Assembly (NCBI GenBank): GCA_011391175.1
Contig: JAABQZ010000012.1
Coordinates: 1-36,689 of the forward strand
DNA length: 36,689 nucleotides
From: Methylophilaceae bacterium
GTDB taxonomy: Bacteria; Pseudomonadota; Gammaproteobacteria; Burkholderiales; Methylophilaceae
Direction of reading: 5' to 3'
Numbering within the stretch: position 1 is the stretch's first letter; every line of letters begins with the position of its first letter. Positions 1 to 36,689 of this stretch are shown in pieces. The translations under genes and the position numbers were made by a program. The notes under the pieces were generated by a model, which worked only from the letters and a program-made list of their open reading frames with translations, did not search any database and was not told the origin of the DNA.

Positions 1-190
1 CGCCACCTAAACCGCCACCTACTGCACCGCCCAATACTTCACCAGTGCTACCGCCAACCACGCCACCAACCGCTGTGCCCGCTGCAGCGCCTAAGCCGCC
101 GCCTACTGCAGTTTTAGCGTTGCTATCCGCAGCCATCGCTTGGCTAGAAAATAATAGAATTGCTAATAATGAACTGTTAACTAACTTCAT
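1..190 (-). CDS. glycine-zipper envelope protein, 5' part (cut by window edge)
   Basis: The first 63 codons of a minus-strand gene are present; the rest lies outside the window. The translation begins MKLVNSSLLAILLFSSQAMA, a clear signal peptide with an AMA cleavage site, so the mature protein is exported. After it comes a Gly/Ala/Val-rich stretch with GGG, GAAAG, GGVVGG and GGAVGGG spacing, typical of glycine-zipper outer-membrane or periplasmic proteins whose small residues pack helices. A ribosome site GAGGAAAG precedes the ATG by a normal distance. Function cannot be named from this fragment. The upstream spacer to metG contains a perfect palindrome (276-303). Confidence 0.75.
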   Translation of the reverse strand, partial: MKLVNSSLLAILLFSSQAMAADSNAKTAVGGGLGAAAGTAVGGVVGGSTGEVLGGAVGGGLGG

Positions 191-275
191 TGAGTCTTTC
201 CTCTTTGTAAAAAATATGTTTTAGTACTTGCACTGTACAAGATGTTAAAAATCCACAACATCAGGTAGCGCTGAT

Positions 276-303
276 ATCAATGTAAGAAAATTCTTACATT
301 GAT
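276..303. promoter_or_regulatory. 28-bp perfect palindrome between metG and the glycine-zipper gene
   Basis: Two 13-base arms (ATCAATGTAAGAA and its exact reverse complement) flank a 2-base AA centre. It begins 33 bases past the metG stop and lies about 85 bases upstream of the glycine-zipper start. No T-run follows on the minus strand, so it is a poor intrinsic terminator and fits a dimeric-regulator operator better. The binding protein is unknown. Confidence 0.5.
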
Positions 304-335
304 CAAGATGACTACTTGCTTATCAATACGTCAGG

Positions 336-2444
336 TTACTTAACGCGCATACCTAGCTGTGCGCCTACATCGGGGGATAAAATAAAAGGGCCACCATTAT
401 CATCACTGGCCGCCAGCACCATACCTTCACTCATGCCAAATTTCATTTTACGTGGTGCTAAATTGGCCACCATGACAGTTAGGCGGCCTTTTAAAGTTTC
501 AGGATCGTAAGCAGATTTAATACCCGCAAATACTTGGCGCGTCGTAGCGTCGCCTATATCCAACGTGAGTTTGAGTAATTTTTCCGCGCCTTCTACATGC
601 TCGGCATTTACAATCTTGGCGATGCGTAAATCTACTTTGGTAAAGTCATCAATACTGATATACGAGCCTTCAGCAGCATCGCTAGCAGCCAATACTGGTG
701 CGGCGGCCGGCGATGCCGTTTTAATGACTGCAGGTGTGGGTGCTAAATTTTCTTTATTGGCCTCTGTCATGGCTTCAATCGCTTTGGGGTCTATACGGGT
801 AATCAAGTGATTATATGCAGAAATTTTTTCTGGGGCGAATTGTAAGTCATTCCACAGATAGTTTCTTGGCTCGCAAAATAATACAGCGACTTTCTGCGAG
901 ACTTCAGGTAGCACAGGAGTCAGATAAATTGTTAAGACTCTGAAAGCTTTAAGTGCATCGCTACAAACAGCATGTAACTTAGACCCTATTTGATGTTGAT
1001 TAGAATCTTTAGCGAGAACCCAAGGTGCCATTTCGTTAACATACTCGTTAACATAATCGGTTACACGCATAATTTCTCGAAGCGCGCGTCCATAGTCTCT
1101 AGCCTCATAATATTCGGCTATCTCTTCAATACTACCTAAAGTAACCATGGTGGCTTTTGCAGTTTCATTGATTCTATTCAGATCGGTATCTAAAATTTTC
1201 CCATCAAAATATTTACTAATAAATCCCGCTGTTCGGCTGGCAATATTGATGTACTTACCCACCAAATCGCTATTGACGCGCGCGACAAAATCCTCCAAAT
1301 TTAGGTCAATATCTTCCATCGTGCTATTCAATTTAGCTGCGTAGTAATAGCGCAAATATTCAGGATTTTTGATATGGTCTAAATAGCTGCGCGCAGTGAT
1401 AAACGTGCCACGCGATTTGCTCATTTTTTCGCCGTTTACAGTTAAAAAACCGTGTGCAAAAATCTGCGTAGGTTTGCGATAGCCACTGTACTCAAGGGTT
1501 GCAGGCCAAAATAGCGCATGAAAATACAGAATATCTTTACCGATAAAATGGTAAAGCTCGGTGGTTGAATCTTGCTTCCAATACTCGTCAAAACTCATTC
1601 TTCGTGACTCAGGCAATTCGCCCGCATCAACTTTACGATTTGTATCTTCCACAAGCCTCTTGAAACTTGCCATATAGCCGATTGGCGCATCTAGCCACAC
1701 ATAAAAGTATTTGCCTGGCGCATCTGGAATCTCGAAGCCAAAATAGGGCGCATCGCGTGAAATATCCCAATCGTTTAGGCCATTCTCAAACCACTCACCC
1801 ATCTTGTTGGCGGCCTCGCCTTGAAGCGTTCCGCTTCTTGTCCAAGTTTTTAAAAAATCCTCACATTCACTTAGTTTAAAAAAGTAATGCTCAGTTTCTT
1901 TACGGATTGGCGCTGCGCCAGAAACCGCTGAATATGCGTTAATCAACTCAGTTGGGTTATAGGTTGCACCGCACACCTCACAGTTATCGCCATATTGGTC
2001 TTTGGCGTGGCATTTCGGGCATTCGCCTTTAATAAAGCGGTCTGGCAAGAACATGTTTTTAACAGGGTCGTAAAACTGTTCGATGGTTTTAGTGGCAATT
2101 TTGCCGTTGGCTTTGAGCTTTTTATAAATCGTTTGTGAAAGCTCTTTATTCTCTGGCGCATTGGTTGAATAGTAATTATCGAACTCTACCAAGAACTCTT
2201 TAAAGTCTGCGCTATGCTCCTTGTGTACCGCATCAATCAAAGCTTCTGGCGTAATGCCTTCTTTTTGCGCACGCAACATAATCGGCGTACCATGCGTATC
2301 ATCCGCACACACATAATGCACGGTATGCCCCTGCATTTTTTGAAAGCGTACCCAAATATCCGTTTGAATATATTCAACCAAATGACCAAGGTGGATGCTG
2401 CCGTTGGCGTAAGGCAGTGCGGAAGTAACCAGTATTTTTCTCAT
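336..2444 (-). CDS. metG: methionyl-tRNA synthetase
   Basis: Charges tRNA-Met with methionine in the cytoplasm. The 702-residue protein has the class I HIGH signature as HLGH (residues 18-21), two zinc-binding CxxC pairs (142-145 and 155-158), and KMSKS at 340-344. The C-terminal ~110 residues (from about [18 protein letters not shown]) form the EMAP/Trbp111-like tRNA-binding domain that marks the long dimeric MetG type. Before it is an Ala/Pro-rich linker around 610-635. Length and domain order match the family. The gene is divergent from apbC, with 60 bases between the starts, an arrangement common in betaproteobacteria. No strong ribosome site is visible. Confidence 0.98.
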
Positions 2445-2504
2445 AAGCGCTATTTTAACAAATCAAGCTGTTAAAATGGCGTTTTGTTTGAAATAGAATT
2501 GATA

Positions 2505-3593
2505 ATGGCCATTACCCAAGAAATCATCCAAAGCGCGCTTAAAAACATCATTGACCCTAATACGGGCAGGGATTTTATCAGTGGTAAATCCGCCAGAAAT
2601 ATTCAAATAAATGGCAGTGATGTGAGCGTAGACATTGTGCTGGGCTATCCTGCTAAAAGTGTAATGACTGGCGTAAAAACGTTGATAGAAAATGGCTTGC
2701 AAGGCATTGCAGACGTTGGCAAAGTGACGGTAAATATTGGCAGCCGCATTGCAGCGCATAAGGCTCAGCAAGGCGTGACGCTACTGCCAAACGTGAAAAA
2801 CATTATCGCAGTGGCATCGGGCAAAGGGGGTGTGGGCAAATCTACAACTAGTGTGAATTTAGCTTTAGCGCTGGCAGCAGAAGGCGCTACGGTGGGTTTG
2901 CTAGATGCCGATATTTACGGCCCTAGCCAACCGCAAATGCTGGGCATTAGTGGTCGCCCAGAAAGTAGCGATGGCAAAAGTATGGAGCCCATGTTGGCGC
3001 ACGGCATACAAGCCATGAGCATTGGCTTTTTGGTAGATACCGATACGCCCATGGTGTGGCGTGGCCCAATGGTCACTGGCGCACTGGAGCAGTTGTTGCG
3101 TGACACTAAGTGGCGCGATTTGGATTATTTAATCATTGATTTACCACCCGGCACGGGCGACATCCAACTGACGTTAGCGCAAAAAATCCCTGTCACTGGC
3201 GCAATTATTGTCACCACACCGCAAGATATCGCACTATTAGATGCGCGTAAAGGTTTGAAAATGTTTGAGAAAGTCGGCATCCCGATTTTGGGCATTGTCG
3301 AAAATATGAGCACGCATATATGCAGCAATTGCGGCCATGAAGAGCACATATTTGGCGCTGGTGGTGGCCAAAAAATGTGTGATGACTACCAAGTAGATTT
3401 GCTGGGATCATTGCCACTAGACATGAGCATCCGCGTACTGACTGATGGTGGAAAACCGACCGTGATTGCTGAACCTGATTCTAAAATCGCCAGCATTTAC
3501 AAAGAAATCGCCCGCAAAGCAGCCATTAAAATCGCCAATGCTGGGCTAGACCACAGTAGCAAATTTCCGAATATTGTGATTCAGAATACTTAA
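2505..3593 (+). CDS. apbC: Mrp/ApbC iron-sulfur cluster carrier ATPase
   Basis: P-loop ATPase that binds and transfers Fe-S clusters to apo-proteins. The N-terminal ~90 residues form the DUF59/MIP18-like domain. Then come the deviant Walker A GKGGVGKST (about 106-114), the switch region DADIYGPSQ, and the cluster-binding CSNC (C273, C276). The reading frame extends upstream to a TTG at 2484, but the ATG at 2505 gives the family-typical MAITQEII start and 362 residues, so it was chosen; its ribosome site is weak. It is divergent from metG and convergent with pgl. A hairpin repeat copy lies just past its stop. Confidence 0.95.
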   Translation: MAITQEIIQSALKNIIDPNTGRDFISGKSARNIQINGSDVSVDIVLGYPAKSVMTGVKTLIENGLQGIADVGKVTVNIGSRIAAHKAQQGVTLLPNVKNIIAVASGKGGVGKSTTSVNLALALAAEGATVGLLDADIYGPSQPQMLGISGRPESSDGKSMEPMLAHGIQAMSIGFLVDTDTPMVWRGPMVTGALEQLLRDTKWRDLDYLIIDLPPGTGDIQLTLAQKIPVTGAIIVTTPQDIALLDARKGLKMFEKVGIPILGIVENMSTHICSNCGHEEHIFGAGGGQKMCDDYQVDLLGSLPLDMSIRVLTDGGKPTVIAEPDSKIASIYKEIARKAAIKIANAGLDHSSKFPNIVIQNT

Positions 3594-3611
3594 GCATTAC
3601 AAATAAAAATT

Positions 3612-3644
3612 CCCTGCGGGCCAATATCCATCAGGCTTGCAGGG
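3612..3644 (+). repeat. dispersed hairpin repeat, copy 1
   Basis: Arms CCCTGCGGGCC and GGCTTGCAGGG flank the loop AATATCCATCA. The two arm changes give G-U pairs, so the RNA stem stays fully paired. It lies between the convergent apbC and pgl genes. On the minus strand the hairpin is followed by AATTTTTATTT, so this copy could also end pgl transcription. Same element as at 5311, 9881, 25556 and 28905. Confidence 0.85.
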
Positions 3645-3659
3645 TATTAATTTTAAAGC

Positions 3660-4343
3660 TTATCTTAGTTCCACATCATAACAATACACATCTACACCGC
3701 ACGCGGGCGTGATTAAGGTTGCTGGTATATCCACACATTTGCGCCAGTTATCGACAGCTTCTTGCTTACTTTGGCCTGTTACTAAAAACATGGCTGCGTT
3801 GGTATTGTTTAAACGATTTTGGCTCATGGTCACCCGTTCAGCAGGCGGCTTAGGCGAGTTGAACACGGGTACTGCATCTGCACTATTATCTACTACATGA
3901 CCCGGAAACAGGCTTGCGGTATGGCCATCTTCACCCAACCCAAACAGCACTAAATCAAACGTGGGGACATTAGCTAAAGTTTTTGCATAGGCTTTTGCGC
4001 CTTCCACTGGCCCTAGCTCGGACGGAATAGCATGAATTTGGCTTTGGGGGATGGTTACGTGACTTAACCACACTTGTTCCACCATCAAGCTATTGCGGTC
4101 TTCATGGCCTACTGGCAAGCAACGGTCGTCGTTAATGTAAATATGCCATTTAGACCAGTCGGTAGGCATATCACGCAACAAACGGTAAATGGCGCGCGGT
4201 GTGCTGCCGCCTGCTAGTACAATCGAAAACGCACCTTTTTCTGCAATAGAGATTGCAGCATGGTTCATAATCACATCGCACACAATGTGGCGTAACGATT
4301 CAATACTGTCGAACAAATTCCAGCGTATATTTTTTGAGTGCAT
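3660..4343 (-). CDS. pgl: 6-phosphogluconolactonase
   Basis: Hydrolyses 6-phosphogluconolactone made by Zwf to 6-phosphogluconate in the oxidative pentose-phosphate branch. In ribulose-monophosphate methylotrophs this is part of cyclic formaldehyde oxidation. Visible family motifs are VLAGGSTPRAIYRLL near the N-terminus, NDDRCLP, and LFGLGEDGHTASLFPG, as in DevB/SOL-type lactonases. The open frame reaches a TTG at 4409, but the ATG at 4343 gives a standard 227-residue protein, so the longer version is probably an over-extension. It is transcribed divergently from the dienelactone hydrolase gene, and its metabolic partner zwf is one gene away on the other strand. Confidence 0.93.
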   Translation of the reverse strand: MHSKNIRWNLFDSIESLRHIVCDVIMNHAAISIAEKGAFSIVLAGGSTPRAIYRLLRDMPTDWSKWHIYINDDRCLPVGHEDRNSLMVEQVWLSHVTIPQSQIHAIPSELGPVEGAKAYAKTLANVPTFDLVLFGLGEDGHTASLFPGHVVDNSADAVPVFNSPKPPAERVTMSQNRLNNTNAAMFLVTGQSKQEAVDNWRKCVDIPATLITPACGVDVYCYDVELR

Positions 4344-4500
4344 AATCTTTAAAAAGTGAGAATAAATCGGTGAAAAAAATTTGCGCGTATTTGACCCTAT
4401 TTTACGCAAATTGTCATGCTTTTTATGCTTTTTGTGGCATAACTATTTTGCGTTAACCCGCCCATGCATTATTATATCGGGTTAAGTAAAAGGATAAAAT

Positions 4501-5292
4501 ATGCTGATTAAAGATGGTGAAGTTGTAAAGATTAACACCCCAACTGGCGACATGAATGCACATATTTTTCGCCCAGTTGCTCCTGGTAAATATCCTGCGG
4601 TTTTAATGTATTCAGAAATTTTTCAAGTGACTGGTCCAATCCGCCGCACAGCCGCAATGTTAGCTGGGCACGGCTTTATTGTGGCTTGTCCGGAGATTTA
4701 CCACGAGCTAGAACCTGCTGGCACTGTGTTAGCTTATGACACTGACGGTACAGAGCGCGGCAATGCACACAAAATCACCAAAGAACTTTCGTCTTATGAC
4801 AACGATGCTAAAGCAGTATTAGCATATTTAGCCTCACGCGAAGATTGCACAGGCAGGCTGGGTGTGATGGGTATTTGCATAGGCGGTCATTTGGCGTTTC
4901 GCGCCGCCATGAACCCAGAAGTATTAGCGGCCGTGTGTTTTTATGCCACCGATATTCACAAAAAATCTTTAGGGTTAGGGAAAAATGATAACTCGCTGGA
5001 ACGTGCTGGCGAAATTAAAGGTGAGCTGCTGCATATTTGGGGCAAACAAGACCCGCATGTGCCACTAGAGGGTCGCAACATGATTAAAGCACGCTTGGAC
5101 GAAGTGGGTACGCGCTACACTTGGCACGAATTTAACGGCCAACACGCTTTTATGCGCGACGAAGGCCATCGTTATGACCCTGAGTTGGCTCTACAAAGCT
5201 GGAACTTATTGCTTGCGCTATTCCACCGTCGCTTGGGTTACGGCGATTTGGATATACAAGCAGATGGTGCGGCCGCAGAAGCGCGACACTAG
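4501..5292 (+). CDS. dienelactone hydrolase family protein
   Basis: An alpha/beta-hydrolase of the DLH family, 263 residues. The cysteine nucleophile sits in GICIGG (C126), with the acid in GKQDPHV (D184) and the histidine in NGQHAF (H215), giving a Cys-Asp-His triad in the family's usual order. YSEIFQ near residue 38 corresponds to the conserved Glu region of DLHs. There is no signal peptide, so it is cytoplasmic. The ribosome site AAGGA precedes the ATG. The position between pgl and zwf suggests co-location with sugar-phosphate genes but does not define a substrate; many such proteins are not true dienelactone hydrolases. Confidence 0.88.
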   Translation: MLIKDGEVVKINTPTGDMNAHIFRPVAPGKYPAVLMYSEIFQVTGPIRRTAAMLAGHGFIVACPEIYHELEPAGTVLAYDTDGTERGNAHKITKELSSYDNDAKAVLAYLASREDCTGRLGVMGICIGGHLAFRAAMNPEVLAAVCFYATDIHKKSLGLGKNDNSLERAGEIKGELLHIWGKQDPHVPLEGRNMIKARLDEVGTRYTWHEFNGQHAFMRDEGHRYDPELALQSWNLLLALFHRRLGYGDLDIQADGAAAEARH

Positions 5293-5310
5293 CAGGTATT
5301 AGCAAGCATG

Positions 5311-5343
5311 CTCTGCAAGCCAATATTGATGAGGCTTATAGGG
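5311..5343 (+). repeat. dispersed hairpin repeat, copy 2
   Basis: Arms CTCTGCAAGCC and GGCTTATAGGG flank the loop AATATTGATGA, in the short gap between the dienelactone hydrolase gene and zwf. The stem has one mismatch plus G-U pairs, and the loop differs from the consensus at two internal positions, making this one of the more diverged copies. Confidence 0.8.
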
Positions 5344-5382
5344 CAGCTTAAAATGCAATGTACAATATTTTAAAGGTAATAC

Positions 5383-6888
5383 ATGACCAAAATGATTGAT
5401 CCCTCTACCCTCGTATTATTCGGTGCGAGCGGTAACTTATCACGCGTTAAACTGATGCCTGGCTTATTTCGTCTTGACGCAGCTGGCCGCTTACATGATG
5501 ACATGAAAATTTTGTCGGTTGGTAGAGGCGAAGTGCCTCTTGAAGCTTGGCGAGCCGACATTAAAGGCATGCTAGATGCAAAGTTCAAAGGCGGCTACGA
5601 TCAAAAGGTATACGAGCGATTCATTGCACGAAATCATTACCACGCGAATCCACCAAGCGACCCAGATGCGTTTAATAAATTGCGCGATAAGCTTGCGGAC
5701 GAGCGTGTGTTTCCACAAAACTTGGCTTACTTTTTATCCGTTCGTCCAACTGACTTTGCAACCATTGTTGAGCAATTAGCTGGTGTTGGACTAGTGGATG
5801 AAACCAATTATTGGCGCCGCGTGTTAATTGAAAAACCATTTGGTACAGATTTACCAAGCGCACAAGCGCTGCAAGCTGCACTCACTAAGCATCTTAAAGA
5901 AAGTCAGATTTACCGGATTGACCACTATTTGGGTAAATCTGCCGTTCAAAACGTTATGCTGACACGCTTTACCAATGCGATACTAGAGCCGCTATGGAAC
6001 AACGAGTATATCGACCATGTGCAAATCACCAACAATGAAACATTAGGCGTGGGCGACCGCACTACTTTCTACGATGCTACAGGTGCACTACGGGATATGT
6101 TTCAAAGCCATTTATTGCAAACATTGGCGATGGTGGCGATGGAAAAACCGAAAGATCTGCAACCGGAAAGCATCCGTGCCGAGAAAATCAAATTACTTGA
6201 ATCGATTCGTCCAATCGACGTGAGTAATATGGATAAACAGGCCTTCCGTGCGCAATATGCTGCTGGCCGTGTGTGTGTTGGTGACGGGCATGGTGAAAAT
6301 GTGCCTGGCTACCTAGAAGAACTTAAGCGTGATGGAGTGGATGCTAGTAATACTGAAACTTATGCTGCAGCGAAATTGTTTATCGACAACCCTCGCTGGA
6401 AAGGCGTCCCCTTCTATGTGCGCACCGCAAAACGCATGCATGAAGGCAACACCGCTATCGCTGTTCGCTTTAAAAAAGCGCCCATGTTACTCAACGATAA
6501 TCAACATCAAAACTGGCTTATTATTAATATACAGCCACGCGAATGCATCAAAATAGAAATTGAATCTAAAATTCCAGGGTTGGATATTGCCACGCGCACA
6601 ATCAGTGTCGATGCGCCTCAGCGCCAAGCAGATGATGAAAGCATAGACTCTTATGAAACCCTATTACTTAATTTGATGGCTGGTGATGCTTCTCAATACT
6701 TACATATCAATGAAGTGTTGGCACAATGGCGTTTAGTAGACCCGATTGTGAAAACATGGGCTAGCGACACCCGAGCAGTTCATCAATATATAGCTGGTAG
6801 CCGCGATCCGTTGGAGTCAAAAGTAATCTTTGAAAATGAAGACCAATTTTGGCGTTATAGCATTGAACTGGGTGGCGACAAGCACTAA
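5383..6888 (+). CDS. zwf: glucose-6-phosphate 1-dehydrogenase
   Basis: Oxidises glucose-6-phosphate to 6-phosphogluconolactone with NAD(P)+. The N-terminal Rossmann fingerprint is FGASGNLSRVKLMP; the usual Asp after Gly is Asn here. EKPFG (150-154) and the active-site RIDHYLGK (178-185) are intact, and length (501) and C-terminal fold sequence are typical. An AAAGGT ribosome site precedes the ATG; the Met four codons in is a weaker alternative start. With pgl nearby it supplies the oxidative hexose branch that obligate RuMP methylotrophs use to dissimilate formaldehyde. Confidence 0.96.
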   Translation: MTKMIDPSTLVLFGASGNLSRVKLMPGLFRLDAAGRLHDDMKILSVGRGEVPLEAWRADIKGMLDAKFKGGYDQKVYERFIARNHYHANPPSDPDAFNKLRDKLADERVFPQNLAYFLSVRPTDFATIVEQLAGVGLVDETNYWRRVLIEKPFGTDLPSAQALQAALTKHLKESQIYRIDHYLGKSAVQNVMLTRFTNAILEPLWNNEYIDHVQITNNETLGVGDRTTFYDATGALRDMFQSHLLQTLAMVAMEKPKDLQPESIRAEKIKLLESIRPIDVSNMDKQAFRAQYAAGRVCVGDGHGENVPGYLEELKRDGVDASNTETYAAAKLFIDNPRWKGVPFYVRTAKRMHEGNTAIAVRFKKAPMLLNDNQHQNWLIINIQPRECIKIEIESKIPGLDIATRTISVDAPQRQADDESIDSYETLLLNLMAGDASQYLHINEVLAQWRLVDPIVKTWASDTRAVHQYIAGSRDPLESKVIFENEDQFWRYSIELGGDKH

Positions 6889-6922
6889 AATTTAGCTAAA
6901 ATTTTTTATCACACATTTAAAC

Positions 6923-6983
6923 AATGCACTTTATAATGCGCAATCTAGTGAAGGTTGTGAATTATTAAAGTGCATTATTTTTT
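6923..6983 (+). terminator. long-loop inverted repeat with T-run, zwf-dcd spacer
   Basis: AATGCACTTTA (6923-6933) pairs exactly with TAAAGTGCATT (6966-6976), followed by A and six Ts. The ~32-base loop has some inner complementarity (TAAT with ATTA). It could terminate zwf transcription or act as a structured leader or attenuator 33 bases before dcd. The long loop makes a classical intrinsic terminator less certain. Confidence 0.45.
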
Positions 6984-7016
6984 ATTGTAAAGTACAGATT
7001 AAAAGAGCATAAAACC

Positions 7017-7592
7017 ATGAGTATTAAATCGGATAAATGGATACGCCGAATGGCGGAGCAACACGGCATGATAGAGCCGTTCGAGCCCAATCAAGTCAAG
7101 ATGAATGCTGAAGGTCAACGCATGGTGTCTTACGGCACCTCAAGTTACGGTTATGATATTCGCTGCAGTAAAGAGTTTAAGCTGTTTACCAACTTAAACA
7201 GCACCATTGTAGACCCAAAAAACTTCGACCCAAATTCGTTTGTGGAAGTAAATGCCGATTTCTGCATCATTCCACCTAATTCTTTCGCGCTTGCCCGCAC
7301 AGTTGAATATTTCCGCATTCCACGTAATGTACTCACTATTTGTTTAGGCAAATCAACTTATGCACGTTGCGGCATTATTGTGAACGTCACCCCGTTTGAG
7401 CCGGAATGGGAAGGTTATGTGACGCTCGAGTTTAGCAATACAACGCCTTTGCCTGCAAAAATCTATGCTAACGAAGGTTGTGCGCAAGTGCTATTTTTTG
7501 AAGCGGATGCGGATGACGTGTGCGAAACCAGTTACAAAGACCGTGGTGGAAAATATCAAGGCCAAGTCGGCGTGACGCTACCTAAGATTTAA
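7017..7592 (+). CDS. dcd: dCTP deaminase
   Basis: Deaminates dCTP to dUTP, feeding dUMP and then thymidylate synthesis. At 191 residues it matches the trimeric Dcd family. Visible motifs are the N-terminal [13 protein letters not shown], the SSYGYDIR segment, the nucleotide-binding GKSTYARCG, and the core [19 protein letters not shown] with the catalytic Glu. The C-terminus ends with GGKYQGQ-type residues that close over the triphosphate. An AAGAG ribosome site precedes the ATG. It is followed by the decarboxylase gene after 14 bases, so the two are probably co-transcribed. Its pathway partners folA and thyA are also in the window but in other operons. Confidence 0.97.
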
Positions 7593-7606
7593 CCTAAGGA
7601 ATACTA

Positions 7607-9847
7607 ATGAAGTTCCGCTTTCCCGTTGTAATTATTGATGAAGACTTTAGATCTGAAAACTCTTCTGGCTTAGGCATACGCATGCTGGCCAAAGCCATCG
7701 AAGAAGAAGGTTTTGAAGTGCTGGGTGTGACCAGTTATGGCGACCTTACCTCATTCGCACAGCAACAAAGCCGCGCTTCGGCCTTTATTCTTTCTATTGA
7801 CGATAATGAGTTTATTGAGGGCAACCAAGAAGCGCTAGAAAATTTGCGCAAATTTGTCGACGAAATTCGTTATCGCAATGAAGAAATCCCCATCTTTTTG
7901 CATGGTGAAACGCGCACTTCGCGGCATATACCGAATGAAATTTTGCGCGAACTGAATGGCTTTATTCACATGTACGAAGATACGCCAGAGTTTGTGGCGC
8001 GCTACATTTTACGTGAGGCGCGTACTTATTTAGACAGCCTGCCGCCGCCGTTTTTTAAAGCATTGACTGAATACGCCGCTGATGGCTCTTATTCATGGCA
8101 TTGCCCTGGTCACTCTGGTGGCGTTGCGTTTTTAAAATCACCTGTTGGGCAAATGTTCCACCAATTTTTTGGCGAAAATATGCTACGTGCCGATGTGTGC
8201 AACGCGGTAGATGAACTCGGCCAGCTGCTAGACCATACTGGGCCTGTAGCGGCATCAGAACGCAATGCTGCGCGCATTTACAACTGCGATCATTTATATT
8301 TTGTCACCAATGGCACATCGACCAGTAATAAGATGGTATGGAACAGCACCGTTGCGCCAGGTGACGTGGTGGTGGTAGACCGCAACTGCCATAAATCTAT
8401 TTTGCATGCGATTATCATGACTGGCGCGGTGCCGGTGTTCTTAATGCCCACCCGCAACCATTTCGGCATTATTGGGCCGATTCCAAAAAGTGAATTTGAG
8501 TGGGATAACATTCAAAAGAAAATCGACCGTAATCCGTTTATTTTGGACAAAACTGCAAAACCGCGCGTGCTCACGATTACACAATCGACTTATGACGGCG
8601 TGTTGTACAACGTGGAGGAAATTAAAGACATGTTGGATGGCAAAATAGATACGCTGCATTTTGATGAAGCTTGGCTACCACACGCCACCTTCCACGATTT
8701 TTATGGTGATTATCACGCCATTGGTGAAGGCCGTCCACGTTGTAAAGAAAGCATGGTATTTTCAACACAATCTACCCACAAATTGCTGGCTGGCTTAAGC
8801 CAAGCTAGCCAAATTTTGGTACAAGATGCCGAGAATAATAAGCTAGATCGTGATGTGTTTAACGAATCTTACTTAATGCACACTTCAACCAGTCCCCAGT
8901 ATTCCATCGTTGCCAGCATTGATGTCGCTGCCGCCATGATGGAAGCACCTGGTGGCACCGCATTGGTGGAAGAAAGTTTGATGGAAGCTCTCGATTTCCG
9001 CCGCGCCATGCGCAAAGTTGATGAGGAATGGGGCGCAGAGTGGTGGTTTAAAGTTTGGGGGCCAGACGATTTAAGTGAGGAAGGCTTAGAAGAACGTGAT
9101 GCGTGGATGCTAAAAGCGGGTGAGGCTTGGCACGATTTTGGCAACTTGGCTGAAGGCTTTAACATGCTTGATCCCATTAAAGCCACCATCATCACGCCAG
9201 GCTTAGACATTAAAGGTGACTTCTCAGATAAATTTGGCATCCCTGCGGCAATTGTGACTAAATACTTGGCTGAACATGGCGTTATTGTTGAAAAAACAGG
9301 CCTGTATTCATTCTTTATTATGTTTACGATTGGTATCACAAAGGGCCGCTGGAACACGCTGGTGGCGGCTTTACAGCAATTTAAAGACGATTACGATAAG
9401 AATCAGCCACTATGGAAGGTGTTACCGGAGTTCTGCCAAAAACAACCACGTTACGAAAAGACTGGCCTACGTGACTTATGCGAACAAATTCATGCTGTTT
9501 ACAAAGCCAATGACGTCGCGCGCTTAACCACCGAGATGTATCTATCGGACATGGTACCGGCCATGAAACCGACCGATGCCTTTGCTAAAATGGCACACCG
9601 CAAGATTGACCGTGTGCCTATTGACGATCTGGAAGGCCGTGTTACTGCCGTGTTATTAACGCCCTACCCGCCTGGCATTCCACTGCTGATTCCGGGTGAG
9701 CAATTTAATAAAAAAATTGTGAATTATTTGAAATTTGCACGCGAATTTAACGAGAAATTTCCTGGGTTTGAGGCGGACAATCATGGCCTAGTAAAAAATA
9801 CAGTAGATGGTAAGGCGGTTTATTTCGTAGACTGTGTCGAGAAGTAA
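7607..9847 (+). CDS. Orn/Lys/Arg decarboxylase (PLP-dependent, wing-domain type)
   Basis: A 746-residue fold-type I basic amino acid decarboxylase. Its N-terminal flavodoxin-like wing domain (about 1-130) begins FPVVIIDEDF. The PLP core includes WHCPGHSGG, the pyridine-ring Asp in FDEAW, and the Schiff-base lysine in STHKLLAG (K392). The C-terminal domain ends with PPYPPGIPLLIPGE-like residues. The family covers AdiA, LdcC/CadA and SpeC/SpeF, and the substrate cannot be fixed by eye. No antiporter gene sits beside it, so a biosynthetic polyamine role is at least as likely as acid resistance. A good AAGGA site precedes the start, and it follows dcd by 14 bases. Confidence 0.93.
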   Translation: MKFRFPVVIIDEDFRSENSSGLGIRMLAKAIEEEGFEVLGVTSYGDLTSFAQQQSRASAFILSIDDNEFIEGNQEALENLRKFVDEIRYRNEEIPIFLHGETRTSRHIPNEILRELNGFIHMYEDTPEFVARYILREARTYLDSLPPPFFKALTEYAADGSYSWHCPGHSGGVAFLKSPVGQMFHQFFGENMLRADVCNAVDELGQLLDHTGPVAASERNAARIYNCDHLYFVTNGTSTSNKMVWNSTVAPGDVVVVDRNCHKSILHAIIMTGAVPVFLMPTRNHFGIIGPIPKSEFEWDNIQKKIDRNPFILDKTAKPRVLTITQSTYDGVLYNVEEIKDMLDGKIDTLHFDEAWLPHATFHDFYGDYHAIGEGRPRCKESMVFSTQSTHKLLAGLSQASQILVQDAENNKLDRDVFNESYLMHTSTSPQYSIVASIDVAAAMMEAPGGTALVEESLMEALDFRRAMRKVDEEWGAEWWFKVWGPDDLSEEGLEERDAWMLKAGEAWHDFGNLAEGFNMLDPIKATIITPGLDIKGDFSDKFGIPAAIVTKYLAEHGVIVEKTGLYSFFIMFTIGITKGRWNTLVAALQQFKDDYDKNQPLWKVLPEFCQKQPRYEKTGLRDLCEQIHAVYKANDVARLTTEMYLSDMVPAMKPTDAFAKMAHRKIDRVPIDDLEGRVTAVLLTPYPPGIPLLIPGEQFNKKIVNYLKFAREFNEKFPGFEADNHGLVKNTVDGKAVYFVDCVEK

Positions 9848-9880
9848 GAGTGCTTAAAAAAGCACGAGAGATAATAGCTG

Positions 9881-9913
9881 CCCTGCAAGTCAATATCCAT
9901 AAGGATTACAGAG
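9881..9913 (+). repeat. dispersed hairpin repeat, copy 3
   Basis: Arms CCCTGCAAGTC and GGATTACAGAG flank the loop AATATCCATAA, between the convergent decarboxylase and folA genes. The stem carries several mismatches while the loop keeps the consensus, so the loop is better preserved than the pairing in this copy. Confidence 0.8.
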
Positions 9914-9927
9914 CTTCAGTTTAATGA

Positions 9928-10410
9928 TTATTTTCTAATATAAATCAAATCGCTATATTGCAGACCATTTGTAGACAAATGGTCTTTTTTTTCACTTAAT
10001 TGCCACACATTTGAATCAATCGCTTCAAAAAATGCATCGCCTGCAAACTCGGCTTGCACTTCTGTCACATAGAGCTTGGTGGCATGTTTCAATCCTTCTT
10101 TATACAACTCTGCGCCGCCAATTAAAAACGGTTCTGCATCGTCAGCTGCCAGTAGCACAGCAGCTTGCAAGCTATGTGCAATAAGTGCACCTTCTACTTG
10201 ATAATGGTTGTTTCGGGTAACAATAACAGTGGTGCGGCCCGGCAACAAGCGCCCTAGCGATTCATAGGTTTTACGTCCCATAATAATATGATGCCCCATG
10301 GTGAGCGCTCGAAAGCGTTTTAAATCTTCTGGCAGATGCCAAGGCAAGGTGTTATTAATGCCAATGACATTGTTTTTTGCATGCGCAACAATGAGCGAAA
10401 GTGGTTTCAT
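9928..10410 (-). CDS. folA: dihydrofolate reductase
   Basis: Reduces dihydrofolate to tetrahydrofolate with NADPH, regenerating the cofactor used by ThyA, which is also in this window. The 160-residue protein starts MKPLSLIVAHAKNNVIGINN and shows the active-site LPWHLPEDLKRF with its acidic residue, GRKTYESLGR for NADPH binding, and FLIGGAELY. The ATG is the only sensible start, yet no ribosome site lies upstream. Instead a perfect TATAAT sits six bases before it, implying leaderless mRNA. It is divergent from the sensor kinase gene. Confidence 0.96.
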   Translation of the reverse strand: MKPLSLIVAHAKNNVIGINNTLPWHLPEDLKRFRALTMGHHIIMGRKTYESLGRLLPGRTTVIVTRNNHYQVEGALIAHSLQAAVLLAADDAEPFLIGGAELYKEGLKHATKLYVTEVQAEFAGDAFFEAIDSNVWQLSEKKDHLSTNGLQYSDLIYIRK

Positions 10411-10416
10411 GGGCGT

Positions 10417-10422
10417 ATTATA
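10417..10422 (-). promoter_or_regulatory. -10 box (TATAAT) placed for a leaderless folA transcript
   Basis: A perfect TATAAT on the minus strand ends six bases before the folA ATG. A start point 6-7 bases past the box would fall on the A of the ATG. The -35 region is weak (TTAATC at a 17-base spacing). Confidence 0.5.
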
Positions 10423-10459
10423 CTAGTCTTTTATTTCTAGATTAAAAATCAGAATTCAC

Positions 10460-11923
10460 TTGCAAATTAGCTATCCAAAATCGTTTTTAAAGTTACTGCT
10501 GATTGGCTTTGCGCTGGTGATGCTGCCTTTACTGATAGCGTTTGTAAACGCCAATATCTATTTTGACAAACTCACCAAACAAAGCTTATTTAATATGTCG
10601 CAAGCGGTGGAAACCACGCGCACCAGTCGCATTTTATTAGAGGAACTCGCTGTAATGGAACGTAGTGCGCGGCAATATTTTGTGTTGAAAGATAAGTTAT
10701 TGCTGACCAATTACCTGAATGCACACCGCCGTTTTAACAATGCCATCCATAGTTTACAACAGCAGCCAATGATTAAGCCGCTAGCCCCAGAACTTAAGCA
10801 ATTTTCTGCGCAAGAAGCTCGCTTACATTCCAGCATCAGTCAGGCCAGTGATGCTTTTGATTACGACCAAACAATTACGGATGCGTTTATTGATTTGAGT
10901 GGGCAGGCGAATAAAATTATTCAAGAAAACAATCAGTTAATTGACAAAGAATCTGCTTTGTTTACTGCCAAAGTGGCACGCACGCAGCGCTTGTTATTTT
11001 GGCAAACGCTCACACTCATCCCACTGGCCATTATCATCGCGGGCATTATCACCTGGATGATTGCGCGACCGATTCGCCGTATGGATGATGCGATTAACCA
11101 ACTAGGCTCTGGCAATTATGAACAAGCGATTAAAATTAATGGCCCTGGGGATTTACGCAAACTCGGCGCAAGGTTAGATTGGCTGCGTATTGCGCTAAAA
11201 GATTTACATCAGCAAAAGCAACACTTTTTACAGCAAGCTTCGCATGAGCTTAAAACACCGCTCACCGCTATTAGAGAAGCTAGTGAACTATTGAGTGATG
11301 GCACCACCGGTAAGCCAAGCACGCAACAGGCGGACGTGATTCGTATCTTGCGCGATAACAGTCTGCGTCTACAAAAGATGGTGGAAAACTTACTGAAATA
11401 CACCGAGATTCAATTCGCCAGCATACCCCTAAATGGATCCAAGAACGATTCCAAACTTAACATGAGTTCACAGCCTCTTAGTCGTATATTAGAAGAGATT
11501 TTGCAAGCGTATGAGTTAAGCATTAACAATAAAAAAATTGCAGTGCAAATCAATACTGAAAATATCACCATACAAAACAACACTGAAAAACTACGCAACA
11601 TATTGGATAATTTAATTTCAAATGCAGTCAAGTTTACTCCCGAACATGGCGAAATTAGCGTGACAGCTAGCCAAACTAAATCGACCATGACGATAACAGT
11701 AAAAGACACGGGGCCTGGTATTGCAGATAATAATAAATATGCGTTATTTGAGCCGTTTTATCGTGGCAACCAACCTAATACTGGTTTAGTATCTGGTAGT
11801 GGCCTAGGCTTATTTATTGCAAAAGAGGCTACCAACTCGCTCGGTGGGGTGCTTAGCCTCGTGCCGTGTAAAATAGGCGCTCATTTTACATTCACCATTC
11901 CAATGTCTAATTTAAACGCTTAA
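10460..11923 (+). CDS. glrK: envelope-sensing histidine kinase, GlrK/QseE type
   Basis: Membrane sensor kinase of a two-component system. One transmembrane segment lies at about 10-30, a helical periplasmic sensor region at 35-175, and a second segment at about 177-200. A HAMP domain (ARPIRRMDDAINQLGSGNY) follows, then HisKA with phospho-accepting H262 in SHELKTPL, and a HATPase with N-box (NLISNAVKFTP), DTGPGIA and GSGLGLFI. The start is a TTG; the first internal Met is at residue 20 inside the first membrane segment, so TTG gives the natural N-terminus. The downstream order of lipoprotein then sigma-54 regulator matches enterobacterial glrK-qseG-glrR and drives the naming. Confidence 0.88.
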   Translation: MQISYPKSFLKLLLIGFALVMLPLLIAFVNANIYFDKLTKQSLFNMSQAVETTRTSRILLEELAVMERSARQYFVLKDKLLLTNYLNAHRRFNNAIHSLQQQPMIKPLAPELKQFSAQEARLHSSISQASDAFDYDQTITDAFIDLSGQANKIIQENNQLIDKESALFTAKVARTQRLLFWQTLTLIPLAIIIAGIITWMIARPIRRMDDAINQLGSGNYEQAIKINGPGDLRKLGARLDWLRIALKDLHQQKQHFLQQASHELKTPLTAIREASELLSDGTTGKPSTQQADVIRILRDNSLRLQKMVENLLKYTEIQFASIPLNGSKNDSKLNMSSQPLSRILEEILQAYELSINNKKIAVQINTENITIQNNTEKLRNILDNLISNAVKFTPEHGEISVTASQTKSTMTITVKDTGPGIADNNKYALFEPFYRGNQPNTGLVSGSGLGLFIAKEATNSLGGVLSLVPCKIGAHFTFTIPMSNLNA

Positions 11924-11927
11924 CAAG

Positions 11928-12515
11928 ATGAAAACACGCACATTATTATTACTATGGGCCTGCCTAGGTACGGCATGTGTGAGCCCGGCAAGTCAAACAA
12001 ACTTACCTGCTAATATTAACCCGCCAGTGAAGGTCAACTCTACTAAAAACATAGATGCGATTGAATTTTTAACCTTTGCAGAAACTTTCTCTAACTCCCC
12101 TGCAGATTCGCAAAAGCAGGCGCTGATAGAAACGAACCGAGTGCTAGGGCTTAACCCTGATGACCTGTTGCATCGGATGAAGTTAGTAATGATTTATGGA
12201 CTACCCAGTAGCAGCTTACCTGACACGCCCAAAGCGCAAAACCTGTTACAGCAAATTTTGCAGGAAGGTATCTTAGAAAACTCGCAACTGGCATTTTCGA
12301 ATTTGCTATTTGACCATTTGGTGATGATCAATAAGGTAGCTAAAAGCAATAGCGGTGACCCGAAACGGCTAGAAAGCTTACAACAAAAAAACGAAGCCTT
12401 GCAAATTAAGTTAGATGCCACGCAGCAAAAGTTAGAGGCTGCCCAGCAAAAACTAGATGAGCTGAAGAAAATCGAAAAATCTATGGGCGAGCGTGAAGCT
12501 ACGCCCAAAAAATAG
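11928..12515 (+). CDS. qseG: QseG-like outer-membrane lipoprotein
   Basis: A 195-residue lipoprotein. The signal ends in a lipobox-like LGTAC, so the mature protein starts at Cys17. The middle is helical, and the C-terminal third (about 145-190) is a charged coiled coil with repeats of LDATQQKLEAAQQKL type. It starts 4 bases after the kinase stop and is followed by the response regulator gene. In enterobacteria QseG occupies this position and is an outer-membrane lipoprotein that activates the kinase. Sequence similarity is low-complexity, so the assignment rests mostly on position, lipobox and helical content. Confidence 0.65.
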   Translation: MKTRTLLLLWACLGTACVSPASQTNLPANINPPVKVNSTKNIDAIEFLTFAETFSNSPADSQKQALIETNRVLGLNPDDLLHRMKLVMIYGLPSSSLPDTPKAQNLLQQILQEGILENSQLAFSNLLFDHLVMINKVAKSNSGDPKRLESLQQKNEALQIKLDATQQKLEAAQQKLDELKKIEKSMGEREATPKK

Positions 12516-12546
12516 GCACCGCCACACCTAAAAAATCACTTTTTAC

Positions 12547-13917
12547 ATGATGCCACTAATTTTAATTGTTGATGATGATGCAGATATTTTAAAGCTGCTA
12601 GAAATGCGGCTTGCTGCCAGTGGCTATCAAGTCGCTAGCGCCCACTCTGCACAGCAAGCCTTATCCTTATTTAATATGAAGATGCCAGCACTCGTGATTA
12701 GTGATTTACGCATGCCAGATATGGATGGGTTTGCGTTGTTCGAAGCCATACACGCACTAAACCCTACCGTCCCGTTTATTCTACTGACTGCGCATGGCTC
12801 TATCCCCGAAGCGGTACGTGCCACGCAGCAAGGTGTGTTTAGTTTTTTAACCAAACCTTTCGATAGCAAAAATTTGCTGCAACAGGTTGAATACGCCCTC
12901 AAAATTGCACCTAGCGCGCAGCATGTATTATCTGAGGATAATAGCTGGTGTGCCAACATCGTATGTAGCAGCCAACAAATGCTAAGCCTGCTGGCGCAAG
13001 CCAAATTAATCGCAGCCTCAGATGCCAGCGTGCTCATTCAAGGCGAAAGTGGCACAGGCAAAGAGCTGCTAGCCCAAGCCATACATCAAGCCAGTGCGCG
13101 AAGAGATAAGCCTTTTGTGGCGATTAACTGTGCAGCGCTACCTGAGGCCTTGCTAGAATCTGAGTTATTTGGCCATAGCAAAGGCGCTTTTACTGGCGCC
13201 ACGCGCGACCATCAAGGCCTCATCAAAAACGCGCACGGTGGTACTTTATTTTTGGACGAAATTGGCGATATGCCACTGGCGATTCAAGTCAAGCTATTAC
13301 GCGCCTTACAAGAGCGCGTGATTCGCCCTGTCGGCTCTACCGAGCAAATTAGCATCGATATCCGTCTCATTTGCGCTACCCATAAAAATTTGCACGAAGC
13401 GATGCAAGCGAATCAATTCAGAGAAGACTTTTATTATCGAATTAACGTGGTGAGTTTAGAGATTCCACCACTCACCGCGCGGCGTGAAGATATCGCATTG
13501 TTAGCCAACCATTTTTTAGCGCACTTAAATAAAAAGTATCAAAAGAAACTCAACGGATTTGCTGCAGAAGCGCTTGAAACCTTGCTCGCAGCACCATGGC
13601 CAGGCAATGTACGGCAATTGCAAAACATTATTGAGCAGGTGGTGGTGCTAGCCACTACGCCCATTATTACCAACAATCTGGTGCAAAAAGCACTGCAAGA
13701 TAATGTTGCCAGCATGGTGTCGTTTGATGCCGCGCGCAAAAATTTTGAGCAGCAATATTTAATCAATCTACTTAAAGCTACGCAAGGCAATGTGACACAG
13801 GCAGCACGCATTGCTGATCGCAACCGTACAGATTTTTATAAGTTATTGCAGCGCCATCAAATCAATCCTGTCTTATTCAAAGACTCAGCACTCAAAGATT
13901 CACAAACCACAGATTAG
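12547..13917 (+). CDS. glrR: sigma-54-dependent response regulator, GlrR/QseF type
   Basis: NtrC-family activator of 456 residues. It has a receiver domain (1-120) with phospho-acceptor D53 in SDLRMPDMDG, then an AAA+ domain with Walker A GESGTGKE, the sigma-54-contacting GAFTGA (213-218), Walker B GGTLFLDEIGDM, and arginine-finger region FREDFYYRINV. A C-terminal Fis-type helix-turn-helix (NVTQAARIADRNRTDFYKLL) completes it. The intact GAFTGA means it should activate transcription, not only repress. It is the last gene of the glrK operon. Two GTC-N10-GAC sites and a -24/-12 promoter follow its stop codon, so the EF-hand gene is a likely target. Confidence 0.9.
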   Translation: MMPLILIVDDDADILKLLEMRLAASGYQVASAHSAQQALSLFNMKMPALVISDLRMPDMDGFALFEAIHALNPTVPFILLTAHGSIPEAVRATQQGVFSFLTKPFDSKNLLQQVEYALKIAPSAQHVLSEDNSWCANIVCSSQQMLSLLAQAKLIAASDASVLIQGESGTGKELLAQAIHQASARRDKPFVAINCAALPEALLESELFGHSKGAFTGATRDHQGLIKNAHGGTLFLDEIGDMPLAIQVKLLRALQERVIRPVGSTEQISIDIRLICATHKNLHEAMQANQFREDFYYRINVVSLEIPPLTARREDIALLANHFLAHLNKKYQKKLNGFAAEALETLLAAPWPGNVRQLQNIIEQVVVLATTPIITNNLVQKALQDNVASMVSFDAARKNFEQQYLINLLKATQGNVTQAARIADRNRTDFYKLLQRHQINPVLFKDSALKDSQTTD

Positions 13918-13935
13918 CGTCGCAAATTAGCGACA
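13918..13935 (+). promoter_or_regulatory. GlrR-like enhancer site 1 (CGTC-N10-GACA)
   Basis: CGTC GCAAATTAGC GACA directly abuts the glrR stop codon. It differs at one base from TGTC-N10-GACA, the known enterobacterial GlrR site, and has extra dyad symmetry (GTCGC with GCGAC). It is centred about 162 bases before the predicted start point. Confidence 0.65.
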
Positions 13936-13974
13936 AAAAAAGCCTTTAGTTTTCATCAAGTTATATTTTTTGCA

Positions 13975-14006
13975 AAAATACCGTCTCTAATTAGAGACGG
14001 TATTTT
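13975..14006. promoter_or_regulatory. GlrR-like enhancer site 2 inside a 32-bp perfect palindrome
   Basis: CGTC TCTAATTAGA GACG (13982-13999) lies in a perfect palindrome with A-tract and T-tract ends. The centre is 64 bases from that of site 1, close to six helical turns, and about 98 bases before the predicted start point, a normal enhancer position. The hairpin with TATTTT after it could also stop glrR transcription. Confidence 0.65.
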
Positions 14007-14062
14007 CTAAGAGCTTTCATGAAAATAATCTTAACTCATTGTTTTAAATAAACAAATAATTG

Positions 14063-14078
14063 TGGCACGGCAAATGCT
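14063..14078 (+). promoter_or_regulatory. sigma-54 (-24/-12) promoter
   Basis: TGGCACG, four bases (GCAA), then ATGCT matches the consensus TGGCACG-N4-TTGCW except the first T of the -12 box; the invariant GG and GC are at the correct spacing. The start would be near 14089, giving a ~33-base leader with the ribosome site TAGGAG. Confidence 0.75.
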
Positions 14079-14121
14079 AATACTAACCTGTAATAACTTT
14101 TTACTGTTTAGGAGTCACATC

Positions 14122-14475
14122 ATGAAGAAATTAAATCAATTGAGCACATTCAATAAAGCATCAATTATGCTTATCGCTGGTATTTCTTTAGCTAGCCTTA
14201 CAATTCCTTATGCAAAAGCAGAAACCAAAGTAAAAGATGTAGTGACGGAAGCGCCAGTTGATGCTGATTTCAAAAAGCTAGATGTGAACAGTGACAAAAA
14301 AATATCATTAAAAGAAGCCGTTAAAGATATATCGTTAGCGAAAAACTTTGATATGACCGACGCGAACAAAGATGGCAACATTACGCCAGATGAATTTGCT
14401 AGCTACAAAGCCAGCAATATGAAAAGTCTTGATAGCGCAGCTTCTATTGAAGCACCAGCACCTGTAACCCCATAA
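14122..14475 (+). CDS. periplasmic EF-hand protein
   Basis: A 117-residue exported protein. The N-terminal ~35 residues form a signal peptide ending YAKA. Two canonical 12-residue EF-hand loops follow: DVNSDKKISLKE and DANKDGNITPDE, each with Asp at 1, Asn/Asp ligands at 3 and 5, and Glu at 12. The tail is Ala/Pro rich. The frame opens 20 codons earlier, but the ATG at 14122 has the ribosome site TAGGAG and lies downstream of the sigma-54 promoter, so it was chosen. It is presumably a Ca2+ binder. Pro at loop position 2, as in lanmodulin, is absent. The promoter and position make it a candidate target of the adjacent GlrR-like activator. Confidence 0.88.
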   Translation: MKKLNQLSTFNKASIMLIAGISLASLTIPYAKAETKVKDVVTEAPVDADFKKLDVNSDKKISLKEAVKDISLAKNFDMTDANKDGNITPDEFASYKASNMKSLDSAASIEAPAPVTP

Positions 14476-14524
14476 ATTACCCGAGCAATAACCCTATAAG
14501 TCTCCCCTTAGATTTGTAGGTTTG

Positions 14525-14554
14525 GCCACACTGCCCAGCAGTGTGGCTTTTTTT
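14525..14554 (+). terminator. intrinsic terminator after the EF-hand gene
   Basis: A 10-base perfect stem (GCCACACTGC with GCAGTGTGGC), a 3-base loop CCA, and seven Ts form a strong rho-independent terminator on the plus strand. The minus-strand side lacks a T-run. Confidence 0.92.
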
Positions 14555-14575
14555 GATTAAATATATTCGATAAAT

Positions 14576-15103
14576 TTATTCTTTACCAATTTGATAGACT
14601 TCGTAACTTACTTCAACAATCTTACCTGTTACTGCATCAACTTCTACTTTAATTTCTTCTTTATCCGCTTCTAAAATATCAAACTCATAAGAAGCCTTGC
14701 CATCTGATTCAATCTCATACTCAGCTTCTACTACTGTACCTGGATGCGCAGCAAGTGCTGCTGCTTTAGCATCAGCCTCACTAACTTTGGCAATGGCTTT
14801 AAATTTTGCATCATCGACTTTTACTTCTTGCTCAACTTCAATGATTTTGCTGGTTTTAACATCGCATTCCACATCCCACGCTGTGCCATCTGTAGATTCA
14901 ATATCAAACTCATACACAGGTTTTTTATTCTCAGATTTAAGCTCGACTTTAACGATTTTTCCATCATGTTTACTCAAGGCAGCTTTAACGCATTTACCCA
15001 TACTATCGTAAGGTTTTGGCTTAATGCTGGCGTGCTCTGCTATTGCCGTTGATGTAAATGCTGCAGCCAATAAGGCAGCACCGAGTGTTAAGTGTAATTT
15101 CAT
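14576..15103 (-). CDS. two-PepSY-domain periplasmic protein, lanpepsy-like
   Basis: A 175-residue exported acidic protein. The signal peptide ends TAIAEH. Two PepSY repeats follow: one about 35-95 with [10 protein letters not shown] and later [11 protein letters not shown], the other about 105-172 with [10 protein letters not shown] and [11 protein letters not shown]. Each repeat has the same YEFDI strand and a D-x-x-T-x-K-I-x-E-V strand. Lanpepsy of Methylobacillus flagellatus is a periplasmic two-PepSY protein shown to bind lanthanides; size and layout here are similar, but orthology is inferred. The ribosome site TTTAGGAG is strong. It converges on the EF-hand gene. A possible leader ORF overlaps its start. 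Confidence 0.85.
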
Positions 15104-15147
15104 GGTTTATCTCCTAAATGAATAAATGAAGCAAAAATATAAAACAA
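15100..15147 (-). other. possible 15-codon leader ORF overlapping the PepSY start
   Basis: TTG-initiated frame reading [15 protein letters not shown], with GGAGGAGA placed correctly upstream. Its TGA shares bases with the ATG of the PepSY gene (ATGA). It could couple or tune translation, or be chance in an AT-rich leader. Confidence 0.3.
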
Positions 15148-15244
15148 ATATCTCCTCCACTACCTAGATTAGGGTAACTGCAAAAAAATTCAATAAGTGT
15201 TTGAATGATTTACACTTACTTTACATTTTTGGTTATAAATAGCC

Positions 15245-15270
15245 AAAAACTCGGCTGTAAACAACCGAAA
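15245..15270 (-). terminator. intrinsic terminator after thyA
   Basis: On the minus strand TCGGTTGT pairs with ACAGCCGA (one G-U pair) around a TT-centred loop, followed by GTTTTT. It begins a few bases past the thyA stop. An outer AGCCAA/TTGGCT pair extends the stem. Confidence 0.75.
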
Positions 15271-15275
15271 ATTGG

Positions 15276-16070
15276 CTAAACAGCAACTAGGCCTTTAATG
15301 GCTGGATGTGGGTCGTAATTTTCTAAAGTAAAGTCTTCATACTTGAAGCTGAAGATATCATTGACTGCGGGGTTGATGCGCATGGTAGGCAGGCCGCGCA
15401 ACTCACGCGCAAGCTGCTCATTGACCTGCTCAAAATGGTTATTGTAAATGTGCGCATCACCCAGCGTATGCACAAAATCACCCAATTTTAAATTGCATAC
15501 TTGCGCCACCATCATGGTGAGTAAAGCATAAGAAGCAATGTTAAACGGCACTCCGAGGAATATATCGGCGCTACGTTGATATAACTGGCAACTGAGCCTG
15601 CCATCAGCCACGTAAAACTGAAAGAAGGCATGGCACGGCGGCAGTTTCATTTTATCCACATCCGCCACATTCCAGGCGCTTACAATGAGTCTGCGCGAAT
15701 CAGGATTAGTCTTGATGGCATTCACTACCTGCGCGATTTGGTCGATGTGCGTGCCATCTGGTTTTGGCCAGTTGCGCCATTGGTAACCATAAACTGGGCC
15801 TAAGTTGCCATTCTCATCTGCCCATTCATCCCAAATACGCACGCCGTTTTCTTTTAGGTAGGCAATATTCGTGCTGCCCTGCAAAAACCATAACAGCTCA
15901 TGAATAATCGATTTTAAATGTACCTTTTTTGTGGTCAGTAACGGAAAGCCTGCATTTAAATCGTAGCGCATTTGGTAGCCAAATACTGATACGGTACCCG
16001 TACCCGTACGATCATGCTTTTGTGCACCGTGGGCCAAAACATGTCTCAATAAATCGGTATATTGTTTCAT
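15276..16070 (-). CDS. thyA: thymidylate synthase
   Basis: Methylates dUMP to dTMP using methylene-tetrahydrofolate, producing dihydrofolate for FolA. At 264 residues with catalytic C146 in LPPCHAFF, it matches the E. coli enzyme in both length and cysteine position. Also visible are the RTGTGT loop, the Arg pair in [31 protein letters not shown] and the C-terminal KGLVAV. Its ATG overlaps the thrC stop as ATGA, so it is translationally coupled to thrC. An intrinsic terminator follows. Confidence 0.98.
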
Positions 16071-17491
16071 TGGCTTTTCGTCACTATAAAATCTTTAATC
16101 GCATCCACGCTAGCATCCATCACCTCAAATTTTTGCGGCAAATTTTCTATATTATTTAGACTAGCAGGCCGCTCTGGCACTTGGCCCAGCGCTTCTATAA
16201 TGGCATCTTCAAACTTAGCTGGCAACGCGGTTTCCAGCACGAGCATTGGTATATCTTTATTTCTTAATTGTAGCGCAACTTTCAAGCCATCTGCGGTGTG
16301 TGTATCGATGACCACATTGTACTTAGCTTTAGTTTCACGAATGGTTTGCATACGATTTGCGTGACTGCTGCTACCTGACACAAAGCCATAATCAGCCAAT
16401 TGTGGTAACAACTCTTTAATCTCAAACGCACCGCCTTTATCTACACTACTCCATAATTCGCGCACCTTTGCGCCATCACGTCCGACCAAATCGTACACAA
16501 AACGCTCAAAATTACTCGCTTTGCTGATGTCCATCGATGGGCTACTAGTGTGATAAGTATTGGCCGCACCACGTGGGCGATAAGTACCTGTTTTAAAAAA
16601 CTCATCTAACACATCGTTCTCATTGGTTGCCACGATTAATTGATTAATCGGCAAACCCATCATACGAGCAATATGGCCTGCGCATACGTTACCAAAATTT
16701 CCGCTAGGCACAGCAAAATCTACCTTTTGACTGTTATTTTCAGTGACCGCGAAATAGCCTTTAAAGTAATATACCACTTGCGCAACAATGCGTCCCCAGT
16801 TAATAGAGTTGACCGCGCCTATCTTGTATTTAGCTTTAAAAGCGGCGTCGTTGCTCACCGCCTTTACCATATCTTGCGCATCATCAAATACGCCTTTTAC
16901 GGCAATATTAAAAATATTGTCATCTTGCAAACTGAACATCTGCGCAGTTTGAAAGCGACTCATTTTTTGGTGCGGTGATAACATAAACACACGCACACCC
17001 TGTTTGCCACGCATGGCGTATTCGGCAGCTGAGCCTGTATCACCTGAGGTAGCACCTAAAATATTGGTGGTTTCGCTGCGCTTTTTAAGCACATACTCAA
17101 ATAAATTACCTAGCAATTGCATTGCCATGTCTTTAAACGCCAACGTTGGTCCGTTGGAAAGGCTTAACAAATATAGGTTGCGTTCAAGCTTGAGTGTGGG
17201 CGTAATGTCCTCTGCGTTTTGGCCTGCGCGTATATAACCATACACCTCGGCTAGGTAGGTTTTGTTAATAATATTTTTTAAATCAGCGGCAGGGATGTCA
17301 TCAATTAATCGGCTTAAAATATAAAAGGCCAAATCACGATAATTTAAACCGCGCATTGCGCTTAAATCAGCGTCACTGAATTGCGGATAGTTTTCTGGCA
17401 AGTACAGGCCGCCATCTGGCGCCAAACCACCCAACAAAATGTCGCTAAAACTTAGTGCGGGTGATAGACCCCGAGTTGAAATATATTTCAT
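16067..17491 (-). CDS. thrC: threonine synthase
   Basis: PLP enzyme converting O-phosphohomoserine to threonine. The 474-residue protein starts [15 protein letters not shown], the standard N-terminus of the long ThrC class, so the ATG at 17491 was chosen over a frame opening 12 codons earlier. The PLP lysine is in [11 protein letters not shown], with the phosphate-binding [11 protein letters not shown] and SINWGR further on. It overlaps thyA by ATGA. Family gene order in related bacteria usually puts thrC directly after hom; here a three-gene exporter cassette lies between them. A perfect TATAAT sits 36 bases upstream, so thrC probably has its own promoter. Confidence 0.97.
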
Positions 17492-17527
17492 GTAGAATAT
17501 GACTTTAGATACTGCAATAAAAAGCAT

Positions 17528-17533
17528 ATTATA
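17528..17533 (-). promoter_or_regulatory. -10 box (TATAAT) upstream of thrC
   Basis: A perfect TATAAT on the minus strand lies 36 bases before the thrC ATG; the -35 region is weak. A small hairpin (AGTGTTT, ATA loop, AAACACT at 17542-17558) lies between the TolC-family stop and this box. Confidence 0.45.
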
Positions 17534-17582
17534 AATGGTTTAGTGTTTATAAAACACTGATTGCACTTAAGCTAGCAAATGA

Positions 17583-19397
17583 CTAAAAGTTAACTTGACT
17601 GTAACCCAGCAAAGTACCAGTAGCAAAAGCCAAATCAATTTGCGCCACTTGATAATCCGTAATCGCTTTAATCTCTTTCATTTGCGTCTCGCCCAAGCGA
17701 GTAAGCATTTCTAATACTTCAGTCATGGTGCGCAAGCCCTCTTTAAATTGTTTAAGTTCGGCCTCATAATTTAAACCTGCAATTAGTACTTGCTGGCGCG
17801 CAGTCAAAATACGCTTCCATTGTTGGTTTTGTATATCTAACGCATCTAAAATCTCTTTACGTACTGCCATGGTTTGCAGAGTTTTGTTAGATAATCGCTG
17901 TAAACGCTGTTGCACAGCTTGGTTAAGGCGCGAAAGACGTGCCTCATTAGTGACTGGCATTTCAAATTTAAAACCTACATACCAATCCGAAAAGTTACCT
18001 AGCTGATTAAAACTGTCTGAAAATTGACTACCCGTTTGAGACAAAGCACCGTAACTGTAATCCAAGTTAAACACAGGTAGAGTTTGATTTTCTAGATAAC
18101 TGATTCTGGTTGAGTCTTCAGTTAATTTTAGCTCTAATTCAAGCAGCTCTAGTCGATTAACCAATGCTTTATCAATCAATTTTTCCGGTTGAAAATCAAA
18201 TTGAGTGAGTGATGGATTAGTTTCGGGAATAAATCCCTCTTCGGTTTCCAGCATAAAATCTGCATCGTTAAGAAAAAACTTAAGTTGCCGCTGAGCTAAC
18301 TTTAAGTCAGTGGTGGCGAGGATTAACTGTTCCAGCCTATCTGCTACACCGATTTCAGCACGGTTAACTTCTACCGCTGCTGTAAGGCCTTCTTTTACAC
18401 GCTTTTTTACCATATTTAAGTTTTCAGTCGCATATTGGTGCTGTTGCGTGCGCACTTCAAGCTCTACCCATGCTTGATTCAGCGCCCAATAAGCTTTATC
18501 GATGGTGGCTAAAATGCGTATGGATTGCAAACGTGTGCGTGCTTGCTGACCTAATTGCTCTAAGTTAGCGATATTAATACTGGCCTCATTATTAGCCACA
18601 CCTGCATCGCGCAATAAAGGCTGGCTAATTGAAAATTTTAATGCGCTGTTATATTCCTCTTTACCAAAACGGCTAGGACTATCTTTGTAGGCTAGTGGCG
18701 TACTTAATTTAACGACACCTCCTGAACGTAGCGGCACCTCAATACCTACCTCAGCATCAAACGCCTCCTTGCGCTGCTCTAAATTGGTCAGTTTGACTAC
18801 TTGGTTATTAAGCGCAGCATTATCTGACGATAAGCCTGCCAATTCAGCGCTTGCGCTGGGTAAATCTTTGCGGCCATACTTAGCATTTGCAAAAATAATA
18901 TTATCAAATTTTGCACGCTCAACATTGAGTTTCTGCGTAGCAATAATCGGGTCGTACTGAATAACTTTTAAGGATAAATTATTTTCTAGTGCCTTTTGCC
19001 GTGCTTCTACAATGCTTAACGGTGTATAAGGCGCGTCGCCTTTGTGAGCGTCTTTATTTAAGTTACGCAAGACTTTCATAGCGTTGCCAACGGTATTTTC
19101 TTTTGCGTCTAAAATCGCCTTATTTACATCAATAATCAATTTTTGTGTTTGACTATTTTGTGTCTCGCTCATTTGTTTATCAGTTAGGCTTTTTTGCGCT
19201 TCATCTAGCGTAATCAGCTTCTCTTGTCCAAGCTCGTTAAAATCTAAGCCTTCTGGCGATTGCATACGATTTTCTAGCTGTAGGCTGGGCTTATTATTGT
19301 CCGCATTGCTGGCAAATGGCATACTCAGCAATAGGCAAAAGTATATTGCTTGCTTTGACATTAAATAGATGAATTTTAGGCGTTTATATACTGGCAT
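17583..19397 (-). CDS. TolC-family outer membrane efflux protein (type I secretion)
   Basis: The third gene of the exporter cassette encodes a 604-residue TolC-like channel. An N-terminal signal (MSKQAIYFCLLLSMPFASNA, from an internal Met at 19361) is preceded by 12 residues if the first ATG is used; neither start has a clear ribosome site. The body has the two-fold helical repeat of outer membrane factors, for example IANLEQLGQQARTRLQSIR, NLNMVKKRVKEGLTAAVEVNRAE and its second-half counterpart ELKQFKEGLRTMTEVLEM. It is longer than usual, owing to an N-terminal extension of about 130 residues before TPLSIVEARQKALENN. It begins 8 bases after the HlyD gene. Confidence 0.88.
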   Translation of the reverse strand: MPVYKRLKFIYLMSKQAIYFCLLLSMPFASNADNNKPSLQLENRMQSPEGLDFNELGQEKLITLDEAQKSLTDKQMSETQNSQTQKLIIDVNKAILDAKENTVGNAMKVLRNLNKDAHKGDAPYTPLSIVEARQKALENNLSLKVIQYDPIIATQKLNVERAKFDNIIFANAKYGRKDLPSASAELAGLSSDNAALNNQVVKLTNLEQRKEAFDAEVGIEVPLRSGGVVKLSTPLAYKDSPSRFGKEEYNSALKFSISQPLLRDAGVANNEASINIANLEQLGQQARTRLQSIRILATIDKAYWALNQAWVELEVRTQQHQYATENLNMVKKRVKEGLTAAVEVNRAEIGVADRLEQLILATTDLKLAQRQLKFFLNDADFMLETEEGFIPETNPSLTQFDFQPEKLIDKALVNRLELLELELKLTEDSTRISYLENQTLPVFNLDYSYGALSQTGSQFSDSFNQLGNFSDWYVGFKFEMPVTNEARLSRLNQAVQQRLQRLSNKTLQTMAVRKEILDALDIQNQQWKRILTARQQVLIAGLNYEAELKQFKEGLRTMTEVLEMLTRLGETQMKEIKAITDYQVAQIDLAFATGTLLGYSQVNF

Positions 19398-19405
19398 ATT
19401 AAATA

Positions 19406-20716
19406 CTAAGACTTGATAGCTGTTACCGCTGGCGCACTTGGTAACTCTGGCGGAAAGCCGTTAATTAAACGCCATAGCTCATACCCAATCGTTACTCTGT
19501 TTAGTAAAATCCAGCCTTTTGCATTTGCACCTTGCCTGAGATAGCGCGTATTGGGCCACGCTTGCGTACCTTTGGCTGGCACCACCATCACACGAAAATT
19601 ACCCAAACCATCATCACTCGCATCGATAAACTTTACTTGTCCAACAAAAGTGCCGATAGCCACATTTGGCCAACCATTCACCTGTACCGCTGGCCAGCCT
19701 TCAAACTCAATACGCACTTCAGCGCCAGGCGTTACTAATGGTGCATCGCGACCATTCACCATTAAGGCGACCGCTCGGCTACTATTTTCAGGAATAATCT
19801 CCAGTAAAACCTCGCCACGCGTAACCATTTGAGACTGTGTATTCACGGTTACACGATGTACCATACCAGAACGAGGTGCCAGAATACGCTGCGCTGTTTG
19901 GCGAGATACATTAACCTCGGCATCAACCATACGTTGCTCGCTTTCTGCAATTTCCGATCGAATTTTATTGATTTGACCTTGTGCTGATGCGATTGAGGTC
20001 TCAGCATCGGCGCGCGCTTGCTGAATTTCAACTTGTGCAGACTTTTCTTCAGCTCGGGCTAATTCTAGCTGTGCTCTGGCACTATTGAGTGTGCGATTAG
20101 CAATGATATTATCTCGCTCTGCAATTTCCTTATCCCGATTGGAAACCAAGCCATCTTTCAATAGTCGCTCCATACGGGCAATTTGAAAACGTGACGCCTC
20201 TAATGTCGCCTCACTTGATGCAATAGCCTCTGTTGCGGCGCGTACTTTTTGTCTTGCCATATCTACTTTAAATTGTGCAGATGACACTTTGTTATCACGC
20301 ACCGCATAATAACTTTGTAGCTGCAGTTGATAAGACTTCTGTTCGTCTAGTTTGGCGTTTAAGCGACTTTGCGTGTTAGTGAGTTGCTCACCGAGCCTTT
20401 CAGTAAAAAGTGGGTCTACATCTGATATTTCTAGCAAAACATCACCGGCTTTTACAATTTGCCCCTCTTGCGCGTACCATTGTTTAATAATCCCGTTAAC
20501 CGGTGCATCGACCGTTTGTTTGCGCTCTGTAGGTGAAAATGCTACCACCTTACCTTTACCCTGAATATTTTGTAGCCAAGGCAAAAATAACATAATGACT
20601 GGCAACACAAAAAAGCAAATCATTAATATTCTTGCTAATCGCTTAACATAGCTTGGCGTTTGAGCTAGATGCATCACCCCCTCTAACAACGCGTGATGTG
20701 CTGACTGATCTGCCAC
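19406..20716 (-). CDS. HlyD-family membrane fusion protein
   Basis: Periplasmic adaptor linking the ABC exporter to the TolC-like channel. One membrane segment lies near the N-terminus (ILMICFFVLPVIMLFLPWL). A split biotinyl-lipoyl domain follows (VDAPVNGIIKQWYAQEGQIVKAGDVLLEI, later RILAPRSGMVHRV), with a long helical hairpin between the halves rich in Ala, Glu and Gln. The open frame extends to 20764, but a GTG at 20716 has AGGAGGG correctly placed upstream and overlaps the ABC stop as TAGTG. That gives 436 residues and clear coupling, so it was chosen. Confidence 0.9.
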   Translation of the reverse strand: MADQSAHHALLEGVMHLAQTPSYVKRLARILMICFFVLPVIMLFLPWLQNIQGKGKVVAFSPTERKQTVDAPVNGIIKQWYAQEGQIVKAGDVLLEISDVDPLFTERLGEQLTNTQSRLNAKLDEQKSYQLQLQSYYAVRDNKVSSAQFKVDMARQKVRAATEAIASSEATLEASRFQIARMERLLKDGLVSNRDKEIAERDNIIANRTLNSARAQLELARAEEKSAQVEIQQARADAETSIASAQGQINKIRSEIAESEQRMVDAEVNVSRQTAQRILAPRSGMVHRVTVNTQSQMVTRGEVLLEIIPENSSRAVALMVNGRDAPLVTPGAEVRIEFEGWPAVQVNGWPNVAIGTFVGQVKFIDASDDGLGNFRVMVVPAKGTQAWPNTRYLRQGANAKGWILLNRVTIGYELWRLINGFPPELPSAPAVTAIKS

Positions 20717-22374
20717 TATAGCCCTCCTACTTTGCCGACAGCTAAATCGACTATGGTATGACAATGGCTAGCAACTTCCACTTTGCTAGTCAAAATAACA
20801 AGTGTACAGTCAGGGTTGAAACTAGCCATAAATTGTAGCGCTTTTGTTAATTGCGCATTGCTTAACTCGTCAAACAAACCATCAATTACCAACAAGCTGG
20901 GCTTATTAATCACTGCACGCGCAACCATCAGTAGTTGAGCTTGAGAAGCATTAAGCGGCGACCCATTACCGCTCAATATTGTATCAAGGCCAGCAGGCAA
21001 CTCTGCAGTTTCTGTTGCGATATTTAGACCCGCCAAAACCGCTTGCACTTGGCTAATATGAATCGCTTCATCAAACAAGCGAATATTTTCTAATATTGAT
21101 TCTTCTAATATTTGTACTTGGCTCGCAACACCAATTTGCTCGCGTAAATTCGCTAAATTTAACTGACGAATATCAATATTGTTAATGTAAATTGTGCCCT
21201 GCGAAGGTAGCCTTAACGCAGTGATTAAATCGCAAAGTGTGCTTTTGCCGGCACCCTGAGCGCCTAAAAATGCAGTGCTATTGCCCTTTTCTATACTAAA
21301 GCTCAGGTCATCAATCACGTTACGTCGTGCTAAATAGCAGTAGCTAACCTTATCAAAAGTTAGCGTAACTGGATGGCTAAGTGCAATGTGATTTGATTTA
21401 CATACGTCCCTAGGCAGGTCTTCTAAAGCACCAATTTTATCAATTGCAGCCACCATATCGTAATAGGTTTCTAGCTTTTTAACAAAGCTGATAAAGGCAC
21501 TTAACACACCAAAAATAATTAATTCTGCCGCCACAAACTGGCCTAAGTTAATTTCTCCACGCATGACTAACAAACCGCCAAAAGCCATAATCGACGTACC
21601 TGCTGCCGCATAGGTAACAACAGCTAATATATTTTGCTTTAATAACAAACTAAAGTGTTGATGGCGACTTTTTAAATACTGCGCAATCAACTGCTCGGTT
21701 TTACTTTTCGCTAGCTGGTGCCCATGGCTAAATTTGAATATATGTAGATTTTTTGCAACTGTTTGCAACCACGCCACCATATCGTATTTTGCGTATGATT
21801 CTGCAATGGCATATTTAGCTGCATGATGCCCCAACACATATACAATAAATGCAGCTACCGCCAACATGCCTAACACAATCACGGCAAAATAAAAGCTGTA
21901 AAACATGAGCACAATACTGCCTATGATTAACTGCATAACAGCTGACAACCCATTGGTTAACAACAGATAGGTTGCTTTTTGGATGGTGCTCACATCAAAA
22001 AATCGGTTCATTAACTCAACCGAGTTATATTTGTCATACACCTCAGCAGGCATTTGGTGTGCTGTCACGGCAATATCTTGCGCCGCGCGCACAAAAATGC
22101 GGCGTTGAATACGCTCTACCACATAATATTCAAGTACATATAGAGCGCCTGATAAACACAATAGAGAAAACAACATCAGTGATACCACAAAGAGTGGCTG
22201 TGCTACCCCACCCATCGTAACGATATTCACAAGTGTTTGAACAGCAAGAGGAAGTGCAAGACTTAAAAGACCAATTCCCACGGTGAGCCCACTCACCATG
22301 AATATATCGTTTTTTTCGAGTGCGATTAATGTTGCAATGCGCTGTGATGTGGTTTTTAACTGACTTTGCACCAT
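20716..22374 (-). CDS. ABC transporter with fused permease and degenerate ATPase domain (type I secretion)
   Basis: A 552-residue half-transporter with an N-terminal six-helix permease (about 25-310) and a C-terminal nucleotide-binding domain (about 335-552). There is no C39 peptidase domain. Walker A is intact (GAQGAGKST) and the Q-loop Gln is present (GVASQVQ). The signature is LNASQ (474-478) in place of LSGGQ. Walker B reads LLVIDG with Gly499 where the catalytic Glu should be, and the switch position is Ser530 in VILTSK where His is normal. It is the first gene of the cassette, 78 bases after hom. No substrate gene is visible nearby. Confidence 0.88.
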   Translation of the reverse strand: MVQSQLKTTSQRIATLIALEKNDIFMVSGLTVGIGLLSLALPLAVQTLVNIVTMGGVAQPLFVVSLMLFSLLCLSGALYVLEYYVVERIQRRIFVRAAQDIAVTAHQMPAEVYDKYNSVELMNRFFDVSTIQKATYLLLTNGLSAVMQLIIGSIVLMFYSFYFAVIVLGMLAVAAFIVYVLGHHAAKYAIAESYAKYDMVAWLQTVAKNLHIFKFSHGHQLAKSKTEQLIAQYLKSRHQHFSLLLKQNILAVVTYAAAGTSIMAFGGLLVMRGEINLGQFVAAELIIFGVLSAFISFVKKLETYYDMVAAIDKIGALEDLPRDVCKSNHIALSHPVTLTFDKVSYCYLARRNVIDDLSFSIEKGNSTAFLGAQGAGKSTLCDLITALRLPSQGTIYINNIDIRQLNLANLREQIGVASQVQILEESILENIRLFDEAIHISQVQAVLAGLNIATETAELPAGLDTILSGNGSPLNASQAQLLMVARAVINKPSLLVIDGLFDELSNAQLTKALQFMASFNPDCTLVILTSKVEVASHCHTIVDLAVGKVGGL

Positions 22375-22452
22375 AAACCTTAGTATTATCTGAATTTAAA
22401 TTTCGCTAGCGACTTAGTTAGCACATAATTAAATTAGTTTCTTTAATGGATT

Positions 22453-23796
22453 TCACTTATTTAACTCTTCCATACGAATTTTGACCACTTTACCGACAAT
22501 CGCTGGCAGCGCTTCAATCGCCGCAATGCCCACATCCATATTTTTTTCTTGGGTAATATGCGTCAAAATCACAATATCGGCCTCAGTTTCGTTGTCCGCT
22601 GGCTCTTTTTGCAGCATGGCATCAATCGATATATTTAGATCAGCCAAAATCTTAGTGACCCCAGCCAGTACGCCTGGCTTGTCTGAAGCGCGCAAACGCA
22701 AGTAATAGGCGCTATGCACCTCTGCAATGTTTAGCACTGGCAAATCGGCGATACTGTTGGGCTGAAAAGCCAAGTAAGGCACGCGCTGTTCTACACTGGC
22801 ATTCTGCAAACGCGCCACATCCATTAAATCTGCCACCACTGCACTGGCAGTTGGCTCCGCGCCTGCGCCAGCGCCATAATAAAGCGTTGGGCCAACTGCG
22901 TCGCCCTTCACTACCACTGCGTTCATGGCACCATTGACGTTGGCCACCAAGCGCTTTTCTGGAATAAGTGTAGGATGGACGCGCAACTCAACACCTGCAT
23001 CGGTACGTTTCGCAATCCCCAGCAATTTAATACGGTAACCCAGCTCTTCAGCGTATTGAATATCGGCCTGCTGTAACTTGGTGATGCCTTCCGTGTAGGC
23101 CTGCTCAAATTTCATCGGCATACCAAACGCAATCGCAGACATAATGGTGAGCTTATGCGCAGCATCAATCCCTTCCACGTCAAACGTCGGGTCAGCTTCG
23201 GCGTAACCCAAACGCTGTGCTTCGCCTAATACATCTTTAAATGCCAAGCCTTTTTCACGCATTTCGGAGAGTATAAAATTAGTAGTGCCGTTAATGATAC
23301 CGGCCAACCATTCAATTTTATTGGCGCCTAAGCCTTCGCGCAGCGCTTTAATAATAGGAATGCCGCCTGCCACTGCCGCCTCGAACGCAACGATGACATT
23401 TTTTGCCAGCGCCGCCGCAAAAATCTCATTGCCATGTAAAGCCAACAATGCCTTATTAGCTGTCACTACATGCTTACCATTTTCGATGGCTTTAAGCACT
23501 AACTCTTTGCTTAATGTATAGCCTCCGATCAGCTCTACCACAACATCCACATTCGGGTTGTTCACCACTGCAAATGCGTCGTTGGTCACCTCCACGTTGC
23601 CGCCAGTCAGTGTTTTAGCATGCTCAACGTTTCTATCGGCCACTTGCACCACGTTAATGGCCACGCCAGTGCGGCGCGTGATTTCAGCCGCATTACGTGT
23701 TAAAACAGCATAAGTACCACCGCCAACCGTGCCGATGCCCAACAGACCTACACGGAGTTGTTTCAAACTAGGTTGTTTCAAATCGTCTTGTTTCAA
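22453..23796 (-). CDS. hom: homoserine dehydrogenase
   Basis: Reduces aspartate semialdehyde to homoserine, the branch point to threonine and methionine. The 447-residue protein has the NAD(P)-binding GIGTVGGGTY, the catalytic-domain VVTANKALLA, GGIPIIKALREGL and GYAEADPTFDVEG(I)DAAHKL, and a C-terminal ACT domain (about 360-440) for threonine feedback. It starts with TTG; GGAG lies seven bases upstream, and TTGA overlaps the alaA stop. The first 15 residues contain a three-fold LKQ repeat encoded by a 15-bp tandem repeat, with two more in-frame TTGs. The ABC cassette follows. Confidence 0.96.
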   Translation of the reverse strand: MKQDDLKQPSLKQLRVGLLGIGTVGGGTYAVLTRNAAEITRRTGVAINVVQVADRNVEHAKTLTGGNVEVTNDAFAVVNNPNVDVVVELIGGYTLSKELVLKAIENGKHVVTANKALLALHGNEIFAAALAKNVIVAFEAAVAGGIPIIKALREGLGANKIEWLAGIINGTTNFILSEMREKGLAFKDVLGEAQRLGYAEADPTFDVEGIDAAHKLTIMSAIAFGMPMKFEQAYTEGITKLQQADIQYAEELGYRIKLLGIAKRTDAGVELRVHPTLIPEKRLVANVNGAMNAVVVKGDAVGPTLYYGAGAGAEPTASAVVADLMDVARLQNASVEQRVPYLAFQPNSIADLPVLNIAEVHSAYYLRLRASDKPGVLAGVTKILADLNISIDAMLQKEPADNETEADIVILTHITQEKNMDVGIAAIEALPAIVGKVVKIRMEELNK

Positions 23797-23802
23797 GCTA
23801 AG
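23758..23802 (-). repeat. three tandem 15-bp units at the alaA-hom junction
   Basis: Units at 23758, 23773 and 23788 each start TTGTTTCAA on the plus strand. On the minus strand each yields in-frame TTG AAA CAA, so there are three equally spaced possible starts for hom and an LKQ-repeat N-terminus. Confidence 0.8.
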
Positions 23803-25034
23803 GCTCCATGCTTTTTTCTGTAATTTTCTAAAAATCTGGCAATGCGTTTCATCGCTTCGGTCAGGTCATCCACATTGGGCAAAAATACCACTCTAAAATG
23901 ATCGGGCGTTTTCCAATTAAAACCAGTGCCTTGCACCAGCAATACTTTTTCTTCTAGCAATAAATCTAATATAAATTGCTGGTCATCTTCAATTGGGTAA
24001 ATTTTTGGGTCAAGTTTGGGGAACAAATACATCGCCGCTTTTGGCTTGACACAAGACACCCCAGGAATAGCGGTGAGCATGTCGTAAGCCAAATCACGCT
24101 GCTTGCATAACCTGCCCGCAGGCGCGACTAAATCCTCAATACTTTGATAGCCGCCCAACGCAGTTTGTATGGCGAGTTGCCCTGGCACATTGGCACACAG
24201 CCGCATGCTAGCCAACATATTCAAACCTTCAATATAATCAGAAGCGTGGTCCTTTTCACCTGAAATCACCATCCAACCTGCTCTGTAACCACAGGTACGA
24301 TAATTTTTAGATAGTCCATTAAAAGTCACAAACAGAACATCATCGGCCAGCGAAGCAATTGAGGTATGCACATTTTCGTCATACAAGACTTTGTCGTAAA
24401 TTTCGTCTGCAAAAACCACCAAATCATGATGTCTGGCAATTTCAATAATGCCTTCCAAAGTTTCGCGCGGATACAGTGCGCCTGTAGGGTTATTCGGGTT
24501 AATCACTACAATGCCGCGTGTATTGGCAGTAATTTTTGCCTCAATGTCTTTTAAATCTGGCAACCAGCCAGTGGCTTCATCACACAGGTAATGCCGCGCA
24601 GTACCGCCTGCCAAAGTCACAGCTGCGGTCCACAAGGGGTAATCTGGCATCGGTACCAACATTTGGTCGCCATTATTCACCAGCGCCTGCATCGCCATCA
24701 CAATCAGCTCAGAAACACCATTACCTATGATGATGTCATCCACCGTCACGCCCTTAATATGCTTGGCTTGGGTGGAATGCATAATCGCTTTACGTGGTGC
24801 AAATAGGCCTTTACTATCGGTATAGCCGCCTGCATTACTCATGTTGCGAATCACGTCTTGCATGATTTCTTCTGGCACTTCAAAGCCAAACGAGGCGGGA
24901 TTGCCTATATTAAGCTTAATGATGCGCTGGCCTTCATCTTCCATTTGGCGGGCGCGCTGCAGCACTGGGCCACGAATATCGTAGCAAACGTTGGCAAGCT
25001 TGTTAGATTTGGATAGTTTTTTGGGAGAAGTCAT
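23793..25034 (-). CDS. alaA: AlaA-type alanine (glutamate-pyruvate) aminotransferase
   Basis: Fold-type I aminotransferase of 413 residues from the ATG at 25034 (MTSPKKLSKSNKLANVCYDIRGPV). The frame extends to a GTG at 25082, which looks too long for the family (E. coli AlaA is 405). Motifs are KLNIGNPASFGF, the PLP-site NPNNPTGALYP, FADEIYDKVLY, the Schiff-base lysine in NGLSKNYRTCGYRAGW, and the substrate-binding Arg in DHFRVVFLP. It makes alanine from pyruvate and glutamate. It heads the minus-strand run and overlaps hom by 4 bases, so the two are co-translated. Confidence 0.94.
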   Translation of the reverse strand: MTSPKKLSKSNKLANVCYDIRGPVLQRARQMEDEGQRIIKLNIGNPASFGFEVPEEIMQDVIRNMSNAGGYTDSKGLFAPRKAIMHSTQAKHIKGVTVDDIIIGNGVSELIVMAMQALVNNGDQMLVPMPDYPLWTAAVTLAGGTARHYLCDEATGWLPDLKDIEAKITANTRGIVVINPNNPTGALYPRETLEGIIEIARHHDLVVFADEIYDKVLYDENVHTSIASLADDVLFVTFNGLSKNYRTCGYRAGWMVISGEKDHASDYIEGLNMLASMRLCANVPGQLAIQTALGGYQSIEDLVAPAGRLCKQRDLAYDMLTAIPGVSCVKPKAAMYLFPKLDPKIYPIEDDQQFILDLLLEEKVLLVQGTGFNWKTPDHFRVVFLPNVDDLTEAMKRIARFLENYRKKHGALA

Positions 25035-25119
25035 AAGGCGTAAGTTTACCTTAGAATGGGCTTCTCGTTCAATGTAAGGCACGCCGAAACCATGTTAAAA
25101 ATTAGGTTAAAATAGTCGC

Positions 25120-25500
25120 ATGAAGCTACATTTAACCACCGCAGAAAATAACTACTTAATCACCGCGTATGGCCTAGGTGATGACGGGCATTTTGTTGAA
25201 ATAAATAAACAAAAATATGCGCAAAACTTAATTGTGATGGCTAATCAACTCATACTAGATTGGCAAATGGCAGATTTATCTAGCTTAAGCACAGCGCATT
25301 TTGATGAACTGATTGAATTAAAACCTGAAGTGGTGTTATTTGGCACAGGTGAAAAACATCAGTTTTTGCACCCAGAAGTCTATCAAAACCTGACTGCGCA
25401 AGGCATTCCGCTAGAGTGCATGACCACCGCCGCAGCGTGCCGAACCTACAATATCTTGATGAGCGAAGATCGCAATGTAGCGGCAGTTTTGCTAGTTTAA
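25120..25500 (+). CDS. Mth938-like domain protein (DUF498)
   Basis: A 126-residue cytoplasmic protein with the Mth938/NDUFAF3-like fold signature: a Leu/Tyr-rich N-terminus, PEVVLFGTGEKHQFLHPEVYQNLTAQGIPLECMTTAAACRTYN-like core (about 70-113), and a hydrophobic end AAVLLV. Bacterial members are often called Xcc1710-like. The mitochondrial relative helps assemble complex I, but no bacterial function is established. It is divergent from alaA, with an 85-base shared promoter region, and is followed by repeat copy 4. Family assignment is confident; role is unknown. Confidence 0.85.
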   Translation: MKLHLTTAENNYLITAYGLGDDGHFVEINKQKYAQNLIVMANQLILDWQMADLSSLSTAHFDELIELKPEVVLFGTGEKHQFLHPEVYQNLTAQGIPLECMTTAAACRTYNILMSEDRNVAAVLLV

Positions 25501-25555
25501 GTGTTCAAAATCTAACGCATTAACACAGGTGTAAAAATAGGCATTAAACAAGCCG

Positions 25556-25588
25556 CCCTGTAAGCCTTATGGATACTGGCTTACAGGG
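25556..25588 (-). repeat. dispersed hairpin repeat, copy 4 (minus strand, most perfect)
   Basis: Read on the minus strand, arms CCCTGTAAGCC and GGCTTACAGGG pair perfectly around the loop AGTATCCATAA. One more G-C pair and an outer AGC/GCT pair extend the stem. It lies between convergent genes and is the only copy in the opposite orientation. Confidence 0.9.
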
Positions 25589-25643
25589 CTGCTGTTTATT
25601 GTTATTGCAAGCTTACATACCTAAAAAATACCGCAATCAGTGC

Positions 25644-26156
25644 TTACTCCAAACTGTCTATGCCATCCCACGCAGGTTTCCCATCCGTACTGACGATGTA
25701 CTTTTTTTGATAGACTTTTCTGATAAGTAAATTAACTTCTTTAAATTCAGTCAATAGTTTATCGCAATCATGCCTATTTGCCGCGCCACATCTAAACGCC
25801 ATGTCTACATACACATGATCTGTTGAGCCTACGTCTATCATGCGCTTAATGAGACTAGGGTGTGCATAATGACTCGGCTCAGTAAACGCCCATTCTAAAT
25901 TTGGCTTTTCATTGACCACATACCATGCACCGCTGCGCTGTTGCCATCCAAAAGGCCTCGCATTGGGTTTATTGGTAACATCGTTGCGCGCTCTAATCGC
26001 CTTAAATGCAACGTCAGTACTGTGATAACCTATCGCAATCACATAGGGTGATAGGACTGGCATAAGTTTTTTTTTGCTTCTTTTGTTGGTTGCGGCTTCC
26101 GCACTCATTGCGACAAGCGCTAGCACTAGACAAATAATATAAGCCATTGATTTCAT
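25644..26156 (-). CDS. exported protein of unknown function
   Basis: A 170-residue protein with a signal peptide (MKSMAYIICLVLALVAMSAEA). The mature part has a basic segment right after cleavage (TNKRSKKKL), two Trp/Tyr-rich stretches, and two nearby cysteines (CGAANRHDC) that could form a disulfide in the periplasm. I recognise no domain. Codon use resembles the neighbours and a full-length frame with normal start supports a real gene. It is downstream of the DUF1439 lipoprotein gene on the same strand with a 49-base gap, so the two may be co-transcribed. Confidence 0.75.
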   Translation of the reverse strand: MKSMAYIICLVLALVAMSAEAATNKRSKKKLMPVLSPYVIAIGYHSTDVAFKAIRARNDVTNKPNARPFGWQQRSGAWYVVNEKPNLEWAFTEPSHYAHPSLIKRMIDVGSTDHVYVDMAFRCGAANRHDCDKLLTEFKEVNLLIRKVYQKKYIVSTDGKPAWDGIDSLE

Positions 26157-26205
26157 ACTGCCTCCATGCGGGCACCCTAATAAAAGTGGCCTGTAAAATT
26201 GTCCA

Positions 26206-26745
26206 TCAGCGTTGTGGCGTGAGTGTTAATTGCAAGCCACTATCGGTTACTAACATGTCTTTTGGTGCATAAGTAGTACCGCCAAATTGTAGGTCTTCTG
26301 GTTTAACAGTATACAAAGTTAAGCCATTTAACATTTCACCGCCCACAGTTTGGGCCATGGCATTAAAAACTTCGTTAAACTTACTATCGGCACCCTCAAA
26401 GTTAACATTTTCAATTTTTGGTTCATCTAATACCACCGTACTAGTCGTAGCATCAAAGCGCAATTTACCAGAAATACCCAGCTTACCTGCTAAACTTTTA
26501 TCGAGTAACTGGCTGCTGAGCTTGGTATCCATCGTTGTCATCATGCGACCAGTCGTTTTGTCAAAAGTGACCAATGAATTAGATAAATTGACATCAAATA
26601 CTTTAAGCAACGAGATAGGTAAGGCTAATTTCTCGTTTAACTTTTGCGCAATTTGGTCACCTGTCACATTTACCGTGCGGTCGCCCATCATGGTGGCGCA
26701 ACTGCTTAAAGTCAGGGCAATTAGCCCGATTAAGATTTTTTTCAT
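26206..26745 (-). CDS. DUF1439 (YceB-like) lipoprotein
   Basis: A 179-residue lipoprotein with lipobox LSSC (mature from Cys16). The sequence VNVTGDQIAQKLNEKLALPISLLKVFDVNLSNSLVTFD and later VVLDEPKIENVNFEG matches the DUF1439 layout, an envelope family related by fold to lipid-binding TULIP proteins. E. coli YceB is the known relative; its exact role is not established. It lies 33 bases downstream of fabB on the same strand, so read-through from the fatty-acid genes is possible. Confidence 0.82.
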   Translation of the reverse strand: MKKILIGLIALTLSSCATMMGDRTVNVTGDQIAQKLNEKLALPISLLKVFDVNLSNSLVTFDKTTGRMMTTMDTKLSSQLLDKSLAGKLGISGKLRFDATTSTVVLDEPKIENVNFEGADSKFNEVFNAMAQTVGGEMLNGLTLYTVKPEDLQFGGTTYAPKDMLVTDSGLQLTLTPQR

Positions 26746-26778
26746 GTAGCTCTCCTCATTATTAAGCTACAACGCGCC

Positions 26779-28008
26779 TTACAGATTTTTGGTTGATAGT
26801 GTCAATGTGGCGTTGGTGCCGCCAAAGCCAAAGCTGTTGGATAATGCAGTGGTGATTTTGACGTTATCAATGCGCTTGGTGGCAATTGGCAAGCCAGCTG
26901 CAGCGGGGTCTAAGTTGTCGATATTGGCTGATGCGGCGATGAAATTATTTTCCATCATGATTAAGGTATAAATCGCCTCATTGACGCCCGCAGCCCCTAA
27001 CGCATGGCCACTTAACGATTTGGTTGAGGCAATGGCGGGTAATTTACCGTATGCGCCACCTGAGAACACATTGCTAATCGCTTCCAGCTCTTTGGTGTCG
27101 CCCACTGGCGTGCTGGTGCCATGCGTATTGATGTAATCGACATCTCCAACACCCTCTAAAGCTAGTTTCATGCAACGCTCTGCGCCCTCACCACTTGGCG
27201 CCACCATGTCGTAACCATCTGAAGTAGCACCGTAACCGACCACTTCGGCATAAATTTTTGCACCACGTGCTTTGGCATGCTCGTACTCTTCTAACACCAC
27301 AATGCCGCCGCCACCAGAAATCACAAACCCATCGCGGTCTGCATCGTAAGTACGGCTCGCTTTATCTGGTGTTTCGTTATATTTGCTACTGAGTGCACCC
27401 ATCGCGTCAAATAGGAAAGACATGGTCCAATGCTCTTCTTCACCGCCACCAGCAAATACAATCTCTTGCTTGCCGAGTTGAATCTGCTCTACACCCGCAC
27501 CTATACAGTGGGCACTAGTAGAACAGGCAGAGCTGATGCCGTAATTCACCCCTTTAATTTTGGCACCTGTAGCCAAGCAAGCTGCAATACCGCTGCTCAT
27601 GGTTTTGGTCACCATATACGGTCCTACGCGACGAACGCCTTTTTCCGCCAGTGTATTGGTACTTTCCAACATGCTTTCTGTAGAAGTGCCACCTGCGCCT
27701 ACGATTAAACCTGTACGCACATTTGAAACAAGGTCTTCAGGTAATTTAGCATCTTCGATAGCTTGCTGCATTGCTAGCCAAGCGTAAGCGTGGCCTTTGG
27801 CCATAAAACGCAATAACTTACGGTCAATCAATTCTTCAATGTTGAGATTTTTAATCGAGCCCGCTACCTGCGAGCGCAAGCCGCGCTCAGCATACTCTGG
27901 CTGAAAGCTAATCCCAGAACGGCCTGCATACAGACTCTCTTTTACCTCAGCTTTATTATTACCAAGGCTTGATACAATGCCTAAACCTGTAATCACCACA
28001 CGACGCAT
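26779..28008 (-). CDS. fabB: 3-oxoacyl-ACP synthase I
   Basis: Elongating condensing enzyme needed for unsaturated fatty acids. The 409-residue protein has the nucleophile C162 in SSACSTSAH, a histidine in [11 protein letters not shown] (about 297), a second in [10 protein letters not shown] (about 332), and the C-terminal [11 protein letters not shown]. This Cys-His-His set and the closeness to fabA indicate FabB and not FabF. It starts 47 bases after fabA, in the order fabA-fabB, the usual two-gene anaerobic unsaturated fatty-acid operon. Confidence 0.96.
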
Positions 28009-28055
28009 TTCGTGCTCTCCCTAAATCTTAGCTTTTTATTATTAGAAATTAAACT

Positions 28056-28586
28056 TTAAAAATTATCTGTACGAGTAAACAAGCCGACGCGCAAATCATT
28101 GGCTGCATAAATCTCACGGCCATCTAAAGTCATGGTGGCATCAGCAATCCCCATCACTAATTTTCGCATAATCACACGTTTTAAATCGATAGTATAAGTC
28201 GCCATTTTAGCAGTTGGAAGTACCTGCCCACTAAATTTTACCTCGCCTGCGCCTAGCGCACGGCCGCGCCCTGGACCACCCGCCCAACCTAAATAAAACC
28301 CCACCAACTGCCACATCGCATCTAAGCCCAAACAACCCGGCATCACTGGGTCCCCTGTGAAGTGACATTCAAAAAACCACAAATCTGGCGTGATATCAAG
28401 TTCGGCAATAATCTGCCCGTTGCCATATTTTCCACCCTCATCGGTGATTTTTACAATGCGGTCAAACATCAGCATGGGTGGCAATGGCAATTGTGCATTG
28501 CCCTCACCAAACATCTCTCCCCGTCCACACTTTAATAATTCCTCTTTGGTAAAACTATTTTGTCTAACAATAGGTTGTTTTTGCAT
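28056..28586 (-). CDS. fabA: 3-hydroxydecanoyl-ACP dehydratase/isomerase
   Basis: Dehydrates 3-hydroxydecanoyl-ACP and isomerises the trans-2 to cis-3 double bond, committing carbon to unsaturated fatty acids. The 176-residue hot-dog protein has the catalytic His75 in [13 protein letters not shown] and Asp89 in LGLDAMWQL, matching the His70/Asp84 pair of the E. coli enzyme. Length and C-terminal DLRVGLFT are typical. It is first in the fabA-fabB unit; its ribosome site is weak. Upstream is the long spacer to mxaR. Confidence 0.97.
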
Positions 28587-28698
28587 TATCTATATACTTT
28601 GAGTGGTTTTAATTATGATTTTATGTATTTAAGCTATTTTCGCTGGAAAACGCATTTAGCGAAAGCAATATCTGCAAACTATTGTGTAAATTTTAGGC

Positions 28699-28848
28699 AT
28701 GTATTCATTAAAAATCCAAATAAAACGCAAAGCATTTACTGGCTATATGCAAATGGAAGACTATTGTTTAGAAAAAACCTCCACTGCCGATAGCGCGCAA
28801 CGTCTAGCAGAACAAGTCATTTACGAGTTCAAACATTTGGTAGTGTAG
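28699..28848 (+). CDS. possible small protein, 49 residues
   Basis: The frame starts MYSLKIQIKRKAFTGYMQME and ends YEFKHLVV. It has an ATG, a weak ribosome site (TTTTAGG), and a mixed amphipathic composition with a Lys-rich N-terminus, looking more like coding sequence than the AT-rich surroundings. No family was recognised. It could be a real small gene or a relic of a longer gene. Confidence 0.35.
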   Translation: MYSLKIQIKRKAFTGYMQMEDYCLEKTSTADSAQRLAEQVIYEFKHLVV

Positions 28849-28904
28849 ACATGCGACGTGTAGATTTTAAACTCATCTTACCTAATCAGCACATCTGACA
28901 CCTG

Positions 28905-28937
28905 ACCTGTATGCCAATATCCATGAGGCCTACAGAG
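28905..28937 (+). repeat. dispersed hairpin repeat, copy 5
   Basis: Arms ACCTGTATGCC and GGCCTACAGAG flank the loop AATATCCATGA. Unlike the other copies it lies between divergent genes (fabA and mxaR), so it cannot be serving as their terminator. Confidence 0.8.
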
Positions 28938-29081
28938 CATGCTTTTATGGCTTTAAATCACCAGGACAGCTTTATTCAACTTAAATAGTTACAGCAAACT
29001 ATACAAACCTGTATACAGTTTATAAATATTCATTTAGTATTATCATTTGTAGAGATATAAATAAACCTGCAGCAAACCAAG

Positions 29082-29090
29082 TGCTATAAA
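29082..29090 (+). promoter_or_regulatory. extended -10 box upstream of mxaR
   Basis: TGCTATAAA fits an extended -10 element. A start near 29097 would give a ~35-base leader with AGGGA before the mxaR ATG. No good -35 box is visible, which fits extended -10 or activator-dependent promoters. Confidence 0.4.
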
Positions 29091-29131
29091 TTTACAGTAA
29101 TCCAAATTAACCATTTTTTAGGGAAATCTCA

Positions 29132-30148
29132 ATGAGCGACCGTCAATTGGCCGACTGGCGTCAACATGCGCTAACTTTAGAAGCTGAAGTGAATAAAGTG
29201 GTGGTTGGCCAAGCCAGCCCTATCCGCTTAATTACGACCGCGATTTTCGCGCGTGGTCACGTGTTGCTTGAGGGTGATGTAGGTGTAGGTAAAACCACGC
29301 TACTACGTGCCTTTACGCGTGGTATTGGGGGCGGTTACCAGCGTATTGAAGGCACCATTGACTTGATGCCTAACGATTTGGTATACCACACTTATTTGGG
29401 TGAAGATGGTAAACCGCATGTAAGCGCTGGCCCGTTACTCATGTCTGGCGAAAACTTGAGCGTGTTTTTCTTTAACGAGATTAACCGCGCACGCCCACAA
29501 GTGCACTCATTGCTATTACGTGTGATGGCCGAGCGTACTTTATCTGCATTTAATAAAGAGCACACTTTCCCTCACATGATTGTGTTTGCCGACCGCAACC
29601 AAGTGGAACGCGAAGAGACATTTGAAATTCCATCAGCTGCGCGTGACCGCTTTATGATGGAAATCCCGATTATTGTGCCAAATGACGATACGATTATGTC
29701 TAGCCTGATGTTCGATACGCGCTTCCATAATGCGGATGCCTTAATCGACACGGTTAAAGCCGATGTGTTGCAATTTGACCAGCTAAACGGCTTCTCTAGC
29801 GTGATTCAAAAAAGCGTGACGGCATCGCCTACGTTAGAAAAATATGCACTTAATTTGTGGAAAGCCACGCGCAACCCAACAGATTACGGCGTTAAAGTAA
29901 CCAATGTAGATATGAGCCGCCTTGTGCTCGCTGGTGCTAGCCCACGCGGCATGAGTATGATGTTGCGTGCCGCACGCGTAAACGCCTGGCTAAATGATCG
30001 CACCGCCATTACGCCTGAAGATATCCACGCCGTATTCCACGCAACGGTTGCCCACAGAATTGTGTTTAGCCCTGTATATGAAATGCGCCGTACCGAGATT
30101 GCACGTGAGATGTTGAGCAACATTGTCAACGTCGTTGCTGCGCCTTAA
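29132..30148 (+). CDS. mxaR: MoxR-family ATPase MxaR
   Basis: AAA+ MoxR ATPase of 338 residues, the first gene of the mxaRSACKL methanol-dehydrogenase maturation block. Walker A is GDVGVGKTT (48-56), Walker B FFNEINRA, then sensor and arginine-finger regions (IPSAARDRFMMEIPI) and the C-terminal lid. MoxR ATPases pair with von Willebrand A proteins as chaperone-like systems; here the partners are MxaS, MxaC and MxaL. A ribosome site AGGGA precedes the ATG. It is separated from mxaS by 17 bases. Confidence 0.93.
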   Translation: MSDRQLADWRQHALTLEAEVNKVVVGQASPIRLITTAIFARGHVLLEGDVGVGKTTLLRAFTRGIGGGYQRIEGTIDLMPNDLVYHTYLGEDGKPHVSAGPLLMSGENLSVFFFNEINRARPQVHSLLLRVMAERTLSAFNKEHTFPHMIVFADRNQVEREETFEIPSAARDRFMMEIPIIVPNDDTIMSSLMFDTRFHNADALIDTVKADVLQFDQLNGFSSVIQKSVTASPTLEKYALNLWKATRNPTDYGVKVTNVDMSRLVLAGASPRGMSMMLRAARVNAWLNDRTAITPEDIHAVFHATVAHRIVFSPVYEMRRTEIAREMLSNIVNVVAAP

Positions 30149-30165
30149 TAGCCAGCTTGTAAACA

Positions 30166-31029
30166 ATGTCAATCGAGGATATCAAAGAGTTCAGCTACCA
30201 CATCGGTTGGCGTAACCGTGGGCGCCACCCTGGCCGCCATGCAAGCACACAACGCGGCATGGGCATGGAGTTTATTGGGCATACTTCACTTCTTAATTAT
30301 CCCGACCCACGCCGTATCGATTTGCGCCAAACGCTGCGCGACCCGTTAGAACAAGTCTATGTCAGGCTGTTTAACCAAAAAAGTGCGACGCCAGTATTTG
30401 TAATTTGCGATTTATCGGGCAGCATGAATTTTGGTGCCAAAGAACGCAAAATTCGCAAAGCAGCGGATATTGCAGAATCTGTGGCAAGATCTGCCACGCG
30501 CAATGCTGATCCATTTGGTTTTGTGGGTTTTGATGATGTTGTTCGTGAAGATTGGATTAGCACTTCATCATTTAAATCACATCGCGCCATTGAACTGGCC
30601 GAGCGTCTAAAAGAATATCACCCACAGCATGTTTCTGGCGCGGGCGTTAGTGATGTGTGGCGTTTTTTACCACGCGAGCGCTCACTGGTGTTTATGATTT
30701 CTGATTTTCATATGCCGATGTCGCAACTTGAGGAATCCTTGTCAAACTTAACGCGCCATCATATTGTGCCTGTGGTGTTGTGGGATGCCGACGAATATAA
30801 AAACTTGCCTGAGTTTGGCATTACCGCAGTGACCGATCCTGAGTCTGGTCAAAAACGTACCCTATTCTTGCGCAAAGGTTATCGCGACAAAATCGTTAAA
30901 TCATTTGAATCGCGTCGGGAAGAAATTTACAAACTATTTATGCAATTTGATATGCCACCATTTTATGTGGAAGGCGATTTTGATGCCGATATGCTGACTG
31001 AGTATTTCCACCAATTTGTAGCTGCTTAA
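30166..31029 (+). CDS. mxaS: MxaS, DUF58/VWA-like protein
   Basis: A 287-residue cytoplasmic protein of the DUF58 family. It contains a metal-ion-dependent adhesion-site motif DLSGS (D82, S84, S86), later SGAGVSDVWRFLPRERSLVFMISDF, and a C-terminal extension. It acts in the maturation of the PQQ-dependent methanol dehydrogenase; genes of this type have been needed for active Ca-containing enzyme in methylotrophs. The exact step is not known. It lies between mxaR and mxaA with short gaps, consistent with one transcript. Confidence 0.88.
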   Translation: MSIEDIKEFSYHIGWRNRGRHPGRHASTQRGMGMEFIGHTSLLNYPDPRRIDLRQTLRDPLEQVYVRLFNQKSATPVFVICDLSGSMNFGAKERKIRKAADIAESVARSATRNADPFGFVGFDDVVREDWISTSSFKSHRAIELAERLKEYHPQHVSGAGVSDVWRFLPRERSLVFMISDFHMPMSQLEESLSNLTRHHIVPVVLWDADEYKNLPEFGITAVTDPESGQKRTLFLRKGYRDKIVKSFESRREEIYKLFMQFDMPPFYVEGDFDADMLTEYFHQFVAA

Positions 31030-31042
31030 AAACTAAACACTT

Positions 31043-32044
31043 ATGAAAAAATTAATGCGCAATTTATTACTGTCGATGATGCTTAGCTTAAGCACAGCAA
31101 ATGCTTACGCGCTAGATGTGACAAGGCTGCCAGATGTAAAAGAGGGCATCGTTAGCATTCAAACCCAAGACCCCATTAAAGATGTAGGTTATGTCATTGG
31201 CGATGTAGTGACGCGTCACATTACTTTAACCATTAAAAAACCTTATGTACTGATTGAAGAGTCGCTCCCAATTGTTGACTACGAAAAAACTTATCGTGGC
31301 AAACCGATTGGTGTTTATTTAAGCGCGCTTAAACACACCAAAAAAGATGAAGGCGATGAAGTCGTGCACCAATTAACACTGGACTATCAAATATTCACGT
31401 CGAGTGTCGTTGCTAAGCGCGCAGCTGTACTAGCGGAATATGTGCGTTTATTGAATACTGAGTCTAAAGATAGAGAAGTGGTCAAATATCGCGTACCGAT
31501 GTGGGAGTTTGTCATTTCCCCGCTGTCTGTGTTTGGTCAGATTAAAGTAGAAGATGACATGAGTCAATTTAGAGGTCCTTTGCTGATGGATGCCAGCAAG
31601 GAGAAAACCCGCCTTAAAACGGCGTTGGTACTTTTAGTATTAAGCTTGCTGGGCCTACTTTATATCGTTGGCAAAAATGCTTGGTTACCACGCATGGGTG
31701 GTCCATTTGCCAAAGCTTATCGCACCATTAAAAAACAAACCAATACACCACAAGGCATACAAGAGGCGGTTTCTAGCATGCATGCTGCGTTAAACACATC
31801 TGCTGGACATAGCCTATTTACTGATAATCTGGATGCATTTTTAGCAAAAAGACCCGCCTTTAAAGCGATTAAATCTGAGATACAACAATTCTTTGGCTTA
31901 TCCAACCAAGTGTTTTTTGAGGCGAATACCAAACATGACGTGGGTGCCGAACCGGTTGCTTGGCTTAAACAATTTTGCCGTCGCTGTCGCGATTGCGAAC
32001 GCGGCCTGATTCCTGACGCGTTGAGCCCAAAAAGTAAGGCTTAA
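31043..32044 (+). CDS. mxaA: MxaA, methanol dehydrogenase maturation protein
   Basis: A 333-residue exported membrane protein. A signal peptide (ending ANAYA) precedes a periplasmic domain (about 25-190), a transmembrane segment (about 193-212) and a cytoplasmic tail. The tail ends with a cysteine cluster CRRCRDC, which could bind a metal or form disulfides, depending on topology. In Methylobacterium, mxaA mutants make methanol dehydrogenase lacking Ca2+. It starts 13 bases after mxaS and ends 2 bases before mxaC. Confidence 0.88.
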   Translation: MKKLMRNLLLSMMLSLSTANAYALDVTRLPDVKEGIVSIQTQDPIKDVGYVIGDVVTRHITLTIKKPYVLIEESLPIVDYEKTYRGKPIGVYLSALKHTKKDEGDEVVHQLTLDYQIFTSSVVAKRAAVLAEYVRLLNTESKDREVVKYRVPMWEFVISPLSVFGQIKVEDDMSQFRGPLLMDASKEKTRLKTALVLLVLSLLGLLYIVGKNAWLPRMGGPFAKAYRTIKKQTNTPQGIQEAVSSMHAALNTSAGHSLFTDNLDAFLAKRPAFKAIKSEIQQFFGLSNQVFFEANTKHDVGAEPVAWLKQFCRRCRDCERGLIPDALSPKSKA

Positions 32045-32046
32045 GC

Positions 32047-33018
32047 ATGGCATTTTCGCATCCGTGGTTATTGTGGTTGCTACCCTTGGCTTTATTGCCT
32101 TTGGTGTTTCAGCGCGCACATAGCAAAAACTATTCATGGCTAGAGATGTTGCCTGCCGACCCACTATCAGACCTGGTTGGCCTGATTTTAAAAGCGTTAG
32201 CAGTGCTTACGCTGCTTTTTATTGTGCTGGGATTAAGCGCACCGCATACCAACCAGCAAGAAATTGAGCGCATCGGTGTGGGTGCTCAAATTGCTCTAGT
32301 GTTAGATAGAAGCGCCAGTATGGACGACCCCTTCTCAGGCACAGGCAGTGTTGCAGAAACCAAATCTGGCGCAGCGGCACGCTTGATTACCCAATTTGTA
32401 CAATCACGCAAAAACGATATGTTGGGCATGATTACTTTCAGCAACTCGGCGATGTATGTGTTACCGCTGACTGAAAATAAAGACACCATGGTAGCCGCCG
32501 TGCGTGCCACTGCTGGCAATGCGCTATTTCAAACCAATATTGGTAGCGGTCTTACCTCTGGCGCTGGCTTGTTTGAAAAAGTACCAGACTCTGGCTCTCG
32601 CGCAGTCATCTTGCTATCGGATGGTGCTGGCCGTATTGGCTCTGATGCGCAACAAAAAATACGTGATTGGTACGACCGCATGCACATTAGCCTATATTGG
32701 ATAGTATTGCGTCAACCAGGCGGTTTGAGTATTTTTGACAAAACTTATAAGCCTGACCCTGATAAAGCGCTGCCTGCCGAAATTGAGCTATATGAGTTCT
32801 TTAAAACCATGAAAACGCCGTTTAATGCTTATGAAGCAGAAGACCCAAAATCACTGCAATTGGCGATTGAAGATATTAATCGTAAAGAAAAAAAGCCGAT
32901 TAAGTACTTAGAAAAAATTCCTGGTAAAGATTTATCTAACCTTTGTTTTATATTAGCCGCCTGCATGATTGCACTGTTGCTGGGCGTAAAATACGTAGAG
33001 GTCAAAACATGGCATTAA
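32047..33018 (+). CDS. mxaC: MxaC, von Willebrand A membrane protein
   Basis: A 323-residue membrane protein with two N-terminal transmembrane segments (about 5-22 and 43-63), a VWA domain with MIDAS DRSAS (D87, S89, S91), and a C-terminal membrane segment (LCFILAACMIALLLGV). The layout is that of BatA-type proteins that work with MoxR ATPases. It is part of the mxa maturation set. The start is 2 bases after the mxaA stop, and its 3' end overlaps mxaK by 10 bases, showing tight coupling. Confidence 0.9.
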   Translation: MAFSHPWLLWLLPLALLPLVFQRAHSKNYSWLEMLPADPLSDLVGLILKALAVLTLLFIVLGLSAPHTNQQEIERIGVGAQIALVLDRSASMDDPFSGTGSVAETKSGAAARLITQFVQSRKNDMLGMITFSNSAMYVLPLTENKDTMVAAVRATAGNALFQTNIGSGLTSGAGLFEKVPDSGSRAVILLSDGAGRIGSDAQQKIRDWYDRMHISLYWIVLRQPGGLSIFDKTYKPDPDKALPAEIELYEFFKTMKTPFNAYEAEDPKSLQLAIEDINRKEKKPIKYLEKIPGKDLSNLCFILAACMIALLLGVKYVEVKTWH

Positions 33019-33593
33019 ACCTTACATCGCAAAATATCAGCCTAAAAGTCTCGCGATTTTTTACGGTTAAGAAACTCACATGGGCATTCAGTATTATCGC
33101 TTTACTGAGTGCAGCAGGCAGTGTTTACAGCTACCAACGTATCGGGCAAATTGATGCGTTTAATCAAGCCGTGCTGGCTGGAGAGCCTCCAGAAACTGAC
33201 CGGCAGAGCTTTGAAGCCAAGTTTGCCACCGCGTTATATTTAGCCAAAAAAGAACGCTATAAAGAATCTATTTTACTATTTACCGCATTGATGCCTATTG
33301 CTGCTGATAACAACCAGAAATCGGCGGTGCAATATAACATTGGCAATATTTCATTTTTGCGTGGGCTAGCGATTAACGGTAACAATATGACGGTTAAAGC
33401 TGAAGCTGAATACCTAGTGCGCCAAGCTAAAACAGCCTATGTCAATTCACTCAAGTTAGATAACAGCCATTGGGATGCAAAACATAATTTAGACCGCGTA
33501 CTGGGCATGCTGCCAAGCACACCCACTCCTGGCGTGGGTGATGGTGAAAAAGCCGGCCTTATTATGGGAAATGTGCCCGTGGGATTGCCTTAG
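33009..33593 (+). CDS. mxaK: MxaK, small membrane-anchored accessory protein
   Basis: A 194-residue protein with one N-terminal membrane segment (about 24-42) and a helical, TPR-like soluble part (for example FATALYLAKKERYKESILLFTALMPIAADN, and YVNSLKLDNSHWDAKHNLDRVLGML). The frame opens 22 codons earlier inside mxaC, but the ATG at 33009 has GAGG at the right distance, so it was chosen. Position between mxaC and mxaL and the size identify MxaK; function within maturation is not defined in detail. Confidence 0.82.
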   Translation: MALNLTSQNISLKVSRFFTVKKLTWAFSIIALLSAAGSVYSYQRIGQIDAFNQAVLAGEPPETDRQSFEAKFATALYLAKKERYKESILLFTALMPIAADNNQKSAVQYNIGNISFLRGLAINGNNMTVKAEAEYLVRQAKTAYVNSLKLDNSHWDAKHNLDRVLGMLPSTPTPGVGDGEKAGLIMGNVPVGLP

Positions 33594-33608
33594 TCATTTG
33601 TAAATATT

Positions 33609-34619
33609 ATGCATAAACTAGTTAACTATTTTCGTCATCGCCGTGATATTACGCTGCTGAGCATTGCGCTGTTGTTGCTTGTGATTGCGTTGTTTAAACC
33701 AACCATTCCTATCAAGCGCAACATTTACAGCTACATGTTGGTGGCAGATATATCGCAAAGTATGAACGTCGTCGATATGCAGCTAAATGGCAAGCCTGTG
33801 ACACGCATGAAATATCAACAACATTTATTGCACCGCATTATTGGTGAAATGCCCTGCGGCACACAAGTCAGTATCGGCCTATTTGCAGGCGTCAGCGTGG
33901 CTGCGTTGTATACGCCCATTGAAGTATGCCAAAATTTTGCTGCGATTGAAGATACCATTGACCACCTAGATTGGCGTAATGGCTGGTCTGGCAATAGTCG
34001 AGTACGTGAGAGCATGGTCACACTGGCTAAGCTCATTCGTAGCTTTCCCGAGCCGGCACAAGTAGTATATTTTAGTGACGGCGAAGAAACACCTAAACTG
34101 CATATTTTTAATACCCGTGATTTAACAGGTTTTCAAGGCGGTAAAGATTGGTTACTAGTGGGCATTGGAAGCGATAAAGGCACCGCCATTCCCAAACTCG
34201 ACGAAAAAAATCAGCTAATCGGCTATTGGTCTGCTGAGAGTTTTGCCATGCAACCTGGTGTTGCACAAATTGCGCAAGAAAACATTGGCGCACGTGAAGA
34301 CAGCGTGGCCAGCTCAGAAAGTGATCGCTACATGTCGCGCCTAGATGAGAAGTATTTAATTTCAGTCGCCAAAGAAATCAGTGCTAATTATGTCAATGGT
34401 AACAGTCTACAAAACATTCTGACCGCCATGAAAAATCAACCTCCTGCACGTCGCGAAAAAGCTGCCTTCGATTTAAAATGGATTGTCGCTGGGATTGCGG
34501 GCTTGTTATTCTTGGCCGCTTATATGCCGAAACACCCGATCAAAGAATCGAATGAAATGTTCAAGAACTTTATTGCACGTAGAAAGCGTCAATCATTAGT
34601 TACAACCAAGTCTTCTTGA
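33609..34619 (+). CDS. mxaL: MxaL, von Willebrand A membrane protein
   Basis: A 336-residue membrane protein with an N-terminal segment (about 14-30), a VWA domain with MIDAS DISQS (D47, S49, S51) and VVYFSDGEE, and a C-terminal membrane segment (WIVAGIAGLLFLAAY). In Methylobacterium, mxaL, with mxaA and mxaK, is required for Ca2+ insertion into methanol dehydrogenase. It closes the mxa block here; no mxaD follows. Its 3' end overlaps the convergent ygfX gene by 31 bases. Confidence 0.9.
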   Translation: MHKLVNYFRHRRDITLLSIALLLLVIALFKPTIPIKRNIYSYMLVADISQSMNVVDMQLNGKPVTRMKYQQHLLHRIIGEMPCGTQVSIGLFAGVSVAALYTPIEVCQNFAAIEDTIDHLDWRNGWSGNSRVRESMVTLAKLIRSFPEPAQVVYFSDGEETPKLHIFNTRDLTGFQGGKDWLLVGIGSDKGTAIPKLDEKNQLIGYWSAESFAMQPGVAQIAQENIGAREDSVASSESDRYMSRLDEKYLISVAKEISANYVNGNSLQNILTAMKNQPPARREKAAFDLKWIVAGIAGLLFLAAYMPKHPIKESNEMFKNFIARRKRQSLVTTKSS

Positions 34620-35074
34620 TTTGACTTTTGATTGTGTTTGCCCCAGCGTAGCCAGACACGCAGTCTTCGCAACTCATCTGTATTTGTCTGCGCAAATAAA
34701 AAAATCACTGGCGCTAGTGCAAGTTTAGCGCCCTCTCGTTTAAAGTTTAAAATCATTAGCTTTGTATGAATAAATGTATTATCTGCCAATGCTGGCTGGA
34801 ACTTCTTGCCGCACCTATCTATAAGTGTTAGCTGTCCTTTTGTATCAAGCTCTAACACTTGCCACGACCAAGGTAACATGAGTAAAACATCGCGTAATAT
34901 GAAATAAATGCTAGTTGCGACCACTAACAATATCCCCACAAATTTAATCATTGGTGTCATCGTCAAAGCGAGTAGAATCCAGCAACAGATGATTGAAATC
35001 AAGCTGAGTAGCCCCAACATTAATTCGGATGGCTTAAATTGAATGCGAATGGCTTGGTGTAAAATTGGCTTCAT
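34589..35074 (-). CDS. YgfX (CptA)-like membrane protein
   Basis: A 161-residue protein from the ATG at 35074, with two transmembrane segments (about 20-60) and the YgfX-type cytoplasmic end where a KGQLTLIDRCGKKFQPAL strand leads to DELRRLRVWLRWG. YgfX in E. coli was reported to act on cytoskeletal proteins as the toxin CptA, a claim not tested here. The frame extends 22 codons upstream into ygfZ, but the Met at 35074 fits the family. The gene is divergent from ygfZ (27 bases), which echoes the E. coli neighbourhood, and its 3' end overlaps mxaL by 31 bases. Confidence 0.72.
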   Translation of the reverse strand: MKPILHQAIRIQFKPSELMLGLLSLISIICCWILLALTMTPMIKFVGILLVVATSIYFILRDVLLMLPWSWQVLELDTKGQLTLIDRCGKKFQPALADNTFIHTKLMILNFKREGAKLALAPVIFLFAQTNTDELRRLRVWLRWGKHNQKSNQEDLVVTND

Positions 35075-35101
35075 CAATACAAATAATAGGTTGAAATAGG
35101 C

Positions 35102-36166
35102 ATGACAGCAACACTCCTCACTACAGAACAGTGGCAGCATAGTTTAATCGCACAAGGTGCAACACTTGAAGATGGCGCCATCATGCATTTTGGTGATGCC
35201 AAAAGCGAGTTGGCGGCGACAGCGAACAGTAATGTACTGTGCGATTTAAACCACCTAGGCTTGCTGGCAATAAGTGGTGCAGACGCAGTGACTTTTCTGC
35301 AGGGCCAAGTCACTAATGATGTAAAACTACTCACTGGGATTAATGCGCACTACTCTGCCTACTGCAACCCAAAAGGCCGTATGCTAGCGTTATTTTTGGC
35401 GTTTGCACACTACAACAATCAGCTTGGTGACTGCCTGCACCTGCAATTCAATCGAGCGCTACTAGCGCCCATCATGAAGCGCTTAAAAATGTATGTGATG
35501 CGCAGTAAGGTAGAAATCAAAGATACTTCAGAAAGTATTATTAAGTTCGGAATCAATGGCCCAGAAGCTACATCAATACTGGCTTCCAGCTTTGCTAAAA
35601 TCCCTACGCAAGATTACGAACTGGTCAGTTTAGATAACACTGCTATTTTAAAACTACCTAGCACCAGCAACCATGCGCGCTTTCAAATTTTCACAGATGC
35701 GAAAAATGCGCCCCTGATTTGGAATGCACTGAAAATCAAAGCTCAGCTGGTCGGCAAGCCTTGCTGGGATTGGCTAGAAATTCAAGCGGGAATTCCTGAC
35801 ATTGAGCCAACGACACAAGAACAGTTCGTGCCACAAATGCTTAATTTGGACATTTTAAATGGCATTAACTTTAAAAAGGGTTGTTACACTGGACAAGAAA
35901 TTGTTGCGCGCACCCATTATTTAGGTAGTGTAAAACGCCGTACCTACTTAACTTCTATAGACGTGTCAGAAAGGCCAAATGCTGGTGACAAAGTATTGGA
36001 TGCGATGCAAAATGAAGTGGGGCAAATTGTCAGGGCCGCACCTAACTTGTCCAACGGTTATGATACGCTGATTGAAATGCGCATAGACGCACAACAAACA
36101 GGCAAAGTATTTTGGCATCAGGCGCCGATTAGCACCAAAACACCACCTTATAATTTAGATATTTAA
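35102..36166 (+). CDS. ygfZ: tRNA-modifying protein YgfZ (folate-binding)
   Basis: A 354-residue folate-dependent protein of the GcvT-like family that helps assemble or repair certain Fe-S enzymes such as MiaB. The hallmark KGCYTGQE (259-266) with C261 is present, and the N-terminus (LCDLNHLGLLAISGADAVTFLQGQVTNDV) matches the family. The start ATG has a weak AATAGG site. Its stop overlaps the ftsB stop (convergent, 4 bases). It is divergent from ygfX. Confidence 0.95.
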   Translation: MTATLLTTEQWQHSLIAQGATLEDGAIMHFGDAKSELAATANSNVLCDLNHLGLLAISGADAVTFLQGQVTNDVKLLTGINAHYSAYCNPKGRMLALFLAFAHYNNQLGDCLHLQFNRALLAPIMKRLKMYVMRSKVEIKDTSESIIKFGINGPEATSILASSFAKIPTQDYELVSLDNTAILKLPSTSNHARFQIFTDAKNAPLIWNALKIKAQLVGKPCWDWLEIQAGIPDIEPTTQEQFVPQMLNLDILNGINFKKGCYTGQEIVARTHYLGSVKRRTYLTSIDVSERPNAGDKVLDAMQNEVGQIVRAAPNLSNGYDTLIEMRIDAQQTGKVFWHQAPISTKTPPYNLDI

Positions 36167-36495
36167 GGCGTTTCTTTTTCAGCAGGTGTGGCTGGTACTG
36201 GGTTAGCAGGCTGTATTGGCAAAGCTTGATCAATCACCTGATAAAATACTTCGTCTTCTTTAATCATACCCAACTCACTGCGCGCGCGCTCTTCAATCGC
36301 AGCGTTGCCTTGTTTTAAGTCGCGCACTTCAGCGTTCAGTGTTTCATTACGTTGTTTATAAGAAATGTTCTTTTCTTTTTGCTCACTAATTTGTCGATTG
36401 ACGTTCCACACCCGCAACCAACTACCCTTGCCCAGCCACAACGGATATTGCAACAGGGCAATTAACACTACAAAAATGAGTGTTAACGCTTTCAA
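36163..36495 (-). CDS. ftsB: cell division protein FtsB
   Basis: Bitopic divisome protein of 110 residues. An N-terminal membrane segment (LTLIFVVLIALLQYPLWLG) is followed by a leucine-zipper coiled coil (about 30-75), then EERARSELGMIKEDEVFYQV, the typical FtsB C-terminal motif. A Pro/Ala tail ends it. The start is TTG, as no ATG is in frame nearby and an upstream stop closes the frame. It lies downstream of eno on the same strand, the usual eno-ftsB order, with a long imperfect palindrome between them. Confidence 0.93.
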   Translation of the reverse strand: MKALTLIFVVLIALLQYPLWLGKGSWLRVWNVNRQISEQKEKNISYKQRNETLNAEVRDLKQGNAAIEERARSELGMIKEDEVFYQVIDQALPIQPANPVPATPAEKETP

Positions 36496-36529
36496 AACAA
36501 GTGCTTAGATGAATAAATACCAACTGTAG

Positions 36530-36605
36530 TCGAGCCTAGGCTAGGCACATTGACGAAGGCAGTACATGTAGTACGGCGAGTCAAGGTAACAACGTATAGG
36601 CTTGA
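36530..36605. repeat. long imperfect palindrome in the ftsB-eno spacer
   Basis: Outer arms TCGAGCCT (36530-36537) and AGGCTTGA (36598-36605) pair with one G-U. Inner arms TTGAC (36550-36554) and GTCAA (36580-36584) enclose a TACATGTA centre (36563-36570). The layout resembles a stable extragenic hairpin element. Only one copy occurs in the window, so it is not shown here to be repeated. Confidence 0.55.
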
Positions 36606-36617
36606 ATACATTTGGAA

Positions 36618-36689
36618 TTATTTGAATAGCTGGTAAAACGCACCCATCCCTGCATAACTCGATGCGTCGCCTAACTCTTCCTCAATACG
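36618..36689 (-). CDS. eno: enolase, C-terminal end (cut by window edge)
   Basis: The last 23 codons plus stop of a minus-strand gene read RIEEELGDASSYAGMGAFYQ and then LFK. This matches the conserved enolase tail (R-I-E-E-E-L-G-x-x-x-x-Y-x-G). Enolase converts 2-phosphoglycerate to phosphoenolpyruvate. The position upstream of ftsB is the common gene order, which supports the call despite the short fragment. Confidence 0.88.
   Translation of the reverse strand, partial: RIEEELGDASSYAGMGAFYQLFK

Follow-up and report, generated by a model that had tools for sequence, protein, structure and literature searches.

The stretch of DNA analysed here (the window; 36,689 nucleotides of contig JAABQZ010000012.1, assembly GCA_011391175.1, from a Methylophilaceae bacterium) contains a sensor kinase gene, a small gene and a glrR gene in the order found in E. 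coli (locus L197). They are followed by two predicted GlrR sites, a predicted sigma-54 promoter, a gene for a small EF-hand protein and, behind the stop codon of the latter, a hairpin and an intrinsic terminator (Table 1). Pfam and NCBIfam searches with the product of the small gene between kinase and regulator returned no match. A gene for a PepSY-domain protein (PF03413; 14576-15103, minus strand) is convergent with the EF-hand unit, and a run of genes at 29132-34619 resembles by eye the MoxR/mxa accessory cluster of methanol dehydrogenase, which is consistent with a methylotroph. Four Methylotenera MAGs are among the nearest named relatives by GlrR protein (75-94% identity); Methylotenera belongs to the Methylophilaceae, Betaproteobacteria. 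The family, order and class samples used below we take to be the Methylophilaceae, Burkholderiales and Gammaproteobacteria of the GTDB.

Table 1. Features of the glrR locus and the adjoining EF-hand unit (positions in the window)
Feature	Positions	Strand	Basis or remark
glrK/qseE-like sensor histidine kinase	10460..11923	+	HAMP, HisKA, HATPase_c
Small lipoprotein-like gene in the qseG position	11928..12515	+	named from position and by eye
glrR/qseF response regulator, sigma-54 activator with GAFTGA and Fis-type HTH	12547..13917	+	Sigma54_activat 2.9e-73; 55% identity to E. coli GlrR
Predicted GlrR site 1 (UAS)	13918..13935	.	sequence and conservation
Predicted GlrR site 2 (UAS), within a 32-nt perfect palindrome (13976-14007)	13982..13999	.	
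IHF-like site (1 mismatch) in the interval from site 2 to the promoter	14032..14044	-	
Predicted sigma-54 -24/-12 promoter	14063..14078	+	predicted start ~14089
Small EF-hand protein, 117 aa, two EF loops	14122..14475	+	export signal by eye; PF00036
3'UTR hairpin with C-rich apex CUCCCCUUAG	14493..14520	+	fold, covariation, model R1
Intrinsic terminator at transcript end	14524..14554	+	terminator scan and fold

The regulator has the architecture of GlrR, with a receiver, a sigma-54 AAA+ domain carrying the GAFTGA motif and a Fis-type helix-turn-helix (HTH), and it is encoded beside a kinase and a small gene. Among the NCBIfam models, the GlrR model NF011695 matched it best (608.4 bits, under its curated cut-off of 763; the next model scored 420), and its HTH_8 match was just below the cut-off (21.8 versus 22.0 bits). 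The HTH is nearly identical in the two proteins, GNVTQAARIADRNRTDFYKLL in the window and GNVTHAARMAGRNRTEFYKLL in E. coli GlrR. The gene had originally been taken for a GAFTGA-containing regulator of the GlrR family, an assignment that these matches and the overall identity of 55% to E. coli GlrR bear out. The order of kinase, small gene and regulator is likewise common to the window and the E. coli GlrK-QseG-GlrR system (QseEGF).

Site 1, CGTCGCAAATTAGCGACA, begins on the base directly after the glrR stop codon (13915-13917), and site 2, CGTCTCTAATTAGAGACG, follows at a GTC-to-GTC distance of 64 bp. The letters and coordinates of this GTC-N10-GAC pair agree with the original prediction. Its likeness to the enterobacterial motif TGTC-N10-GACA, also claimed there, extends to the GTC-N10-GAC core; the leading T is missing from both sites; site 1 has one mismatch and site 2 has two. 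The -24/-12 promoter was found where it had been placed. Its sequence, TGGCACGGCAAATGCT, has GG and GC 10 bases apart (GG-N10-GC) and one mismatch to TGGCAC-N5-TTGC, with A replacing the first T of TTGC. The gene for sigma-54 (RpoN) is present in the genome. Within the window, TGTC-N10-GACA with at most one mismatch had 7 matches versus 8.96 expected, and TGGCAC-N5-TTGCW with at most two mismatches had 27 versus 33.6 expected, no excess over chance in either case. As the single elements occur at chance level in the window, their significance rests on the conserved arrangement.

Enterobacterial GlrR is described in excerpts of PMC6075780 as using an upstream activating sequence (UAS) TGT-N12-ACA, with IHF assistance, in the sigma-54 control of glmY and rpoE. 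The gene order in E. coli MG1655 is glmY-glrK-qseG-glrR, and three TGT-N12-ACA sites are found upstream of glmY, two of which, TGTCGCTTTCTGGCGACA and TGTCTCTTTTTAGCGACA, lie 63 bp apart. The GTC-N10-GAC motif and a distance of ~63-64 bp between two sites are common to the window and E. coli glmY. This motif match, together with the near-identical HTH, supports the prediction that the window sites form a GlrR enhancer. The targets differ in both place and kind: glmY of E. coli precedes glrK and yields nothing but an sRNA, whereas the predicted target of the window lies downstream of glrR and comprises an EF-hand protein and an RNA with a C-rich loop.

The GlrR search gave 53 matches in 50 of the 150 family genomes, and 50 family loci remained after the second copy in G062 and the matches on G112:C71 and in G060, the last two of which were read separately, had been set aside. 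The DNA after the glrR stop codon was read in these 50 loci, once oriented, in 26 further loci from the order and in 28 from the class. A strict rule (an exact GTC-N10-GAC pair, 58-72 bp apart, and then a GG-N10-GC promoter) was fitted by 35/50 family and 11/26 order loci, compared with 0/5,000 and 0/2,600 dinucleotide shuffles (0/7,600 together). With a looser rule, which requires one exact site and a promoter no more than 500 nt after the glrR stop codon, these numbers rose to 42/50 family, 19/26 order and 10/28 class loci (shuffles: 1/2,000, 2/1,040 and 4/1,120). The family consensus of the site is mostly TGTC[G/T]C-N6-G[C/A]GACA. The proposal that both sites lie on the same face of the DNA is only loosely supported; the spacing of the pair is 64 bp (13 loci), 65 bp (19 loci) or 66 bp (3 loci) in the 35 family loci and 65-68 bp in the order loci. 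Measured between the G of site 2 and the T of TGGCA, the distance to the promoter is 79-83 bp in all but one of the 35 family loci, and 101 bp in the remaining one.

In the genome of the window the exact pair pattern occurs once, at glrR. The glrR-positive genomes also include G047, which has no exact pair, its first site being imperfect. Among five glrR-negative relatives, the pair was absent from G022, G050, G059 and G099 and occurred three times in G105, where the reversed-pattern control occurred six times. The reversed control was at least as frequent as the pair pattern in most genomes, and the genome-wide pair count alone is therefore weak; more telling is that in the four glrR-positive genomes of the same genus the single copy is the one at glrR.

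IHF-like sites were counted with at most one mismatch to WATCAANNNNTTR, which we take to be the IHF consensus, in 46 of the 50 family loci (all except L011, L033, L037 and L050; the promoters of L015 and L046 were assigned by hand). A minus-strand site in a nearly constant position, -28 to -32, between site 2 and the promoter, is present in 36/46 loci versus 5.7 expected, and at the same place 23/46 loci have the exact consensus on either strand versus 0.64 expected. Between the two GlrR sites, a plus-strand site is found in 32/46 loci versus 4.6 expected. The window (L002) has the promoter-side site with one mismatch, and no between-site copy was found in it at one mismatch or fewer. The GlrR/sigma-54 reading of the original prediction is supported; what it overlooked are these IHF-like sites and, more importantly, the C-rich-loop RNA at the end of the transcript.

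The gene behind the promoter does encode an EF-hand protein, as had been proposed. Its EF loops are canonical; PF00036 matched with 30.0 bits (cut-off 25.4), PF13405 and PF13202 were also above their cut-offs, and PF13499 was just under. Scanning with a regular expression for the EF loop, we found an ORF with at least two loops within 1.5 kb after glrR in 34/50 family, 4/26 order and 10/28 class loci, compared with one loop in 1/104 loci in the antisense control. An EF-hand neighbour is thus no peculiarity of the window. Elsewhere, the promoter is followed by genes that by eye encode an EF-hand with a BON-like tail or BON-like, glycine-zipper-like or CsbD-like proteins. The EF-hand neighbour of glrR is probably old and in places has been replaced or is absent. 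The protein is probably exported, to judge by the signal recognized by eye.

Taken together, these comparisons make it very likely that the window locus holds a GlrR/sigma-54 unit. The sites themselves could nevertheless be read in two other ways. The 32-nt palindrome around site 2 folds as RNA at -19.3 kcal/mol (z -6.2) and might serve just to end the glrK - small gene - glrR operon as its terminator, with no GlrR site in it; 8 of the 35 second sites, including that of the window, have a palindromic extension of 6-8 bp. However, 12 of the 35 have no extension and 10 have a single base pair, and only the inner GTC-N10-GAC is conserved throughout. The fixed distances to site 1 and to the promoter also speak against this reading. 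Moreover, the four T after the palindrome form part of its stem, and a scan for terminators gave no match there. A terminator in place of a GlrR site is accordingly improbable, although the second palindrome could double as the operon end besides being a predicted GlrR site. A different sigma-54 activator, such as a PrsR-like exopolysaccharide regulator, might use the sites instead of GlrR. In G011 and G014 (L182, L183, L187 and L189), further pairs with sigma-54-like promoters lie before genes that by eye are WecG/TagA-, EpsA-like-regulator- and bactofilin-like, so the motif may be common to related activators and may be shared with an exopolysaccharide (PrsR-like) one. Against this, among the genomes of the same genus that were tested, the pair is present in 4/4 with glrR and 0/3 without it, even though the latter retain 5-7 other activator matches, and E. 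coli glmY carries the same sites. We hold the use of the window sites by such an activator in place of GlrR to be very unlikely indeed. Of 15 extra GTC-N10-GAC pairs picked by eye in six genomes, 12 have a sigma-54-like match (score at least 6) within 260 nt, and some stand before exopolysaccharide-type genes.

The DNA after the EF-hand stop codon (14493-14554) specifies a hairpin with a C-rich, anti-Shine-Dalgarno-like loop and then the intrinsic terminator; the segment 14487-14554 folds at -31.7 kcal/mol (z -7.5). In an alignment of this two-hairpin module (24 copies taken at 23 loci in genera g1, g7 and g20), 15/17 pairs are changed on both sides, and the loop remains C-rich while the stem sequence changes. 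Pairing is found in 95.1% of the cells versus 76.6% in shuffled alignments, 0/500 shuffles match any of five measures, and sliding of the pairing partners lowers pairing to 30-42%. Because the copies of the model were first gathered by a hairpin finder, the pairing is inflated and the covariation partly circular; matches outside the model and occurrence in a single place are independent of this selection. A strict module finder recovered the module in 21/23 loci (missing L008 and L031) compared with 1/460 shuffles and 0/388 segments from glrR and upstream. The covariance model, R1, matched 27/150 family genomes. Of these matches, 26 were judged real, and that in G099 (33 bits, at an unrelated place) was taken as a chance match. 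There is one copy per genome, save for a tandem pair in G090. The window copy scores 65.8 bits, being itself part of the model.

Matches of R1 outside the model were obtained in G102, G142 and G061. The sites (the first imperfect in G142), promoter, EF-hand gene and module are all present in G102 and G142, and in G061 the contig opens within the promoter, part of GlrR being found on a different contig. The module accompanies glrR in 6/6 glrR-positive genomes of g1, 6/6 of g20 and 13/14 of g7, the exception being G060, whose sole GlrR relative is 53% identical; R1 had no match in the nine glrR-negative g1 genomes listed. An outside test used nine named loci with a GlrR identity of at least 75%, six of them from genomes included before. 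The remaining three (L242, L244 and L246) all have two exact sites, a promoter, a two-loop EF-hand ORF and, behind it, a match to R1 (33.7, 44.8 and 28.3 bits; E 1e-5, 3e-8 and 2e-4, respectively).

Four genomes (G048, G057, G132 and G135) carry the RNA without the protein. In these, the C-rich hairpin and terminator come directly behind the same promoter, a few bases at most from the expected start. In three of the genomes no ORF of at least 40 codons begins in the 400 nt that follow, and G132 has a 45-codon ORF past the terminator. An alignment of the four loci shows hardly any change in the two sites, the promoter and the RNA, and much of the surrounding DNA has diverged. Relocation of the EF-hand gene was considered and rejected, as the rest of these genomes gave nothing beyond weak matches to the EF motif. 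In a GlrR tree (built without L028, which has 9 aa), the four form one clade (support 100/99) beside G144, in which the EF-hand gene is present together with the same hairpin as in the RNA-only clade. Most simply, the ORF was lost once and the RNA was kept.

In genera g2, g3, g5, g11, g12, g13, g15, g17, g18, g22 and g23, the C-rich loop is located in the terminator of the GlrR operon itself (e.g. AGCGGGCCTTCATCTCCCCGAGAAGGTCCGCT). In either form, the element is found in 43/50 family loci (23 with two hairpins, 6 in g11 and 14 in longer operons). The downstream DNA of L020 was read too short a distance to count, the unit of L033 (contig end) and L037 is on another contig or further off, and no C-rich element was found after glrR in L043, L044, L046 and L050. 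The single-hairpin form has 8/11 pairs changed on both sides in 12 rows that were picked as hairpins. Alignment A3 was made without L167, and A4 consists of 12 of the 19 A3 rows (the family rows without L146). In 11 genomes chosen as carriers, the commonest single-hairpin pattern occurs only at the end of the GlrR operon, once in each and with no matches of the reversed control; it occurs twice in G062, where glrR is duplicated. Operons of the order were read in 20/26 loci, to 3 kb and with up to three terminators each. A C-rich-loop terminator is present in 8/20 of these (L165-L168, L170, L172, L181 and L174, the last far downstream and doubtful), and none of the terminators listed for the other 12 has such a loop. 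Class loci with site and promoter have no clear C-rich element.

Rfam searches of six loci, namely L002 and L010 together with the RNA-only four, gave nothing near a gathering score, and the only weak match to the element was RF02278, a toxic sRNA of Betaproteobacteria (26.7 bits, E 0.15, gathering score 50). The two are alike in having a C-rich (CUCC) segment followed by a terminator. We reject RF02278 as the identity of the 3' element: 0/30 oriented copies of it have a GlrR site and promoter in the 500 nt upstream, and its matches (98/150 order genomes at E of 0.001 or less) include neither the own genome nor the three other family genomes listed there. Homology to GlmY/GlmZ was likewise discarded, as neither had an Rfam match with E of 1 or less in the six loci.

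The CcsR RNAs carry a C-rich anti-Shine-Dalgarno motif, and the GlnZ promoter is sigma-54-controlled. According to parts of PMC10253847, the Rhodobacter CcaF1-CcsR locus (CIN1 locus, 'cuckoo' RNAs) produces a small protein and then sRNAs on one transcript that ends in a terminator, and in this it resembles the window. It differs in belonging to Alphaproteobacteria and in having RpoH promoters, a DUF1127 protein and four RNA copies, and those parts of the paper mention neither GlrR nor sigma-54. The GlnZ-type sRNA is released from the 3'UTR of the glnA mRNA (excerpts of PMC9731577) and is in this respect like the window candidate; it is a different RNA that belongs to nitrogen metabolism, whereas the window has GlrR and an envelope gene. 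Bordetella S17 is a conserved betaproteobacterial sRNA driven by sigma-A, as stated in a portion of PMC11722255.

The site pair, the promoter, the EF-hand neighbour, the covarying hairpin, the co-occurrence with glrR and the retention of the RNA without the ORF are established by sequence comparison. On this basis we consider it likely that the locus is a GlrR/sigma-54 unit that would make an envelope protein and a probable 3'UTR-derived sRNA. Phosphorylated GlrR, from the kinase - small gene - regulator cluster upstream, would bind both sites, IHF would bend the DNA, and GlrR would activate RNA polymerase-sigma-54 at the promoter, with transcription starting near 14089. The transcript would encode the EF-hand protein and then contain the anti-Shine-Dalgarno-like C-rich hairpin and the terminator. 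The hairpin-terminator piece would most likely be a small RNA, processed from the 3'UTR or, where the ORF has been lost, produced directly, and its C-rich loop may pair with the ribosome-binding sites of targets. We lean towards a trans-acting RNA.

The main alternative for the 3' element accepts the enhancer and promoter as real but sees in the C-rich hairpin just a stabiliser of the 3' end, or a piece of the terminator, that does not act on other RNAs. Most other genera do carry the C-rich loop within the terminator itself, and a target scan gave no signal: in five glrR-positive genomes of the same genus, complements of the loop stood before start codons 9 times, against 5 times for the reversed control, which supports no RNA target. 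In two glrR-negative genomes of the genus the counts were 7 and 6, and the matched strings differ among genomes. A stabiliser is harder to reconcile with the nearly identical hairpin and promoter of the four genomes that have no ORF, and with a loop that stays C-rich though the stems vary. Moreover, of 106 distinct terminator-like hairpins in all loci collected, 23 have a C-rich loop, and 21 of these 23 are at GlrR operon ends. A stabilising role alone is therefore rather unlikely in our view, and it carries appreciably more weight than either of the alternatives for the sites.

In the literature found, the targets of GlrR (QseF) are presented in terms of glmY and rpoE in enterobacteria, and none of the titles and abstract beginnings concerns GlrR control of an EF-hand gene or of a C-rich-loop RNA. 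In the transcript literature, the terms 'EF-hand' and 'non-coding' do not occur in the main text of PMC3728764. In the loci compared here, the GlrR-type enhancer has a conserved EF-hand neighbour, across the family and part of the class-wide sample, and a candidate sRNA with no Rfam match above threshold is located at the transcript end. Tentatively, and with slightly less than even confidence, we suggest a broader picture, in which the GlrR enhancer outside the enterobacteria would run an envelope (EF-hand/BON/glycine-zipper) operon with an mRNA that ends in a trans-acting anti-Shine-Dalgarno RNA. In the order, the most persistent output would be the RNA and not the protein, and driving an sRNA would be a job of GlrR shared from beta- to gamma-proteobacteria, carried out via unrelated RNAs. 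The locus offers a direct test case for a two-component system that keeps the task of making a small RNA while the RNA and protein parts are swapped, and a natural case of a 3'UTR RNA apparently freed through loss of the ORF.

At a distance from GlrR, close to the far end of L146 and L147, the minus strand has a C-rich-loop terminator of similar appearance (AGCGAGCCATARTCTCCCCAGATATGGCTCGCT) that follows a gene resembling one for an outer-membrane receptor. In L158, L159 and L160 (G084, G112 and G060), a sigma-54-like promoter and small genes of unrelated kinds lie behind a second GlrR-like regulator (53-61% identical), and the exact pair is absent. L041 (G090) contains the whole unit of sites, promoter, EF-hand gene and C-rich hairpin in tandem, at 154 and 1102 nt past the glrR stop codon.
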